Under the pieces are notes generated by a model. The model worked only from the letters and a program-made list of their open reading frames with translations, did no database searches and was not told the origin of the DNA. Below are positions 1-62,394 of a DNA stretch of 62,394 bases, piece by piece. The position numbers were made by a program, and so were the translations under genes. Position 1 is the first letter of the stretch. Each line of letters opens with the position of its first letter. The stretch lies in IMG/VR virus record IMGVR_UViG_3300035681_000831, positions 1 through 62,394 of that record. One strand, given 5' to 3'. Origin of the DNA: a virus.

Positions 1-1
1 T

Positions 2-880
2 AGATTAGGCTGTGCCATTCACGGTCTATCACAATCGGAGTTAGCGTATCAAAATGCTTTACAATATGCCAAAGAACGAATCCAGAGTAAGAGTGCCGTC
101 AATCTTAGCGGTCCTAGTGTCGCTATTCTTTCACATCCTGATATTAGGCGGATGCTTATGGATGTTCGCTGCATTAATGAAGCTGCCCGTCTATTGATCC
201 TTGAAGCGGCCATGTTGGCAGATACGGTTAGTTTCCATCCTGATGTTGTGTCGGAAGTAGATGCTATTAAGAATCGTGACGCCGAAGATCGTCTTGGTCT
301 TATGACTCCAGTTCTCAAAGGTGTTGTTACTGATTATGGTGTTGAGAACGCTATCAAGATGCAGCAAGTATGGGGCGGTCATGGTTATGTCCGTGACAAT
401 GGCATGGAGCAAATCGTAAGAGATGCAAGAATTGCCATGATCTATGAAGGCGCTAATGGTATTCAGGCACTTGATCTTGTCGGTAGAAAACTACCAAAGA
501 ACATGGGTCGTGCTGTTATGCGTTTCTTCAAAGATACTGAAACATTCCTAACAAGTTCTTATGAACACGATATCAACCATATCGTTCAGCCAATGACACA
601 AGCCGTAAGCGAACTAAAGCAAGCAACTGAATGGTTAGCAGCAAATGGTATGAAGAATCCTAATGATGCTGGTGCAGCAAGTTATCCATATATGAAAATG
701 TTTGGATTGGTTTTGTTAGGATTGGCGCATATTCGTATTTGTTTGGCAACCGACGACAAAGCAAGACATACTACCGCAACTTATTTTATGGAGAATGTCT
801 TGCCAGAAGCCAGTTTCTTACTGAAAAAGATTCGTCAAGGATCACAAACAATGATGGCACTAACTCCAGACGAGTTCTGA
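2..880 (+). CDS. Acyl-CoA dehydrogenase, C-terminal part (gene runs off the left edge)
   Basis: The open frame enters at base 2 and ends at 880; the true start lies outside the window. It matches the C-terminal half of FAD-dependent acyl-CoA dehydrogenases, which oxidise acyl-CoA to enoyl-CoA. Visible signatures are AYQNAL near the entry, the GGHGYVRDNGMEQ segment, RDARIAMIYEGANGIQALDL, whose Glu in IYEG is the position of the catalytic base in this family, and a C-terminal extension of the AcylCoA_dehyd_C type (KNMGRAVMRFFKDTETF onward). The catalytic Glu and flavin-contact region look intact, so the enzyme could be active. This is a rare gene for a phage and is probably an auxiliary metabolic gene. 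An antisense HNH endonuclease overlaps its last 46 bases, and a second copy of its C-terminal tail lies at 2354-2479. The family call is secure; substrate and full length are unknown. Confidence 0.9.
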   Translation, partial: RLGCAIHGLSQSELAYQNALQYAKERIQSKSAVNLSGPSVAILSHPDIRRMLMDVRCINEAARLLILEAAMLADTVSFHPDVVSEVDAIKNRDAEDRLGLMTPVLKGVVTDYGVENAIKMQQVWGGHGYVRDNGMEQIVRDARIAMIYEGANGIQALDLVGRKLPKNMGRAVMRFFKDTETFLTSSYEHDINHIVQPMTQAVSELKQATEWLAANGMKNPNDAGAASYPYMKMFGLVLLGLAHIRICLATDDKARHTTATYFMENVLPEASFLLKKIRQGSQTMMALTPDEF

Positions 881-1530
881 TGTTGTTTGGAGTTTAGATG
901 TTGATTCCAGTTGTGTTGTCCTTTTATATCACGATTACAGCATGAGCAATGAAACACAGGAGCAGTTTGGAAATACTTCTTTCGTCTTTCCGACTGCTCT
1001 TGTCTCTTTTTAGGGTCAGACCATGTTTCTTTATGCTTCTTTGATAATGCTTCTCTTTTGGCAGTATTGGACCAAACCTTTGAACTTATCTTTGATCTTT
1101 CTTCCAAGTATTCAGGAGAGTTTCTAATGGCCACCATGTTATCACGAAACTCTGGATCATCCCATTGTCTTTTTAGATTATCTGACCTTAGTTTTCTTAT
1201 CTCAGGAGCGTTATTGATTTCTAACATTCTGGCATAGTATTCGGGATCAGACCATCTTTCGTTATTCAACTTGGTGGCAAAGTCAGAGATTTCTTGTTGG
1301 GACATTTTGAGTTTTTGAGATATTCTCAAACAAGCGTATGTGTCGTTCTGGGAAAAATGAATATCGTAATGTTCCTGTATAGAAACACACTGGAGATTAT
1401 CTATATGATTATTGGAATGATTACCGTCGATGTGATGGATTTCATACGATCTTCCTTGTTCGTCTTTAGGAATAGGACCGTTGAAATGTTCCCAGATTTT
1501 GCGGTAGTTGGTTGTAGTATAAATATCCAT
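835..1530 (-). CDS. HNH homing endonuclease with C-terminal zinc finger
   Basis: A 231-residue protein. The N-terminal half carries the HNH signature YEIHHIDGN (about residues 29-37) followed by NNHIDNL and EHYDIHF, as in phage HNH homing endonucleases. The middle holds repeated WSDPEYY/WDDPEFR/WSDPKKR units of the NUMOD type that bind DNA. The C-terminus has a CSCC...H...H zinc finger. I chose the start at 1530 rather than the upstream Met at 1680 because a GGAGG lies six bases before it and because the paralogues at 33787 and 11676 begin the same way (M-[DT]-I-Y). It is antisense to the acyl-CoA dehydrogenase gene and overlaps its 3' end. It has its own late promoter and a structured leader (1531-1596). 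Confidence 0.88.
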   Translation of the reverse strand: MDIYTTTNYRKIWEHFNGPIPKDEQGRSYEIHHIDGNHSNNHIDNLQCVSIQEHYDIHFSQNDTYACLRISQKLKMSQQEISDFATKLNNERWSDPEYYARMLEINNAPEIRKLRSDNLKRQWDDPEFRDNMVAIRNSPEYLEERSKISSKVWSNTAKREALSKKHKETWSDPKKRQEQSERRKKYFQTAPVFHCSCCNRDIKGQHNWNQHLNSKQHQNSSGVSAIIVCDP

Positions 1531-1596
1531 GCTGGACCTCCGATCAGGTTTAGAGTAGGTGAGGATTCCCGTCCTGCGACCTACACTTCTATTTAG
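1531..1596 (-). promoter_or_regulatory. Late promoter plus two-hairpin leader RNA of the HNH endonuclease
   Basis: On the minus strand a CTAAATAG late box occupies 1596-1589. By T4 spacing the start site falls near 1583. Hairpin 1 begins at 1584: outer stem GTAGGT/ACCTAC (1584-1579 with 1560-1555), internal CGC, inner stem AGGA/TCCT, a six-base loop CGGGAA, and one bulged C. The linker TCTA follows. Hairpin 2 is ACCT/AGGT with the GGAGG ribosome site in its loop and 3' arm, then CAGC and the ATG. The same architecture with different stem bases occurs at three other endonuclease loci (see findings). Confidence 0.75.
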
Positions 1597-1611
1597 TATT
1601 CCGAGGTTTTG

Positions 1612-1761
1612 ATGAAATCGTGGAAAGAACTTGACTTCCGAGAGCAAATAGAGTATATTAGACAGGCTGAGTATCTCCAAGAAAAAGGATACTTTCCTGG
1701 AATAGATCCTTTTGTAGTTGCGGAAATGTTGTATCGGAAAAGGAAGTCAAGAAAGGATTGA
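1612..1761 (+). CDS. Small hypothetical protein, 49 aa
   Basis: A short reading frame with ATG at 1612, preceded by GAGG six bases upstream, ending just before the next gene at 1765. The product is rich in charged and aromatic residues (starts MKSWKELDFREQ, ends RKRKSRKD). I do not recognise it. The basic C-terminus and tight spacing to the next start support it as a real gene in a run of small co-directional genes. Confidence 0.55.
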   Translation: MKSWKELDFREQIEYIRQAEYLQEKGYFPGIDPFVVAEMLYRKRKSRKD

Positions 1762-1764
1762 AAC

Positions 1765-2187
1765 ATGGGTCTTGATATGTATCTCTACGGTAATAAGTGT
1801 TCTTTTTCCAAAGAACAAAAGGTCGATGGATTTCCTGTTTCGTCTGTGTTACTTGAAATGGGTTATTGGAATAAACGTGTCAACCTTCATGGATTTATCG
1901 TTGAAGCCTTTGCTGCCGGATTTGATGATGGCCAGAAGATCGATCTAGATAAAGATGACCTTGATTATATTATTAATGTATGGGAGAATGATAGCCATTA
2001 TGATGAACTTGTAACAGGTTTTTTCTTTGGTAAGGCTTATTTCACAGAGGAAAAAGACGAATACGATCCTCATGAGGAACAGAAGGCTCGTGATATAGAA
2101 CTATTCACGAAGGCTAAAAACTGGCTAACTGAAGAACATTCTAAGGATGAATATCGTTCTATCTATTACGAAGCATCGTGGTTATGA
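1765..2187 (+). CDS. Conserved phage hypothetical protein (MGLDMYLYG-type)
   Basis: A 140-residue soluble protein beginning MGLDMYLYG, a start typical of a widespread phage and bacterial family of unknown function. It has a GGATTG-type ribosome site upstream, an aromatic-rich middle (VWENDSHYDELVTGFFFGKAYF) and an acidic C-terminal third. No catalytic motif is visible. It follows the 49-residue gene by three bases and so is probably in the same transcript. Confidence 0.75.
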   Translation: MGLDMYLYGNKCSFSKEQKVDGFPVSSVLLEMGYWNKRVNLHGFIVEAFAAGFDDGQKIDLDKDDLDYIINVWENDSHYDELVTGFFFGKAYFTEEKDEYDPHEEQKARDIELFTKAKNWLTEEHSKDEYRSIYYEASWL

Positions 2188-2199
2188 GGAGATTGTAGA

Positions 2200-2361
2200 A
2201 TGACAGCGTTTGAAGCAATATTATGGTTAGAATCAACGTCACAGTATTTCAGCAAACGACCAACAAACGGTGAAGATCAAGCATATTGGTCTAATGTGTA
2301 TAACTCTGAAAACTGTTTGAAGATTGCCGAACTAATAAGAGAATTATGTAAAGATGACTGA
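2200..2361 (+). CDS. Small hypothetical protein, 53 aa
   Basis: ATG at 2200 follows GGAGATTGTAGA, a good ribosome site. The product starts MTAFEAILWLES and ends ELIRELCKDD; it is acidic and probably helical. Its last codons overlap by eight bases the start of the acyl-CoA dehydrogenase tail copy at 2354, so the two may be translationally coupled. Function unknown. Confidence 0.6.
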   Translation: MTAFEAILWLESTSQYFSKRPTNGEDQAYWSNVYNSENCLKIAELIRELCKDD

Positions 2362-2479
2362 CGATAAGGACAGACACAATACCGCAGAATATTTTATGAA
2401 CCGTATTCTACCAGAAACAAGTATGCTATTGAAGCGTATGCGTTTTGGTTCTGATACAATGATGAAGGCTGATTTGTGA
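2354..2479 (+). CDS. Duplicated tail of the acyl-CoA dehydrogenase (41 aa)
   Basis: This 41-codon frame aligns without gaps to the last 43 residues of the acyl-CoA dehydrogenase ending at 880. It shares TDDK-RH-TA-YFM, LPE-S-LLK, R-GS-TMM; by my count 24 of 38 aligned positions are identical. It starts with its own ATG and stops with TGA overlapping the next gene's GTG. It contains none of the catalytic part, so it cannot be an enzyme alone. It may be a remnant left by recombination or endonuclease-driven duplication, or a retained small protein. Whether it is expressed is unknown. Confidence 0.75.
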   Translation: MTDDKDRHNTAEYFMNRILPETSMLLKRMRFGSDTMMKADL

Positions 2480-2667
2480 AATCAATAACTCAAGCAGAAT
2501 ATAACAAACTGTTTGATGAATATTTGAAAGAACAAAAGTTTGACGGTGGAGACTGGGACAGATGGTATTGTAATCATGTGTTCAAGTTCTATAAACAAAC
2601 ACAGGATGAATTAGAAGTCCGTGCCGGTTTCCACGTTAATGAAGTAGGCGAGAGAGTGGATGAATGA
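2476..2667 (+). CDS. Small hypothetical protein, 63 aa (GTG start)
   Basis: Starts with GTG at 2476 overlapping the TGA of the preceding frame (GTGA). The product is charged and aromatic, with GGDWDRWYCNHVFKFYKQ in the middle. Its 3' end overlaps the next gene by eight bases. I do not recognise the family. Confidence 0.6.
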   Translation: MKSITQAEYNKLFDEYLKEQKFDGGDWDRWYCNHVFKFYKQTQDELEVRAGFHVNEVGERVDE

Positions 2668-2902
2668 CCACGACGAAATAATCAAGCAACTACATGAGTT
2701 AGCAGACTGGATTGAAAAGAACAATCATGTTCAATGTATGTCTGTTCCTCGCAAGGCTGCATATCTAATATCTGCTCTACAGGCAGACTATGATAGATTG
2801 TGGTTGCTCAATAACAAGCGTGACGTTTATCTGACAGACTATATAAACAGAGTCATTGGTTTCATAAGACTCCAATGGTATCTCTTTAGAAAGAAAAAGT
2901 AA
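2660..2902 (+). CDS. Small hypothetical protein, 80 aa
   Basis: ATG at 2660 inside the end of the upstream gene, preceded by GAGAG. The N-terminal half (HELADWIEKNN) and C-terminal basic end (LFRKKK) are visible; no known domain. The stop codon overlaps the next ATG at 2902 by one base, which indicates an operon with the downstream nuclease. Confidence 0.65.
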   Translation: MNDHDEIIKQLHELADWIEKNNHVQCMSVPRKAAYLISALQADYDRLWLLNNKRDVYLTDYINRVIGFIRLQWYLFRKKK

Positions 2903-3219
2903 TGTATGAGTATCAGGCTAAAGTCACCAGAGTTGTAGATGGAGATACTATAGAAGCCGAGGTTGATCTTGGATTCCACATTAAAATGAATATGAAAATT
3001 AGATTAGCAGGCATCAACGCTCCGGAAATGAATACTGTTGAAGGCAGGAAACTAAAAGCAGAACTAATTACTCTTCTAGAAGATAAGACAATAACTCTTC
3101 TAACCGTTAAAGATAAACAAGAAAAATATGGTAGATATCTTGGCATTATCGTTAAGGATAAACAGAATATCAATGAATGGTTAGTAGAACAGAAATTAGC
3201 AGTAAGGTATATGACATGA
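2902..3219 (+). CDS. Staphylococcal-nuclease-like (thermonuclease) protein
   Basis: A 105-residue protein with the SNase fold signature: VVDGDTIEAEV near the N-terminus, KIRLAGINAPE carrying the catalytic Arg region, then EKYGRYLGII and a C-terminal NEWLVEQKLAV. Family members cleave DNA or RNA with calcium. There is no signal peptide, unlike secreted thermonucleases, so it probably acts in the infected cell, for example in nucleic acid turnover. It is shorter than the 149-residue mature staphylococcal enzyme but keeps the core. It overlaps the next gene by ATGA. Confidence 0.85.
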   Translation: MYEYQAKVTRVVDGDTIEAEVDLGFHIKMNMKIRLAGINAPEMNTVEGRKLKAELITLLEDKTITLLTVKDKQEKYGRYLGIIVKDKQNINEWLVEQKLAVRYMT

Positions 3220-3581
3220 ATCTATTTCAAGAAGGAAACTTTATATCCCATGCTGGTCATGAGTTAAATTGGAAAATTGAATGTGATGCATTATCTGATG
3301 CAGACTGGGATTGTTTAGCAAGGATCATCAATGAGCGTACTAGATTTGGTAGTGTTTACGGTATTCCTCGTGGCGGCACTAAACTGGCGTTAGCTTTAGA
3401 AAAGTATATTACTCCAGGACATCCATTGCGTTTGGTTGTTGACGATGTATATACTACAGGCAAGTCAATGAAAGAAGCTATGAAGGACAATGATCTAGGT
3501 TTTGTTGTGTTTGCTCGTAATCGTATTCCGTTCGACCCACAACATTATATTAGAGCAATCTTTACCATGGATATTATATGA
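3216..3581 (+). CDS. Phosphoribosyltransferase-like protein
   Basis: 121 residues from ATG 3216 (overlapping the upstream TGA; an upstream in-frame Met at 3177 lies inside the previous gene and is less likely). It has VYGIPRGGTKLA and then RLVVDDVYTTGKSM, the PRPP-binding loop of type I phosphoribosyltransferases (two acidic residues followed by a TTGKS turn). This suggests orotate- or purine-type base salvage, or a regulatory relative. The C-terminus is short compared with full-length enzymes of about 180-210 residues, so the substrate hood may be missing. Confidence 0.75.
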   Translation: MNLFQEGNFISHAGHELNWKIECDALSDADWDCLARIINERTRFGSVYGIPRGGTKLALALEKYITPGHPLRLVVDDVYTTGKSMKEAMKDNDLGFVVFARNRIPFDPQHYIRAIFTMDII

Positions 3582-3928
3582 ATGAACTGGATGAAATTCT
3601 GTTAGATCAGTATCATGCGGCAAAAAGAAGAAAAAAGTTTTACAAAAGAATGAAAAAGCTGATGCCAACTGAACAGTTATTGATAGTTGGTGAAGAAATG
3701 GTCGAAAAGAACATGGAATTTTATGCGTTTGTTATAAATAATAAACAATTATTAGACAAAAAGCATAAGAAGAAAAAAGAAAAAGATAAGGATGTACTGG
3801 CAAGAAATCCAGTTTATGAATGGTATAGAAACGTATTTTATTTGACAGTTTTTAGTTATAAAACATTTATGTATTCTGCCACACAGTATATGTCTTATTT
3901 TAAGAAAGATAATAATGAGAAAACCTAA
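3578..3928 (+). CDS. Lysine-rich hypothetical protein, 116 aa
   Basis: Starts at an ATG overlapping the previous stop. The protein is very basic, with clusters such as KRRKKFYKRMKK and DKKHKKKKEKDKD, and a C-terminal aromatic part (YRNVFYLTVFSYKTFMYS). It could bind nucleic acid, but no domain is recognised. Confidence 0.6.
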   Translation: MNELDEILLDQYHAAKRRKKFYKRMKKLMPTEQLLIVGEEMVEKNMEFYAFVINNKQLLDKKHKKKKEKDKDVLARNPVYEWYRNVFYLTVFSYKTFMYSATQYMSYFKKDNNEKT

Positions 3929-4136
3929 TCTCGATAATATGATTCAAGTTTCTGAAGAGGTTATGAGAGAAGCAGTTCAATATATTCCCGAAGACGAAGA
4001 ATCTGGTATTAGAACAGTTTTAAAGGCTGCTGATGAATATAAAGCGGCTAACATGACTCCCATCTTTATTATGGACAGATATAATATGTCAGTATATGTG
4101 GTTGCAAAAGAAACATTCGGCAAGAAACTTCATTAG
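3915..4136 (+). CDS. Small hypothetical protein, 73 aa
   Basis: ATG at 3915 inside the 3' end of the upstream gene. Acidic N-terminal half (YIPEDEESGIR) and a hydrophobic C-terminal stretch (FIMDRYNMSVYVVAKE). No recognised family. Confidence 0.55.
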   Translation: MRKPNLDNMIQVSEEVMREAVQYIPEDEESGIRTVLKAADEYKAANMTPIFIMDRYNMSVYVVAKETFGKKLH

Positions 4137-4146
4137 GAGGTGTCTT

Positions 4147-4389
4147 ATGAGTAGATCTTATAGAAAACATCCAGGGTTTGGTATTACTTGCGCATCAAGC
4201 GATAAACCTGGAAGAAAAATGGATCATAGACGTTATAGACATTACTATAAAGATAGAATTCGTCATGAAGATTATGATAACATCGAACCGCCTAACGTAA
4301 AAGAAAATCCTTACAATTGGCCAAAAGATGGCCATCAGTATTGGCCAGAAGGTCGAACATGGAATGGTGGTGAATATATGCGCAAATAA
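4147..4389 (+). CDS. Hypothetical protein rich in Tyr, Arg and His, 80 aa
   Basis: The start at 4147 is chosen because AGGAGG lies seven bases upstream; the longer frame from 4096 runs inside the preceding gene. The product has an N-terminal KPGRKMDHRRYRHYYKDR block and a C-terminal NWPKDGHQYWPEG segment. This looks like a nucleic-acid- or metal-binding small protein but cannot be assigned. Confidence 0.65.
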   Translation: MSRSYRKHPGFGITCASSDKPGRKMDHRRYRHYYKDRIRHEDYDNIEPPNVKENPYNWPKDGHQYWPEGRTWNGGEYMRK

Positions 4390-4392
4390 CCC

Positions 4393-4423
4393 TTGACTTT
4401 TTGTGCAATGTATATTATATTAT
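4393..4423 (+). promoter_or_regulatory. Sigma-70-like promoter upstream of hsp20
   Basis: TTGACT at 4393-4398 is followed by an AT-rich block with TATATT/TATTAT options around 4413-4423. The TTGACT element recurs before many genes here. The exact minus-10 box is ambiguous. Confidence 0.6.
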
Positions 4424-4478
4424 GTAAAGTATCGCCGTAAGGGATACAAAAGTAAACTCGCTTAATAGGAGAATAAAA

Positions 4479-4925
4479 ATGACTAATGATGTATTTTCAT
4501 TCAACACAGGTAATATCGATAAGTGGTTTGTTGGCGCCGATCGCATGCTAAAGAACTTAGCTACCGCCCAAGAAACCTACGCAAAAGCAACCCACTGGCC
4601 TCCATATAATATTGTAAAGGTGGATGACAACAACTATACTATTGAACTCGCATTGGCTGGTTTCGGTAAGCATAATCTCGACATTGAATTAGCAAACAAC
4701 ACTCTTGTAGTAAAGGGTGGATTTACTGTCGATGAGATCGATCCTATCGATAATCCTGTTCAGTATCTTTTTAAAGGTATAGCAGATAGAGTGTTTACTC
4801 GCAAGTTTACTCTTGCTGATACTGTTGAAGTGAAGAACGCTGAATATGTTAATGGTATGCTAAAGATCTTCCTAGAGAACGTTGTTCCTGAGGAAAAGAA
4901 GCCGAAGAAAGTAGACATCAAATAA
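4479..4925 (+). CDS. Small heat shock protein, Hsp20/IbpA family
   Basis: 148 residues, the usual length. The alpha-crystallin domain is recognisable: PPYNIVKVDDNNYTIELAL, LAGFGKHNLDIEL, then ADRVFTRKFTLAD and NGMLKIFLENVVPE with the KPKK tail. Hsp20 proteins hold unfolded proteins in solution and are found in many T4-like phages of cyanobacteria and alphaproteobacteria, where they are thought to help head assembly or protect host proteins. It has a good AGGAG site, its own promoter, and a strong terminator right after the stop. Confidence 0.9.
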   Translation: MTNDVFSFNTGNIDKWFVGADRMLKNLATAQETYAKATHWPPYNIVKVDDNNYTIELALAGFGKHNLDIELANNTLVVKGGFTVDEIDPIDNPVQYLFKGIADRVFTRKFTLADTVEVKNAEYVNGMLKIFLENVVPEEKKPKKVDIK

Positions 4926-4936
4926 CTTCTAAATAA

Positions 4937-4959
4937 GGGAGAGCTTCGGCTCTCCCTTT
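4937..4959 (+). terminator. Rho-independent terminator after hsp20
   Basis: GGGAGAGC-TTCG-GCTCTCCC followed by TTT. An eight-base-pair stem with a stable UUCG tetraloop, ten bases after the hsp20 stop. Confidence 0.85.
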
Positions 4960-4977
4960 CATTATTAGGAGAATATT

Positions 4978-5640
4978 ATGGCTACATTCAAAGAAGCATT
5001 TGCTGCTGCGAGGAAAGCTGGCAAAGAAACATTTATTCATGACGGTAAATTATACACTACCGATGTTGCAGTAAAAGAAGCAGATGAAACAAAGTTCGTA
5101 ACAGTTACTAACACCGTCAAAGAAGCGAACGTTCCTACCGTATCTAAACTCAAGAAAAACGTCTGGCCTCTACAATCAGAACTACGCAAGAAATTTGGTG
5201 TTCCTGATTATGGCGGAACCTTTAAGAAACACATGGTTCAGGTTAATCTACCATACACTATGTGGATGGATGATATTAAAATTACTAAGACCTGGATGAA
5301 TAAGATTTGTTCTGACTCTCTTGTTCGTGTTCTTACGTATGTGTGGGACGAGAATGGTAGAGACTACGATAAGATTAAAGCTCAACAGCTACACATTTTC
5401 TCTGGATCGTGGAATATTCGTAACATGCGTGGCGGCCATTCTCTATCTACACATGCTTATGGACTTGCTATTGACATAGCAGCGCCTTATAATATGCTTG
5501 GTAAGAAACCAGGATACAATAAGTATTCTTTCACAGAGAACTCTCTAATTGTCAAAGCATTTAAAGAAGAAGGTTGGGTTTGGGGAGGGCCATGGTCAAG
5601 ACCAGACGGGATGCATTTCCAAGCTGCTCGAGTTGAATAA
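4978..5640 (+). CDS. M15-family peptidoglycan peptidase (probable endolysin)
   Basis: 220 residues. The C-terminal part has the M15/VanY pattern: GGHSLSTHAYGLAIDI supplies the first His and Asp zinc ligands, and GMHFQ the last His; GWVWGGPWSRPDG lies between. Such enzymes cut peptide links in peptidoglycan. The N-terminal FKEAFAAARKAGKETF block is a motif I associate with T4-like marine phage virion or lysis proteins. No signal peptide is seen, so export would need a holin. AGGAG precedes the start. Confidence 0.82.
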   Translation: MATFKEAFAAARKAGKETFIHDGKLYTTDVAVKEADETKFVTVTNTVKEANVPTVSKLKKNVWPLQSELRKKFGVPDYGGTFKKHMVQVNLPYTMWMDDIKITKTWMNKICSDSLVRVLTYVWDENGRDYDKIKAQQLHIFSGSWNIRNMRGGHSLSTHAYGLAIDIAAPYNMLGKKPGYNKYSFTENSLIVKAFKEEGWVWGGPWSRPDGMHFQAARVE

Positions 5641-5641
5641 T

Positions 5642-5670
5642 TTGACTTATATTAAGGAACACTATATAAT
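5642..5670 (+). promoter_or_regulatory. Sigma-70-like promoter of ftsH
   Basis: TTGACT (5642-5647), 17-base spacer, TATAAT (5665-5670). It is placed 33 bases before the ftsH ATG. Confidence 0.85.
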
Positions 5671-5702
5671 TAATTGCGGTTATATAGTAGAAAGGTAATA
5701 TC

Positions 5703-7499
5703 ATGGATTGGAGAAAGCTAACTCCTTGGGTTCTCGTGATCTTAGCATCGTTGACGATGTTTGCTATCTGGAATGATACAGCATCTACAAGAACTCACTC
5801 AAGACAAATTAGTTTCAGCGAGCTCGTTGCTCAACTTGACGAGAATCGAGTGCACGATTTGACTATTTCGGGCAACGAAGTTACTGGACATTTTATTGAT
5901 AACAGACAGTTTAATACTTACGTTCCTTCTGTAAGTACATTCTTACAGAAAATAGATAATAAGAAAATTCAAATTAATGCAGAACCACCAAACGAAGGTG
6001 GATTCTTTACTAATTTGTTTATCAATCTTGCTCCAATTCTTCTATTCTTTGCTCTTTGGCTTTGGATTTCTCGTCGTGGTGCTGGTCGTGGAATGGGCGG
6101 CGCAATGGGAATGGGTAAGTCTAAAGCAAAACTTCTCGATCCAGAAGACATCAAAATAACATTTGAAGATGTTGCTGGCGTTGATGAAGCAAAGGAAGAT
6201 CTACAGGAAGTTGTAGAGTTTCTTGAAGATCCTACTAAGTTCGAACGCCTTGGTGGTAAGATTCCAAAGGGCGTTCTACTTGTTGGACCTCCAGGAACTG
6301 GTAAGACTCTACTTGCTAAGGCAGTAGCAGGCGAGGCAGGCGTTCCATTCTTTCACCTATCTGGTTCTGATTTCGTTGAAATGTTTGTTGGCGTCGGCGC
6401 ATCTCGTGTGCGTGATATGTTTGAACAGGCAAAGAAAAATGCTCCATGTATTATCTTTATCGACGAAATTGACGCTGTTGGTCGTAATCGTAATTCAGGA
6501 ATGAATGGTGGTAATGATGAACGTGAACAAACGCTTAACTCTCTACTTGTTGAAATGGATGGATTCAATGACAACGAAGGTATCATTATTGTTGCAGCCA
6601 CAAACCGTGTGGATGTGCTTGATCCTGCCCTTCTTCGTCCTGGCCGTTTTGATCGACAGATTACTGTATCCAACCCGGACATTACAGGACGTGAGAAAAT
6701 TCTTAAAGTCCACTCTCGTAATGTTCCTTTGGGGGCGGATGTCGATCTTAAAGTAATTGCTCGTGGCACTCCAGGTTTCTCTGGCGCTGATCTAGCAAAT
6801 CTTATCAATGAAGCAGCACTACTAGCAGCACGACGTTCAAAGCGAATTGTTACTGCTCTAGAATTTGAAGATGCTCGTGATAAGATTCTTATGGGAGCAG
6901 AACGTCGCACTCTTGTTATGTCTGAAGAAGAAAAGAAGATGACTGCCTATCATGAAGGTGGACATGCTCTTGTATCTCTTAAGATGGAAGGTTCTGTTCC
7001 GATTCATAAGGCAACAATCATTCCACGTGGTCGTGCTTTGGGCATGGTTCAGTCTCTGCCAGAACGTGATCAAATCTCGCAGTCTCGTAAAGAAATGATT
7101 GCTCATTTAGCAATGGCAATGGGTGGACGTGCAGCTGAAGAATTAGTTTTCGGCGATGACAATGTAACTTCTGGTGCAGCTGCTGATATTCAGCAAGCAT
7201 CAAGAATTGCTCGTGCTATGGTCACACAGTTTGGTTTCTCTAAGCATCTTGGTAAAGTAGCATACACTGATCCAAACTCAGATGTATTTCATGGTCCAAA
7301 GGTTGCTGAACAAACTCAGAAACAAATTGACGATGAAGTAAGAAGTATTCTTGATGATGCATATTATACTGCTATGTCTATTCTTAAGAAGCATAGAAAG
7401 CAGCTTGATACGCTAGCAAAGGGATTGCTTGAATACGAGACTCTATCAGGTCAAGAAATTGTTGATCTGTTAGATGGAAAAGTACCGCTGAGGGATTGA
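5703..7499 (+). CDS. ftsH: FtsH, membrane AAA+ zinc metalloprotease
   Basis: 598 residues, close to the 610-650 of bacterial FtsH but with a short C-terminus. Two membrane segments flank a small periplasmic domain (about residues 8-24 and 103-123). The AAA module has Walker A GPPGTGKT (195-202), Walker B IFIDEID (251-257) and the second region of homology with RPGRFDR (312-318). The protease domain has HEGGH (417-421) and the third zinc ligand Asp in AAADIQ (495). All catalytic residues are present, so it should be an active ATP-dependent protease in the inner membrane. In bacteria FtsH degrades damaged membrane proteins and regulators such as lambda CII. A phage copy could replace or redirect the host enzyme. 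It has its own promoter and terminator. Confidence 0.95.
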
Positions 7500-7514
7500 C
7501 TCCCTCAGCTTTTT
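7488..7514 (+). terminator. Terminator overlapping the ftsH stop codon
   Basis: CTGAGGGA-TTGAC-TCCCTCAG followed by CTTTTT. The stop codon TGA lies in the loop. The same loop bases form the -35 box of the next promoter. Confidence 0.85.
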
Positions 7515-7524
7515 ATATTATAAT
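7496..7524 (+). promoter_or_regulatory. Sigma-70-like promoter of the DNA polymerase gene, nested in the terminator
   Basis: TTGACT (7496-7501), 17-base spacer, TATAAT (7519-7524). The spacer contains the 3' arm and T-run of the ftsH terminator. Confidence 0.85.
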
Positions 7525-7577
7525 ATATGTTGCATCTGTGGGACAATTAAGTCCGGATTGCGCTTATTGGAGGTTTG

Positions 7578-10058
7578 ATGTTTTATACGAATGTGTTTCA
7601 ACGTGGAAATCGCATGTATGTGCGAGGATTTGATAAAGGTTTAAGATATACTGATGTTGTAAATTATAAACCGTATTTGTTTATCACAAAGAATGGCGGT
7701 AAATATAAGACTCTTGATGGTAAGCCAGTTGAAAAATTAGAATTTGATTCAATCACCGAAGCCAGAGATTTTATTAATCGTTATGATCAGGTTTCTAATA
7801 TGGAAATCTATGGTCTAACAACATTCCCATATCTGTATATCTTTGATACCTTTAAAGGCGATATCGATTATGATCCAAAACTTGTTAATATTGCTACTAT
7901 TGATATTGAGTGTGCTGCCGACGAGGGATTTCCTGATATTCAGAGAGCCGATAAACCAATTACTGCTATTACCTTGCGAAGTCGCAGCCGTAATTATGTT
8001 TTTGGTTGCGGAGATTTTCACACTGATGATGATAACACTTTCTATCTAAAGTGTAAGGACGAATACGAACTTATACAAAAGTTCCTAGAATGCTGGGAAG
8101 GATTAGACCTAGATGTCATCACGGGATGGAATATTGAGTTCTTTGATATTCCGTATACTGTTAATCGTATTAAAAATCTCTTTAATGAAAGAGAAGCTAA
8201 ACGCCTATCGCCATGGCGTATTCTCGATGAAAAGATTGTCGAGTTCAGAGGGAAGGAAAACCAGTCTTATAATCCTGCTGGAATATCCGTTCTTGATTAT
8301 TACCAATTATATCGCAAATTTATGTTTGGTAACCAAGAGTCATATAAACTGGACTTTATTGCTCAGGTTGAACTTGGCGAAAAGAAGATTGACTACTCGG
8401 AATATGGTAACCTTCTTGAGCTCTACAAAAATAACTACCAAAAGTTTATTGAATATAATATTCACGATTGTGTTCTTGTTGATCGTCTAGAAGATAAGTT
8501 AAAGTTTCTTGAACAAACCATGGCATTGTCTTATGACGCCAAGGTTAATTATCCTGACGTTATGACAACTGTGCGGCCATGGGATATTATTATTCATAAT
8601 TATCTTCTGGAGAAAAATGTTGTCATTCCTCCATTAAAGCGACAGATTATGGAAGGATCTCTAATCGGGGGTCACGTTAAGGAACCAAAGATTGGATTAA
8701 GTAAATGGGTTGTTTCTTTTGACTTGAATAGTCTATATCCGCATTTGATTATGCAGTATAATATCAGCCCAGAAACATTCATGACCAAAGTTCCGTTTCC
8801 TTCCGTTGATGAATTATTGCGTGGAACTTTTGAAATTGATAAATTCAATAAAGAATATTCTCATGCAGCTAATGGTTGTTTGTATCGCAAAGACGAACAA
8901 GGTTTCTTACCTGCATTGATGGAGCGCATGTATAATGACCGCACCAAATATAAGAAGTTGATGATTGAAGCAAAGCAGCGTTATGAGAATAATCCTAACT
9001 CGGAGGACGAGAAATTAGTTGCTCGCTATCACAACATGCAAATGGCCAAAAAAATTCAGCTAAACTCAGCTTACGGTGCGTTGGCTAATCAGTTCTTCCG
9101 TTGGTTCAGTTTTGATCACTCTGAAGCAATTACCATGTCAGGTCAGCTTTCTATTCGTTGGATCGAAAAGAAGATGAACCTGTTTATGAATAAACTTCTT
9201 AATAATCATAACGTAAAAGATATAGATTTTGTTATTGCATCCGACACAGATTCTATCTATGTTGAAATGGATGCTTTGGTAGCGCACCTAGATACTAATG
9301 ATGAATTGAAAATTGTAGCAGCAATTGATCAATTCTGTGAGAAGAAGATTCAACCATATCTTGATGAGTGTTATAAAGAACTTGCAGAGTATATGAACGC
9401 TTATCAACAAAAAATGAAAATGAAGAGGGAAACAATTGCGAACAAAGGTATTTGGCGTGGCAAGAAAATGTATATCCTCAACGCTTGGAATGTTGAAGGC
9501 GTACAATATGCTGAACCCAAGCTCAAGCTCCAAGGTATTGAGGCGGTACGTTCAAGCACTCCAAAAGCGTGTCGAGAGAACATTAAAAAAGCTCTAGGAA
9601 TTATTATGAACGGAAATCAAGAAGAATTGATTCAGTTTATTTCTAAATTTCGTGAAGAGTTTGTAACGCTGCCTTTCGAGGATGTTGCCTTTCCTCGTGG
9701 TGTGAAAGGCATGTATAAGTATATCGACAAGTCTATCGTCTATAAAAAAGGAACGCCAATTCATGTTAAGGGCGCATTGATATTCAATAATCTCCTTAAC
9801 ACGAAGAACTTAAAGAATGTTGCTAGAATTTCTGATGGCGATAAGATTAGATTTGCTTACTTAAAAACACCTAACCCTCTTCAAGAATCAGTAATTGCAG
9901 TTCCTGACGAATTGCCTAAAGAACTAGAGTTTCTAGATAAGTATATTGATCGTGAGACTCAATTCAACAAATCATTTCTGGAGCCGCTTAACTCTATTAC
10001 TGATGTAATTGGTTGGGCTACAGAACAAAGATCAACATTAGAGGACTTTTTCGCATGA
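7578..10058 (+). CDS. 43: Family B DNA polymerase, T4 gp43 type
   Basis: 826 residues, against 898 in T4. All 3'-5' exonuclease motifs are visible: DIE (109-111), ITGWNIEFFDIPY (Exo II) and YNIHDCVLVDRLE (Exo III). Polymerase motif A DLNSLYPHL is near residue 382, motif B KIQLNSAYG near 492, and motif C SDTDSIYVEMD near 555. This is the replicative polymerase that works with the clamp (61772), clamp loader (60043, 60543), helicase (11806) and primase (27934) also encoded here. I use ATG 7578 with GGAGG four bases upstream; TTG at 7575 is an alternative. No intein or intron is seen. Confidence 0.97.
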   Translation: MFYTNVFQRGNRMYVRGFDKGLRYTDVVNYKPYLFITKNGGKYKTLDGKPVEKLEFDSITEARDFINRYDQVSNMEIYGLTTFPYLYIFDTFKGDIDYDPKLVNIATIDIECAADEGFPDIQRADKPITAITLRSRSRNYVFGCGDFHTDDDNTFYLKCKDEYELIQKFLECWEGLDLDVITGWNIEFFDIPYTVNRIKNLFNEREAKRLSPWRILDEKIVEFRGKENQSYNPAGISVLDYYQLYRKFMFGNQESYKLDFIAQVELGEKKIDYSEYGNLLELYKNNYQKFIEYNIHDCVLVDRLEDKLKFLEQTMALSYDAKVNYPDVMTTVRPWDIIIHNYLLEKNVVIPPLKRQIMEGSLIGGHVKEPKIGLSKWVVSFDLNSLYPHLIMQYNISPETFMTKVPFPSVDELLRGTFEIDKFNKEYSHAANGCLYRKDEQGFLPALMERMYNDRTKYKKLMIEAKQRYENNPNSEDEKLVARYHNMQMAKKIQLNSAYGALANQFFRWFSFDHSEAITMSGQLSIRWIEKKMNLFMNKLLNNHNVKDIDFVIASDTDSIYVEMDALVAHLDTNDELKIVAAIDQFCEKKIQPYLDECYKELAEYMNAYQQKMKMKRETIANKGIWRGKKMYILNAWNVEGVQYAEPKLKLQGIEAVRSSTPKACRENIKKALGIIMNGNQEELIQFISKFREEFVTLPFEDVAFPRGVKGMYKYIDKSIVYKKGTPIHVKGALIFNNLLNTKNLKNVARISDGDKIRFAYLKTPNPLQESVIAVPDELPKELEFLDKYIDRETQFNKSFLEPLNSITDVIGWATEQRSTLEDFFA

Positions 10059-10312
10059 CAGATTTCGATGATGATTTCAGCTTTGACTTCGGCTTTACCT
10101 CCGAAGATGAATTGAAAGCAGGAGAATTAGAATTACAAGACCAGCTTGGCAGCACACAGGTAAAGCTAGAAGGTCTACGTAAAATGATTATGCCTCTTCT
10201 TTTAAATTTAAAGAAGAACCCAGACAAAGATATTATTAAATGGGCAGGGGCTGATCGAGTAAAAAACATTGATGCATTCATAAAAAAGATGGATGCTTAT
10301 ATTAAGAGTTGA
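10055..10312 (+). CDS. Conserved small acidic protein between DNA polymerase and UvsX genes
   Basis: 85 residues from an ATG overlapping the polymerase stop (ATGA). It begins DFDDDFSFDFGFTSEDEL and ends with a helical basic half. A similar short acidic protein sits between gp43 and uvsX in many T4-like phages of cyanobacteria. Position suggests a replication or recombination accessory role, but none is known to me. Confidence 0.75.
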   Translation: MTDFDDDFSFDFGFTSEDELKAGELELQDQLGSTQVKLEGLRKMIMPLLLNLKKNPDKDIIKWAGADRVKNIDAFIKKMDAYIKS

Positions 10313-10336
10313 CTTATACAAAAATACATAGTATAC
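10308..10336 (+). promoter_or_regulatory. Sigma-70-like promoter of uvsX
   Basis: TTGACT (10308-10313), 17-base spacer, TATACT (10331-10336). It overlaps the stop of the upstream small gene and lies 29 bases before the uvsX ATG. Confidence 0.8.
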
Positions 10337-10364
10337 TAATAATACGATATATACGGAGATACAC

Positions 10365-11414
10365 ATGTCACTTAAAGAACGTTTAATTAAGAATTCCACC
10401 ATAGATTATACATCTACACTTACTGATTCTAAGATTTATACCAAGAAGGATATGATCCAGACTTCGGTGCCTATGATTAACGTAGCCCTCGCTGGCTCTA
10501 TTGATGGTGGTATTACTCCTGGACTCACAATGTTGGCTGGTCCATCGAAGCACTTCAAGACTGGATTTGCTTTGCTATTGGCTTCTGCCTATTTGAAGAA
10601 GTATCCGGATGGAGTTATTCTATTCTACGATTCCGAGTTTGGCACTCCGCAGTCATACTTTAATAAGTTTAAGATTCCTCTTGACTCTGTTGTTCATACG
10701 CCAATTACTGACGTTGAAGAACTGAAGTTTGATCTCATGAAGCAGTTGAAGGAAATTACTCGTGACGATCAGGTTCTAATCATTATTGATTCTATCGGTA
10801 ATCTTGCTTCTAAGAAAGAAGTTGAAGATGCGATGAATGAAAAGTCTGTTGCGGATATGTCTCGTGCTAAGCAGCTGAAGTCATTGTTCCGTATGATTAC
10901 TCCGCACCTTACGTTGAAGGATATTCCTCTCGTAGCAGTTAATCATACTTACATGGAAATTGGTATGTTCCCCAAGGCAGTTGTTGGTGGTGGAACTGGT
11001 GCTTATTACGGCGCAGACAATATCTGGATTCTAGGTAGACAGCAGGATAAAGATGGCACTGAAATTGCAGGTTACCACTTTGTTATCAACGTGGAGAAGT
11101 CTCGTTACGTACGTGAAAAGTCTAAAATTCCAATTACTGTTAATTATGAGGGCGGCATTAATCGTTGGAGCGGTTTGCTCGATATTGCCCTCGAAGGCGG
11201 TTACGTGGCTAAACCAAAGGTGGGTTGGTATGCCAAGGTGGATCGTGCAACTGGGGAAGTGGATGGAAAGAACTTCCGAGCAGGTGATATCGTGGACAGT
11301 AAGGAATTTTGGATGACAATGTTCCAAGAGACTGACTTCGCTGCATTCATTAAACGCAAGTATTCACTTGACACTGAAGGATCCCTCGTCTATGACGACG
11401 AAGAATCTTTGTAA
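10365..11414 (+). CDS. uvsX: UvsX, RecA-like recombinase
   Basis: 349 residues. Walker A is the phage-specific form GPSKHFKT (59-66) after the TPGLTMLA strand; the Walker B region follows QVLIIIDSIGNL; YGADNIWILGRQ lies further on. UvsX forms the presynaptic filament that drives T4-type recombination-dependent replication and repair. It stands between the polymerase and helicase genes, a usual order in this group. A decayed antisense endonuclease overlaps its last 25 bases. A GGAG-type site precedes the ATG. Confidence 0.93.
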   Translation: MSLKERLIKNSTIDYTSTLTDSKIYTKKDMIQTSVPMINVALAGSIDGGITPGLTMLAGPSKHFKTGFALLLASAYLKKYPDGVILFYDSEFGTPQSYFNKFKIPLDSVVHTPITDVEELKFDLMKQLKEITRDDQVLIIIDSIGNLASKKEVEDAMNEKSVADMSRAKQLKSLFRMITPHLTLKDIPLVAVNHTYMEIGMFPKAVVGGGTGAYYGADNIWILGRQQDKDGTEIAGYHFVINVEKSRYVREKSKIPITVNYEGGINRWSGLLDIALEGGYVAKPKVGWYAKVDRATGEVDGKNFRAGDIVDSKEFWMTMFQETDFAAFIKRKYSLDTEGSLVYDDEESL

Positions 11415-11676
11415 CGACAATTGTCGAAGTGCCATCTTTTCATGATGCTATTGTCACCTGTTTTTCCGCAATGAGGGCAGTTGACAGTTTTCCTAAACTG
11501 TTTCAAAAACGGATTGGTCCCGTTTGTTACTCTGTCCTTTGTCAATGAAGAACCATCATTTCTTTTGAGTAAGTGATGTTTTCCTTTTGATACTAGATCA
11601 GAAGCAACAGAAGAACCGTCTGGTCTTTTGGAATAGAACCGTTATGTTTGATCCATGTTTTACGATAAATATCCAT
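11390..11676 (-). pseudogene. Decayed HNH homing endonuclease with its catalytic core deleted
   Basis: Reading the minus strand from ATG 11676 gives MDIYRKTWIKHNGSIPKDQ, matching the first residues of the intact endonucleases at 1530 and 33787 up to just before their HHIDGN motif. That frame then reaches a stop. A different frame continues without stops with RPDGSSVASDLVSKGKHH and ends with CPHCGK...MKRWHFDNC, the usual C-terminal zinc element of phage HNH enzymes. So the HNH core is missing and the two ends are out of frame. The ribosome site and structured leader are intact. The remnant ends inside uvsX, antisense. Confidence 0.85.
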
Positions 11677-11743
11677 GCTGTGCCTCCGATTAGGTATAGA
11701 GCCCATGGATGTTGGTAGCATCGTGATGGGCAATAATATTTAG
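11677..11743 (-). promoter_or_regulatory. Late promoter plus two-hairpin leader of the decayed endonuclease
   Basis: Late box CTAAATAT at 11743-11736. Hairpin 1 starts at 11731: GCCCAT/ATGGGC outer stem, internal CAC, inner GATG/CATC, loop CTACCAA, one bulged base. Then TCTA, hairpin 2 CCT/AGG with GGAGG, then CAGC and ATG. The outer stem sequence differs completely from the copy at 1584 but the shape is the same. Confidence 0.7.
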
Positions 11744-11772
11744 TTGACTTGATGTTTTGTTTAGTTTATGAT
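11744..11772 (+). promoter_or_regulatory. Sigma-70-like promoter of the helicase gene
   Basis: TTGACT (11744-11749), 17-base spacer, TATGAT (11767-11772). It abuts the late box of the antisense leader on the other strand. Confidence 0.7.
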
Positions 11773-11805
11773 GATGAGGACGATAACGAGGGGTAATAAA
11801 TATTC

Positions 11806-13212
11806 ATGAGTATTGAAAGAACAATTCTATCTAATTTATTGTTCAATGATGACTACGGTCGTAAAGTAATACCATTCCTGAAGCCAGATTATTTTCAGGA
11901 TTATAACGAAAAGGTCGTATTTGACCTAATTGATGATTATGTAAAGAAGTATAATTCATTTCCTTCTATTGAGGCGTTAGCCATTGACCTGTCTAATAAA
12001 GAAGGTCTAAACGAACAAACGTTCAAGATTGCTAAAGAAATTGTCTCGAGTCTTGAACATGATTCTAATACAAAACTGGACTGGCTACTAGATCAAACAG
12101 AGAAGTTTTGCCAAGATAAGGCATTGTATCTGGCGATCATGCGGTCTATACAAATAATGGATGAAAAAAATGGATCTATCTCCAAAGGCAGTATACCGTC
12201 AATTCTTACTGACGCTCTCGGCGTCTCTTTTGATACCCACATTGGTCATGATTTTTTGGCTGACAGTGATGAGAGATACGAATTCTACCATCGTAAAGAG
12301 AAGAGAGTTCCTTTCGATCTTGACTACTTCAACACAATTACAAACGGCGGTCTCCCTAACAAAACTCTCAACATCGCCCTTGCCGGTACTGGCGTTGGTA
12401 AGTCCCTCTTCATGTGTCATTGCGCAGCAGCAAACCTTGCCAAAGGGCTTAACGTCCTGTACATCACGCTCGAAATGGCAGAAGAACGCATCGCTGAACG
12501 TATCGACGCAAATCTTCTAGACACTGCCGTTGATGAATTGGAACTATTGCCCAAGCAGTCATATGATACTAAGATTAACAGACTAAAAGAAAAGTTCACT
12601 GGTAAGTTAATTGTAAAAGAGTATCCAACTGCTTGTGCAGGTTCTGCTAACTTCCGTCATCTTCTTAACGAATTACGTATTAAGAAGAACTTTGAACCAG
12701 ATATTATCTATATTGATTATCTGAATATTTGTTTATCATCGAGGATTAAGCATGGAGCCAACGTCAATTCTTATACCCTTATCAAAGCAATCGCCGAAGA
12801 GCTCCGTGGGTTGGCCGTTGAGTACGATGTCCCTATCGTCTCAGCAACTCAAACAACTAGAAGCGGCTATTCGAACTCAGACGTGGGACTGGAGGATACA
12901 TCGGAATCCTTTGGACTCCCAGCCACAGCTGATTTTATGTTTGCCCTCATTAGCTCAGAAGAACTTGAAAGTCTCAGCCAAATCATGGTTAAACAGCTCA
13001 AGAATCGTTACTCTGATCCTGGGAGTAATCGTAGGTTTGTGCTTGGCATTGATCGCAGCAAAATGCGACTATACGATGTGGAACAATCTGGTCAAGATGG
13101 ATTGGTTGATGATCGCCCAGTGATGGATAAGGGCAAGTTCATGGAGGAAGAAAATGAACGAGGAAGACCAAAATCAAAGTTCGACCGAAGTAAGTTCGAC
13201 GGCTTTAAGTGA
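11806..13212 (+). CDS. 41: Replicative DNA helicase, DnaB family (T4 gp41-like)
   Basis: 468 residues, close to the 475 of T4 gp41. Walker A is GTGVGKS (194-200); Walker B follows DIIYIDYLNI; and VSATQTTRS and KQLKNRYSDPG match DnaB-type motifs H3-H4 with the arginine finger region. The N-terminal 140 residues are the collar-type domain. It unwinds the lagging strand template and pairs with the gp61-type primase at 27934. The 3' end overlaps the following small gene by 59 bases in another frame. Confidence 0.93.
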   Translation: MSIERTILSNLLFNDDYGRKVIPFLKPDYFQDYNEKVVFDLIDDYVKKYNSFPSIEALAIDLSNKEGLNEQTFKIAKEIVSSLEHDSNTKLDWLLDQTEKFCQDKALYLAIMRSIQIMDEKNGSISKGSIPSILTDALGVSFDTHIGHDFLADSDERYEFYHRKEKRVPFDLDYFNTITNGGLPNKTLNIALAGTGVGKSLFMCHCAAANLAKGLNVLYITLEMAEERIAERIDANLLDTAVDELELLPKQSYDTKINRLKEKFTGKLIVKEYPTACAGSANFRHLLNELRIKKNFEPDIIYIDYLNICLSSRIKHGANVNSYTLIKAIAEELRGLAVEYDVPIVSATQTTRSGYSNSDVGLEDTSESFGLPATADFMFALISSEELESLSQIMVKQLKNRYSDPGSNRRFVLGIDRSKMRLYDVEQSGQDGLVDDRPVMDKGKFMEEENERGRPKSKFDRSKFDGFK

Positions 13213-13357
13213 TAAAGAGCATACATTACAAATGGCAGAGCATGTCTGGTTGAAGGTAAAGGGATACCCTATTCCAGACTGCTATTCTGAGAAAGATCGT
13301 CTTGAAATATTTGAAAGATATTATCATCGTGCAGTTTCACAATCACAGGGGGAATAA
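13154..13357 (+). CDS. Small hypothetical protein, 67 aa
   Basis: Starts inside the helicase gene with GGAGGAAG just upstream, which supports translation. The N-terminus is Ser/Gln/Thr rich; the C-terminal part has WLKVKGYPIPDCYSEKDRLEIF. A similar short protein follows gp41 in related phages as far as I recall. Function unknown. Confidence 0.65.
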   Translation: MNEEDQNQSSTEVSSTALSDKEHTLQMAEHVWLKVKGYPIPDCYSEKDRLEIFERYYHRAVSQSQGE

Positions 13358-13543
13358 TTGATAGTTTGTTCTTGTAACTATATTGACACTGCTGACATTA
13401 AGGCTGTCCTGAATTATGTTACAGAGCCAAACGAACAGCAGGTGTTAAATATGCTTGCCTGGACGCCAGAATGTGCTTATTGTAAAGATCTGATTACCAA
13501 CGAAATCCGTAGATGTATTAAGGAGATGACTGATGGCGCTTGA
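13358..13543 (+). CDS. Bfd-like [2Fe-2S] protein (bacterioferritin-associated ferredoxin type)
   Basis: 61 residues beginning MIVCSCNYIDTADIKAVL, with cysteines at 4, 6, 39 and 42. The pattern C-x-C then 32 residues then C-x2-C is that of the Fer2_BFD cluster-binding domain, which in Bfd delivers electrons to bacterioferritin for iron release. It starts with TTG at 13358, right after the previous stop, with GGGGG upstream. With the phage Dps at 20856 it suggests iron handling, though this link is inferred. Confidence 0.75.
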   Translation: MIVCSCNYIDTADIKAVLNYVTEPNEQQVLNMLAWTPECAYCKDLITNEIRRCIKEMTDGA

Positions 13544-13724
13544 TTATAAGGTTGTGAAGGTTGAAAATTCTTACGTTGTTGAGGAAAGATTGACAGGGTA
13601 TCAGATCAAGAGCTTTACAGATCAGAATGAAGCCAAAAAATATATGAAATTTTTGAATCTTGGCGGAGGTTTTTCTGGTTTTACACCATCATTTATACTA
13701 AATAAAAATAGCAAAAATATGTAG
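13533..13724 (+). CDS. Conserved small phage protein, 63 aa
   Basis: ATG at 13533 overlaps the end of the Bfd-like gene. The C-terminal KYMKFLNLGGGFSGFTPSF block resembles a short protein found near gp41 in T4-like marine phages. It has no known function. Confidence 0.65.
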   Translation: MALDYKVVKVENSYVVEERLTGYQIKSFTDQNEAKKYMKFLNLGGGFSGFTPSFILNKNSKNM

Positions 13725-13857
13725 GATGCCTTGAGCATCAGCGGCACGAGCCACAATAGAAGGGCCACGGAATAGTCGGGAGTAAATGGTGGGGTTCCAC
13801 CCGACACATATTGCGCTAGAAGAAATTCGGAGGGTAGGTTCGCCTACCCTCTTTTTT
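13698..13857 (+). ncRNA. Candidate late non-coding RNA with terminator
   Basis: A CTAAATAA late box at 13698-13705 predicts a start near 13711. The next 120 bases hold no good reading frame but several stems: GATGC/GCATC (from 13726), and GTCGGG/CCCGAC enclosing TGG...CCA (about 13773-13804). It ends at a strong terminator, so a transcript of about 147 bases is predicted. It matches no riboswitch I know. It may be a small RNA or only a structured 3' untranslated region. Confidence 0.4.
13830..13857 (+). terminator. Strong rho-independent terminator
   Basis: GAGGGTAGG-TTCG-CCTACCCTC followed by six T. It closes the helicase transcript or the candidate RNA. Confidence 0.85.
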
Positions 13858-13871
13858 GTAGGTATTTCTCG

Positions 13872-13900
13872 GGGCGAGTCTGAAAAGGCTTGCCCTTTTT
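13872..13900 (+). terminator. Second terminator in tandem
   Basis: GGGCGAGTC-TGAAAA-GGCTTGCCC with two G-T-type pairings, followed by five T. Together with the one 15 bases upstream it isolates the late region that follows. Confidence 0.7.
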
Positions 13901-13905
13901 CGTAT

Positions 13906-13913
13906 TATAAATA
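13906..13913 (+). promoter_or_regulatory. T4-type late promoter
   Basis: TATAAATA directly after the tandem terminators, with a predicted start near 13919, 25 bases before the ATG at 13944. It marks the beginning of the virion gene block. Confidence 0.75.
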
Positions 13914-13943
13914 TGATAAATGTTTTGTTCTAAGAGGTCTATA

Positions 13944-15191
13944 ATGCTATCTTTTTCCAATTATTTGACTGAAGCTAAAAAGAAAATTGATTCTTCCGAA
14001 ACTGAAATCGAGCCAGATACAGATAAAATTAATAGTAACACTGCTCTTGGTGTGGCGTTCGAGACCCTTACAGCTTTGCATCTTCATGATAGAACAGACT
14101 CCTCGAAAAATAAAGATCCAGAACATTTAAAGAGAATTGAAGAGATTAGAGCAAAACATCAAAAGGCTCTCGCTTTCCTTACTCCAGAAAAAAGAGCAAA
14201 AGTTTTAAAAGGCGCAGACAGAGCAGCTACTGCATATCTTGAAAGTTTAGGTAATCAAGGCATCAAACCAACAGACATTCACGAAGTGCATCATACAAGC
14301 ACTGGCATTGATAAAGTTTTTGGTTCAAAAGTCAGTCAATCTCAGAACCCACATGATATTGTTGTAAGAACAAAAAGACCACATCCATCAGCATTCGGTC
14401 CAAATAACGATCTTCATGGAACTTCCTTGAAGCTAACACAGGGAACTTTGAGTAACAATGGTGTTGGCGAAATGGATAAAGTGGCTGCTAGTCATGGTAT
14501 GAAATTGAATATGGGCGACATCTGGAATAAAGGTTACAAAGACACTGTTGGTGATATGCCTAAAAAAGAAGTGAAGAAAATAAGAGATAGAGAAGATGTT
14601 GCTGGTGGTTACCTAAAAACTAGAGATAAAGTTCTGAAACATTATCAGAATGCGTTTAATAGCCCTGAAGGTGCAACTCCGGAAGAAAAATTAGAAAACC
14701 AGAAAAAACATTTGGCATATTTAATGAAATCAAATCCAGATATGAATTATGATTACACTAATGCTGAAAAGGGTTATTCAAAACCAGTTTCGGATCTAGA
14801 TCATGTAAAGGCTGTGCAGGCTGCTAGATCGTTTAGTACAAGAGTAACAGATAGTATGATGCATATTTACGATCACGAAGGTAAACATATTCTTTCTGTT
14901 GAACATAGAGCTACACATGGTCCATGGTCGTCAATTCAAGTAAACGCTAAACTTGGATCAATGAAAGCGACGGGTCAACCAGCAAAGGCGCATCCAGCAG
15001 CTGCTGTAAATCCTCCAGAAAATAAAGCTCCTCCTGTCCCAGTTCAAGCACCACCAGCACAAAGACCAGATTCAGGTGGATTTGGACAACACAGAGGCGA
15101 TGGACCAAATATTGGAAAACAATTGCCTAAACATTATCAAGGATATGTTGACAGATCGAGTTATATGGGTCACAAGGATAACGGGCAATGA
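13944..15191 (+). CDS. Putative capsid-targeted protein with nuclease-like motif
   Basis: 415 residues from ATG 13944 (AAGAGG upstream; the Met at 13920 has none). The N-terminus MLSFSNYLTEA resembles the T4 capsid-targeting sequence, and LTE-A would fit cleavage by a gp21-type protease (after L/I-x-E). The body has NPHDIVVRT and then GTSLKLTQGTLSNNG; a D...SLK arrangement of this kind occurs in PD-(D/E)XK nucleases, but I cannot confirm the fold. The C-terminus is Pro/Ala/His rich and low in complexity. It overlaps the next gene by four bases. Best reading: an internal head protein with possible nuclease activity. Confidence 0.55.
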   Translation: MLSFSNYLTEAKKKIDSSETEIEPDTDKINSNTALGVAFETLTALHLHDRTDSSKNKDPEHLKRIEEIRAKHQKALAFLTPEKRAKVLKGADRAATAYLESLGNQGIKPTDIHEVHHTSTGIDKVFGSKVSQSQNPHDIVVRTKRPHPSAFGPNNDLHGTSLKLTQGTLSNNGVGEMDKVAASHGMKLNMGDIWNKGYKDTVGDMPKKEVKKIRDREDVAGGYLKTRDKVLKHYQNAFNSPEGATPEEKLENQKKHLAYLMKSNPDMNYDYTNAEKGYSKPVSDLDHVKAVQAARSFSTRVTDSMMHIYDHEGKHILSVEHRATHGPWSSIQVNAKLGSMKATGQPAKAHPAAAVNPPENKAPPVPVQAPPAQRPDSGGFGQHRGDGPNIGKQLPKHYQGYVDRSSYMGHKDNGQ

Positions 15192-16417
15192 GAATAGATT
15201 TTAAAACCTACTTAAACGAACAAGCTGCTGCAACAGAAGGCAAAGCACTAAAGCATCTTCGTCATATTGAAGATTATGCTATTCATGGTGGTCATGATGG
15301 TGTCGCAGCCGCCGATGAACATCTTCGTGGTATGCATGATATGTTGCTTGGTAAAAAATCAAGTTTACATGCTTCTACAAAATACGACGGTGCGCCTTCA
15401 ATTGTATTTGGACAGCATCCAGAAACTGGACAGTTTTTCGTAGCTTCTAAGTCTGCTTTCAATAAAACTCCAAAGATTAATTACACTGACGAAGACATTG
15501 AAAAGAATCACGGACATGCTCCTGGATTAGTTACCAAACTAAAAGCTGCATTGAAACATCTTCCTGGTGTTATGCCACGTGAAGGCGGAGTGTATCAAGG
15601 CGACTTAATGCACACTGAAGGCGATGCTGTTTCAAAAGGTGGTAAAACTTCTGTAACTCCTAACACTCTTACATATTCTGCACCAAGTAATTCGCCTGAA
15701 GGCAGAAATATGAAAAAGAAATTAGGTGTAGTTGTTCATACAAAATATACTGGTCGTGGTGGTTTACAAAGTATGTCAGCTCAACCACTTGATGCTAAGA
15801 CACGTGCTAAGTTTAAAGATCATCCTGACGTTAATAATATTGATCCTACTATAGATGTTAATCCAGCTAACTATTCTCCTGAAGAACAAAAAGCATTCCT
15901 TAATCATATGGATAAAGCAAAAAGAGCTTATGCTTCTATGAAACCAGAAGCTATGGATGCTATTGCTGGGCATGGTGAACAACTAGAAGCTCATGTTAAT
16001 AATATGATTAGAACTGGTGGTAATGCTTCTGTTCAAGGATATATGGATCATTTGACTGCTCGTCATCAGAAAGATCTTGAGAAAGTTAAGACAGATGCAG
16101 CCAAACAAAAAAGAATACAGGCGCATGGTGAATTACTTTCTCATATTAGTAACAACAGAGATCATTTCGATAAGTTATTGAAGGTTCATGGGCATTTGCA
16201 AGACGCTAAGAATGTATTGACTAATGTTCTAGCAAAGAACTCTCCATACGAACATAGTGTTGCTGGTGAACACACTGGACCAGAAGGAACAGTTGTTGTT
16301 GATAAGAAAGGCAATGCTTCTAAATTTAATAACAGAAGAGAATTCAATCGCCTAAATTTCTTGAAGGGCGCATTCCAGAAACAGCAGGTAGCAAATGCAG
16401 AAGATCAACTTCAGTAA
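15188..16417 (+). CDS. DUF6267-like protein with ligase-type KxDG motif, possibly head-packaged
   Basis: 409 residues. The N-terminus MRIDFKTYLNEQ has the same targeting-like motif as its neighbours. KYDG at 65-68 followed by FFVASKS (83-89) and GVYQGDLMH (134-142) mimics motifs I, III and IIIa of covalent nucleotidyltransferases (DNA/RNA ligases and capping enzymes), where the Lys carries AMP or GMP. I believe this family is listed as DUF6267 in T4-like phages. The C-terminal half is helical and basic. Neighbours overlap at both ends, so the three genes 13944-17318 are one unit. The ligase reading is an inference from motifs only. Confidence 0.6.
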   Translation: MRIDFKTYLNEQAAATEGKALKHLRHIEDYAIHGGHDGVAAADEHLRGMHDMLLGKKSSLHASTKYDGAPSIVFGQHPETGQFFVASKSAFNKTPKINYTDEDIEKNHGHAPGLVTKLKAALKHLPGVMPREGGVYQGDLMHTEGDAVSKGGKTSVTPNTLTYSAPSNSPEGRNMKKKLGVVVHTKYTGRGGLQSMSAQPLDAKTRAKFKDHPDVNNIDPTIDVNPANYSPEEQKAFLNHMDKAKRAYASMKPEAMDAIAGHGEQLEAHVNNMIRTGGNASVQGYMDHLTARHQKDLEKVKTDAAKQKRIQAHGELLSHISNNRDHFDKLLKVHGHLQDAKNVLTNVLAKNSPYEHSVAGEHTGPEGTVVVDKKGNASKFNNRREFNRLNFLKGAFQKQQVANAEDQLQ

Positions 16418-17318
16418 TTTTTTAATTGAATCCGATCGTTCAACTCATGTAATGACGTTCATGAGAGCCAATCCGCCAACGATTGGTCATGAACGAGTTG
16501 TCAATCATGTTACAGATCTTGCTAAAAATTTAGATGCAGGTCATAGCATTGTTTTATCTCATTCGCATGATGGTGATAAGAACCCATTAACTGCTGAACA
16601 AAAGCTAAGACATGCTAAATTGGCATTTCCCGGAGCCAATGTATCAACTTCTTCTCCTGAACGCCCTAATATCATGAATCAAGTTTCTAATCTTTATGGT
16701 AAAGGTGTGAGAAACTTACATGTTGTAGTTGGTCAAGATAGAGTTGATCAGTTTGATAAATTGCTAAATCAATATAAAGGCGTTGAAGGTGCACATGGTC
16801 ATTATGGCACTGATATGAACATTACAGTTCATTCAGCTGGTGGTAGAGATCCAGACGCTGAAGGAATTGAAGGTGTATCTGGAACTGGTCAAAGAGTTCA
16901 CGCAAGAAATAATAATTTTGAAGGATTCCGTGCAGGCGCACCAAGTCATATGACTGACGAGCAAGCAGCTTCGCTTATGAATGATATTCGTAATGCTAAA
17001 CCACCAGAGAAACCAGTAAAACCAACTAAGAAAAAACTAAAAGAAGAAACAGTTGCTGGTGGCGAAATGGTAAGAGGGTTTGGTGATGTTTCTGGTAATC
17101 CAGCAGTTCAGAACGATCCTTTGCAACAATATATTGGTGCCAATGCTTTAGCAAAAGATCAACAAAACGGCGCTTTGATGAAAATGATGAAAGACAGTCA
17201 ATATAATTTGATTGGGTTTAAAGAGTTTAATCCACGCACTGTTACTAGAGATAAATCATTAGAGTATTGGAACTCTGATGAAAATGGCGACTTCTTAAAA
17301 TCTAGAAAGAAAAAATAA
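16395..17318 (+). CDS. Nucleotidyltransferase (NMN adenylyltransferase-like), possibly head-packaged
   Basis: 307 residues. The N-terminus MQKINFSNFLIES again resembles a capsid-targeting sequence. MTFMRANPPTIGHERVV holds the T/H-x-G-H signature of the HIGH nucleotidyltransferase family, and HVVVGQDRVDQF follows where NadM/NadR enzymes have their second nucleotide contact. Such enzymes make NAD from NMN and ATP or similar dinucleotides. The C-terminal third is Lys/Pro rich and probably unstructured. The start overlaps the previous gene by 23 bases. Confidence 0.65.
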   Translation: MQKINFSNFLIESDRSTHVMTFMRANPPTIGHERVVNHVTDLAKNLDAGHSIVLSHSHDGDKNPLTAEQKLRHAKLAFPGANVSTSSPERPNIMNQVSNLYGKGVRNLHVVVGQDRVDQFDKLLNQYKGVEGAHGHYGTDMNITVHSAGGRDPDAEGIEGVSGTGQRVHARNNNFEGFRAGAPSHMTDEQAASLMNDIRNAKPPEKPVKPTKKKLKEETVAGGEMVRGFGDVSGNPAVQNDPLQQYIGANALAKDQQNGALMKMMKDSQYNLIGFKEFNPRTVTRDKSLEYWNSDENGDFLKSRKKK

Positions 17319-18631
17319 TGGCACAGTTTCGTAAAGATACACATCAATATTTGCCTGATAATAAAACATTATTTGAAGTTGTTATGCTCGCCGATCAATA
17401 TGGTAATCAAGTTGGACCAGCAAACCCAACAGGAACTGCTGTTGATGCTTTTGGTAGAGCCAGAGTATCAAGCCCACTAACTCTTTTTGATTCTTCTCAC
17501 CGTTATCGTGACAACAATCTATGGACCACTTCTAATACTGCTGGTGGAACTTATGCGTTTTCTGAAAATGAAGGTCTTGTAAATCTTAATTTAACAACCG
17601 CCAACAATGCAGAAATCATTCGTGAGACAACTAAGGTTTTCTCTTATCAACCAGGCAAGTCTTTACAAATTTTACAAACATTTGTCATGCAGCCTAAGAC
17701 TAATGTTCGTCAGCGTGTAGGTTATTATGGCGCCAACAATGGCATTTATCTTGAGGTGGCAAATAATACAGCATATTTGGTTGAAAGGTCTTTATCATCA
17801 GGAGTAATGCAAGAAACGAGAGTAGCGCAGTCTAATTGGAATTATGATACTCTATTAGGCGCTGATACTTCGAGTCCATCTGGTATCACTTTAGATTTAT
17901 CAAAATCGCAGATTATGTTTATTGATATTGAATGGCTTGGTTTGGGAACAGTAAGATGCGGTTTTATTATTGATGGTAGAATAATTCACTGTCATTCATT
18001 TCACCATGCTAATTATATCACGTCAACATATATGACTACAGCTTCTCTACCTTTGAGATATGAAATAAAGAATACAGGCGTAACTGCAAGTAATACAACT
18101 CTAAAACAAGTATGTTCCACTGTTATTTCTGAAGGCGGATATGAACTAAGAGGTCTTCAACAAGCTGTTGGAACTGCTATTGGGACGCCAAGAGATTTGA
18201 CAACAGTTAATACATACTATCCAGTTATCTCAATTAGATTGAAGGCTTCTCCTAATAGACTTGATGCTATTGTTATTCTTACTGCGCTATCATTAATGGG
18301 TATTACTAATAATGCTAATTATAATTGGCGAGTTGTAGCATCAGGCACAAGTACTGGTGGAACTTGGAATAGCGCAGGAACTGATTCTGCTGTTGAATAT
18401 AATCTTACAGGAACAAGTTTTGCGGACGGTAGAATTTTGGCTTCCGGATGGACCACTGGTTCTAATCAGGGTTCAAGTCCTGTTGATATTTTAAAAGAAG
18501 CACTATTTAAGTTTCAGCTGGAAAGAAATGGACTTACTTCCTCTCCTTATGAGTTAACATTAGTTGCTGCAACAGATTCTGCAGGCGCTGATATATACGC
18601 TTCTATGGACTGGGAAGAGATCTCAAGATAA
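17318..18631 (+). CDS. Virion structural protein (beta-rich, fibre or decoration type)
   Basis: 437 residues starting MAQFRKDTHQYLPD. AFGRARVSSPLTLFDSSHRY and the later HANYITSTYMTTASLPLRYEI and CSTVISEGGYELRG blocks are hallmarks of a structural protein family I have seen in many tailed phages, especially T4-like marine ones. The sequence is rich in Thr, Ser, Gly and Asn, as is usual for beta-structured virion surface proteins. The gene starts one base into the stop of the upstream gene. Confidence 0.7.
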   Translation: MAQFRKDTHQYLPDNKTLFEVVMLADQYGNQVGPANPTGTAVDAFGRARVSSPLTLFDSSHRYRDNNLWTTSNTAGGTYAFSENEGLVNLNLTTANNAEIIRETTKVFSYQPGKSLQILQTFVMQPKTNVRQRVGYYGANNGIYLEVANNTAYLVERSLSSGVMQETRVAQSNWNYDTLLGADTSSPSGITLDLSKSQIMFIDIEWLGLGTVRCGFIIDGRIIHCHSFHHANYITSTYMTTASLPLRYEIKNTGVTASNTTLKQVCSTVISEGGYELRGLQQAVGTAIGTPRDLTTVNTYYPVISIRLKASPNRLDAIVILTALSLMGITNNANYNWRVVASGTSTGGTWNSAGTDSAVEYNLTGTSFADGRILASGWTTGSNQGSSPVDILKEALFKFQLERNGLTSSPYELTLVAATDSAGADIYASMDWEEISR

Positions 18632-18640
18632 TATTTTTTA

Positions 18641-18690
18641 TAAATAAACAGTCAGTGCGAGTATAAAAGGGTACGCCAGACCTCGCATAT
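18641..18690 (+). promoter_or_regulatory. Late promoter followed by a 5'-terminal hairpin
   Basis: TATAAATA at 18641-18648 predicts a start near 18654. Three bases later a seven-pair stem begins, GTGCGAG (18657-18663) with CTCGCAT (18684-18690). The gene start is at 18718. Confidence 0.7.
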
Positions 18691-18717
18691 ATAAGGAAAG
18701 CCCAAGGGAAACTCCAG

Positions 18718-20853
18718 ATGAAAAAGTTTACTACATTTGAAACTCAGCTAGGCGAGTCTGTCGTACTCACTGACAAGGCCAAATTATCTCTTTATAAAAA
18801 ATCCTCAAATTCAGGCATCTCCACGGATATACTAGAAGAAGTGTATCGTAGAGGTTATTCAATCTGGAACGAAGCCTTTGGCGGAACTCCGGATTCATTT
18901 GCATTTGACCGAGTAAATTCATTTATCGCTGATGGTTTTGCTGCCCAGCTTGATGAAGACCTAAAGAAAGCATGCTGGAAGGGCTATGAAGCCATTGGCA
19001 TGAAGAAGAAAAATGGTAAGACCGTTCCTAATTGCGTTCCAGTTAAGGAAGAAGAATTAAACAAGCCAGTCATGACTCCTGCCCAACTTGCTGATAAGCA
19101 CGGGGTTTCAGTTGAGTCAATTGACAAGGCTCTTAAAGCAGGCATTAAGGTTGAGAAAGAACACACAACCCATTCAGCTGATGCCAAAAGAATTGCTTTA
19201 GCCCACCTCGGCGAAAAGCCAGATTATTATAAGAAATTAGATAAAGCTGGACTGGAAGAAAATGCTGAGAAGCATTCCAAAAATCCAGACGATCCGGCTT
19301 CAAGATTTATAGGGAGCAATGAATTGGTAGACATTTATAAGAAAGAAACTCCTGGTCAGCTTATCAAGCGTGTTGTAAGAGAATGCCTTGAAGAAGGCGA
19401 TGTTATTCATACTAAGTTTGCTGTGAAAAATTTACAGAAGCGTGGCATCGAAGGTCCGCATAAAGCTGGCGCTCAAGATTTGATGCGTAACTGGGCTAAA
19501 CATCCATTTGATTGGGAAGCCGATGATAAAGTTTCTTATCATGGAACAACTGCACGTATTCATAAAGATGGAAAGCACATAGACGTAGACGCTGGTGCAC
19601 ATGGAATAGATCCTGATATTAAAACAAAAATAATTAGAAAACAGGCTGCAAAGAAAACTGGCAACGTTGTAAAGATTAAAGAAGCTGCAATGCAGGCAAC
19701 AACTGCTCCTGCTCCAACTGCTGCTGATATGGGTCCTAAAAGACTCAGTAGATATCAGACAACTCAGCAGACAAGCACTATTGGTAATCAGGGTTTTAAT
19801 CGTTCTGGTCCAATGGGAACTCATATCAATCCTTCGTCGCCAACTACACCAAGAGGCGTGAGATCAATGACCTCTGGTTCAACTCAGGCAACAGCAAAAA
19901 CATTAACACCACAGCGTGTTTCTGCCAATCAACCAGCACCAAAGACAGCTTCTGCTCCAGCATCTGCTCCAAAGCCATCAGCCAGTTTCGGTTCTTCTTC
20001 AAGACCAACTACTGTTAGTGCAACATCTGGTGGGATGGAAAAGAGTGGCGGATATAAACTATCATCAGGAATGAGCGATGCTGGTAAGGCTAAAGTAAAG
20101 CCAGCTGCACCAGTTCAGATTCCTGCAGGCGCTGGCAAAGCAGTAAACGTTCTAAGTAAAGTAGCTAAGTTTGCTGGACCAGTTGGTGCAGCTATTGGAT
20201 TGGTTGCTGACGCCAAGCCATTGAACAAGGGCGAAGATGAATTTGCTCGACAGAAGTCACTAGGAATTACTAAGCCAAACGTAACTCCTGGTATGGGAAG
20301 CACAAAGAACATTGAGCCTGTTAAGGGCGGAGCAATTACAACTAAGGCTCCTGACTATTACAAGGGTAAGGTTGGCGATTACACTGTAAAAGCTGGTGAT
20401 ACTCTTTCTGGTATTGCTTCAAGAACAGGTCAATCAGTTTCAGATCTAGCAAGCAAGAATAAGTTTGATAGCGAAAACAAGATTGCCGCTGGATCTAAGC
20501 TATTTACTGGTAGCGTTCCAACACCACCATCAAGACCAGAAACTGAATCAGGTTCAACTAAAAAGAAAATTAAAGAAGCGATTTCAGAAGCCACATATAA
20601 GGGAAAGAAAGTTCCTTTGAATAAGCCAATGGCTGGCGATGTTAAGAAATCAAAAGTTTTCGTTGATCCTGATGGCGATGGTAAGGCGCAGAAGGTAAAC
20701 TTCGGTGACAAAAGCATGTCTATCAAAAAAGATCAGCCTGCTCGTAAGAAATCATATTGCGCAAGATCTTCAGGTCAGGGTAATCTAACAGATAAAACCA
20801 GTGCTAATTATTGGTCAAGAAGAGCCTGGAATTGCGAAGAGACTGAGGAATAA
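18718..20853 (+). CDS. Multi-domain virion-type protein with DUF5661 and LysM domains
   Basis: 711 residues. An N-terminal helical region (LEEVYRRGYSIWNEAFG) precedes a DUF5661-like segment, with EHTTHSADAKRIALAHLGEK and PDYYKKL at about residues 150-175. A long Thr/Pro/Ala-rich linker follows. A LysM domain (GDYTVKAGDTLSGIASRTG... about 555-600) could bind peptidoglycan. A Ca-binding-like DPDGDG loop and a CARSSGQGN...RRAWNC ending close the protein. This suggests a virion component that contacts the cell wall. It has its own late promoter and leader hairpin. Confidence 0.65.
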   Translation: MKKFTTFETQLGESVVLTDKAKLSLYKKSSNSGISTDILEEVYRRGYSIWNEAFGGTPDSFAFDRVNSFIADGFAAQLDEDLKKACWKGYEAIGMKKKNGKTVPNCVPVKEEELNKPVMTPAQLADKHGVSVESIDKALKAGIKVEKEHTTHSADAKRIALAHLGEKPDYYKKLDKAGLEENAEKHSKNPDDPASRFIGSNELVDIYKKETPGQLIKRVVRECLEEGDVIHTKFAVKNLQKRGIEGPHKAGAQDLMRNWAKHPFDWEADDKVSYHGTTARIHKDGKHIDVDAGAHGIDPDIKTKIIRKQAAKKTGNVVKIKEAAMQATTAPAPTAADMGPKRLSRYQTTQQTSTIGNQGFNRSGPMGTHINPSSPTTPRGVRSMTSGSTQATAKTLTPQRVSANQPAPKTASAPASAPKPSASFGSSSRPTTVSATSGGMEKSGGYKLSSGMSDAGKAKVKPAAPVQIPAGAGKAVNVLSKVAKFAGPVGAAIGLVADAKPLNKGEDEFARQKSLGITKPNVTPGMGSTKNIEPVKGGAITTKAPDYYKGKVGDYTVKAGDTLSGIASRTGQSVSDLASKNKFDSENKIAAGSKLFTGSVPTPPSRPETESGSTKKKIKEAISEATYKGKKVPLNKPMAGDVKKSKVFVDPDGDGKAQKVNFGDKSMSIKKDQPARKKSYCARSSGQGNLTDKTSANYWSRRAWNCEETEE

Positions 20854-20855
20854 TC

Positions 20856-21302
20856 ATGATTGGTAAGATCGAACCATACGACGCATTGAAGGTTGCATTA
20901 GCAGACACTTACGTATTCAGCGTAAAGGTTCAGGGTTATCATTGGAATGTAACAGGTCCACATTTCTCTGAATACCATAAGTTCTTTGGCGAATTGTATT
21001 CAGAAGTAAATGACGCTGTTGATGTCATTGCCGAATCTATTAGAACATTTGATGCCTTTTCTCCTGGTTCTATGAAAAGATTTCTAGAGCTAACAACTAT
21101 TGAAGAAGCAAATAATATTCCTGACAGTCTAGTTATGATTAGTAAACTAGCCGCTGATAATGAAAGAGTTATTGCTTCTATAACTGCTGCTTACGAACTT
21201 TGCGAAAAGCATAAACATTACGCTGTATCAAATATGCTACAAGACCGTCTAACTGCTCATCAGAAGCATGGTTGGATGCTAAGATCTTTCATAAAGGCAT
21301 AA
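20856..21302 (+). CDS. dps: Dps-like ferritin family protein
   Basis: 148 residues, within the Dps size range. HWNVTGPHFSEYHKFF (from His29) and SEVNDAVDVIAESIR match the inter-subunit ferroxidase site: His29, His41, Asp56 and Glu60 line up with His51, His63, Asp78 and Glu82 of E. coli Dps, while the fifth ligand (Asp67 there) is not conserved. Dps 12-mers oxidise iron and protect DNA from peroxide. There is no Lys-rich N-terminal tail, so DNA binding is uncertain. A phage Dps could protect phage DNA or be carried in the virion, as it lies in the structural block. Confidence 0.85.
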   Translation: MIGKIEPYDALKVALADTYVFSVKVQGYHWNVTGPHFSEYHKFFGELYSEVNDAVDVIAESIRTFDAFSPGSMKRFLELTTIEEANNIPDSLVMISKLAADNERVIASITAAYELCEKHKHYAVSNMLQDRLTAHQKHGWMLRSFIKA

Positions 21303-21304
21303 AA

Positions 21305-22552
21305 ATGAAAAGTTTAGAACACATCATCAGAGAAATCCGTGAAGGTAAGGGTGTAAAGGCAGATAAGAAAAGTCTTGAACACTCAATTCGTAAAGTTGTT
21401 ACAAAAGAATACGAATCTTCATATGGCGCTAAAGATAGCAAGCCAGTAGAAGAAACTGTTGGTGTTGTTGGTACAGACAAGTATCAAGGCACAGAATTTA
21501 AATCAATTAGAACAGCAACTCCACATATTAAGCCACCAGCTGGTGAAGGTAGTCATTCACAGGCTCCTGAAAACGCTTCACGTCAAAGAAACATTGCTAA
21601 GGAAAGAGCTGGTATCAATAGAGTTGAAGAACAAGCTGTTCCTATGGTCAGAGTTCCAAATATTAGATTAAGACCTAGATTGGGCGAACCTGCAAGAAAA
21701 TTGCCAGAACCAGAGCCAGCACCAATTGCGCCCGAAAAACCAAATATTCCTGATAAAACTCCTGGTAAAGAGCCAATGCCTGCTCCAAAGCCAGATAACG
21801 ATCCAGGTCCAGTAAAACCTTCAGAAAAGCCTACTGAGAAACCTTCTGAAAAACCAATTAAAACTCCTGGACAACAACCAGAGCCTTCTACAAAACCTTC
21901 TCAAAAACCATCAACTGCTCCAGAAGTTGCGCCAGCACCACAAAAGGCTCCTGCTCCTGAAACTGCTCCGGTGCCAAAAACAAAAACGCAACCAGCTCCA
22001 GCGTTGGCGCCAGAAGCTCAACCAGCGCCTTTACCACAAACGGCTCCAGCTTTATCAACAGAACCTTCTCCAGCACCATCGCCAGAACCCGCTCAAAATA
22101 AAAAGGGTCAAGAAGACGATGATTTAAAAAGAGCTGGTATACCAATGGCTGGTGTTCCTCATAATTTTGATTATACTATTTCTCATTTACATAGACCAAA
22201 TGTGAGTCGTGGCCACGCTAAATCGCACAGAAAACATTCTATGAAAGAAGAAAACGAACGTAAAGAAATTGAAAATATGCCACGTAAGGGCGATCGTAAG
22301 TCAATTGAATACGTTGGTAGAAAAAGTGCTGATCCTAAGTCAACAAAAGAAAAGACTTCAAGACTGGCAACTATCAAGAATGTTATTGATGAAGCCAGAA
22401 AGGCAATGACTGATAAGAAGATTGATACAGAAGATGGTAAAACAAAAGTTTATGATTATGGCGATAATGTATTGATAATCAATCCAGATCAAAAAAGAGT
22501 CAATCTAGATGTCGAGGGCAACAAGATTGCAAAAGACTACGAAAATAAATAA
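21305..22552 (+). CDS. Proline-rich hypothetical virion-region protein
   Basis: 415 residues from ATG 21305, two bases after the dps stop. The N-terminus is helical and charged (SLEHIIREIREGKG, echoed by SLEHSIRKVVTKEY). Residues about 130-280 are a Pro/Glu/Ala/Lys-rich low-complexity arm with PEPAPIAPEKP-like repeats. The C-terminal part is charged. Such extended linkers are common in structural or internal head proteins. No known domain; function unknown. Confidence 0.55.
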   Translation: MKSLEHIIREIREGKGVKADKKSLEHSIRKVVTKEYESSYGAKDSKPVEETVGVVGTDKYQGTEFKSIRTATPHIKPPAGEGSHSQAPENASRQRNIAKERAGINRVEEQAVPMVRVPNIRLRPRLGEPARKLPEPEPAPIAPEKPNIPDKTPGKEPMPAPKPDNDPGPVKPSEKPTEKPSEKPIKTPGQQPEPSTKPSQKPSTAPEVAPAPQKAPAPETAPVPKTKTQPAPALAPEAQPAPLPQTAPALSTEPSPAPSPEPAQNKKGQEDDDLKRAGIPMAGVPHNFDYTISHLHRPNVSRGHAKSHRKHSMKEENERKEIENMPRKGDRKSIEYVGRKSADPKSTKEKTSRLATIKNVIDEARKAMTDKKIDTEDGKTKVYDYGDNVLIINPDQKRVNLDVEGNKIAKDYENK

Positions 22553-22576
22553 TAGAAATTTCTTAAGAGGAAACCG

Positions 22577-25264
22577 ATGACCGACAAACCAAAAACAATC
22601 CAGGAAGCTCTCGCTGAAGTTCAACGTAAAATAAACGAAGAAAGAGCAAAAAAGGCTGCGGAGATGTACGCTTCAATGGATGAAGCTGCACCAGAAATTA
22701 CAGTTGGTGGCAAAAAGGTTAATACAAAAGCTGTCACCCCTAAGAACAAAGCACAAGATTATATTGCTAATAAAGAAGGAACTAAAATTCCTCCTGCAGA
22801 AAATCAGAATCTTCCTGGTCCTGCTCCACAGAAACCAAAATCTGCTACAGTTTCAGATTTAACAAAGTCTGCAGGCACAACTGCAAAGACTTTAGGTAAA
22901 ATTGGTGGTATCGGTGCCGCTGCTTCTATGGGTGGAAGTGCTGCTCTTGGTGGTGCTGCTCTTGGTGGAATGGCTTCTGGCGCACTTGGCGCTTTGGCCA
23001 CTCAAACACAAACAGGTCGTGATGTTGGTAAATGGATCGGAGATAACGTTCCTGGCGCTAAAACAGCTGCTGACTTAATGAGAAAAGCTGGCGAAACTAT
23101 TGGCGTTAGAGAACCAAGTCAGCCAAAGGCAGCTGAGACTCCAAAAGCAGAAACACCAAAAACTGCTGAGGCTCCAAAACAACAAACTACTCCACCAGCT
23201 GGTAGCTCTGCTGCTAAAATGTCATTTAATCAGGCATATGCTAAAGCCAGAGAACTTGCGAAAACAGCTGGTCAAGATCCAAATAAAGCTCAGTTCAAAT
23301 TTGATCGTGGTGGTGGAGAAAAAATTTATCAGGCTGCTGCTACTAAAAAAGATTATGTTCCAATGAGCAAGCAGTTTAAGGTTGACGTTGGTGCACCAAA
23401 GGCTGCAGCCACGCCATCAACCACCCCAAAAACAGCCGAAGCTCCAAAGACAGAAACACCAAAAGCAGCTGAGGCTCCAAAAGCACCAGAATCTCTAGGT
23501 AAAACTGTTGGGTCTCTATTAAGAGGCGACCTTTCAAGAGCAGGCGAAGGCGCAAAGGAATGGGGTTCAGCCGTTTCAACAAGCGTAGATAGAGTTAGAA
23601 AAAATACAGCAAATGCTTTAGACCCAAAGGGCGCAGAATCAGAAAGTGGATATTCCAAAAAAGGGAAAAGTAAAATGTCAGAAGAAAACGAGATCAATGA
23701 ATTATCGCCATTTGAAAGAACATTTGCTCAGAAAATGAAGCAACTTGGACCTGGTAAAACTTACCGTGATCCACACTCTGGAAAAGATATTCTTTTAAAG
23801 TATGCTGACAATAAGCCTCACGCTAGTGGCAATAAACCACATAACACAAGCAACGTGCCAACTCCACCAAAAAGACCTGATGAATTTAAATCAAACATAG
23901 TTCCTGCTCCAAAACAATCAACTTGGAGAGATCCTGCTAAGATTGATTATTCAAAAGACAATAAGGCAAAGCCAGAAACTCTACCAAGCACAGTGCGTGG
24001 TTCAGCTGCTGACCCAGCACGTGATGCTGCAAGAGATACAGGAATAACTGGAAAACCAGGCGGAGAAACAGGAGTTTATTCAAGAGATGGTTCAACTCAT
24101 TCTCTTCAGGGTAAAAATATTACTGTACCAACTACAAATCGCACTCCAGAATACGAATCAGGCGGAAAGAAGAAAAAAATGTCAGAAGAAACAAATCCAC
24201 TAATCGCAGCCTTCTTAAAGTTGCAGGATGAAAACCCAGCAAACATGTTCGAAGCTGCTAAAAAAGCTAAGAAGGATTGGGATGGGGACAAAAGAATTGA
24301 GTCTGAAAAAAATGAAGTTTGGGGTTCACGTTTTGCTGCAGCTAAAAGAGCTGGCAAGATGGAAGAAGCCGCACTTGATCCAAAGGATTCAGATGTAACT
24401 GCTGCTTCAAAGACTATCACAAAGACAAAGCCAGCTGAAGATCCATCACTTCCTAAGACATATCCAGGCACAGCTTCAACTGTAAAGGGTCCAAATCCAA
24501 CTTCTGATCTATTTAAAAATAGAATCGCTAAAGAAGAAGTTGAGCTTGACGAAAATTCATTCTACGCTTCAAATGTTGGCGGTAGAGTTAAGATGCATAA
24601 ACCAGGAACAATGTTAAAGCACGAAAAGCATGGGACTGTTTCTGTTGTAAGTTCAGATCCTGGACACAAAGATTTTGATGCAAGTTCAGATCGTAATCCA
24701 AAGGGAATGAAAGGTCCATCTTATAAAGTAAAAGATGGCAAAGGCCAAACTCATCATATTGATCTTGAATCAGATTGGGGTCTTAGCGATAAGCCAGTCA
24801 AGGCAAAAAGAATTAATGTGAAGGAAGAAGAAACTCTATTCTCAGAAGCAGAACTAGAGCATATTAACTCTTTTTTTCTTGAAGCCTCTGTAGCACCAGT
24901 AGATCCAGAAACTACAGAGGCCAACCCTACTTCAGAAAAGATGTCACAGAAAGATCTTACTGTGACAGCTGAAAGCGGAAAGAAAAAAGTTAAAGAAGAA
25001 GTTGAGCAGATCGAAGAAGGTCGCCCAAAGAAAAACCCAACACCTGAAACAACCGAACGTGATCCACGTAAGCATATTCAGGTAGAGGCAGGACGTGCTG
25101 CTGCTGGTAACGTTGTTGACTTTACTCACAATGATGGTTCAAAGTCAAAGATTACACCAGCAATGGGAAGAAAAATTACTTCTCATCTTCAGGGTCTAAA
25201 GCCAGCTGATCGTCAGGCAGCAGTTAATAAGATGCATGACAGCGCAGAAGGACTAAAAGTCTAA
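22577..25264 (+). CDS. Large repetitive virion-region protein with glycine zipper and EF-hand-like loop
   Basis: 895 residues, Ala/Pro/Lys rich. About residues 110-150 form a glycine zipper (GGAALGGMASGALGALATQ), which could insert into or cross a membrane. Repeated PKAAEAPK/TPKTAEAPK units follow. KDWDGDKRIESEKNEVW near residue 570 resembles an EF-hand calcium loop with the GSRFAAAKRAGKMEE tail, a motif that recurs in structural proteins of T4-like marine phages. LysM is absent. The membrane-active stretch and virion context fit a DNA-ejection or core protein, but this is inference. Confidence 0.5.
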   Translation: MTDKPKTIQEALAEVQRKINEERAKKAAEMYASMDEAAPEITVGGKKVNTKAVTPKNKAQDYIANKEGTKIPPAENQNLPGPAPQKPKSATVSDLTKSAGTTAKTLGKIGGIGAAASMGGSAALGGAALGGMASGALGALATQTQTGRDVGKWIGDNVPGAKTAADLMRKAGETIGVREPSQPKAAETPKAETPKTAEAPKQQTTPPAGSSAAKMSFNQAYAKARELAKTAGQDPNKAQFKFDRGGGEKIYQAAATKKDYVPMSKQFKVDVGAPKAAATPSTTPKTAEAPKTETPKAAEAPKAPESLGKTVGSLLRGDLSRAGEGAKEWGSAVSTSVDRVRKNTANALDPKGAESESGYSKKGKSKMSEENEINELSPFERTFAQKMKQLGPGKTYRDPHSGKDILLKYADNKPHASGNKPHNTSNVPTPPKRPDEFKSNIVPAPKQSTWRDPAKIDYSKDNKAKPETLPSTVRGSAADPARDAARDTGITGKPGGETGVYSRDGSTHSLQGKNITVPTTNRTPEYESGGKKKKMSEETNPLIAAFLKLQDENPANMFEAAKKAKKDWDGDKRIESEKNEVWGSRFAAAKRAGKMEEAALDPKDSDVTAASKTITKTKPAEDPSLPKTYPGTASTVKGPNPTSDLFKNRIAKEEVELDENSFYASNVGGRVKMHKPGTMLKHEKHGTVSVVSSDPGHKDFDASSDRNPKGMKGPSYKVKDGKGQTHHIDLESDWGLSDKPVKAKRINVKEEETLFSEAELEHINSFFLEASVAPVDPETTEANPTSEKMSQKDLTVTAESGKKKVKEEVEQIEEGRPKKNPTPETTERDPRKHIQVEAGRAAAGNVVDFTHNDGSKSKITPAMGRKITSHLQGLKPADRQAAVNKMHDSAEGLKV

Positions 25265-25497
25265 TGGGAATCGAATCCGCAAACAATATCATCATCAGAG
25301 AAAAGCCTATTAAGAAAAGATCTGGTGGTTGGTATATGAGAATGGAAGACCTTAGACAGATACCAAAAGATGAAGTAGTTTATCATAATCCAAATTTTGT
25401 TGACCACTATAAAGTCAAGAAAGATGGAACTTTAGAAAAACTCTTCAATACCAAATCGCAATATCTTTCAGATATGGCTAATTTAGATAACGAATAA
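25264..25497 (+). CDS. Small hypothetical protein, 77 aa
   Basis: ATG overlaps the stop of the large repetitive protein. The product is basic at the N-terminus (REKPIKKRSGGWYMRMEDL) and contains VYHNPNFVDHYKVKKDG. No domain recognised; probably part of the same late transcript. Confidence 0.55.
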   Translation: MGIESANNIIIREKPIKKRSGGWYMRMEDLRQIPKDEVVYHNPNFVDHYKVKKDGTLEKLFNTKSQYLSDMANLDNE

Positions 25498-25529
25498 ATA
25501 CAATAAAATTCTTTTAGGAGGAATAGTAA

Positions 25530-26255
25530 ATGGCACAATGGGGTAGAAACGATCAGTCAGTTACTGCTAATAGCAGCACTACTGTCGAAACATCAACAGG
25601 CGCTCCAATCGGAACTTATACTGCAGTAAAGGCTGGTGGTGGAGCAAACGCTCACTTCGGTAACACATCTGCTGGTTCAAGAGCAGCAACTGATGTAAAT
25701 ATGTTTAACAATGCAACATCAAGTGCATTTCTTTCAGGTGCTGCTGTTGGCGTATTTGGTGTTTCTGCACCAGAAGTTGCTAACACTTCATCAGAAAAGG
25801 TTGCTCACGCTGGTTGGAATCTACGTAGAGCAGGCACTGGCCCAGCTGTTTCTGCAGTTTATGCAAACACTGGCGTTGGTTATAACAACAATGACATTCT
25901 AGTTGCTAAGTCATCAGTTGCTGGCGGTAACGCCACTTTCAACATGACTACAAATGCTACTGGTGGTGCAGTTGTTCTAACTCTTAACACTGCTGGTTTC
26001 GGTTTCACTGGAACTGGTCAGGGTAATCCAGTTATCCCAACTTCAAACCTATTCATCACTAATGCTACTGGTGGTTCAGCTGCTGGCAATACAACTACTA
26101 CTTACATGGTTGTTACTGCCGGAGGACGTGCTGGTCGTGTTCATTACGAAAACCTAGTAGCCATGGGATCTCTTGGCGCTCAGACTGCTGCTTACGGTAC
26201 AGCCGCTACAGCTAACGATGCTTCAACTGACGACAGCTTCTTCCCAGGAACCTAA
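25530..26255 (+). CDS. Virion structural protein starting MAQWG
   Basis: 241 residues, extremely rich in Gly, Ala, Thr, Asn and Ser with very few charged residues. The start MAQWGRNDQSV and the GRVHYENLVAMGSLG and DDSFFPGT segments match a structural protein family that I recall from T4-like marine phages. Preceded by AGGAGG and by an ATAAATA late-box-like element near 25493. Likely a head decoration or small tail-surface protein. Confidence 0.7.
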   Translation: MAQWGRNDQSVTANSSTTVETSTGAPIGTYTAVKAGGGANAHFGNTSAGSRAATDVNMFNNATSSAFLSGAAVGVFGVSAPEVANTSSEKVAHAGWNLRRAGTGPAVSAVYANTGVGYNNNDILVAKSSVAGGNATFNMTTNATGGAVVLTLNTAGFGFTGTGQGNPVIPTSNLFITNATGGSAAGNTTTTYMVVTAGGRAGRVHYENLVAMGSLGAQTAAYGTAATANDASTDDSFFPGT

Positions 26256-26258
26256 TAA

Positions 26259-26531
26259 ATGACAGATAACAGCGTAAAGGTTTCACAGATACCTACAGCT
26301 GCTAATGTTGCACCAACCGACAGGGTCTTAGTCCTCCGAGACCCTGCCGGTACGCCAAGCGTACGCACGGTAAATGTCAACATTTTCGCTGCCAATCTGC
26401 AAATAAGCAATAATGCGCCAGCGTCTCCAACTTCAAATGGAAACCCTGGAAGTATACGTTATGACTCAGATTATTTCTATGTGTGTGTTGCTAACAACTC
26501 ATGGAAAAGAGTAGCAATTAGTTTCTGGTAA
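26259..26531 (+). CDS. Small fibre-like structural protein, 90 aa
   Basis: KVSQIPTAANVAPTDRVLVLR and the GSIRYDSDYFYVCVANNSWKR ending are typical of short phage fibre or collar proteins; the YVCVANNSWKR tail ends many tail-fibre chains. Starts three bases after the preceding structural gene. Confidence 0.6.
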   Translation: MTDNSVKVSQIPTAANVAPTDRVLVLRDPAGTPSVRTVNVNIFAANLQISNNAPASPTSNGNPGSIRYDSDYFYVCVANNSWKRVAISFW

Positions 26532-26920
26532 TGAATGAAAAACTGACAGATAAAAACTTTTTACTATATTGTGCTTCTCATTATGATAATGTGAAATACG
26601 CTTCCACGGAAGACTTTGTTGAAGATTTAAATAGGTTGAAGTATATTAAAAAATTAATTACTAGATATACTGAATATGGCGATTTAAAAGAACGATTGAT
26701 ATTAAACCATATTATCGTTCTTAATAATTGTTTTGGTCCAGAGGTTTTATGTAGAATATTATATTTGAGAATGAAACCTCAAATGAAATATATAAAACCT
26801 TTTTTAATATTATTAGAAATATTACCAGAAAAGATTTATAATATAAACGATGAAACTATTATCGAAACTGATCTAATTGAAATGGATGAAGTTATTGTCG
26901 CAAAACTAAGGAAAGTTTAA
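26531..26920 (+). CDS. Conserved T4-superfamily hypothetical protein, 129 aa (DUF7207-like)
   Basis: The sequence FVEDLNRLKYIKKLITRY and ERLILNHIIVLNNCFGPE strongly resembles a short helical protein conserved across T4-like phages of cyanobacteria and alphaproteobacteria, placed beside structural genes. Function unknown. ATG overlaps the stop of the previous gene by one base. Confidence 0.7.
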   Translation: MNEKLTDKNFLLYCASHYDNVKYASTEDFVEDLNRLKYIKKLITRYTEYGDLKERLILNHIIVLNNCFGPEVLCRILYLRMKPQMKYIKPFLILLEILPEKIYNINDETIIETDLIEMDEVIVAKLRKV

Positions 26921-27486
26921 TGCAATCTGTTATAAAACAATTAAACGACTTTGTTAAATTTGCGGCAAAAGAAATAAGCCTTTCAACCTTACCAAAAATA
27001 CATTTTGTTGGTAAATCGCAAAATACAAAAGCCGCTTTCGGACACTCTAAAGGTAATGAAATATTTGTTCGTGTAACTGACCGCCATCCTGGTGATATAA
27101 TGCGAACAATTGCCCATGAGCTTATTCATGTTAAGCAAACACAGATGGGCAAAAAAGGTGAACAGTTTAGAGAAGATGAAGCCAACGCTATAGCAGGAAG
27201 AATAATGAGAAAATTTAACACAACCTACCCTAGCGTATTCAATCAAAAAGCAACTCCTCCAAACCTCAAAGAGACAGAATCTCTTATACCTGCCAATGTC
27301 ATGGGTTCAGGCGGACCAGGTGCAGGTATACAGACATATAGTCCATTGATTGATTTTGATAGAGGAAACAAAAAGTTTAACCCTATGTCAGCCCTACATC
27401 AAAAGAAAAAGCTAAGAGACATTGTTGGTCTTAAGGCTGCTTTCAAAAGAGAACGTAGAGCAGAAACAAGGAAAGATCAGAACTAA
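26920..27486 (+). CDS. Putative zinc metallopeptidase (HEXXH)
   Basis: 188 residues. RTIAHELIHVKQ supplies the HEXXH zinc motif and REDEANAIAGRIM the third-ligand Glu and helix, as in gluzincin-type peptidases. The C-terminal part is basic and carries GSGGPGAGIQTYSP. In T4-like phages this protein lies among structural genes and may act in head maturation or in the virion. No signal peptide. Start overlaps the previous stop. Confidence 0.65.
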   Translation: MQSVIKQLNDFVKFAAKEISLSTLPKIHFVGKSQNTKAAFGHSKGNEIFVRVTDRHPGDIMRTIAHELIHVKQTQMGKKGEQFREDEANAIAGRIMRKFNTTYPSVFNQKATPPNLKETESLIPANVMGSGGPGAGIQTYSPLIDFDRGNKKFNPMSALHQKKKLRDIVGLKAAFKRERRAETRKDQN

Positions 27487-27875
27487 TGGATGAGAAGGCT
27501 TGCAACAATCTAGAAGCGAAACAAACTAAACTAGAAGATGCTATCTCTAAGCTAACAGACATTTCTGCTGATCTTAATAAAATGATAGCAGTTCATGAAT
27601 TACGTTTGTCTCAACAAGAAAAGATTACCGATAGCCTAGAAATTATTCTAGAAAAAAGAAGAGATGAATTTGACGAGCGTGAAGAAAAGATTTATGAACA
27701 TATCGAAAAAGAAGACGCAAAAATCATAGAAAAACTAGATGAATCTTTTGATAAGTTTTCTAAGAAGATGAACGATCTAGAAAGAATGATGTGGGTATAT
27801 GGCGGCGGATTTGCTCTCGCTGCTTTCGTTCTCGCAAATTGGGGCGATGTAGCCAAACTTCTTCTAAAAAATTAA
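27486..27875 (+). CDS. Coiled-coil protein with C-terminal membrane anchor
   Basis: 129 residues. The first 95 form a charged coiled coil (EEKIYEHIEKEDAKIIEKLDE), followed by one hydrophobic segment VYGGGFALAAFVLANW near the C-terminus. This layout is seen in small phage membrane proteins, including some holin-like or spanin-like candidates, but the single anchor does not decide it. Confidence 0.55.
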   Translation: MDEKACNNLEAKQTKLEDAISKLTDISADLNKMIAVHELRLSQQEKITDSLEIILEKRRDEFDEREEKIYEHIEKEDAKIIEKLDESFDKFSKKMNDLERMMWVYGGGFALAAFVLANWGDVAKLLLKN

Positions 27876-27876
27876 T

Positions 27877-27904
27877 TTGCCTTTTTGAAAAATACCGGTA
27901 TAAT
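27877..27904 (+). promoter_or_regulatory. Sigma-70-like promoter of the primase gene
   Basis: TTGCCT (27877-27882), 16-base spacer, TATAAT (27899-27904) preceded by CGG. It lies 30 bases before the primase start. Confidence 0.75.
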
Positions 27905-27933
27905 CATATATGAGGGTTTGATATGGAGATATT

Positions 27934-28956
27934 ATGGATTGGTTATCCCACAAGTATATCGGTATTGTTTCTTCACGATTAGAGAAATTTAAACGTAAGG
28001 GACCAAACCTATACAATTTCCGCTGTCCTATTTGCGGGGATTCAGAAACACACCAAAATAAAGCTCGAGGATACATCTATCATAAAGAAGGTAAGATGTT
28101 GTTTCATTGTCACAACTGTAATGCGACATTGGGCATTCCAAACTTTATTAAGATGATGGATGTCAACCTATATAATGAGTATCAGTTAGAAAAGTTGGCT
28201 GGTAAGAAAACGCCGGAACAAGACGATTACGAGAAGTTCGTCGAGAAAATGCGTAAGCCAGTATATATGACCTCCGGGCCATTAAAAGGATTGAAGAAAG
28301 TTTCTCAGCTTTCGCCTTTTGATCCTATCAAGAAATTCGTAGTTGCAAGAAAGATACCTAATGCCTATCACGCCAAGTTATTTGCATGTCCTAATTTTAA
28401 GCGTTTTACTAATAATTTGGTTGCCAACAAGTTTTCAGCTGAGTCTCTGGCTCGAGATGAGACAAGGCTTCTTATCCCTTTTCTTGACAGTAATAAAACT
28501 GTTCATGCCTACCAAGGGCGTACGTTGGGGGCTTCAGGACTTAAATATATTACAATTGTTCTTAATGAAGCAATACCTAAACTTTATGGCTTGGACACTG
28601 TTGATCGTAACAGAATTATTCCTGTCCTTGAAGGTCCGATTGACAGTATGTTTGTTCCTAACAGTATTGCTACTGCTGGAGGTGATCTCGTTAGTGCTAT
28701 CAAAGACTTTGATAAGAGTAGATTAACGATCGTTTACGACAACGAGAAATATTCTAAAGAGACCGTTAAGAAAATGGAAAAGGCTATTCTTAATGGTTAC
28801 TCTGTGTGTATTTGGCCCGATAATTTAGATCAAAAAGATATTAACGATATGGTTTTATCTGGTATGAGTTCTGAATTTATTGAACATATTATCAAAACTA
28901 ACACCTATCGTGATTTACCGGCACAATTAAGGTTGAATCAGTGGAAGAGAGTTTAG
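27934..28956 (+). CDS. 61: DNA primase, T4 gp61 type
   Basis: 340 residues, equal to T4 gp61 in length. The N-terminal zinc ribbon has CPIC (31-34) and CHNC (59-62). A TOPRIM-like domain follows, with [13 protein letters not shown] (conserved Glu), VYDNE and the [13 protein letters not shown] acidic segment. It makes RNA primers with the gp41-type helicase. Its last 59 bases are overlapped on the other strand by a GIY-YIG endonuclease. GGAG precedes the ATG. Confidence 0.93.
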
Positions 28957-29419
28957 ATTTCTTTGATGCTGAGATTTTTGCTTTATGTTCTTCGGACATA
29001 GGACCACGAGGGCCAGTTTTTACGCCTTTGTTCCAAGCAGGTCTTCCTTTCATTCGAAGCGAGTGAGCAGGATTTTTGCCTCTTCTAGAAGCGTATTTTT
29101 TAATACGATCTTCTATGCTATACGGACCATATGGACCCACAGGACCGGATCTGACAGGCGGCATATCTCCTCCTTCAGTTTTATTATGGAGAACACCATT
29201 GTTTAAATCTTTTCTGCCATACCATCTGATATATCTGCGTTCTAATGCTAAGGCGCCAATTTCTGTTAAATTGCTCTCTAAGAATACAATTTTGGATTTG
29301 TCTTTTGGAACAGAAACACCATGTTGTTTGGAGAAAGCTCTTTTATCTTTTCCCTTACCAATGTAATATGGAGTATTATCTGATGATCTTAGGTAGGCGT
29401 ATACGTAATAAATATTCAT
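28898..29419 (-). CDS. GIY-YIG homing endonuclease
   Basis: 173 residues. YYVYAYLRS...[13 protein letters not shown] gives the GIY-YIG core (YVY/YIGKG form), with the Arg of [11 protein letters not shown] and the catalytic Glu region in LHNKTEGGD further on. The C-terminal half has NUMOD3-like GRPAWNKG and [19 protein letters not shown]-binding repeats. It is antisense to the primase gene and overlaps its 3' end. It has a late promoter and the structured endonuclease leader (29420-29486). Confidence 0.88.
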
Positions 29420-29486
29420 GCTGTCGCTCCTCTTTAGCGGTAGAGTAGGTAGAGATTGCAGTCTCGTGACCTACACTTTATTTATA
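29420..29486 (-). promoter_or_regulatory. Late promoter plus two-hairpin leader of the GIY-YIG endonuclease
   Basis: TATAAATA at 29486-29479; hairpin 1 begins at 29474, within a base of the predicted start. GTAGGT/ACCTAC outer stem, internal CAC, inner GAGA/TCTC, loop CTGCAA, bulged T, then TCTA, hairpin 2 CGCT/AGCG holding GAGGAG, then CAGC and ATG. It is the same design as at the HNH genes although the enzyme family is different. Confidence 0.78.
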
Positions 29487-29490
29487 AAAC

Positions 29491-29519
29491 TTGACTTTTA
29501 ACAATGGAGAATATATAAT
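29491..29519 (+). promoter_or_regulatory. Sigma-70-like promoter whose -10 box overlaps a start codon
   Basis: TTGACT (29491-29496), 17-base spacer, TATAAT (29514-29519). The ATG of the next gene is 29518-29520, so a transcript from here would begin about seven bases inside that gene. Confidence 0.7.
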
Positions 29520-29775
29520 GAAAGTTCGTAAGAAGCCAGTTGATGTAGAAGCACATCAACTAACAGAGGATAATGCTGGAGTATTATCAGATTGGTGTGG
29601 TGGTTTACTTATTCTTCGTGATGATAATTTCGAACCAACAAAGATTAAAATTCTTACACTTGAAGGCATTATGACAGCACGTGTTGGAGATTATATTATT
29701 AAGGGAATTGCTGGTGAGTTTTATCCTTGCGCTCCTGCTATTTTTGATCAGACCTATGAGGTTATTGTACCATGA
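29518..29775 (+). CDS. PGDYG-like small phage protein
   Basis: 86 residues. The C-terminal half, GIMTARVGDYIIKGIAGEFYPCAP, matches the PGDYG-type domain found widely in phages and prophages, of unknown function. The N-terminus is MKVRKKPVDVEAHQL. GGAG lies nine bases before the ATG. The upstream in-frame codon at 29491 would place the start inside the promoter and is rejected. Confidence 0.72.
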   Translation: MKVRKKPVDVEAHQLTEDNAGVLSDWCGGLLILRDDNFEPTKIKILTLEGIMTARVGDYIIKGIAGEFYPCAPAIFDQTYEVIVP

Positions 29776-29951
29776 CAAAATATCTTGTCGATGTAAAAGT
29801 TGCTGGATGGAAGACGTATCTTATTGATGTTCCAGAAGGCGAAGACTTGTATGATAGCATTTATGAACAGTTAGAGTCAGATTTACTCGATCCAATTATT
29901 GATGACACTTATGACGAATTGATGGGTGATCCAAAGGAATATAAGAAATGA
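29772..29951 (+). CDS. Small acidic hypothetical protein, 59 aa
   Basis: ATG overlaps the previous stop (ATGA). The protein starts MTKYLVDVKVAGWKTYLIDV and then is rich in Asp and Glu. No known domain. Confidence 0.6.
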   Translation: MTKYLVDVKVAGWKTYLIDVPEGEDLYDSIYEQLESDLLDPIIDDTYDELMGDPKEYKK

Positions 29952-30106
29952 CCGATGAAGAAACAAATAAGCTAAAGAAGATTCTTTTTGTCTTAACTCT
30001 TATTAAAAATAAAGAATCTGATGAACGCAAGCTTGCATACTTAGAAGCAATTGAAGAAGCAATTGAACATGCAAAAGAACTTTTGGGAATAAAAGTTAAA
30101 TTGTGA
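29948..30106 (+). CDS. Small helical hypothetical protein, 52 aa
   Basis: ATG overlaps the upstream stop (ATGA). Predicted helices: LKKILFVLTLIKN and YLEAIEEAIEHAKELLG. Function unknown; operon position supports translation. Confidence 0.55.
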   Translation: MTDEETNKLKKILFVLTLIKNKESDERKLAYLEAIEEAIEHAKELLGIKVKL

Positions 30107-30114
30107 GACAATTA

Positions 30115-30219
30115 ATGAGCGAAGAACAGTTTGTCAAATGTTATGTTGTTTTTGGCTGTGTATTTCTGATCTTAATAGTGATGGATATGTTTGGATTATG
30201 GGGGAACAGTGATGAATGA
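30115..30219 (+). CDS. Single-span membrane mini-protein, 34 aa
   Basis: MSEEQFVKCYVVFGCVFLIL and the following residues form one transmembrane helix, with a short GNSDE tail. Its 3' end overlaps the start of the coiled-coil gene at 30212. Too short to assign. Confidence 0.5.
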   Translation: MSEEQFVKCYVVFGCVFLILIVMDMFGLWGNSDE

Positions 30220-30856
30220 CATTCATCAGCAGCAATTGAAGCAAGTAAGAGAAAGCGTATATGAGGAAAATCTGCGGCTTCGTGCCGAACTCGCCGCAGC
30301 CAATGAGTTTAAGAAGCATTACACTGATTTGATTTCAGTCAATGCTGAACTAATGGGAGCACCTAATGACGGATCGATTACAGACTCAGTAGTTCAAATA
30401 GAGAAACTTGTAAAGAAACTTCGTGCCGACCTCGATGCCGCTAATGAGGAAGTCGAAAAATTACGGGAACGCCTTGGTCCACATGGACTAGTCGTCGTAG
30501 ACATAGACAAGACGGGGCATTACGTGTCTGAGAAAGTTGCCGACGAAATCACCCGCCTCCGTACCGACCTTGCCGTAGCCAATGAGCGATGTGAGATGCT
30601 GACAAAGGAAGTCGTAGAGTGGCGTAGTCGCCCCGATGCTTTGCGGGCTGACAAAGCCGAAGCCGACCTCGATGCCGCCATTTCAGAGCGTAATGGCCAT
30701 TACGCTACATTGAAGCATGTGGCTAAAGAGCGTGACGAAGCCTTGCGTAATCAAGCAGAAACTCAATCTAAACTAGATGCTCTTGAAAAACTGTTTCAGA
30801 TGACCTGTCAACAGTTTGAAGAAAAGCGCCAGCGTATTCTAGAGGTTCTTGACTAA
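30212..30856 (+). CDS. Long coiled-coil protein
   Basis: 214 residues from ATG 30212. Almost the whole length is heptad-like with repeated RLRAELAAANE, KLRADLDAANEEVEKLRERL and RLRTDLAVANERCEML units. These internal repeats suggest growth by duplication. Similar proteins made of LRAEL-AAN repeats are common in phage small-gene regions; none has a known role. The base composition of the repeats is higher in GC than the neighbours. Confidence 0.65.
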   Translation: MNDIHQQQLKQVRESVYEENLRLRAELAAANEFKKHYTDLISVNAELMGAPNDGSITDSVVQIEKLVKKLRADLDAANEEVEKLRERLGPHGLVVVDIDKTGHYVSEKVADEITRLRTDLAVANERCEMLTKEVVEWRSRPDALRADKAEADLDAAISERNGHYATLKHVAKERDEALRNQAETQSKLDALEKLFQMTCQQFEEKRQRILEVLD

Positions 30857-30877
30857 TGACGAAGCATTGTGTATATT
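30849..30877 (+). promoter_or_regulatory. Sigma-70-like promoter
   Basis: TTGACT (30849-30854) overlap the stop of the coiled-coil gene; 17-base spacer; TATATT (30872-30877). The next start codon is at 30900. Confidence 0.65.
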
Positions 30878-30899
30878 TTTAGTGGAAAGGAGCCTACAC

Positions 30900-31205
30900 A
30901 TGACCAAGAATAAAGCAGAATCGGAGTATGTTATGATAAGGCGAAAGTGTGAAGATTCGGATATGGCAGAGTTAACATTCGCTAAGAATAACGAAAAACT
31001 TGACCTGACAGATTATAGGTGTATCCGAATGTTTTCAGAGACCACAGAGGAATGGGTTCATAAAGATGAATACGAGCATTTCTATGAAGAGTATCGCAAA
31101 TTCAATGGTCTGATGATGAGGCATGGTGCGATACTATCATATATAAGTGAACCGTGTGAAGAAAAGGCTGTCACCACTTTCTTGAGGATGAAGGCGAAAG
31201 ACTGA
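30900..31205 (+). CDS. Hypothetical protein, 101 aa
   Basis: I choose ATG 30900, with AAAGGAG eight bases upstream, over TTG 30849, which lies in the promoter. The product is charged, with CEDSDMAELTF and EEWVHKDEYEHFYEEYRKF. No known domain. Confidence 0.6.
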   Translation: MTKNKAESEYVMIRRKCEDSDMAELTFAKNNEKLDLTDYRCIRMFSETTEEWVHKDEYEHFYEEYRKFNGLMMRHGAILSYISEPCEEKAVTTFLRMKAKD

Positions 31206-31459
31206 TGACCTATACGTGGAGTAAGTATCCTGATGCCAAACCTAACCGATCTGGATACTATTACACATACTATTTCAATAACGAAATGAATGATTGTTTT
31301 TACAAAGCGATATACTATAATACTTCCGCAGACGAGTGGATCGGGTGGAGAAGAGGTATAGAACCTAAAGTTATAGGATATGTAGATAAGACGTATGCGA
31401 AGTTCTATGTTCCTTGTTTAGATTTGGTAACGCCAGACATAGGGAGTTTCTTGGAATGA
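31205..31459 (+). CDS. Hypothetical protein, 84 aa
   Basis: Overlaps the previous stop by one base. Tyr/Trp rich: MTYTWSKYPDAKPNRSGYYY, then DEWIGWRRG. The W-x-x-YP-x-A-x-P-N-x-x-G-Y start resembles the DUF551-type small phage proteins, but the match is weak. Confidence 0.55.
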   Translation: MTYTWSKYPDAKPNRSGYYYTYYFNNEMNDCFYKAIYYNTSADEWIGWRRGIEPKVIGYVDKTYAKFYVPCLDLVTPDIGSFLE

Positions 31460-31734
31460 GTGAAGATATTGTGAAGCGACTGCGTGAACCATGCTTTTTC
31501 AATGGATACGATCAGCAAACTTCTGAAGAAGCCGCTGATGAAATCGAGCGTCTTCGTAAGTATGAACAACTAGTCAATTTCATTGCTACGGACTATGTTG
31601 AACTCTCGCATGATAAGGTTCAAAATGAATATCTTCTTATCATAAAGAAGTGCCGAGAGTTGGTTAAGGAAGATATGGTAAAGATATTTGATGAATACCT
31701 TGAGGGTCTCAAAGACGTAAAGGATATTTTCTGA
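31456..31734 (+). CDS. Hypothetical protein, 92 aa (Ead/Ea22-like N-terminus)
   Basis: ATG 31456 overlaps the previous stop (ATGA). DIVKRLREP...SEEAADEIERLRKYEQL is the typical N-terminal block of many small phage early proteins. The rest is helical and charged. Function unknown. Confidence 0.6.
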   Translation: MSEDIVKRLREPCFFNGYDQQTSEEAADEIERLRKYEQLVNFIATDYVELSHDKVQNEYLLIIKKCRELVKEDMVKIFDEYLEGLKDVKDIF

Positions 31735-31777
31735 TGGCCAGACAAATATAGAGGAGGTCAACGTGGAGGAGATAGAA

Positions 31778-32056
31778 ATGACTGACGATGTATATGTGAT
31801 TATTCTTTCGAATGGTAGAGCAGAGAACGTTCCACCATCATACAACTGGTATGATATTCTTATCCAAGCAGAAAGCGCTTGGAGACATAGTTGCAGTTCT
31901 TCGGCTATTCCTGAGAAGCTAATAAAGAACGGTAAGATCATTGTTGAAAAACAACTTTGGTATGTAGCAAGTAACTATGTTATAGAAAAAAATCATCTGG
32001 TAGATAAGGCTTACGAACAAGCGAAAGAAATGTTCCCAGAACCAAAAGGTGAGTGA
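31778..32056 (+). CDS. Hypothetical protein, 92 aa
   Basis: Start is uncertain: ATG 31778 has GGAG upstream; GTG 31763 has an even better AGGAGG five bases before it and would add five residues. The protein has GRAENVPPSYNWYDILIQAE and a charged C-terminus. No known domain. Confidence 0.55.
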   Translation: MTDDVYVIILSNGRAENVPPSYNWYDILIQAESAWRHSCSSSAIPEKLIKNGKIIVEKQLWYVASNYVIEKNHLVDKAYEQAKEMFPEPKGE

Positions 32057-32154
32057 TGAACTACTGCTTCATGTATGACGGGATAGTTCTAGTGTTTCAC
32101 AATGATCGATATGCTCATTGTTGGGACAAACAGTTTGTGACAGAGAACTGGTGA
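32056..32154 (+). CDS. Mini-protein, 32 aa
   Basis: ATG at 32056 overlaps the last base of the preceding stop codon. Product begins MNYCFMYDGIVLVFHND. Very short; support is only the start/stop overlap and ribosome-like GTGAGTG upstream. Confidence 0.35.
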   Translation: MNYCFMYDGIVLVFHNDRYAHCWDKQFVTENW

Positions 32155-32162
32155 GAAAGATA

Positions 32163-32399
32163 ATGAAATACAATATTGAACTAGACCATGACCAAACTGA
32201 TGCTATTGTCATTGCTTCTCTAAAGGAGGCGTATCGTCTCAATGCTGATCCTCTTCCGGACGAAGGTGGAGAGAAATGGGTTGATGTCGAGTTTCTGGCT
32301 GCTATAGATCATGTCCTAGAATATTATCATAACTATGAGCAGAAGAAGTTATGGATTGTTGAAAAAGAATCGTTTAATAATGGAAAGAGTAACAAATGA
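32163..32399 (+). CDS. Conserved small phage protein, 78 aa
   Basis: From ATG 32163: MKYNIELDHDQTDAIVIASL and AAIDHVLEYYHNYE. This M-K-Y-x-I-E-L-D start with an A-I-D-x-V-L-E-Y-Y end recurs in phages of several hosts. Function unknown. Overlaps the next gene by four bases. Confidence 0.65.
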   Translation: MKYNIELDHDQTDAIVIASLKEAYRLNADPLPDEGGEKWVDVEFLAAIDHVLEYYHNYEQKKLWIVEKESFNNGKSNK

Positions 32400-32554
32400 A
32401 CAACGCTAAGATTGAAGAACTTGCAAAATGGGCTGCTAACAAACTAAACGGTGGCAACTGGTATGATGAAAAATTCTATCAGTTCGGACACAAAGAAGCA
32501 TGGATGAATATGATCAAAGAATTGATTGAAAGGTTAGAAGATGAACGACGCTAA
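32396..32554 (+). CDS. Small hypothetical protein, 52 aa
   Basis: ATG overlaps the upstream stop (ATGA) and the gene's 3' end overlaps the thyX start by 14 bases. Sequence starts MNNAKIEELAKWAANKLNGG. Unknown function. Confidence 0.55.
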   Translation: MNNAKIEELAKWAANKLNGGNWYDEKFYQFGHKEAWMNMIKELIERLEDERR

Positions 32555-33359
32555 AATTATTGCTATTACACAACCAACGATAACACTTCCGCCAAGCGAT
32601 GAATTGTTTGGACAAATCCGCCCTATGACTGCCGAAGAGTTTATCTGTTATACAGCAAGAGTTTCTAATCCATCAAATCAGATGAATACCGAAACTGCTC
32701 CGAAACTTCTAAAGTATCTTATCAGGAATCGCCATTGGAGTCCTTTTGAACAAGTATCCATAACCATGGATATTACAACAACCCGAGACATTTCACACCA
32801 GATCATTCGCCATCGTTCATTCTCTTTTCAGGAGTTTAGCCAGCGTTATGCTGATCCTACTAAGGACATGCAGTTTGTAACGAGAGAAGCAAGACTACAG
32901 GACGCCAAGAACCGTCAGAATAGTATTGAGACGGATGATGAAAAGTTGAAAGAACATTGGGAAGATGTTCAGCGTGACGCTTTCCTTGTAGGGAAAGAAT
33001 CGTATGAATGGGCGATCAAAAATGGAATTGCTAAAGAAGTTGCTAGATCAGTATTATCAGAAGGTCTAACTTCTACTCGTCTATATATGGCAGGGACGCT
33101 TCGTTCTTGGATTCATTATATCGATGTTAGAGCCGAAGAAGGCACACAGAAAGAACACCGCCTGGTGGCTGAATCTGCCAAAGAAGAAATACTAAAACAT
33201 TTCCCGTCATTAAATGAGTATTGGTATCCAAAGTCAATACATTTGCAACATATGGAGCGTTTAGGCGAAGAATTTGAGAAAGTTCTTTATGATAACCTTG
33301 ATGATCTATATGAAACAGATGAAAAACCTAAGTCATGGTGGTGGAGGTTTTGGTCATGA
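32541..33359 (+). CDS. thyX: Flavin-dependent thymidylate synthase ThyX
   Basis: 272 residues. The ThyX signature RHRSFSFQEFSQRY (90-103) is complete (RHR-x2-S-x4-S-x-RY). TLRSWIHYIDVR near residue 190 is the second conserved stretch. ThyX makes dTMP from dUMP with FAD and methylene-tetrahydrofolate. Together with the RNR at 34407 and the deaminase at 52623 it supplies DNA precursors. AGAAG ribosome site. Confidence 0.95.
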   Translation: MNDAKIIAITQPTITLPPSDELFGQIRPMTAEEFICYTARVSNPSNQMNTETAPKLLKYLIRNRHWSPFEQVSITMDITTTRDISHQIIRHRSFSFQEFSQRYADPTKDMQFVTREARLQDAKNRQNSIETDDEKLKEHWEDVQRDAFLVGKESYEWAIKNGIAKEVARSVLSEGLTSTRLYMAGTLRSWIHYIDVRAEEGTQKEHRLVAESAKEEILKHFPSLNEYWYPKSIHLQHMERLGEEFEKVLYDNLDDLYETDEKPKSWWWRFWS

Positions 33360-33697
33360 GTAAAATAGTTCTCGTTGAAACCGTTTCTATGTTCCGGCAT
33401 ATATACGCTGTAGAACTTGAAGATAACCAACCAGCAGATTATGCTGTAGAAGATGTTATGTATTTTACTACTGGTGGAGAAACAGAATTTGATGAAGTAG
33501 CACAAGAACATGTTGGTGAAAACATCTTATCACACCGTGTAGTAACTGAAGAAGAATACTTAGAACTTTTTGATCAACATAATCCATATGCCGCTCCTAT
33601 ATGGACAGTTGAACAAAAGAAGAGATATATATACAAGGCTAAAGAGAACAAAGAAGTGGACTTTGGTCCAGATGTAGGCAAAGAGGTAGTAGAATGA
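33356..33697 (+). CDS. Hypothetical protein, 113 aa
   Basis: ATG 33356 overlaps the thyX stop. The N-terminal half is SKIVLVETVSMFRHIYAVELE with a DVMYFTTGGETEFDEVAQEHVGE acidic middle, reminiscent of phage proteins that pair with deaminase or RNR genes, but not assignable. It ends within the leader of the HNH gene. Confidence 0.6.
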   Translation: MSKIVLVETVSMFRHIYAVELEDNQPADYAVEDVMYFTTGGETEFDEVAQEHVGENILSHRVVTEEEYLELFDQHNPYAAPIWTVEQKKRYIYKAKENKEVDFGPDVGKEVVE

Positions 33698-33714
33698 ATA
33701 AAAACGCTCTCAAA

Positions 33715-33786
33715 CTAAATAGTGTTAATGTCCGTCACGGAACGCCAATTCCTACGGACTCTAACGCTAATTGGGAGCGCCAGCCT
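33715..33786 (+). promoter_or_regulatory. Late promoter plus two-hairpin leader of the second HNH endonuclease
   Basis: CTAAATAG at 33715-33722 (predicted start near 33728). Hairpin 1: GTCCGT (33730-33735), CAC, GGAA, loop CGCCAA, TTCC, bulged T, ACGGAC (33754-33759). Then TCTA (33760-33763), hairpin 2 CGCT/AGCG with GGGAG, CAGC, and the ATG at 33787. Confidence 0.75.
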
Positions 33787-34407
33787 ATGACTATTTATCG
33801 TCGTATTTACGAACAGCGTTTTGGACCTATTCCTAAAGATGAGGATGGGAGAACCTATGACATCCATCATATTGACGGAAACCGTAAGAATAACGACCCA
33901 TCAAATTTAATTGCTCTAAGTATCAAAGAACATTATAAAGTCCATCATGATCAAGGAGATTATGGCGCAGCTTTGAGAATTATTGCACGTATGGAAGTCC
34001 CACCAGAATTACTATCAGAACTTGGTAGAAAGAATGTAGAAGATCAGGTTGCAAAAGGAATTCATCCCTTTCTTGGTGGCGAGGTTCAAAGAAAAAGCAA
34101 TATAAAAAGAATTGAAGAAGGAACTCACATTTTTCTAGAAGAGGGATTTTCTTCAAAATATAATAGGAAAAGAGTTGAAGAGGGAACGCACAATCTTTTA
34201 GGCGATAACAATCCAGTGCATAAAAAGATAGCAGCAGGAACCCATCATTTTCAGAATAAAGAATGGCACGAACAAAAGATGAAAAAGATTTTTGCTGAAG
34301 GTAAACATCCTTCACAAATAAAGAAATCTTGTCCTCATTGTGGAAATTTGTTTAGTGTGAATACTTTTAACAAACACGTAAACGCATGTAAGAGCAGGAG
34401 CGAATAA
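33787..34407 (+). CDS. HNH homing endonuclease
   Basis: 206 residues. YDIHHIDGNRKNN and EHYKVHHDQGDYGAALRI form the HNH core, closely parallel to the enzyme at 835-1530. The middle has GIHPF/GTHIFLEE/GTHNLLGD/GTHHFQNKEWHEQ repeats, and the C-terminus a CPHCG...FNKHVNAC zinc finger. The open frame extends up to 33694, but that part is the structured leader; 33787 gives the same N-terminus as the paralogues. The gene stops at the first base of the RNR start codon, in the same direction, unlike the other copies. Confidence 0.88.
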   Translation: MTIYRRIYEQRFGPIPKDEDGRTYDIHHIDGNRKNNDPSNLIALSIKEHYKVHHDQGDYGAALRIIARMEVPPELLSELGRKNVEDQVAKGIHPFLGGEVQRKSNIKRIEEGTHIFLEEGFSSKYNRKRVEEGTHNLLGDNNPVHKKIAAGTHHFQNKEWHEQKMKKIFAEGKHPSQIKKSCPHCGNLFSVNTFNKHVNACKSRSE

Positions 34408-36308
34408 TGGTAGATATGAATGTTTATCAACAGTACATTTACAAGTCTAGATATTCTAGATACTTACCGGAAAAGAACCGTAGAGAACATTGGGACGAAA
34501 CTGTTGATAGATACATTGACTTTATGGTTGATAAGATCAAAGAGAAACAGAATTACGAGATAGACGATAAGACTAAAAAAGAGTTACGTGATGCCATTTA
34601 TAATATGGAAGTCATGCCAAGTATGCGTAGTTTGATGACTGCTGGTAAGGCTCTTGATCGTGATAATGTTGCTGGTTATAACTGTTCATACCTACCAATT
34701 GACGATCCTAAAGCATTCGATGAAGCTATGTGCATTCTTATGAATGGCACAGGCGTTGGTTTCTCTGTCGAACGTCAGTATGTAAATAAGCTACCAGAAA
34801 TTCCAGATCATCTTTATGATTGTGATACAATGATCACAGTTCGTGATAGCAAGGAAGGTTGGGCAAAGGGATTACGTATGCTTATCTCATTGCTTTATGC
34901 TGGTGAAATTCCAAAGTGGGATCTAACTAATCTTCGTCCTGCTGGTGCACCACTAAAGGTGTTTGGTGGTCGTTCTTCTGGTCCAGAACCATTGAATGAT
35001 CTATTCAAGTTTGTTATTCGTATTTTCAAAAACGCACATGGTCGCAAACTGACTTCGCTAGAATGTCACGATATTATGTGTAAGATCGGCGAAGTTGTTG
35101 TCGTCGGAGGCGTACGTCGATCCGCAATGATTAGTTTATCTAATCTCTCTGACGACCGCATGCGTCACGCAAAAGCAGGACAGTGGTGGGAAGCAAATGT
35201 TCAAAGAGCTCTATCAAACAATTCAGCAGTGTATACCGAGAAGCCAGACGTTGGCCAGTTTATGGCAGAGTGGCTCGCAATCTACGAATCGAAGTCGGGC
35301 GAAAGAGGCATCTTCAGTAGAGACGCATCTCAAAGAGTGGCACGCAAGAACGGTAGAAGAGACCCATCGTTTGAATTCGGCACTAATCCCTGCTCTGAGA
35401 TTATCCTGCGACCTTATCAATTCTGTAACCTTACAGAAGTCGTTATACGAGAGTCTGATACTGAGAAAACACTTGCTAGAAAGATTAAAGTTGCAAGTAT
35501 ACTTGGTACTTTCCAGTCAACAATGACATACTTCCCATATCTACGTAAGATTTGGCAGAAGAATACAGAAGAAGAAAGACTACTTGGTGTTTCATTTACT
35601 GGCATTTATGATTGCCCGTTGATGAATGATTATAATGATCCAGAGCTACCTGCTCGTCTAGAACGTCTTCGTCAGGTTGCTATTGATACAAATAAGGAAT
35701 GGAGTGAGAAACTTGGTATTAATCAATCAGTCGCCATTACTTGCGTTAAGCCAAGTGGAACAGTCAGTCAATTGGTCCTTAGTCCTTCTGGTATTCATCC
35801 AGGTCATGATAGGCACTATATCCGCCGTGTTCGTAGCGACAACAAGGATCCCCTTACAAAGCATCTTATTGATGCTGGCGTTCCTCATGAGCCAGACGTT
35901 ACTAAACCTCATTCTACTACTGTGTTTAGTTTCCCAATGAGATTGCCTGATTCTTCAATCACAAGAGAGCATGTGTCAGCTATTGATCATCTAGAACTTT
36001 GGTTGAAGTATCAGCGTCATTGGTGTGAGCATAAGCCATCTGTTACTATTAATGTGACTGAAGACGAATGGCCACGTGTTGGTGCTTGGGTTTATGATCA
36101 CTTTGATGAAATGTCAGGTGTTTCGTTCCTACCTTATGATGGTGGAACTTATCGTCAGGCTCCATATGAAACCATTACCGAAGCCGATTACGAAGATCTA
36201 AATAAAAATATTCCAACCAAAGTTGATTGGGATGCTCTTGTTGAGATGGATGATAATGTTGAGGGCGTTCAGACACTAGCATGTACTTCGGGTAATTGCG
36301 AAATATGA
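34407..36308 (+). CDS. nrdJ: Adenosylcobalamin-dependent ribonucleotide reductase (class II)
   Basis: 633 residues. NCSYLPIDDPKAFDEAM and NGTGVGFSVERQ match the N-terminal part of class II enzymes; NPCSEIILRPYQFCNLTEVV (about 325-345) holds the active-site Cys and Glu; VKPSGTVSQL is the phosphate loop; the C-terminal ACTSGNC carries the redox cysteine pair. No NrdB-like subunit is present in the window, which fits a B12-dependent enzyme. It turns ribonucleotides into deoxyribonucleotides with no need for oxygen. A homing endonuclease gene is inserted directly before it. Confidence 0.9.
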   Translation: MVDMNVYQQYIYKSRYSRYLPEKNRREHWDETVDRYIDFMVDKIKEKQNYEIDDKTKKELRDAIYNMEVMPSMRSLMTAGKALDRDNVAGYNCSYLPIDDPKAFDEAMCILMNGTGVGFSVERQYVNKLPEIPDHLYDCDTMITVRDSKEGWAKGLRMLISLLYAGEIPKWDLTNLRPAGAPLKVFGGRSSGPEPLNDLFKFVIRIFKNAHGRKLTSLECHDIMCKIGEVVVVGGVRRSAMISLSNLSDDRMRHAKAGQWWEANVQRALSNNSAVYTEKPDVGQFMAEWLAIYESKSGERGIFSRDASQRVARKNGRRDPSFEFGTNPCSEIILRPYQFCNLTEVVIRESDTEKTLARKIKVASILGTFQSTMTYFPYLRKIWQKNTEEERLLGVSFTGIYDCPLMNDYNDPELPARLERLRQVAIDTNKEWSEKLGINQSVAITCVKPSGTVSQLVLSPSGIHPGHDRHYIRRVRSDNKDPLTKHLIDAGVPHEPDVTKPHSTTVFSFPMRLPDSSITREHVSAIDHLELWLKYQRHWCEHKPSVTINVTEDEWPRVGAWVYDHFDEMSGVSFLPYDGGTYRQAPYETITEADYEDLNKNIPTKVDWDALVEMDDNVEGVQTLACTSGNCEI

Positions 36309-36517
36309 TAGATGAAAAATGGGAAACTAAGAATGTTAATAAAATAGAAAAACAATTCTTAGCTTCTCAAGAAGATAGAAATAAAAGAATAGAGATTTGC
36401 GAGGCGTGCGAACATCTACATCGATGGAAATATTGTAAATTATGTTGGTGTTATATGCCTCTCAAAACTCACATTATTAATTCAAGTTGCCCAATGGGTA
36501 AATGGAGTCCAGTATAA
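36305..36517 (+). CDS. Cys-rich zinc-binding small protein (DUF6171-like)
   Basis: 70 residues from ATG 36305, overlapping the RNR stop. CEACEHLHRWKYCKLCWCYM followed by a distal Cys in SSCPMGKW fits a zinc ribbon family found in T4-like phages. Function unknown. Confidence 0.7.
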   Translation: MIDEKWETKNVNKIEKQFLASQEDRNKRIEICEACEHLHRWKYCKLCWCYMPLKTHIINSSCPMGKWSPV

Positions 36518-36538
36518 AACAATAAAAAGGATTAATAA

Positions 36539-36724
36539 ATGAAGATAGACGCAGAATTATTCGATCTTTGTAGGGAATTTATTAAAGAAAACCAAATTGG
36601 TTGTGAAGAAGATATATACCAAACAGACCAGGTGGCCGAAAATTCTTTAGAATTTATTGAATCAATCTGTGAATTGCTAGGTTATTACGAAGAAGATGAA
36701 GTAGAAGAATACGAAGAGGACTAA
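36539..36724 (+). CDS. Acidic hypothetical protein, 61 aa
   Basis: Starts after AAAAGGATTAATAA. Strongly acidic at the C-terminus (YYEEDEVEEYEED), like DNA-mimic or metal-binding tails. No recognised domain. Confidence 0.55.
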   Translation: MKIDAELFDLCREFIKENQIGCEEDIYQTDQVAENSLEFIESICELLGYYEEDEVEEYEED

Positions 36725-36747
36725 ATATCCCGAAGGAGATTCGGGAT
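36721..36747 (+). promoter_or_regulatory. Late promoter overlapping a hairpin that hides ribosome site and start codon
   Basis: CTAAATAT at 36721-36728; predicted start near 36734. A perfect hairpin ATCCCGAA (36727-36734) / TTCGGGAT (36740-36747) has GGAGA as its loop and pairs the first bases of the ATG at 36746. Late transcripts would lack the 5' arm. Confidence 0.65.
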
Positions 36748-37150
36748 GTGGACATATAAAGGTGAGATTGTAGAAGATATTGGTAATTATATTGGATTCG
36801 TCTATATAATTACCAATCTTCGCACCGAAAGAAAATATATCGGTAAGAAGAATTTTTATTTCTCAAAAACAAAACAGCTCAAAGGTAAGAAAAAGAAGTA
36901 CAAAGTAGAATCTGATTGGAAAGACTACTTTGGTTCTAACGAAGAGCTAAATCATCACGTAAATATATTTGGCCAAGATTGTTTTAGAAGAGAGATCCTT
37001 CGGTTCTGTTCTTCTAAGGGAGAGATGTCGTATTTCGAAGCAAAGTATCAGTTTCAATACGATGTTCTTGAATCAGATCAATACTATAATAGTTGGATCT
37101 CTTGTAAGATCCACAAGAAACATTTGACTTTTTTGAAGAAAAAGGTATAA
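36746..37150 (+). CDS. GIY-YIG family protein (Seg-like)
   Basis: 134 residues. GFVYIITNLRTERKYIGKKNFYF is the GIY-YIG core, followed by ESDWKDYFGSNEEL, the RREILRFC Arg motif, and a Glu in MSYFEAKYQF. This compact form without NUMOD repeats is conserved as a single gene in T4-like phages and may be an endonuclease with a house-keeping role. It starts within the hairpin described at 36721. Confidence 0.8.
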   Translation: MWTYKGEIVEDIGNYIGFVYIITNLRTERKYIGKKNFYFSKTKQLKGKKKKYKVESDWKDYFGSNEELNHHVNIFGQDCFRREILRFCSSKGEMSYFEAKYQFQYDVLESDQYYNSWISCKIHKKHLTFLKKKV

Positions 37151-37151
37151 T
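37124..37151 (+). promoter_or_regulatory. Sigma-70-like promoter
   Basis: TTGACT (37124-37129), 16-base spacer, TATAAT (37146-37151) with GG before the box. It lies across the stop of the GIY-YIG gene. Confidence 0.75.
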
Positions 37152-37166
37152 ATGAATATGCCTTGA

Positions 37167-37313
37167 CCTTCTCCTAAATTCACTGGAAAGGGTTCTAGGT
37201 GGTACACTAATGGTAATGTAGATAAAATGTGCTATTCAGATAATGTTCCAGAAGGGTATTATTTGGGTAGATCGAAAAACAGAAAGGAGAAATCCATTGA
37301 GTTGGCCCCATAA
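37167..37313 (+). pseudogene. Fragment of a homing-endonuclease-type C-terminal domain
   Basis: This stretch reads without stops after a TGA at 37164 and contains GKGSRWYTNGNVDKM and DNVPEGYYLGRSKNRK. The W-Y-x-N-G...P-E-G-x-x-x-G-R pattern ends many phage HNH and GIY-YIG endonucleases. It has no start codon apart from an internal ATG, so it is most likely a remnant. Its 3' end overlaps the basic mini-gene at 37297 in another frame. Confidence 0.5.
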
Positions 37314-37395
37314 AAATAGACCCCGTAAGGGTCGTAGAAAGATCGGTTCAGCTAAACGTAAAGCACGTCGTTTGAAGGGTCGTAAGCGTAAGTAA
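37297..37395 (+). CDS. Very basic mini-protein, 32 aa
   Basis: TTG start at 37297 with AAAGGAG six bases upstream. The product starts MSWPHKNRPRKGRRK and has 17 Lys or Arg in 32 residues, with no acidic residue. It should bind nucleic acid or acidic protein. Similar tiny basic proteins occur in phage heads and as host-directed factors. Coding is supported by the strong ribosome site; the nearby secreted-protein gene follows 24 bases later. Confidence 0.55.
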   Translation: MSWPHKNRPRKGRRKIGSAKRKARRLKGRKRK

Positions 37396-37419
37396 TTTAA
37401 TCAAGAAAGGTGAATAAGT

Positions 37420-37707
37420 ATGAATAAGTTTTTTCTATCAGCAGCAATCGTTCTCGGTCTAACAGTTTCTGCATCCGCACTAACAACTCTAGACGAGACT
37501 CACAACGGTAAGACTGTTGCTGTTCCTGGTGCTACCAAGAGCAATGGCGTTTATGCACCAGCCGCACAGTATACCCCACACGGTCTAGTTGTGACTGCTC
37601 CTCCAGGCGCTGACGTTGATGTTGATAACGACGGTAGCGATATTTCTATTGATATTACCCCAAAGGGTAAGCAGGGTCTTCTTGGCCTTGGTGTTCTAGG
37701 ACTATAA
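37420..37707 (+). CDS. Secreted hypothetical protein, 95 aa
   Basis: MNKFFLSAAIVLGLTVSASA is a Sec signal peptide cleaved after ASA, so the mature protein of about 75 residues should be periplasmic. It has an acidic DVDVDNDGSDISID strand region and a GLLGLGVLGL hydrophobic end. AAAGGTG upstream. First of three exported proteins in this stretch. Function unknown. Confidence 0.65.
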   Translation: MNKFFLSAAIVLGLTVSASALTTLDETHNGKTVAVPGATKSNGVYAPAAQYTPHGLVVTAPPGADVDVDNDGSDISIDITPKGKQGLLGLGVLGL

Positions 37708-37710
37708 GAA

Positions 37711-38169
37711 ATGCGTAAGCTGGATCTGGACGAAGTAAAAGAATTTATTGTCAATACATCATTGTCAACCAAAATCTATATTGGTTCAGATTCAGCACGC
37801 TATCGTAAGGGTGAAGCGTGGTATGCTGAATACTGCACTGTAATTGTGATTCATTACGATGGTAATCGTGGTTGTAAAGTTTTTGGTCAACTAGAATCTG
37901 AAAGAGATTATGATCAGAAGAAGGATAAGCCACGTATGCGCTTGATGAATGAAGTTATGCGCACAGCACAGATGTATTTGGATCTCGAAGAAGTAATTGG
38001 TTGTCGAGACGTTCAGATCCATCTGGACATCAACCCTGACGAGAAGCATGGTTCTTCATGCGTAATCTCAGAGGCAGTTGGCTATATTAAGGGATTTTGT
38101 AACGTAGTACCTTTCGTAAAGCCCAACGCTTTCGCCGCCAGTATAGCAGCCGATCGTTTATTGGCGTAA
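37711..38169 (+). CDS. RNase H-like YkuK/DUF458 family protein
   Basis: 152 residues. TKIYIGSDSARYR, then YCTVIVIHYDGNRGCKVFG and IHLDINPDEKHGSS, and KPNAFAASIAADRLL match the DUF458 (YkuK) family, predicted to have an RNase H fold with Asp residues in the first strand and near the C-terminus. Possible RNA or DNA nuclease; activity unproven. Begins three bases after the upstream secreted protein. Confidence 0.7.
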   Translation: MRKLDLDEVKEFIVNTSLSTKIYIGSDSARYRKGEAWYAEYCTVIVIHYDGNRGCKVFGQLESERDYDQKKDKPRMRLMNEVMRTAQMYLDLEEVIGCRDVQIHLDINPDEKHGSSCVISEAVGYIKGFCNVVPFVKPNAFAASIAADRLLA

Positions 38170-38178
38170 ATTAAAAGA

Positions 38179-38254
38179 GGGGGTAGAGCCAGCTGGGACG
38201 GCCATCTGCTCATAACAGATTTATGACCAGGTTCGATTCCTGGTGCCCCTACCA
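38179..38254 (+). tRNA. tRNA with CAT anticodon (Met or Ile2), lone plus-strand copy
   Basis: 76 bases including an encoded CCA. Acceptor GGGGGTA/TGCCCCT (with G1-T72), D-stem GCC/GGC, anticodon stem ATCTG/CAGAT with loop CTCATAA, T-stem CCAGG/CCTGG and loop TTCGATT. It lacks the three G-C pairs of initiator tRNA, so it is an elongator Met or a lysidine-modified Ile tRNA. It lies between a nuclease-like gene and a secreted protein gene, far from the tRNA cluster. Confidence 0.9.
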
Positions 38255-38275
38255 TTTATCATGAAAGGAAATTAC

Positions 38276-38704
38276 GTGAATCGTTTGTTGTCTGTTGTTT
38301 TAATTTCAACGGCGTATGCTGTTACATGTACGCCTGTGCAGGCCAATTTTTTGGAGGATCTATTCCGGCCATTTTCTGCACAGCCTTCCCAGCATACCCA
38401 TAACACTAAGCATTCCAAGCATATAAATAATTATTCCACTGGTGGCGGACACAACGCCTCGTGGTATAACGACCGGAGCGGACGGACAGCATCCGGTATG
38501 CGTCACCATTATGGTGTTGCGCATAGAACCTTACCATTTGGAACAACGGTTTGTATCCACAACCCGTCAAATGGTAGGCAAGTAGAAGCCGTTGTAACCG
38601 ATAGAGGGCCATTCGTCAGAGGAAGAACAATTGACGTTAATCAAAACGTGGCTCGTGCTCTAGGTTTCTCAGGAACCGCACATTTAAATTACCATCCGTG
38701 TTAA
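38276..38704 (+). CDS. Secreted RlpA-like double-psi beta-barrel protein
   Basis: 142 residues from GTG 38276 (AAAGGA six bases before). MNRLLSVVLISTAYAVTCTP...QA is a signal peptide. The mature part has ASWYNDRSGRTASGM, AHRTLPFGTTVCIHNPSNGR and TDRGPFVRGRTIDVNQNVARALG, the full RlpA/DPBB signature. RlpA proteins bind or cut peptidoglycan glycan strands at the septum. In a phage this could assist wall remodelling or lysis from the periplasm. An upstream ATG at 38261 would add five residues. Confidence 0.85.
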   Translation: MNRLLSVVLISTAYAVTCTPVQANFLEDLFRPFSAQPSQHTHNTKHSKHINNYSTGGGHNASWYNDRSGRTASGMRHHYGVAHRTLPFGTTVCIHNPSNGRQVEAVVTDRGPFVRGRTIDVNQNVARALGFSGTAHLNYHPC

Positions 38705-38740
38705 GAGTCGGTTGCACACAACAGAAAGGTAAATCCCAAA

Positions 38741-39286
38741 ATGAAGAAGATTATTCTAGCTGCGATGACCGCAGTGGCTATGTTTGCATTCGCTGACGTA
38801 GCATCTGCACGTCCTCACGGCAAACATAGTCAGTATTCAGCAAACTACGAAGTTGAAGAACCAAATCTCCTAGATCAAATTCTAGGTGGATCTGACGCCA
38901 ACTGGAGCGTGTCTCCTGTTATCAAGTTTAAAAACAAGAAGCAGGCTCGCTCGTATTACAAGCAAAGAGAAGCAACTTATCGTTTCGATCAGGCTGATGA
39001 ATCATACACAGGTGGTTCAATCGTAGCACTTGGTCGTGAGTTGCAGCATGCTGGATTCCGTGTTTCTGAACACCCAGCATTCGGAGGCGTTCATCACGTT
39101 CACGCACATCATTCTGCGCATTACTCTGGTAATGCTATTGACATTAACGTAGGACGTGGTGTGTATGAAGCCCGCTCAGGATATGCAGGTCGTTTTGATC
39201 GTTTAGCATCTAACCTAAGAGCAGAAGGTTATACTGTTCTATGGCGAACTGCTGGTCATTACAACCATATGCACGTACAGAGATAA
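38741..39286 (+). CDS. Secreted M15-like peptidase
   Basis: 181 residues with a clear signal peptide (MKKIILAAMTAVAMFAF... ASA). The C-terminal part has HHSAHYSGNAIDINVG and then GHYNHMHVQR, an H...D...HxH arrangement like M15 D,D-carboxypeptidases. GGSIVALGRELQHAGFRVSE precedes it. A second peptidoglycan peptidase beside RlpA points to a periplasmic wall-attack module distinct from the cytoplasmic M15 enzyme at 4978. Confidence 0.72.
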   Translation: MKKIILAAMTAVAMFAFADVASARPHGKHSQYSANYEVEEPNLLDQILGGSDANWSVSPVIKFKNKKQARSYYKQREATYRFDQADESYTGGSIVALGRELQHAGFRVSEHPAFGGVHHVHAHHSAHYSGNAIDINVGRGVYEARSGYAGRFDRLASNLRAEGYTVLWRTAGHYNHMHVQR

Positions 39287-39297
39287 TATAAGTATAA

Positions 39298-39325
39298 GGG
39301 AGGCAATGTCCGTGCCTCCCTTTTT
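39298..39325 (+). terminator. Rho-independent terminator
   Basis: GGGAGGCA-ATGTCCG-TGCCTCCC followed by five T, closing the secreted-protein block. The next gene starts 4-16 bases later. Confidence 0.85.
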
Positions 39326-39340
39326 ATCATGGAGGCAAAC

Positions 39341-39907
39341 TTGAACATAGAAAAAGAGGATAAGAACATAGATATCCCCAATATTGAAGATCATCACTAC
39401 TATCTATTCAACTCAACTTTTGATGCGAGTTCTACCGGAGATGCGTTAAGATTTATTCTTGCTCGTAACCTAATGAAAAAAGATCGCCCCAAGTTTATGA
39501 AGTTTATCATTAACTCTCCTGGCGGCGAAGTTCCCTCAGCCTTTGCTCTTATTGATACAATCAAAGGTTCTAAAATCCCGGTGTATATGTATGGACTTGG
39601 TGAAATTGCTTCTTGTGGTCTACTTACGTTTATGGCGGGACAAAAAGGACATCGTTACGTTACCCGAAACACTGCAATCTTATCTCATCAGTTTTCGTGG
39701 GGAACGATTGGTAAAGAGCATGAACTGCATGCATCAGTAAAAGAATTTAATAATACGAGCCAGCGCATTATAGACCATTATAAAAAATGTACTGGCCAAA
39801 CAGAAGCAGTTATTAAAAAGTATTTGCTACCACCAGAAGATGTTTGGTTGACGCCCAAGGAGGCAGTGAAGTATGGCATCGCAGACCAGATTGTGGATTT
39901 TTATTGA
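39341..39907 (+). CDS. clpP: ClpP-like serine protease
   Basis: 188 residues from TTG 39341 with GGAGG five bases upstream; ATG 39329 is possible but has the ribosome site inside the frame. FIINSPGGEVPSAFALIDTI, GEIASCG with the catalytic Ser, and SHQFSWG with the catalytic His match ClpP; the Asp lies near WLTPKEAVKYGIAD. ClpP works with AAA+ unfoldases; in phages relatives also act in head maturation or host takeover. No ClpX/ClpA is in the window. Confidence 0.85.
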   Translation: MNIEKEDKNIDIPNIEDHHYYLFNSTFDASSTGDALRFILARNLMKKDRPKFMKFIINSPGGEVPSAFALIDTIKGSKIPVYMYGLGEIASCGLLTFMAGQKGHRYVTRNTAILSHQFSWGTIGKEHELHASVKEFNNTSQRIIDHYKKCTGQTEAVIKKYLLPPEDVWLTPKEAVKYGIADQIVDFY

Positions 39908-40112
39908 GTGGGCTGCAACAATAACATTAATTGTTGCTGTTGCGCTTACATCATGGAACGTTTATCCAGCTAACATATATATGAGTGCAGTTGGTAATTT
40001 CCTTTGGTTGCTTATGGCATTGCATTGGAAGAAACTTTCCTTAATCATCATCCAGGCTTTTATATTAATACTATACCTTGCTGGTGTGGTTAATTTTTTC
40101 ATGGGAGTATAA
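39873..40112 (+). CDS. Small integral membrane protein, 79 aa (DUF6552-like)
   Basis: Two or three hydrophobic helices: WAATITLIVAVALTSW, AVGNFLWLLMALHW and LIIIQAFILILYLAGVVNFF. The E-W-A-A-T...N-x-Y-P-x-N pattern resembles a family I know from alphaproteobacteria and their phages. It could be a holin but this is not shown. Overlaps the ClpP gene by 35 bases. Confidence 0.6.
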   Translation: MASQTRLWIFIEWAATITLIVAVALTSWNVYPANIYMSAVGNFLWLLMALHWKKLSLIIIQAFILILYLAGVVNFFMGV

Positions 40113-40113
40113 T

Positions 40114-40815
40114 ATGGCAATTATTCGTTTTTCTACCGAGGAAGTTTTCGGTACAGATTCACAAGAATATGAAATTCTAACACATGCGGTATCTAAGGTT
40201 GGTAACACACCAGGAGCAATCGTAGAGATTGGTACTCGTCGTGGTGGTTCTGCTAAGATGATTATTGATGTGTTGGCTGAGAATGGTAACACTGATCGTT
40301 CAATGTTTTGTATTGATCCTTATGGTAATATTGAGATTGAATGCACCAACCTTAATATGACAATTCATAACCCTGACCGTGTAATCGAAGGCGATAAGCA
40401 GTCTAAGGAACTAACTTCTCCTCAGCGTTTTGATTATGATAACACAATGCGTAACCGCACTATCCCTTCGCTCTATTTCTATGCTTATAACGCTGGTCTA
40501 AACTTCTCATTCTTTTGTCTAGAAGATCATGAGTTCTTTAAGCGTTATGGCGATGGTGTTCCTGTCTATGATGAATACAAGAAGCTAGAGAACGAATATG
40601 CTTTTGTATTCTTTGATGGCCCTCATGACAATGAGACTTTACATGTCGAATGCGACTTCTTCGTGCAGCGTGCACCAGTTGGCGCCGTTTATGTATTTGA
40701 CGATATCTGGATGTATGATCATGATGGTATCGTAGAGAACACTTACCTATTCCCTAATGGGTTTGAAGTTCTTGGGAAGAGCAACATCAAAGCGTCTTAC
40801 ATTAAGACGAAGTAA
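40114..40815 (+). CDS. SAM-dependent methyltransferase (MethylTransf_24-like)
   Basis: 233 residues from ATG 40114. AIVEIGTRRGGSAKMIID is the SAM-binding loop, FCIDPYG follows strand 2, and YAFVFFDGPHDNETLHVECDFF and GAVYVFDDIW match the C-terminal strands of this class, often used on sugars or small metabolites. No neighbour gives its substrate, but the sugar operon 2 kb away is a natural candidate. Confidence 0.75.
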   Translation: MAIIRFSTEEVFGTDSQEYEILTHAVSKVGNTPGAIVEIGTRRGGSAKMIIDVLAENGNTDRSMFCIDPYGNIEIECTNLNMTIHNPDRVIEGDKQSKELTSPQRFDYDNTMRNRTIPSLYFYAYNAGLNFSFFCLEDHEFFKRYGDGVPVYDEYKKLENEYAFVFFDGPHDNETLHVECDFFVQRAPVGAVYVFDDIWMYDHDGIVENTYLFPNGFEVLGKSNIKASYIKTK

Positions 40816-40820
40816 TATAC

Positions 40821-40863
40821 GTTCCTCCGGAATATAAATAATGATACAACATTCCGGAGGAAC
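40821..40863 (+). promoter_or_regulatory. Late promoter inside a hairpin that sequesters the ribosome site
   Basis: A perfect 13-pair hairpin GTTCCTCCGGAAT (40821-40833) / ATTCCGGAGGAAC (40851-40863). The 3' arm contains the GGAGG for ATG 40865. TATAAATA (40833-40840) lies at the top of the 5' arm and loop, with the predicted start near 40846 in the loop. Late mRNA would therefore lack the 5' arm. Confidence 0.85.
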
Positions 40864-40864
40864 C

Positions 40865-41590
40865 ATGCTTAATTTTAACGAATATCTGTCTGAATTGAAG
40901 CTGACTCTTCAGTATCATGAAGAACTAAATCCTAAGATTTGGAAGTCACCAGATACGCTTGACCCACAAGTAAAGAAAGCTCTTATAAAGTTTGGGCATG
41001 CTTGGGCAGAATTCGCTAAGATTCCAAAGTCAATGATTCAAGATATCGTTATGACAGGTGGTAATGCCAACTACAATTACACTGGTAAGTCTGACATTGA
41101 CGTTCATCTAATTGTCGATCGTAGTAAATTATTTGATGACGCTAAGTTCGTTGAAGAATATCTACAAGATAAGAAATCCCTCTGGACTTTAACTCATAAT
41201 GTTGATGTGTATGGTTATCCTTTAGAGCCTTATGCTCAGGATGATGATATTAAATACCCAAAAAATCAGGGAGTCTATTCTTTATTGAAAGACGAATGGG
41301 TCAAGAAACCTGTTAAAGTCGACTACGATTTCAAGAATGATCATCTACTAAAACAAAAAGTCTCCCATTATATGCATGCTATCGACCATATGATCAAACA
41401 TCACATGGGAGAAGAGTCTTTCAATAATATGAAAGTTCGATTCAAGAACATGCGTACAGCTTCTCTACAGCAATATGGAGAATTTGGTAGAGAGAACCTT
41501 GTATTCAAAGAGCTACGTAACCGTGGATACATTGACAAGATGAATAAATACGAGGCTTCACTAAAAGATAAAGAGCTCTCCTTAAAATAA
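40865..41590 (+). CDS. Nucleotidyltransferase-like protein, possibly head-packaged
   Basis: 241 residues. The N-terminus MLNFNEYLSELK shares the capsid-targeting-like motif of the 13.9-17.3 kb proteins. TGGNANYNYTGKSDIDVHLIVD is a Pol-beta-type nucleotidyltransferase core (GG...D-x-D), followed by a charged helical half (HYMHAIDHMIKHHMGEE). Possible activities include nucleotide transfer to RNA or protein. Strictly late expression is suggested by the hairpin-promoter upstream, which fits a virion protein. Confidence 0.65.
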   Translation: MLNFNEYLSELKLTLQYHEELNPKIWKSPDTLDPQVKKALIKFGHAWAEFAKIPKSMIQDIVMTGGNANYNYTGKSDIDVHLIVDRSKLFDDAKFVEEYLQDKKSLWTLTHNVDVYGYPLEPYAQDDDIKYPKNQGVYSLLKDEWVKKPVKVDYDFKNDHLLKQKVSHYMHAIDHMIKHHMGEESFNNMKVRFKNMRTASLQQYGEFGRENLVFKELRNRGYIDKMNKYEASLKDKELSLK

Positions 41591-41593
41591 GAG

Positions 41594-41622
41594 TTTACTT
41601 TTTCCAAAAACTTTAGTATAAT
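41594..41622 (+). promoter_or_regulatory. Sigma-70-like promoter
   Basis: TTTACT (41594-41599), 17-base spacer, TATAAT (41617-41622). It opens the glutaredoxin/SpeD/sugar operon. Confidence 0.75.
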
Positions 41623-41648
41623 ATAATCTGTCTAAGATGGAGGTTGTT

Positions 41649-41768
41649 ATGAATATGAGTAGTGATCTAGAATTTATGGTTGAGACAGACATGATCATGC
41701 ACGGATATAATCCCTATAATCCTGTCGATGTTAATACGTATTGGGAGGAATATTTTAATGGCGATTGA
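41649..41768 (+). CDS. Acidic mini-protein, 39 aa
   Basis: ATG at 41649 with GGAGG upstream. The product is acidic and Asn/Tyr rich (starts MNMSSDLEFMVETDM). Its last 11 bases overlap the glutaredoxin start, which suggests coupling. Not recognised. Confidence 0.55.
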   Translation: MNMSSDLEFMVETDMIMHGYNPYNPVDVNTYWEEYFNGD

Positions 41769-42033
41769 GATTTATTCAAAGGATAACTGTTCTTTCTGTG
41801 ACCAGGCTAAGCAGATGCTTCGCATTCACGGTAAGGATTATATCGAGTATAAGCTCGATGAAGATTTTACCCGAGAAGTTCTTCTATCAAAATTCCCAGA
41901 AGCTAAGACCTTTCCTATCATTGTTCTCGATGGTTTCAACATCGGTGGCTTTGATCAGCTAAAGAAGCATCTTACTGAGGAAACAACAGACAACCGAAAA
42001 ATTCTACTAGAAACTGATTATTTTGGAGCTTAA
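41758..42033 (+). CDS. Glutaredoxin
   Basis: 91 residues. IEIYSKDNCSFCDQAKQML holds the CSFC redox motif at residues 11-14 region, TFPIIVLDG the cis-Pro loop, and IGGFDQLKKHL the GG motif. It probably reduces ribonucleotide reductase or other disulfides, as T4 NrdC does. Start ATG 41758 has GGAGG upstream. Confidence 0.9.
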   Translation: MAIEIYSKDNCSFCDQAKQMLRIHGKDYIEYKLDEDFTREVLLSKFPEAKTFPIIVLDGFNIGGFDQLKKHLTEETTDNRKILLETDYFGA

Positions 42034-42035
42034 TT

Positions 42036-42317
42036 ATGGTTATGTATGCGAGAGATACTCTACTACAGGATCTTCGTAAGAATGTAATGTCTGTTCACTT
42101 TACTAAGGTGAACGGCGAAAAGCGAGAGATGCGTTGCACTCTCATGCCTCAGCTTCTTCCACCAAACTATGTCAATGAAGCAGCTGAAGAAAAAGATTTC
42201 CACGAAAAGAACCAAGAGGTTCTTGCAGTGTGGGATGTGATTAAAGGAGGATGGCGTTCATTCCGCATAGACTCCATAGAATATGTTGAAATGTTAGACC
42301 CGTATCAATATATGTAA
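42036..42317 (+). CDS. WYL/SH3-like small protein (DUF2693-like)
   Basis: 93 residues. DLRKNVMSVHFTKVNGEKREMRCTLMP and the closing VWDVIKGGWRSFRIDSIEYVE match a phage family with an Sm/SH3-type fold (DUF2693), found in most T4-like phages. Function unknown; perhaps RNA or protein binding. Confidence 0.72.
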   Translation: MVMYARDTLLQDLRKNVMSVHFTKVNGEKREMRCTLMPQLLPPNYVNEAAEEKDFHEKNQEVLAVWDVIKGGWRSFRIDSIEYVEMLDPYQYM

Positions 42318-42327
42318 GGAGAATTAA

Positions 42328-42690
42328 ATGAACGAAAAGACCTACTGGGGGCATCATCTCATAATTAATGCAGGCGAATGTAACCATTCTACCATCACAG
42401 ATTACAACACAATCTTTCAGTTTGCTAAGCAGCTAGTCAGAGAAATTGACATGGTTGCTTATGGCGAACCACAGATTGTTAAGTTTGGGCATGGAGATAA
42501 GCAGGGCTATACTCTTGTTCAACTTATAGAGACAAGTAATATTTGTGCACACTTTGTTGATGAAACAAATGATGCCTACATTGATGTCTTTTCATGTAAA
42601 CCTTTTGATGAAAAGGTAGTGATTAATTTAGTAAAAACTTTCTTTGAAGCAAAGAAGTTCGAAACAATGTTTATTGACAGACAAGCATGA
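42328..42690 (+). CDS. speD: S-adenosylmethionine decarboxylase (SpeD-like)
   Basis: 120 residues, the length of bacterial SpeD. HHLIINAGEC near the start, and LIETSNICAHFVDETNDAYIDVFSCKPFD give the processing site (Glu-Thr-Ser; the Ser forms the pyruvoyl group) and the catalytic Cys. It makes decarboxylated SAM for spermidine synthesis. SpeD is a known auxiliary gene of T4-like cyanophages. Polyamines could aid DNA packing. Confidence 0.82.
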   Translation: MNEKTYWGHHLIINAGECNHSTITDYNTIFQFAKQLVREIDMVAYGEPQIVKFGHGDKQGYTLVQLIETSNICAHFVDETNDAYIDVFSCKPFDEKVVINLVKTFFEAKKFETMFIDRQA

Positions 42691-42697
42691 GGATTAA

Positions 42698-43532
42698 ATG
42701 GTTGATGTGATTTGGTCTGATTTCGATCCGGAATCAGAATATTCTTTGAAACAACGTGAAGCTAAAGCAATAAACGGTCCAGAATATTGGCCAACAATGC
42801 GGGAAGTGTTTAAGCACGATTGTGCTACACTCCCGCTAAATCGTTTTAGATTATGGGCTTCTTGCCACAACGTTCCTTTCATTACACAGTATAGAACTTC
42901 TCGTTTTCTTGGCGAGGCTTTCTATCATGCTGCTCGTGATCCTGAGATTGCAGAAGCACTAGAGGAAAATTGGATTGGCGCTCCGGAGCATATCCAAAAC
43001 GCTCTAAGAGTTTCTTCTGACTTTAATACATCAATGCAGCGTATTCAAGATATTGCTCATCTTTGTATCACTGGTTTTGCTAAACAACTAAAGGAAATGG
43101 AATCAATCGTTGAGATTGGTGCAGGATATGGAGACATGTGTTCCGTTGTTCATGCTCTTGGTTTCAAAGGTAAGTATACCATTGTTGATATTCCTGAAAC
43201 TCAGCCAATTCAGGCACACTATCTTGGTAAGCAGGGTATTACTCCTAATTGGTCGTTCGAAGATGACAATGTAACTCATGCTGACCTTGTTATTGCTACA
43301 TGGTCATTGTCGGAAACTCCAGTCGAGTATCGTAATGTGTTAATGCCAAAGATTGACAAATCTAAAAAATTGGCTTATACTAGCACAGTCGGAAGTTTTT
43401 GGGTTTAAGGTAAACGATGATTACTTTAATAATTTCTTCCTAGATAAGAATGTAGAAAAGATTCCATTGATCAGCAATGGTCTTGATGTTTGGGATGGAG
43501 GAAATATGTATTATGTTGTACGGAGCGAGTAA
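42698..43532 (+). CDS. Sugar O-methyltransferase-like protein with an apparent +1 frameshift
   Basis: The open frame 42698-43408 has a SAM-binding SIVEIGAGYGDMCSVV and YTIVDIPETQPIQAHYL, as in putative sugar O-methyltransferases. It stops after GSFWV at a TTTTT run (43396-43400). In the +1 frame the protein continues as VNDDYFNNFFLDKN...MYYVVRSE to a stop at 43530-43532, the usual ending of this family. Removing one T from the run would join them. So it is a real frameshift mutation, a programmed event, or a sequence error. It opens the sugar operon and would methylate the sugar product. Confidence 0.7.
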
Positions 43533-44016
43533 GTTTACAGGTTACGCAGTACCAGAACAATGTTATACTGCTAACTCTACTGAAAAGTGGAGACCAAACA
43601 TTGGTATTACGTTCGGCACGTTTGATCTATTTCATGCTGGGCATACGACTATGCTTCAGCATTGTAAGACACAGTGCGATCAGCTGATCGTAGGGTTACA
43701 ATCTGATCCTACGATTGATCGTCCGGATAGTAAGAACAAACCAATTCAATCATTGTTTGAAAGATATGCACAACTCGATGCTTGTCGTTGGGTTGATGCA
43801 ATTATTCCTTATGACACTGAAGATGACCTACTCAACATACTAAGTATTGGTGAGTTCAGGAAACGATTTATCGGCGAGGAATATAAAGGTCATTATATCC
43901 ACGGCGAAGATATATGTAAGTCAAGAAATATAGAAATTGTTTTCATTGAACGTAAGCATTTTTATTCATCTAGTGAATTGAGACAGAGGGTTTCATATAA
44001 TGAGTCACACAGATAA
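43513..44016 (+). CDS. Cytidylyltransferase-like sugar-phosphate nucleotidyltransferase (TagD/RfaE-C type)
   Basis: 167 residues from ATG 43513. GITFGTFDLFHAGHTTML has the HxGH motif (HAGH), and YSSSELRQRV at the end is the counterpart of the second (ISSTxIR) motif. This family joins CTP or ATP to glycerol-3-phosphate, ethanolamine phosphate or heptose-1-phosphate. With GmhA, GmhB and HddA genes adjacent, heptose-1-phosphate is the likely substrate; the nucleotide (CTP, ATP) cannot be told by eye. Overlaps both neighbours. Confidence 0.8.
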   Translation: MLYGASKFTGYAVPEQCYTANSTEKWRPNIGITFGTFDLFHAGHTTMLQHCKTQCDQLIVGLQSDPTIDRPDSKNKPIQSLFERYAQLDACRWVDAIIPYDTEDDLLNILSIGEFRKRFIGEEYKGHYIHGEDICKSRNIEIVFIERKHFYSSSELRQRVSYNESHR

Positions 44017-44584
44017 TTATTTCAATGAAGTTGTTACGATTGCTCAGACTATCGATACAGTCAAGATCGACATACTGGCGCAGAAACTTAAAGACGTTCG
44101 GGAAAGTGGTGGCCGTGTATTTGTGCTTGGCGTTGGTGGTTCTGCTGGTAACGCTTCCCATATGGTTAACGATCTTCGAAAGCTATGCGGTATCCAATCA
44201 TATTGTCCTACCGACAACGTTCCGGAACTCACAGCGAGAACAAATGATGAAGGATTCGATACAGTCTTCGAAGAGTATCTCCGAGTAAGCAGACTTAGTC
44301 CTTTTGATGCTATCTTTGTTCTATCCGTTGGTGGTGGTAACAAAGCAAAGAATGTTTCAGTAGGTCTATGTAATGCTATTGATCTTGCTGACGAAGTTGG
44401 AGCTCAGGTGTTTGGTATTGTTGGTAAGAATGATGGATATACTTACAAGATGGGCAACTGTGTTGTTTGTATTCCTGCTGTTGACAATACAAGAATCACT
44501 CCTCACTCAGAAGCATTCCAAGGCGTAGTCTGGCATTGCTTAGTTTCTAATCCAATCCTACAGAAGAATGCAACCAAATGGTAA
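44000..44584 (+). CDS. gmhA: Sedoheptulose 7-phosphate isomerase GmhA-like (SIS domain)
   Basis: 194 residues, the GmhA length. GVGGSAGNASHMVNDLRK is the SIS sugar-phosphate loop; TDNVPELTARTNDEGFDTVFEEYL and SVGGGNKAKNVS follow the GmhA pattern, including the active-site Glu/Asp region; HSEAFQGVVWHCL carries the C-terminal His/Glu. It turns sedoheptulose 7-phosphate into glycero-manno-heptose 7-phosphate. Overlaps the preceding and following genes. Confidence 0.9.
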   Translation: MSHTDNYFNEVVTIAQTIDTVKIDILAQKLKDVRESGGRVFVLGVGGSAGNASHMVNDLRKLCGIQSYCPTDNVPELTARTNDEGFDTVFEEYLRVSRLSPFDAIFVLSVGGGNKAKNVSVGLCNAIDLADEVGAQVFGIVGKNDGYTYKMGNCVVCIPAVDNTRITPHSEAFQGVVWHCLVSNPILQKNATKW

Positions 44585-45120
44585 AAGCGATTTTCCTTGA
44601 TCGTGATGGCACGCTCAATGAGCTAGTCCATGGCAGAGATAATCCAAAGCATGTTTGTCCTTGGTATTTCTCAGAGTTTAATTACATTGATGGTGTAGAG
44701 GAAGCTATTAAAGGTTTAAGATCTCTTGGGTTTTCTCTACACGTTGTAACTAATCAGCCAGACGTTGATGATGGATATACAACCGAAGATACAATGAATG
44801 TTATTCATCAGTGTCTTAAGAATGATTTAAAGGTTGATACAATTCAGGCAGCAAGAACACGTGGAACTGAAGAGTATAAACCTAATCCTGGTATGTTGAA
44901 TAAGATCATCAAAGAATGGCACGTTACTAAGGAACGTAGCTGGATGATTGGTGATACATGGCGTGACGTTGTTGCTGGCAACCGTGCCGGAGTAAAGACT
45001 ATATACCTTGGTGATATATATTCCGCTCCTTCCGAATGGCAACAAATCAAGCCAGACTTTTATGCAAAGAATCTTTTGGAAGCAGTTAACATTATTCAAC
45101 AGAATGTAGGTGGCGAATGA
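44578..45120 (+). CDS. gmhB: Heptose bisphosphate phosphatase GmhB-like (HAD family)
   Basis: 180 residues. IFLDRDGTLNEL is the HAD nucleophile motif, VVTNQPDV motif II, KPNPGML the Lys motif III and MIGDTWRDVVAGNRAGVKT motif IV. It removes the 7-phosphate from heptose-1,7-bisphosphate. The zinc-site cysteines of E. coli GmhB are not all present, so the metal site may differ. It overlaps gmhA by seven bases and the transaldolase gene by four. Confidence 0.88.
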   Translation: MVKAIFLDRDGTLNELVHGRDNPKHVCPWYFSEFNYIDGVEEAIKGLRSLGFSLHVVTNQPDVDDGYTTEDTMNVIHQCLKNDLKVDTIQAARTRGTEEYKPNPGMLNKIIKEWHVTKERSWMIGDTWRDVVAGNRAGVKTIYLGDIYSAPSEWQQIKPDFYAKNLLEAVNIIQQNVGGE

Positions 45121-45875
45121 TTGAAGTATATGCAGATGGTGCAGACTTTGAAGGTATTATGAAGGCTGCAGAGAATCCAAGAGTTACTGGGTTCACAACC
45201 AACCCAACCCTAATGCGGCAAGCTGGTATTGATAACTACGAATTGTTCGCTAAGAACACGATTCGTTCTCTTGCTGAGAAACGTCCAGGAACTAATATCT
45301 CTCTAGAAGTATTTGCTGATGATACAGATAACATGTATCTTCAGGCAAAGAAGATTGCTTCATGGGGAACAGAATGTAACTACGACGTATTCGTAAAGAT
45401 CCCTGTTACAAATACAAAGGGCGAAGACAATTACGGTTTGATTCGTTTGCTTAATGAAGAAGGCGTAAAGGTAAATGTTACTGCTGTCTTTACTCCCAAG
45501 CAGACGCAGAATATTCTAGAGAACATTACCAACCCAGATGTTCCTGTTATAATTTCTATCTTTGCTGGTCGTATTGCTGATACTCTACGTGATCCAGTTG
45601 TATGGACAAAGCAGTGTATCGGCGAAGCAATGGATAAGCCGGAAGAGTTTAATAAGATCAAGTTCCTTTGGGCTTCTTGTCGTGAGATCTATCATCTACA
45701 TATGGCAGAGTCTGCTGGTTGTCATATTATTACTATGCTCCACGATCAGATTAAGAAACTGAATCTAGAAGGTAAGGATCTAGAAGAATTTTCTAGAGAA
45801 ACTGTTCAAATGTTTTATAATGATGCCCAGGCATCTGGGTATAGGATTGAGGTAGGTTATAATGAAGGGTTTTGA
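45117..45875 (+). CDS. tal: Transaldolase
   Basis: 252 residues. TTNPTLMRQAG is the family's TNPxL motif near the N-terminus and YDVFVKIPVTN carries the Schiff-base Lys94. VTAVFTPKQT, ISIFAGRIAD and FLWASCREIYH follow. It exchanges a three-carbon unit between sugar phosphates and, by doing so, can form sedoheptulose 7-phosphate, the substrate of GmhA. Phage transaldolases are known in cyanophages, but this one sits inside a heptose operon, which suggests precursor supply. Confidence 0.92.
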   Translation: MIEVYADGADFEGIMKAAENPRVTGFTTNPTLMRQAGIDNYELFAKNTIRSLAEKRPGTNISLEVFADDTDNMYLQAKKIASWGTECNYDVFVKIPVTNTKGEDNYGLIRLLNEEGVKVNVTAVFTPKQTQNILENITNPDVPVIISIFAGRIADTLRDPVVWTKQCIGEAMDKPEEFNKIKFLWASCREIYHLHMAESAGCHIITMLHDQIKKLNLEGKDLEEFSRETVQMFYNDAQASGYRIEVGYNEGF

Positions 45876-46866
45876 AGAAAACGAAATTTCTGCTAAGGCT
45901 CAGGGTGGTACTGAGATTGCCAAGCGTAAGCTGGCAGAAATTCTAGATCAAGATTTACTTGAACAGTGTCAGATCATTTGTTCACGTGAAAGAAATCTAG
46001 ACGAATCTAAGATTCGAATCTTTTGGTGTCATGATATGCCAGAAGATCCGGAGTCTGCTAAGTTTAGAGACACAGATTGGCGTGATAAGTTTCATAAGTT
46101 TGTATTCATTTCTAACTGGCAGTTCCAGCGTTACCAGGGAATGCATGGTATTCCTATGGACAGCAAGTGTATAATTCTAGAGTCAGGTATTGAACCAGCG
46201 CCAGAAACTTGCTTAGAGAAATCATATGATGATAAGATCAGACTAGTATATACTTCTACACCACAACGTGGTCTAGAAATTCTAGTTCCTGTGTTTGAAT
46301 TTCTAAATGAAAATCAGGATGACATTCATCTAGATGTATTCTCTTCATTCAAGATCTATGGTTGGGATGATTACGATAAGCAGTTTGAACCGTTGTATGA
46401 TCAAATTCGCAACAACCCAAATATGACGTATCATGGTTTCGTTCCTAATACTGAATTGAAGGAATATCTTAACAAAGCTCATATCTTTGCTTATCCTTCT
46501 ATTTGGCCAGAGACTTCTTGTCGTGCTATGCTAGAAGCAATGTCAGCTGGATTGGTTTGCGTTCATCCTAACCTTGGCGCTCTTCCAGAAACTTCTGGTG
46601 CTTTGAATGTTATGTATCAGTTTGATATGGACAAGAACATGCATGGAAGCATTTTTGCTGGTAATCTTAATGCAGCAATTGAGCTTGTTCGCCAGAAGAA
46701 GCAGGATAATATGATTAGATTCAACAAGACTTATGTTGACTCTCGTTATAATATTGATTTCATTAAGAGCAAATGGGACTTTATGTTAAGGGATCTAGTT
46801 AAGAAATATCCTGACGCAGAGTCAAGAAAGTTCCCAGAAGCAATGTTTACCTACAAGACGAGCTAA
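45862..46866 (+). CDS. Glycosyltransferase, GT4-like
   Basis: 334 residues. A C-terminal GT-B half with RLVYTSTPQRGLEILVPVFEF, YHGFVPNTELKEYLNKAHIFAYPSIWPETSCRAMLEAMSAGL-type donor site (the E-x7-E pattern in ETSCRAMLEA), and VHPNLGALPE. The N-terminal half is short (about 110 residues) and starts KGFEENEISAKAQGGTE. It could move the activated heptose to phage DNA, a virion protein or the host surface. Overlaps the transaldolase gene by 14 bases. Confidence 0.82.
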   Translation: MKGFEENEISAKAQGGTEIAKRKLAEILDQDLLEQCQIICSRERNLDESKIRIFWCHDMPEDPESAKFRDTDWRDKFHKFVFISNWQFQRYQGMHGIPMDSKCIILESGIEPAPETCLEKSYDDKIRLVYTSTPQRGLEILVPVFEFLNENQDDIHLDVFSSFKIYGWDDYDKQFEPLYDQIRNNPNMTYHGFVPNTELKEYLNKAHIFAYPSIWPETSCRAMLEAMSAGLVCVHPNLGALPETSGALNVMYQFDMDKNMHGSIFAGNLNAAIELVRQKKQDNMIRFNKTYVDSRYNIDFIKSKWDFMLRDLVKKYPDAESRKFPEAMFTYKTS

Positions 46867-46869
46867 ACA

Positions 46870-47859
46870 ATGATTGTTACAAAAACTCCACTACGTGTTT
46901 CGTTTTTTAGTGGCGGTAGCGATATGCCATCCTTCTATGAACAGGAGGATGGCGCCGCCCTTTCTGTTACTATCAATAAGTTCATTTATGTATTTGCGCA
47001 CAAGGTTCCGCATATGGGCGTGCGTTGTATGTATGATGATGTTGAAGAACAACATGACATTGAACAAATGCAGCATGCAATTACTCGTGAGACTCTAAAG
47101 TATTATAACATTACAAAGGAGATTACGGTTGCGTCCATTTCAGATATTGTTTCTAAGGGTTCTGGGCTCGGTAGTTCTTCTGCTTTTACTGTGGGTCTTG
47201 TCAAAGCTCTATCCACTACAAAGTATGATAACAGCACTCGTAAGTATGTAGCAGATATTGCTTGTCAAATCGAAATGGAAAAGTGCGGCTATCCTGTTGG
47301 TAAGCAGGATCAGTATGCTGCAGCGTTTGGTGGCATGAATCTATTTCGTTTCAAAAGAAATGGCGAAGTTGAAATAGAAGAAATGAGACTAACCAACCCG
47401 CATGTTAGTGCTCTCGAAAAGAATCTATTGCTTGTATATTCTGGCCGTGGTAGAGATGCTAATAACATTCTACAGAAGCAACAGAAGGCAATGCTCGATA
47501 TTGATAAGTTTAATAAAGTTAAACGGTCAAGAGATAAGGCGTTCGAAGCAGTAGATCTAATTCATAAAGGAAAGATCGACGACTTCGGTAGACTACTTCA
47601 CGAATCTTGGTTGGACAAGAAAGGCGTTTGCGAAGAGATTACACAGGACTACTTTGATAAGATCTATGAGACTGCTATGGAGGGCGGAGCTCTCGGCGGT
47701 AAACTACTAGGCGCTGGTGGTGGAGGATTCTTTATCTTCTACGTTCCGGAAAAAGATCGTGCCTCTGTCGAATGGGGTATCATGAATCTTCATAAAGAAT
47801 GTCGTATCTATGACTTCGAATTCTATGGCTCGGGTTCTCATATGGTCTACCAGAACTAA
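46870..47859 (+). CDS. hddA: GHMP kinase, D-glycero-alpha-manno-heptose 7-phosphate kinase HddA-like
   Basis: 329 residues, as in HddA. TPLRVSFFSGGSDMPSFYE at the start, the GHMP ATP loop GSGLGSSSAFTVGLV, QDQYAAAFGGMN, and the C-terminal GGKLLGAGGGGFFIFY. It adds phosphate to C1 of heptose 7-phosphate. HddA belongs to the GDP-heptose branch; HddC is missing and a TagD-like enzyme takes its place, which is unusual. Last gene of the operon. Confidence 0.9.
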   Translation: MIVTKTPLRVSFFSGGSDMPSFYEQEDGAALSVTINKFIYVFAHKVPHMGVRCMYDDVEEQHDIEQMQHAITRETLKYYNITKEITVASISDIVSKGSGLGSSSAFTVGLVKALSTTKYDNSTRKYVADIACQIEMEKCGYPVGKQDQYAAAFGGMNLFRFKRNGEVEIEEMRLTNPHVSALEKNLLLVYSGRGRDANNILQKQQKAMLDIDKFNKVKRSRDKAFEAVDLIHKGKIDDFGRLLHESWLDKKGVCEEITQDYFDKIYETAMEGGALGGKLLGAGGGGFFIFYVPEKDRASVEWGIMNLHKECRIYDFEFYGSGSHMVYQN

Positions 47860-47865
47860 ATACTA

Positions 47866-47894
47866 TTGACTTTTTTGAAATTATAAGGTAATAT
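47866..47894 (+). promoter_or_regulatory. Sigma-70-like promoter giving a possible leaderless mRNA
   Basis: TTGACT (47866-47871), 17-base spacer, TAATAT (47889-47894) preceded by GG. The ATG of the next gene is at 47901, about where transcription should start. Confidence 0.65.
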
Positions 47895-47900
47895 AATAAT

Positions 47901-48290
47901 ATGAGTTCTAATAATATCGTGAGTTTTCCCAAAGGGAAAACAGCAAATAGAGACATTACTATCGAAGATATCCAGCACAATATGGATATGATGAGGCATT
48001 ATCATATCCAAGAAACAATCCAAAACCTTGTTCCAATGATTTTTAATCAGTTAGATATCGCTGGTTTTGGATTGATCGAAGATGATGTTGATCTAGATGT
48101 TAAGGATGGCGCATTAATAGTCGAAGCATTACGTTCGTTGATGTTAAAGCACTATGACATGCATCATCCTTTTCAGCAGGTAGCAGAAGCAATCTTTATT
48201 CCGCACCCAAAAGAAGAAGGGGCGTTTAAGATTGTTGATAAGTTGGAATTAGAACTAGATCCAATTGGCGAAACCGAAGAAACCGAATAG
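47901..48290 (+). CDS. Conserved hypothetical protein, 129 aa
   Basis: Begins MSSNNIVSFPKGKTANRD. The region LVPMIFNQLDIAGFGLIEDD and ALIVEALRSLMLKHYDMHHPFQQVAEAIF resembles a helical protein next to RNase H in T4-like marine phages. Function unknown. No good ribosome site precedes the ATG, consistent with a leaderless start from the promoter at 47866. Confidence 0.65.
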   Translation: MSSNNIVSFPKGKTANRDITIEDIQHNMDMMRHYHIQETIQNLVPMIFNQLDIAGFGLIEDDVDLDVKDGALIVEALRSLMLKHYDMHHPFQQVAEAIFIPHPKEEGAFKIVDKLELELDPIGETEETE

Positions 48291-48298
48291 GTGAAATT

Positions 48299-49156
48299 GT
48301 GATTATTGTTGACTTGAATCAGGTCATGTTGTCTAATCTTCTCATGCAACTTGGCAACCATACCAATGCACAGCTTGAAGAAAATATGGTTCGCCATATG
48401 ATCCTAAACTCTCTCCGTTCATATAAAGTAAAGTTCGGAGATGAATTTGGCGAAATGATTATTGCCTGTGATAATACTAATTACTGGCGTAAACAAATCT
48501 TCCCTTATTATAAAGCCAACCGTAAGAAGAATCTTGAATCTTCTGAATTGGATTGGAAAGCACTGTTCGAATGTCTTAATAAGATTCGTGCAGAACTCAA
48601 AGAGTATTTTCCCTACCGAGTTATCGACGTTGAGTCAGCAGAAGCTGATGATGTTATTTCTACGCTTGTCTCTAAGTTCGGCTCAGAACTAAATACTGGT
48701 GAGAAAATCCTAATTCTATCAGGCGATAAAGATTTCATTCAGTTGCACGTATATTCTAACGTAAAACAGTATGATCCCACCCGTAAGAAATGGGTCTCGC
48801 ACGAAGATCCGGAAAGATATCTTCACGAACATATCCTAAAGGGAGATGCTGGCGATGGCGTTCCTAATGTTCTTTCTCCTGATAATGTTTTTGTTGTGGG
48901 TGATCGCCAAAGACCCCTAACAGCAAAGAAGATGGAAAAGATTATGGGCACTGATCTGGAAGAAATGGATACAATTACTGCCCGTAACTATTCTCGTAAC
49001 GCACGGTTGATTGATCTTAGTTTCACGCCAGATACTATTCGTGAAAAGGTTATGGAACAATTCGATTCACAAACAAACCGTGATCGTAGCAAACTACTTA
49101 ATTACTTTATAGCAAACAAACTCAAAAACCTTACTGATCATTTGAGTGAATTTTAG
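48299..49156 (+). CDS. rnh: RNase H / 5'-3' exonuclease, T4 Rnh type
   Basis: 285 residues (T4 RNase H has 305). MIIVDLNQVMLSNLL has the first Asp; MIIACDNTNYWRKQIFPYYKANR the second; VESAEADDVI and LILSGDKDFIQL the acidic metal sites; and VKQYDP...LKGDAGDGVPNVL the H3TH-type loop. It removes RNA primers and flaps on the lagging strand. Starts with GTG at 48299. Confidence 0.9.
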   Translation: MIIVDLNQVMLSNLLMQLGNHTNAQLEENMVRHMILNSLRSYKVKFGDEFGEMIIACDNTNYWRKQIFPYYKANRKKNLESSELDWKALFECLNKIRAELKEYFPYRVIDVESAEADDVISTLVSKFGSELNTGEKILILSGDKDFIQLHVYSNVKQYDPTRKKWVSHEDPERYLHEHILKGDAGDGVPNVLSPDNVFVVGDRQRPLTAKKMEKIMGTDLEEMDTITARNYSRNARLIDLSFTPDTIREKVMEQFDSQTNRDRSKLLNYFIANKLKNLTDHLSEF

Positions 49157-49165
49157 GAGATAATA

Positions 49166-49585
49166 ATGGCTGTCCTTGGAATGTATGAATTTCTGCTCAA
49201 GGTTTCAAAACTAAAAAAGACGCAAGAAAAGGTAGACAATCTAGCTGGTAATGATACCTTTGCTCTAAGAACTATTCTTCAGGGTGTGTTTGATCCAACT
49301 GTTAAGTTTGCCCTACCAGAAGGCGAACCACCATACAGACCAAATGAAATTGTAGATCAACAGCACATTCTACATAGAGAAGCTGACAAGATTAGATATT
49401 TCGTCGAAGGATTTTATCCTAATCTCAATCAATCAAAACGAGAAATGATGTTCGTTGAGTTTCTTGAGAGATTAGATCCAGACGATGCCAAACTTATCTT
49501 AGCAATGAAAGATAAGAAGATGCCATTCCCAGGCATTACTATTCAACACGTTAAAGAAGCACTACCAGGGTTAATTCAAGAATGA
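49166..49585 (+). CDS. Conserved T4-like protein, DUF6433-like
   Basis: 139 residues. MYEFLLKVSKLKKTQEKVDNL, NDTFALRTILQGVFDP and LPEGEPPYRPNE are hallmarks of a protein conserved in T4-like phages of cyanobacteria and alphaproteobacteria, always close to RNase H. Role unknown. GGAGA ribosome site. Confidence 0.75.
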   Translation: MAVLGMYEFLLKVSKLKKTQEKVDNLAGNDTFALRTILQGVFDPTVKFALPEGEPPYRPNEIVDQQHILHREADKIRYFVEGFYPNLNQSKREMMFVEFLERLDPDDAKLILAMKDKKMPFPGITIQHVKEALPGLIQE

Positions 49586-49785
49586 GTAAGTCAGCACTAA
49601 AGAAGTTTAAGAAGAACGATTATTCAGATCACGAAGAATTTCACGATGATCCTCGCGAACGTGAGAACAAGCGTAAGGCCAAACGGGTTGAACGTGCCTT
49701 GCGCACAAAGGATATCTCTGCTTTACTAGAAGATGAAGAGCAAGATATTTCTGATGATATTATTGATAACAATTGGAAATATTAA
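49582..49785 (+). CDS. Small charged hypothetical protein, 67 aa
   Basis: ATG overlaps the upstream stop (ATGA). KKFKKNDYSDHEEFHDDPRE then ENKRKAKRVERALRTKD: alternating basic and acidic blocks; acidic C-terminus. Conserved beside the DUF6433-like gene in related phages as far as I recall. Confidence 0.6.
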   Translation: MSKSALKKFKKNDYSDHEEFHDDPRERENKRKAKRVERALRTKDISALLEDEEQDISDDIIDNNWKY

Positions 49786-49973
49786 TGCCTATCTATAAGC
49801 TACGTAATACACAGACTGGCGAAGAGTGGGAAGAACTAATGTCTATCTCCGAGATGGAACAGAAGATCGAAGAACATCCTCACGTTGAGCTACTTATTAA
49901 CGGAGCGCCCATGGTCACTGGCACCATGGGCAAGAATTCCTACATGGGAAAGAGCAAAGATGCCAACGTATAA
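49785..49973 (+). CDS. Small FmdB-like protein, first of a tandem pair
   Basis: 62 residues from ATG 49785: MPIYKLRNTQTGEEWEELMSISEMEQKIEEHPHVELLINGAPM. The start MP-x-Y-K-x-x-N-x-x-T-G-E-E is the FmdB/zinc-ribbon style but the cysteines are lost. It is a paralogue of the next gene. Confidence 0.65.
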   Translation: MPIYKLRNTQTGEEWEELMSISEMEQKIEEHPHVELLINGAPMVTGTMGKNSYMGKSKDANV

Positions 49974-50202
49974 GTTCTTAAACAATGAAACTGGCGAAGA
50001 GTATGAAGACTTCATGAGCATCTCTGCTCTTGAAGTTTATCTTGAAGAAAACCCACATGTAACTCAACTCGTAAATGGCGCTCCTATGATCCATTCTGGC
50101 AGAGGCATGGCTAAACCTGACCAGGGTTTCCGTGATCTGTTAAAGCATATCAAGAAGGGAAATAATAAAGGTATTACGAGGAGCACTATCAACACATTCT
50201 AA
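49960..50202 (+). CDS. Small FmdB-like protein, second of a tandem pair
   Basis: 80 residues from ATG 49960: MPTYKFLNNETGEEYEDFMSISALEVYLEENPHVTQLVNGAPM, parallel to its neighbour over the first 45 residues. It continues with DQGFRDLLKHIKKGN, present in the longer phage homologues. The upstream Met at 49885 lies within the first copy and is not used. Overlap of 14 bases with the first copy. Confidence 0.68.
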   Translation: MPTYKFLNNETGEEYEDFMSISALEVYLEENPHVTQLVNGAPMIHSGRGMAKPDQGFRDLLKHIKKGNNKGITRSTINTF

Positions 50203-50210
50203 GGGGTAAA

Positions 50211-50972
50211 ATGGAAGAAGAAACAAGAACACGTCGTTTGACTCGTAAAGAAAAAAGACTTCTTCGTCAACAAGGTAAAGAACCAAAGGAAAATTACCAA
50301 GAGAAAATAAACTTTAATCTAAAGCATTTCCATCCTCTCACAGAGAATCAGAAACTAGCATTTGATTCTTTTGACGATGACAAAAATCTAATGCTTCATG
50401 GTATTGCTGGTACAGGTAAATCCTTTATGGCATTGTATCTTTCTTTGAAACAGATCCTTGCTGATCCTGAATGTGTTTATAAGAAAGTTGTTATTGTAAG
50501 ATCAGTAGTTCCTACCAGAGATATGGGATTCCTTCCTGGTAGCGACAGAGAAAAGACTAAAGTATACGAAGCGCCTTATTATGCCATTTGTACCGAGTTG
50601 TTTGGCAGAGGCGATGCGTATGAGTATCTAAAGAAGAGAAACGTTGTTGAGTTTATCTCTACTTCTTTTATCAGAGGTATTACACTTAACGATTGTATTG
50701 TTATTGTTGATGAAATGCAGAACGCTACTCTTCACGAGTTGGATTCTGTTATTACTCGTATTGGTCACAACTGTAAGGTAGTATTCTGCGGAGACTTCAG
50801 ACAGTCAGACTTTACAAGAGAGCATGAGAAGAGCGGTCTAACAGATTTTATGAGAGTGGTCCGTAGTATGAAATCTTTTGACCTAATCGAATTCGAAGCA
50901 AAAGATATTGTAAGATCTGCTCTCGTTAAAGAATACATTATCCTTAAAGATAAGATGAGGATCATAACATGA
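50211..50972 (+). CDS. phoH: PhoH-like ATPase
   Basis: 253 residues. GIAGTGKSFMALYL is Walker A, VPTRDMGFLPG and YYAICTELF match PhoH, IVIVDEMQNATLHEL is Walker B, and VVFCGDFRQSDF the following motif. PhoH proteins are predicted RNA helicase-related ATPases found in very many marine phages. A basic N-terminal tail (RRLTRKEKRLLRQQGK) precedes the core. GGGG-type ribosome site. Confidence 0.92.
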   Translation: MEEETRTRRLTRKEKRLLRQQGKEPKENYQEKINFNLKHFHPLTENQKLAFDSFDDDKNLMLHGIAGTGKSFMALYLSLKQILADPECVYKKVVIVRSVVPTRDMGFLPGSDREKTKVYEAPYYAICTELFGRGDAYEYLKKRNVVEFISTSFIRGITLNDCIVIVDEMQNATLHELDSVITRIGHNCKVVFCGDFRQSDFTREHEKSGLTDFMRVVRSMKSFDLIEFEAKDIVRSALVKEYIILKDKMRIIT

Positions 50973-51679
50973 CAGAAGCAAAAGATATAATACGAGCCTG
51001 GGATTATTGGCCAGCGCCACCGTTAGGTAGAATTGCTAAGTTCCATTACGTTGATGCTGATGCAGAACCAGATACAAACATACCTGCCAAGATGCCAGAT
51101 ATACATTCGTGGTTTGTTTGGGACGAAGATTCTCAATCTATATTATATGTTGATTACGACAAAGATATGAAGTGGAAAGACACTTGGTATCTACGTTACA
51201 AGTTAAACTATGGTATCGCTGAATGGCGAGATGATAATATTATCGAGAAAGAAAGTATCTCTACCAAAATTTTTGGAAACAGAAATAAAATTGTTTTCCA
51301 AGACAAGAAGCCTATTTGGTGGGGCGACTACTGTGAGATTGGTAAGAAGTATGAGAACAATCCTAAGTCAGACTTCTTTGCTTGTTCTCCGCCACAATTA
51401 CTAAATGGCACTCAATCTTTTGTTTATGAAAGAAAGATTGATAAGTGGACTAATATATTCGGAGTTACATATAAGGATGTTGTTACATTAGTGTATCAAC
51501 AGGCATGGGGTAGCAAAATTGGTGGAGCTAGATATTGGATGGCAAGAGGCATTGGCCCAGTAGCTGTTCAATGGATATCAACAGTTAAAGAAGCGTCCGG
51601 CAATAAGATATATATAACTAATAGAATGGATGCGAAATATACAATGGAAAACGGATTTGCGAAAGATATTCAAAAATAA
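50969..51679 (+). CDS. Hypothetical protein, 236 aa, Trp/Tyr rich
   Basis: ATG overlaps the phoH stop (ATGA). Aromatic-rich: AWDYWPAPPLGRIAKFHYV, SWFVWDEDSQSILYVDYDKDMKWKD, KPIWWGDYCEIGKKYE. Resembles structural or glycan-related phage proteins only loosely. Its last 50 bases overlap the nuclease gene. Not assignable. Confidence 0.55.
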   Translation: MTEAKDIIRAWDYWPAPPLGRIAKFHYVDADAEPDTNIPAKMPDIHSWFVWDEDSQSILYVDYDKDMKWKDTWYLRYKLNYGIAEWRDDNIIEKESISTKIFGNRNKIVFQDKKPIWWGDYCEIGKKYENNPKSDFFACSPPQLLNGTQSFVYERKIDKWTNIFGVTYKDVVTLVYQQAWGSKIGGARYWMARGIGPVAVQWISTVKEASGNKIYITNRMDAKYTMENGFAKDIQK

Positions 51680-52310
51680 TTTAGTACCAGAAGTAGCAAT
51701 TGATACTCAAACTATTGATGGTAAAAGATACTATGTGTTACCGAGCGGAGAAAAGTTTCGCTCGGTAACAACCGTATTAGACAGGGCGATGGACAAGACA
51801 GCTCTAAACGAATGGAGAAAACGTGTCGGTCACGAAGAAGCTCAGAAGATTACTGTTCAGGCTGCTCGCCGTGGAACCGCCGTACATTCCATCGCAGAGC
51901 GTTATGTCCTCAATGAAGAGAACCATCTTCGGGGTGCTATGCCTTCTGGAATTGATGCTTTCAAAGGTATTCAATCGCTCTTAGACAAACACGTTGATAA
52001 CATTCTCGGCGTAGAGTTGCCCTTATATTCTGTTGCTCTTAGAACTGCTGGTCGTTGTGATCTTATTGCAGAGTTTAACGGAACACCTTCTATCATTGAT
52101 TTCAAAACAAGTCGTAAGCTAAAGAAAGAAGAATGGATTGAATCCTACTTCTTACAAGCAACAACGTATTCTCTGATGTTCGAACGTATGTATAAGATAC
52201 ATGTTCCCCAGATCGCAATACTAATAGCTGTGGACAACGAGCAGCCACAGCTATTCTTAAAGGATCGTGGAGATTATGTTAATAGAGTGTTAGAGATATT
52301 TACAAAATAA
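51630..52310 (+). CDS. PD-(D/E)XK exonuclease (RecB/Cas4-like)
   Basis: About 226 residues; the start is uncertain (ATG 51630 lies inside the upstream gene; TTG 51657 is an alternative). GKRYYVLPSGEKFRSVTTVLDR near the N-terminus, RRGTAVHSIAERYV, AGRCDLIAEFNG with the first Asp, SIIDFKTSRKLKKEE giving D-F-K, and the Q in YFLQATTYSLMF match RecB-family nucleases that degrade DNA ends. A related gene lies in the replication region of T4-like marine phages. Convergent with the next minus-strand gene. Confidence 0.8.
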   Translation: MRNIQWKTDLRKIFKNNLVPEVAIDTQTIDGKRYYVLPSGEKFRSVTTVLDRAMDKTALNEWRKRVGHEEAQKITVQAARRGTAVHSIAERYVLNEENHLRGAMPSGIDAFKGIQSLLDKHVDNILGVELPLYSVALRTAGRCDLIAEFNGTPSIIDFKTSRKLKKEEWIESYFLQATTYSLMFERMYKIHVPQIAILIAVDNEQPQLFLKDRGDYVNRVLEIFTK

Positions 52311-52614
52311 AAGCGATAATAACGCCTATAATAACTACTGCCCAGAATAAATCTGAAAGACTGCCTTTAGGTTTTCTGCCTCTTTTTTGACGAAACCCAC
52401 CAGTAGTTTTGCTAGTTACATACCATGAATTTGGCCCAACCTTTTGAGATTGAGTCACACGTGTTCTGCCTGTTTTCTGATTGGTTGAATATGTTATACG
52501 GGAACCTTTATTCCCATACGATGTAGAATTGGTTATACCTCTTTTGCCACCCCATGAAGTTGTGGTTCTAACAGGACCAGTTTTCTTTGTGATTCTAGTT
52601 CTTACATTTCCCAT
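52300..52614 (-). CDS. Basic protein with C-terminal membrane anchor, possible leaderless late gene
   Basis: 104 residues, Thr/Lys/Arg/Gly rich with repeated RTRVTKK/GRTRVTQ-like blocks, and a final helix FWAVVIIGVIIAFIL. A TATAAATA box at 52627-52620 puts the predicted start at base 52614, the A of the ATG, so the mRNA may be leaderless. Tail-anchored basic proteins in phages may be holin-like or spanin-like; undecided. Confidence 0.6.
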   Translation of the reverse strand: MGNVRTRITKKTGPVRTTTSWGGKRGITNSTSYGNKGSRITYSTNQKTGRTRVTQSQKVGPNSWYVTSKTTGGFRQKRGRKPKGSLSDLFWAVVIIGVIIAFIL

Positions 52615-52619
52615 ACGCC

Positions 52620-52627
52620 TATTTATA
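52620..52627 (-). promoter_or_regulatory. T4-type late promoter
   Basis: TATAAATA on the minus strand, six bases before the ATG at 52614. Confidence 0.65.
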
Positions 52628-53036
52628 GGTGACAGAAACCAATCAAACCTTCTTGATCGGTAGAGTATACAGTTCTTTTAATACCGAAATGTTCTATAGC
52701 TTTCTGACATCCACAACAAGGTTCTGCCATTCCAGTAACCCAATTAGCGTCTCCCTTATTCATCTTTTTAACACGATGAACATACAGAGTTGCATCTTTT
52801 AGATCCTCTTCGTCGACGACCTTCAATGCTTTAATAATACAATCTACCTCTGCATGTTTAAAGATCGCATCGGTGTTCTTTGCGAACCTTTTCTGCAGAG
52901 GATGGGATTTGTCTGAATTGAAACCGACAGAGATAATCTCGTTACGAATAACGAGACACGCTGCCAGTTTCATTTTCATGTTATTGGAGGTAGCTAGTCT
53001 ACGGACAAAGTCCATATATTTTTTATCACGAGACAT
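52623..53036 (-). CDS. dCMP/cytidine deaminase-like protein
   Basis: 137 residues from ATG 53036 (the longer frame to 53105 runs through tRNA-Gly and is rejected). KHAEVDCIIKAL supplies the His-Ala-Glu zinc and proton-shuttle motif and EPCCGCQKAI the PCxxC zinc pair; VIRNEIISVGFNSDKSHP precedes. It is likely a dCMP deaminase, giving dUMP for ThyX, although a different base target is possible. Confidence 0.82.
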   Translation of the reverse strand: MSRDKKYMDFVRRLATSNNMKMKLAACLVIRNEIISVGFNSDKSHPLQKRFAKNTDAIFKHAEVDCIIKALKVVDEEDLKDATLYVHRVKKMNKGDANWVTGMAEPCCGCQKAIEHFGIKRTVYSTDQEGLIGFCHL

Positions 53037-53052
53037 TACATACCATAAGAAT

Positions 53053-53127
53053 TGGAGCGGGCGACCAGATTCGAACTGGCGACGAACAGCTTGGAAGGCT
53101 GACACTCTACCCCTGAGTTACACCCGC
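53053..53127 (-). tRNA. tRNA-Gly (TCC)
   Basis: 75 bases with encoded CCA. Acceptor GCGGGTG/CGCCCGC, loop CTTCCAA, T-loop TTCGAAT. Reads GGA. Confidence 0.93.
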
Positions 53128-53128
53128 A

Positions 53129-53233
53129 TTAATTACTAGAAAGCATATGAATATCGGAAATTATAAAACCTATCATGATTGTTATTCCAAAGAAACAAAC
53201 AATCTTTATGATGGCGCTAGTCTTATGATCCAT
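53129..53233 (-). CDS. Single-span membrane mini-protein, 34 aa
   Basis: In the gap between two tRNAs. ATG 53233 has AAGGA upstream. The product begins MDHKTSAIIKIVCFFGITIM and forms one hydrophobic helix. Small membrane proteins of this kind are easy to find by chance in AT-rich DNA, so confidence is low. Confidence 0.4.
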   Translation of the reverse strand: MDHKTSAIIKIVCFFGITIMIGFIISDIHMLSSN

Positions 53234-53250
53234 AATATATATCCTTTAGA

Positions 53251-53325
53251 TGGCTGGGAAACCTGGACTCGAACCAAGATTAACGGAGTCAGAGTCCGTG
53301 GTTTTACCGATTAAACTATTTCCCA
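53251..53325 (-). tRNA. tRNA-Gln (CTG)
   Basis: Acceptor TGGGAAA/TTTCCCA, anticodon stem ACGGA/TCCGT with loop CTCTGAC, encoded CCA. Reads CAG; a second Gln tRNA (TTG) is at 54645. Confidence 0.93.
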
Positions 53326-53326
53326 A

Positions 53327-53402
53327 TGGTGCTGGCAGAAGGAATCGAACCCTCGACCTGATGCTTACAAGGCAACTGCTCTACCGTCTGAGCTATACCA
53401 GC
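53327..53402 (-). tRNA. tRNA-Thr (TGT)
   Basis: Acceptor GCTGGTA/TGCCAGC, loop CTTGTAA, T-loop TTCGATT, encoded CCA. It begins one base after tRNA-Gln ends. Confidence 0.93.
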
Positions 53403-53409
53403 ATTAATC

Positions 53410-53829
53410 TTAATACGCAGGAACTAAACAACTCTGAACCAGATCTGCTCCGCCAAATAACTGACCAAACAAATCATAAGGATCAACATACATTGCACAG
53501 TTTCCAGCAGCGGCCACAGGAACATTAGTTGGATATCCCGGAGGCGAATAGATGTTAGATGCTTCTGGAGTTGGAACGTAGTTATAAACAGGAACCAACG
53601 GTGCAGGCTGAACAGGAACTGCTACAGGAACTGCAATCGTAGAACTAATTGGTCCTGGACCAGCTGGAACATACTCAACTGCAACAGGAACTTGAACAGT
53701 CTTTACTACCTTCTTAACAACTGGCTTCTGAACATTGATGTTACAGTTGTTACAATAATCAATGTTATAATTGCCAGCAAAAGCAGGAGTTGCAAAAACA
53801 AGAGCCAACGCTAATGCTAACTTTTTCAT
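53410..53829 (-). CDS. Secreted Pro/Val-rich protein, 139 aa
   Basis: Start at 53829: MKKLALALALVFATPAFA is a signal peptide; upstream extension runs through the neighbouring gene. The mature part begins GNYNIDYCNNCNINVQKP and continues with VPVAVEYVPAGPGPISSTIAVPVAVPVQP-type Pro/Val repeats, then an ending CAMYVDPYDLFGQLFGG. Likely periplasmic or surface-exposed. Unusual for a phage; function unknown. Confidence 0.65.
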   Translation of the reverse strand: MKKLALALALVFATPAFAGNYNIDYCNNCNINVQKPVVKKVVKTVQVPVAVEYVPAGPGPISSTIAVPVAVPVQPAPLVPVYNYVPTPEASNIYSPPGYPTNVPVAAAGNCAMYVDPYDLFGQLFGGADLVQSCLVPAY

Positions 53830-53830
53830 C

Positions 53831-54118
53831 TTAGTATCCGTAGTAATAATAACGAGGACGATTGTAGTAGTAAGCCGGAGGAGCATATGGTGCGTAATAA
53901 CCACCACCATAAGGATATCCGTAACCACCGTAACCATAACCCTGCGAAGCAATTGCTCCACCAATTACACCACCAAGAATAGCAGCACCAGCCATGGCAC
54001 CATACGCTGCGCCATAACCGTATCCGTAACCACCATAGCCATAACCCCATGCATTGGCTGGCTGAGAAGCAGTAGTAATACCAAGAACTAACAGTAATGC
54101 AACAGCGAACTTTTTCAT
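53831..54118 (-). CDS. Secreted Gly/Tyr-rich protein, 95 aa
   Basis: Start at 54118, with GGAG six bases upstream. MKKFAVALLLVLGITTASQP...NA is a signal peptide. The mature part is made of GYGYGGYGYGYG repeats around a glycine-zipper segment GAMAGAAILGGVIGGAIAS, ending in Tyr/Pro. Outer-membrane-associated glycine-zipper lipoprotein-like proteins have this look. Paired with the preceding secreted gene one base apart. Confidence 0.65.
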   Translation of the reverse strand: MKKFAVALLLVLGITTASQPANAWGYGYGGYGYGYGAAYGAMAGAAILGGVIGGAIASQGYGYGGYGYPYGGGYYAPYAPPAYYYNRPRYYYYGY

Positions 54119-54136
54119 TTCGATCTCCATAAAGGA

Positions 54137-54172
54137 GCGGACTAACCTTAGATCCGCACGAGTCTATTTATA
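54137..54172 (-). promoter_or_regulatory. Late promoter followed by a 5'-terminal hairpin
   Basis: TATAAATA (54172-54165), predicted start near 54159. A nine-pair hairpin with one bulge begins at 54157: GCGGA/TCCGC with CTAA/TTAG inside (54157-54137). It leads the two secreted-protein genes. Confidence 0.72.
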
Positions 54173-54188
54173 GCGACCAACCTAATTC

Positions 54189-54263
54189 TGGCTGGAATGG
54201 CAGGATTCGAACCTGCGACCAAGTGATTAACAGTCACCTGCGCTACCGCTGCGCCACATTCCA
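54189..54263 (-). tRNA. tRNA-Asn (GTT)
   Basis: Acceptor TGGAATG/CATTCCA, loop CTGTTAA, T-stem GCAGG/CCTGC, encoded CCA. Confidence 0.93.
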
Positions 54264-54440
54264 ATATAAGAATATAAATCCACCGATAGTCAAGACAAAA
54301 AAGATAATACTCCAACATATATCGTTGATAATATCTTTCTTTACTTGACACATAACTCGATCGCATCCAATAGGATAACTACGAGTCACTCTCGAACATT
54401 CTTTACATACATAGTAGTTGGGGAAGTTCATATCATTCAT
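54243..54440 (-). CDS. Cys-containing membrane protein, 65 aa, overlapping tRNA-Asn
   Basis: Starts MNDMNFPNYYVCKECSRVTR, with CxxC and further Cys residues, then a hydrophobic helix IIFFVLTIGGFIFLYW. Its last 21 bases lie within tRNA-Asn. A sigma-70-like promoter and a late box both precede it. Overlap with a tRNA is unusual, so it may be spurious. Confidence 0.45.
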   Translation of the reverse strand: MNDMNFPNYYVCKECSRVTRSYPIGCDRVMCQVKKDIINDICWSIIFFVLTIGGFIFLYWNVAQR

Positions 54441-54442
54441 CG

Positions 54443-54477
54443 TATTTATATTCTACCCTAAACCTACCAAAAGTCAA
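54443..54477 (-). promoter_or_regulatory. Overlapping early and late promoters
   Basis: TTGACT (54477-54472), 16-base spacer, TAGAAT (54455-54450); TATAAATA (54450-54443) follows at once, so both polymerase modes could start within about ten bases. Confidence 0.6.
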
Positions 54478-54485
54478 GTTATTTA

Positions 54486-54561
54486 TGGTGCTGTCGGAGA
54501 GAGTCGAACTCCCGACCTGATGATTACTAATCAACTGCTCTACCAACTGAGCTACGACAGC
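54486..54561 (-). tRNA. tRNA-Thr with AGT anticodon
   Basis: Acceptor GCTGTCG/CGACAGC, loop TTAGTAA, T-stem GGGAG/CTCTC, encoded CCA. A34 in a Thr tRNA is unusual for bacteria, where Thr tRNAs normally have G34, T34 or C34. Its anticodon arm is a close relative of tRNA-Thr (TGT) at 53327, with the same T-T mismatch. Confidence 0.88.
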
Positions 54562-54567
54562 ATTAAA

Positions 54568-54641
54568 TGGTACTGGGACTAGGTATCGATCCTAGGCTCC
54601 GAGCTCCACAAACTCGGGTGCTTCCATTACACTACCCCAGC
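54568..54641 (-). tRNA. tRNA-His (GTG)
   Basis: Acceptor GCTGGGG/TCCCAGT, anticodon stem CGAGT/GCTCG, loop TTGTGGA, T-stem CTAGG/CCTAG. Read this way there is no encoded G-1/C73 pair typical of bacterial His tRNA (73 is A). Confidence 0.85.
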
Positions 54642-54644
54642 ATA

Positions 54645-54718
54645 TGGATCGGGGACCTGGACTCGAACCAAGAACGACGGAGCCAAAACCCGTAGTTTTA
54701 CCATTAAACTATCCCCGA
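54645..54718 (-). tRNA. tRNA-Gln (TTG)
   Basis: Acceptor TCGGGGA/TCCCCGA, anticodon stem ACGGG/TCCGT, loop TTTTGGC, encoded CCA. Confidence 0.92.
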
Positions 54719-54725
54719 ATAAATT

Positions 54726-54809
54726 TGGTGCCGAGAGTAGGGTTCGAACCTACCGTGCTATAAGCGTCTGATTTACAGTCAGGTGCCCGTCCACTCAGGC
54801 GTCCTCGGC
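54726..54809 (-). tRNA. tRNA-Tyr (GTA)
   Basis: Class II with a long variable arm, as usual for bacterial Tyr. Acceptor GCCGAGG/TCTCGGC, loop CTGTAAA, encoded CCA. Confidence 0.93.
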
Positions 54810-54814
54810 ATTAA

Positions 54815-54891
54815 TGGAGCTCCCGGAGAGATTTGAACTCCCAACCCTCGGTTCCGTAGACCGATGCTCTATCCTGTTGAGCTACAGAAGC
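54815..54891 (-). tRNA. tRNA-Arg (ACG)
   Basis: Acceptor GCTTCTG/CGGGAGC, loop CTACGGA, T-loop TTCAAAT, encoded CCA. A34 is normal here (host TadA makes inosine). Confidence 0.92.
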
Positions 54892-54895
54892 ATAT

Positions 54896-54972
54896 TGGTG
54901 CCCTTGGTCAGATTCGAACTGACACTTTGTTGATTTTGAGTCAACTGCCTCTGCCGATTGGGCTACAAGGGC
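54896..54972 (-). tRNA. tRNA with Leu anticodon CAA but short variable loop
   Basis: Acceptor GCCCTTG/CAAGGGC, anticodon stem GTTGA/TCAAC, loop CTCAAAA, variable AAAGT, encoded CCA. Bacterial Leu tRNAs have a long variable arm; this one does not. Named by anticodon only. Confidence 0.88.
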
Positions 54973-54978
54973 ATTATA

Positions 54979-55054
54979 TGGTGCTTCACCTTTGAATCAA
55001 ACAAAGTCCTTCTGTTCTTCAGACAGACGTGCGGATCACCTACACCAGCGAAGC
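54979..55054 (-). tRNA. tRNA-Phe (GAA)
   Basis: Acceptor GCTTCGC/GTGAAGC, anticodon stem TCTGT/ACAGA, loop CTGAAGA, T-loop TTTGATT, encoded CCA. Confidence 0.9.
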
Positions 55055-55060
55055 ATTATA

Positions 55061-55155
55061 TGGTTGGTCAGGTAGGAGTTGCACCTACACGTCATCGTTT
55101 CAACTAGTATGCGACGACAGCTGTTACGCCACGGTTACTATTACGTCACTGACCA
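55061..55155 (-). tRNA. tRNA-like gene of 95 bases, anticodon not assignable
   Basis: Perfect acceptor TGGTCAG/CTGACCA, T-stem GTAGG/CCTAC and an encoded CCA mark a tRNA, but the T-loop is TGCAACT. The 60-base middle does not fold into a normal D and anticodon arm: the best stem there is TCGTCG/CGATGA with a 14-base loop. It may be degenerate, carry an insertion, or have another function. Confidence 0.65.
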
Positions 55156-55159
55156 ATAA

Positions 55160-55236
55160 TGGTGCCCCAGGAGAGATTCGAACTCCCAACCTTTGGTTCC
55201 TAAGACCAACGCCTCTGCCAATTGGGCTAATGGGGC
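55160..55236 (-). tRNA. tRNA with Leu anticodon TAG but short variable loop
   Basis: Acceptor GCCCCAT/CTGGGGC, anticodon stem TTGGT/ACCAA, loop CTTAGGA, variable AGGTT, encoded CCA. Its D-arm is nearly identical to the CAA tRNA at 54896, so both are probably one lineage. Confidence 0.88.
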
Positions 55237-55241
55237 ATAAA

Positions 55242-55317
55242 TGGTAGACGATGACAGGTTCGAACTGCCGACCTTCGCTGTGTAAAAGCGTTGCTCTCCC
55301 AACTGAGCTAATCGTCC
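55242..55317 (-). tRNA. tRNA-Val (TAC)
   Basis: Acceptor GGACGAT/ATCGTCT with G1-T72, loop TTTACAC, encoded CCA. Confidence 0.93.
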
Positions 55318-55321
55318 ATAA

Positions 55322-55399
55322 TGGTCGGGGTAGCAGGATTCGAACCTGCGACCTACTGGTTCCAAACCAGCCACGCTAACCAGACTGCGCTACACCCCG
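55322..55399 (-). tRNA. tRNA-Pro (TGG)
   Basis: Acceptor CGGGGTG/TACCCCG, anticodon stem GCTGG/CCAGT, loop TTTGGAA, encoded CCA. Confidence 0.93.
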
Positions 55400-55406
55400 A
55401 ATATAT

Positions 55407-55482
55407 TGGATGCGAAGCGTTGGAATTGCACCAACTTCTACTGGTTTATGAGACCAGCGAGATACTATACCTCCCGCCCGCA
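55407..55482 (-). tRNA. tRNA with CAT anticodon (Met type)
   Basis: Anticodon stem CTGGT/ACCAG, loop CTCATAA, T-stem GTTGG/CCAAC with the odd T-loop TGCAATT. The acceptor TGCGGGC pairs imperfectly with the 3' side. Shares the TGCAA T-loop with the odd tRNA-like gene at 55061. Confidence 0.8.
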
Positions 55483-55489
55483 AAACTCT

Positions 55490-55564
55490 TGGTGCTGATA
55501 GTTGGAATCAAACCAACCTGAAACGCCTTATGAGAGCGCCTCGACATCTTGCCGACCTATCAGC
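55490..55564 (-). tRNA. tRNA with CAT anticodon (Met or Ile2)
   Basis: Acceptor GCTGATA/TATCAGC, anticodon stem GCGCT/GGCGT, loop CTCATAA, T-loop TTTGATT, encoded CCA. Third CAT tRNA in the window. Confidence 0.88.
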
Positions 55565-55568
55565 GAAA

Positions 55569-61771: not shown

Positions 61772-62394
61772 TTAGAAAGTTGAGCTTGACTCAACTGCAA
61801 TATAATATTCTACATCATCATGAACAAAGTGGGAAATGCCCTTTGATGAAATATTAACATCATAATCGCCAGGAATGATCTTAATATTCTCAGCCTTAAA
61901 GATTGCCTTAAATGCCTTATCAGTGTCGCCAATCTGAATAGAATAAACGTCACCGGAAGGATTCTTGGAATCAGCTGCCTGAAGGTAAAGGTTCTTACCA
62001 TCGCCCATAACAACAATCTCTGGAAGAGCAAGAATGCCAGCAGCCTTCTCGACATCCTTTAGAGTGTCATTAGTCAAACGGAAAGTAACATCAACCGAAG
62101 GAAGATTAATTTCCTTTTCTGGAGCCTTTGTAACAGTTGACTCGTCAGCATAAACATAATGCGTCTTACGAGTGTTGTCACAAATGTCAACTGACTTATC
62201 GCCAAACTTTAGTTCTGGATCAGTAAACAAACTTAGAGTTGAAATAAAGCGATCAAGATTATAAATCGCAAAACGCTGGCCGAAGTCAGTCTTGACCTTT
62301 GCCTTGGCCATGATTGTCTTGGTTGGTGAAATGGTCTTTAGAACATTACCTTCCTGAACAACAATGGATGGATTAATCTTGGCGAAGTTCTTCA
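61772..62394 (-). CDS. 45: Sliding clamp, T4 gp45 type (5' end outside window)
   Basis: The frame enters at the right edge and continues past the internal Met at 62311, starting with KNFAKINPSIVVQEGN, which fits the N-terminal part of gp45 (LKNFAxIN). RFAIYNLDRFISTLSLFTDPEL, IVVMGDGKNLYL and GDYDVNISSKGISHF follow, with SSTF as C-terminus. The trimeric ring holds the polymerase on DNA and also, in T4, activates late transcription with gp33 and gp55, which fits the many late boxes here. About 207 residues are visible; T4 has 228. Confidence 0.93.
   Translation of the reverse strand, partial: KNFAKINPSIVVQEGNVLKTISPTKTIMAKAKVKTDFGQRFAIYNLDRFISTLSLFTDPELKFGDKSVDICDNTRKTHYVYADESTVTKAPEKEINLPSVDVTFRLTNDTLKDVEKAAGILALPEIVVMGDGKNLYLQAADSKNPSGDVYSIQIGDTDKAFKAIFKAENIKIIPGDYDVNISSKGISHFVHDDVEYYIAVESSSTF

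What the first reader, a model, noticed from the sequence alone, without database searches (positions are those of the whole stretch)
42698..47859. Phage operon linking transaldolase to an activated-heptose pathway
Seven overlapping genes encode a methyltransferase, TagD/RfaE-type nucleotidyltransferase, GmhA, GmhB, transaldolase, glycosyltransferase and HddA. Transaldolase can make sedoheptulose 7-phosphate, so the route may run from host sugar phosphates to NDP-heptose. HddC, the guanylyltransferase usual with HddA, is absent and a cytidylyltransferase-like enzyme replaces it, so the product might be CDP- or ADP-heptose in the alpha series. The product could decorate phage DNA, the virion, or the host surface (for example superinfection exclusion).
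Basis: partly seen in the sequence, partly recalled or inferred. Interest (0 to 1): 0.87.

Follow-up and report, generated by a model that had tools for sequence, protein, structure and literature searches.

The report
Phage cassette for making activated heptose
A family of freshwater T4-like phages carries a conserved gene cassette that probably builds an activated seven-carbon sugar from ordinary cell sugars and hands it to an old phage sugar-transferring enzyme, but where the sugar ends up (host surface, virion or phage DNA) is unknown.

Summary
Window 43477-47859 encodes nucleotidyltransferase (NT), GmhA-like isomerase, GmhB-like phosphatase, transaldolase (TAL), GT4 glycosyltransferase and HddA-like kinase; a methyltransferase (42698-43408) is accessory. 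All six recur together in 74 of 78 viral loci with adequate flanks, under purifying selection.

The transaldolase-heptose link is real but not a phage invention. Of 70 bacterial and archaeal relatives of this TAL, 63 have GmhA or GmhB beside it. Two podovirus-like contigs also pair TAL with HldE-type enzymes. TAL carries transaldolase-type, not FSA-type, active-site residues.

The unusual part is the kinase-NT pairing. In sampled cells, an NT travels with PfkB-type kinase, and HddA with an HddC-like NTP transferase. The phages pair HddA with a phage-specific NT family. The pairing recurs in Cr30, a cyanophage, and as a kinase-NT fusion in a 595-kb phage. CDP versus ADP is undecided.

GT is an old core gene that persists where the cassette is absent, so the cassette probably feeds it. 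The acceptor is open. Most long relatives also encode a TET/amino-acid DNA-hypermodification operon just beyond the window's edge, making DNA a serious but unproven target. No activity was tested.

The parts
42698..43408 (+). MT1: accessory methyltransferase, weakly like the putative sugar O-methyltransferase NanM; variable presence, longer in some relatives
   Evidence: TIGR04371 43.9 bits against cutoff 44; absent in L028, L030, L046 and others; homologs up to 272-278 aa
43477..44016 (+). NT: HxGH nucleotidyltransferase of the TagD/HldE fold, phage-specific family (phrog_7878); true start probably further downstream
   Evidence: AlphaFold2 model pLDDT 90, nearest B. subtilis GCT 1coz Z 17.0, rmsd 1.9, 125 aligned; tree split from HldE/HldC at 100/99
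44000..44584 (+). GmhA-like SIS-fold isomerase; distinct subfamily shared with cellular TAL clusters (47-65% identity), 25% identical to E. coli GmhA
   Evidence: Profile against PDB finds phosphoheptose isomerases and DiaA; model Z 22.0, rmsd 2.9, 177 aligned to GmhA 1tk9, tied with DiaA 21.8; H54/D58/E171/H179 invariant, aligning with E. coli H61/E65/Q172/H180
44578..45120 (+). GmhB-like HAD-IIIA phosphatase (LDRDGT motif; the Cys/His zinc motif of E. coli GmhB is missing)
45117..45875 (+). TAL: transaldolase, TIGR02134-like; Lys94 Schiff-base lysine, Glu64 and Phe149 at the positions of TalB Glu96 and Phe178 (FsaA has Gln59 and Tyr131)
   Evidence: phage TALs form one group at 99/99
45862..46866 (+). 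GT: GT4-type (expected retaining) glycosyltransferase with E-x7-E (ETSCRAMLE); old core gene of this T4-like clade
   Evidence: persists at the same place without the cassette in G019, G029 and G023
46870..47859 (+). HddA-like GHMP kinase (GSGLGSSSAF, GKQDQYA and GAGGGG motifs)
   Evidence: NF049969 150.8 bits; PDB HddA/sugar kinases at E about 1e-35
40078..40815 (+). TylF/Methyltransf_24 methyltransferase 2 kb upstream; similar small MTs lie inside the cassette in some relatives (L017 6577-7131, L322 899-1486), so possibly a tailoring enzyme

Best explanation
This is a self-sufficient NDP-heptose cassette wrapped around an older phage glycosyltransferase. Inferred route: TAL makes sedoheptulose 7-phosphate from fructose 6-phosphate and erythrose 4-phosphate; [quoted passage not shown] HddA phosphorylates C1 (alpha); the GmhB-like protein removes the 7-phosphate; the phage NT activates heptose 1-phosphate with an undetermined NTP (slight lean to CTP); the GT4 enzyme transfers the sugar, perhaps O-methylated, to an acceptor. 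Shown by sequence: gene content, conservation, co-inheritance, intact catalytic motifs, and the HddA-NT pairing. Inferred: every substrate and product. The acceptor is unknown; I rank host envelope glycan (about 0.4) over phage DNA (about 0.25-0.3) and virion protein (about 0.2).
For: Six-gene block fixed in 74 of 78 viral loci with enough flank, purifying selection. TAL beside GmhA/GmhB in 63 of 70 cellular loci, with either PfkB+NT (24 of 45 loci with both flanks) or HddA without NT (14 of 45), i.e. all steps of a heptose-activation route. TAL active-site type. HddA-to-NT linkage recurs: HddA-NT fusion in LR756511, HddA-GmhA-[HAD+NT] followed by an epimerase in SynMITS9220M01, GmhA-HddA-GT plus NT in Cr30. 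Known chemistry: HddA gives the alpha-1,7-bisphosphate in the GDP route (PMC10680097). In close relatives G019/G029 the NT, GmhA, TAL and HddA are missing together while GT stays.
Against: All family scores lie below equivalog cutoffs. The isomerase is only 25% identical to E. coli GmhA, and its fold match is tied with the non-isomerase DiaA. The NT family also sits in contexts without recognised heptose genes, e.g. beside a choline-kinase-like gene and a dUMP hydroxymethyltransferase in AB434P2, or beside epimerases and a dehydratase in S-B43, so its substrate is not fixed by family. G019/G029 keep a 94% identical GmhB-like gene without a kinase, so that gene may do something else. Two relatives (L045, L178) have GT-GmhA-TAL-SDR-oxidoreductase-HddA with no NT or GmhB found nearby.
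Confidence: 0.68

Rival explanations
1. The activated heptose (or whatever sugar the cassette makes) is put on phage DNA: a TET-type dioxygenase hydroxylates a pyrimidine methyl group and the GT4 enzyme caps it, as T4 glucosylates and RB69 arabinosylates hydroxymethylcytosine.
For: TET/JBP gene in 10 of 12 cassette-bearing contigs over 60 kb and in a 50-kb contig whose cassette is identical to the window's apart from frame breaks in MT1; it lies 15-28 kb downstream of HddA where measured, just past the window's end. G011, which lacks TET, has a thymidylate-synthase-family gene and a dCMP deaminase. Cr30 and DLP6 have both TET and the GT. Precedent for phage-made sugar donors for DNA: RB69 and Thanatos (PMC6024577, PMC12838424).
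Against: The GT also occurs in phages with no TET (phiM12, RHph_I1_18, OC, HTVC027P); phiM12 and RHph_I1_18 carry thymidylate-synthase genes that look ordinary by score, OC and HTVC027P carry none. TET is present in relatives without the cassette (G019, G023). G014 has the cassette but neither TET nor TS in 99 kb. The G001 TET operon has its own apparent sugar-free route: kinase and amino acid:DNA transferase. GT and TET are not in one operon, and co-occurrence may be shared descent.
Confidence: 0.27
2. The sugar is added to the host envelope (LPS or capsule) during infection, blocking superinfection or altering lysis.
For: GT4 enzymes and GmhA/HddA genes are typical of LPS/capsule clusters; heptose genes in cyanophages sit in larger polysaccharide-like clusters; pelagimyophage GTs were read this way (PMC7029224).
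Against: No flippase, polymerase, anchor or other envelope gene was recognised in the operon or its immediate flanks; the GT is the only transferase there, and it sits beside replication genes. A lytic phage gains only briefly from changing the envelope.
Confidence: 0.4
3. The transaldolase is there for carbon flow (ribose 5-phosphate for nucleotides), like cyanophage TalC, and merely sits in a sugar operon.
For: Cyanophage transaldolases are proposed to reroute the pentose phosphate pathway (established literature, from memory); the phage has its own ribonucleotide reductase.
Against: This TAL is about 45-54% identical to cellular TALs that sit in heptose clusters but only about 30% to cyanophage TalC; it is missing together with NT, GmhA and HddA in G019/G029; the coupling recurs independently in podovirus-like phages and cells.
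Confidence: 0.08
4. The sugar is not a heptose: TAL may condense the dihydroxyacetone unit with another aldose phosphate (e.g. arabinose 5-phosphate to an octulose phosphate), and the divergent isomerase, kinase and NT handle that sugar.
For: The isomerase subfamily is far from known GmhA (25%) and follows TAL across cells and phages; cells already make sedoheptulose 7-phosphate by transketolase, so a dedicated TAL is odd.
Against: GmhB-like, HddA-like and HldE-like (PfkB+NT) partners are all heptose-type enzymes by best match or near-best match; podovirus-like L052 encodes an HldE-like kinase/NT fusion close to TAL.
Confidence: 0.12

Closest known systems
[quoted passage not shown] Campylobacter jejuni; PMC10680097)
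   Same: Isomerase, GHMP kinase HddA and HAD phosphatase of the same types; alpha-1-phosphate expected
   Different: HddC (NTP_transferase fold) replaced by an HxGH nucleotidyltransferase; dedicated transaldolase in the operon; isomerase subfamily distinct
ADP-heptose pathway (GmhA-HldE-GmhB-HldD) and viral/archaeal/eukaryotic heptose nucleotidyltransferases (PMC11573728)
   Same: NT of the same fold as the HldE C-domain; same four-step logic; viral members already reported
   Different: Kinase is GHMP, not PfkB; NT falls outside the HldE/HldC group and lacks the STTR5 motif; no HldD-like epimerase in the window's cassette
Cellular GmhA-GmhB-TAL clusters (Alphaproteobacteria, Betaproteobacteria, Acidobacteriota, Chlamydiota, Methanoperedens and others)
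   Same: Same TAL, isomerase and phosphatase subfamilies in the same order GmhA-GmhB-TAL
   Different: Cells follow with two epimerases, NT and PfkB, or use HddA plus an HddC/MurU-like NTP transferase; no HddA+NT pair as in phages
Caulobacter phage Cr30 heptose genes (GmhA-HddA-GT-epimerase, NT elsewhere)
   Same: HddA 42%, GT 42%, NT 43% identical to the window; TET homolog also present
   Different: No transaldolase match; NT not in the same operon; epimerase present
T4-like phage sugar-on-DNA systems (T4 glucosyl-hmC, RB69 arabinosyl-hmC, Thanatos pentose)
   Same: Phage-encoded transferase; in RB69/Thanatos a phage-made sugar donor is proposed or partly shown
   Different: No evidence here that DNA is the acceptor; sugar predicted to be a heptose

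Membership tests
GDP-alpha-heptose pathway (HddA/HddC type) | HddA-type GHMP kinase | tested here: met
   NF049969 best match, 150.8 bits but below cutoff 600; PDB HddA homologs E about 1e-35
GDP-alpha-heptose pathway (HddA/HddC type) | HddC guanylyltransferase (NTP_transferase fold) with the cluster | tested here: not met
   No such gene in the window's cassette; an HxGH NT is there instead, as in related cassettes
ADP-beta-heptose pathway (HldE type) | PfkB-type heptose 7-phosphate kinase | tested here: not met
   Kinase is GHMP; no PfkB in any HddA cassette of this lineage
ADP-beta-heptose pathway (HldE type) | NT groups with HldE/HldC nucleotidyltransferases | tested here: not met
   100/99 split puts it in a phage family apart from E. 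coli HldE and cellular cluster NTs
NTP-promiscuous heptose nucleotidyltransferase (STTR5) | (F/L)xxGRSTT motif | tested here: not met
   Window reads KHFYSSSELR at that place; motif from PMC11573728
Transaldolase TIGR02134 | Profile match with Schiff-base Lys and transaldolase-type Glu/Phe | tested here: met
   267 bits against 282, 15 bits short of the curated cutoff; K94, E64, F149
Sedoheptulose 7-phosphate isomerase GmhA | SIS fold with conserved His/Glu/Gln/His catalytic-metal set | tested here: inconclusive
   Fold matches GmhA, tied with DiaA; set is H/D/E/H, invariant in 34 homologs
Phage DNA glycosylation | Sugar found on virion nucleosides | not testable with these tools
   Needs LC-MS of phage DNA
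Phage DNA glycosylation | Phage enzyme that hydroxylates a pyrimidine | tested here: inconclusive
   Not in the window itself; TET in most long relatives

The most novel reading that the evidence does not exclude
These phages make a nucleotide sugar not described from cells, a CDP- (or other NDP-) alpha-D-glycero-D-manno-heptose, through a kinase/nucleotidyltransferase pairing not seen in the sampled cells, and use it to heptosylate their own TET-hydroxylated DNA.
Probability: 0.15. Interest if true: 0.9.

Novelty: new variant of a known kind. Interest (0 to 1): 0.57.

Why it matters
If right, phages carry a complete route from central sugars to an activated heptose, independent of the host's heptose metabolism, built by mixing the kinase of one known pathway with a phage-specific nucleotidyltransferase. 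That would give a new nucleotide sugar to look for, a function for a widespread phage NT family now labelled TagD or HldE, and a function for a large set of cellular GmhA-GmhB-transaldolase clusters for which I found no description in the held library. It also makes the acceptor question testable in the cultured proxy phage Cr30.

Tried and rejected
Cyanophage identity of the contig: no psbA in nine related contigs. TalC-like role of TAL: wrong subfamily and wrong neighbours. HldE/HldC assignment of the NT: rejected by tree, although NCBIfam's best score is rfaE_dom_II. Cytosine route for TET (5mC to 5hmC): no C5-methyltransferase in ten contigs. Strict TET-GT link: GT found without TET and TET without cassette. 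Fold matches could not settle isomerase versus DiaA, nor CTP versus ATP. Promoter scan gave counts little above shuffles and was not used. Bellamy 'aldolase' beside heptose genes is Aldolase_II, not a transaldolase. PDB sequence search for the GT found nothing at E 0.01. Paper searches pairing transaldolase with gmhA or with phage heptose found nothing on point; the library is open-access only. One family scan failed on wrong coordinates and was rerun with corrected ones.
Full report
What is there. The window is a 62,394-base linear IMG/VR virus record. It is T4-like: family-B DNA polymerase 48-49% identical to cyanomyovirus and marine-virus polymerases, a structural protein 65% identical to cyanophage S-RIM50, and a ribonucleotide reductase most like the adenosylcobalamin type of alphaproteobacterial phages. 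It has 25 tRNA genes. No psbA was found in nine related contigs, so the host is probably not a cyanobacterium. The seven ORFs of the finding are at the stated coordinates. NT/GmhA, GmhA/GmhB, GmhB/TAL and TAL/GT overlap by 17, 7, 4 and 14 bp; GT-HddA are 3 bp and MT1-NT 68 bp apart.

Assignments. TAL gives 267 bits to TIGR02134 (cutoff 282). The kinase gives 151 bits to HddA (cutoff 600) and finds HddA-type structures at E about 1e-35. The NT's best NCBIfam match is the HldE C-domain (73 bits) over TagD (51 bits), while its best single PDB sequence match is ethanolamine-phosphate cytidylyltransferase and its nearest model match is TagD of B. subtilis (Z 17.0, rmsd 1.9, 125 aligned). The isomerase model matches GmhA 1tk9 (Z 22.0, rmsd 2.9, 177 aligned) but DiaA equally (21.8); a profile search of the PDB finds mainly phosphoheptose isomerases, best E 9e-16.

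Active sites. TAL carries Lys94 and, at the two positions that separate transaldolases from fructose-6-phosphate aldolases, Glu64 and Phe149 as in TalB rather than Gln and Tyr as in FsaA (the role of these residues is from general knowledge). They are invariant in the 13-sequence alignment. The isomerase keeps His54, Asp58, Glu171 and His179, aligning with E. coli GmhA His61, Glu65, Gln172 and His180. GmhB-like has the HAD motif but not the zinc motif. GT has E-x7-E (sequence).

Conservation. The gene set NT-GmhA-GmhB-TAL-GT-HddA recurs in 74 of 78 viral loci with enough flank (several are near-copies). dN/dS against relatives is 0.04-0.22 for all genes, near the values of the neighbouring exonuclease, PhoH and ClpP. 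MT1 is missing in some relatives, and other small methyltransferases appear in or beside the block in others.

Transaldolase and heptose. A genome scan with the TAL alignment returned cellular relatives at about 45-54% identity. Of 70 with at least 2 kb upstream, 63 have GmhA or GmhB on the same strand within 2.5 kb; only three lack any heptose-type gene within 6 kb. Hosts include Alpha- and Betaproteobacteria, Acidobacteriota, Chlamydiota and Methanoperedens. The scan chose loci by TAL similarity only, not by neighbours, but it kept only the best 80 matches. Phage TALs of this lineage form one group (99/99), so the gene was probably acquired once. Two other viral contigs (L052, L053) pair TAL with HldE-like enzymes: a kinase/NT fusion in L052, and GmhA, NT and a separate PfkB kinase in L053; L052's flanks carry podovirus-like genes by my reading of the translations.

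Kinase-NT pairing. In cellular loci with both flanks, 24 of 45 have PfkB plus NT and 14 have HddA without NT; the one with all three has HddA on the opposite strand. Where read, HddA clusters carry an NTP transferase related to HddC and MurU (L086, L088). In the phages HddA goes with the NT. The NT tree splits, with 100/99 support, into an HldE/HldC group (cell NTs, E. coli HldE, L052 and L053) and a phage family holding the cassette NTs, Cr30, SynMITS9220M01, LR756511, S-B43 and Vibrio, Acinetobacter and Agathobaculum phages. In LR756511 a kinase and this NT are one ORF; in SynMITS9220M01 the NT is fused to a HAD-like domain between HddA, GmhA and an epimerase. These repeats argue that the NT acts on the kinase's product. 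But members also occur with dehydratase/epimerases or with a choline-kinase-like gene and a dUMP hydroxymethyltransferase, so family alone does not fix the substrate. The phage NTs aligned here lack the (F/L)xxGRSTT promiscuity motif reported for heptose nucleotidyltransferases (PMC11573728) and keep an Arg aligned with that of the TagD RTEGISTT motif, which HldE and the cellular cluster NTs sampled lack. I lean slightly to CTP; this is not a test.

What the cassette feeds. GT homologs occur in Cr30 (beside HddA), DLP6, phiM12 and kin, RHph_I1_18, OC and pelagiphages, often near glutaredoxin and RNase H. In G019 and G029, close relatives with PhoH 94% and exonuclease 93%, the same place reads SpeD-GmhB-like-GT: NT, GmhA, TAL, HddA and MT1 are missing together. 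In G023 only GT remains. So GT looks older, and the heptose genes seem to come and go as a unit around it. The retained GmhB-like gene in G019/G029 is unexplained.

Acceptor. Relatives carry a TET/JBP dioxygenase downstream of HddA, 15-28 kb away in the four contigs measured: 10 of 12 cassette contigs over 60 kb have it, plus the 50-kb contig whose cassette is identical to the window's apart from frame breaks in MT1. The window stops inside the sliding-clamp gene, next to where this operon lies in G001. The G001 operon also encodes an amino acid:DNA transferase and a P-loop nucleotide kinase, which points to thymine hypermodification by an amino-acid route; no C5-cytosine methyltransferase was found in ten contigs. 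G011 lacks TET but has a thymidylate-synthase-family gene and a dCMP deaminase. This makes DNA a serious candidate, with RB69 and Thanatos as precedents for unusual sugars on phage DNA (PMC6024577, PMC12838424). Against it: GT occurs without TET, TET without the cassette, and G014 has the cassette with neither TET nor TS in 99 kb. Many contigs are fragments, so absences are weak. Host envelope or virion remain at least as likely.

Verdict. A real, conserved, probably functional NDP-heptose cassette; a new variant of known heptose-activation pathways.

Noticed in passing
L224 3392-7617 (G001:C1 143392-147617): Operon with TET/JBP dioxygenase, a conserved protein of unknown function (phrog_3650), amino acid:DNA transferase and P-loop nucleotide kinase, next to a GT-A-like gene and the sliding clamp, in G001; TET is present in most long relatives of the window's phage. 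Suggests DNA hypermodification.
   Followed up: partly
L064-L143 (e.g. L069, L086 3124-6711, L088 2048-6693): Widespread cellular GmhA-GmhB-transaldolase clusters, in bacteria and archaea, of two kinds: with two epimerases, NT and PfkB kinase, or with HddA and (where read) an HddC/MurU-like NTP transferase.
   Followed up: partly
L062 7980-9356: Single ORF fusing a GHMP (HddA-like) kinase to the phage-type nucleotidyltransferase in a 595-kb uncultured phage record.
   Followed up: partly
L052 10001-13782, L053 9414-15101: Other viral contigs with transaldolase beside HldE-like kinase/NT genes and sugar epimerases, within larger sugar clusters.
   Followed up: partly
L319 10015-10557, L321 10518-11060: GmhB-like gene 94% identical to the window's kept beside GT although isomerase, kinase, NT and TAL are gone; function there unexplained.
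   Followed up: no
L045, L178: Cassette variant with an SDR and a Gfo/Idh-type oxidoreductase (read by eye) between TAL and HddA, and an epimerase before GT in L178, without NT or GmhB nearby; may make a modified heptose.
   Followed up: no
L334 1314-4500: Agathobaculum phage AB434P2 has the same NT family beside a choline-kinase-like gene and a deoxyuridylate hydroxymethyltransferase, hinting at an NT role in base modification elsewhere.
   Followed up: no
L002 4790-5498: Methyltransferase MT1 broken into three frames in a contig otherwise identical to the window here; sequencing error or decay.
   Followed up: no
window 53053-57073 (-): Cluster of 24 tRNA genes on the minus strand; S-adenosylmethionine decarboxylase at 42328-42690 directly before MT1.
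   Followed up: no
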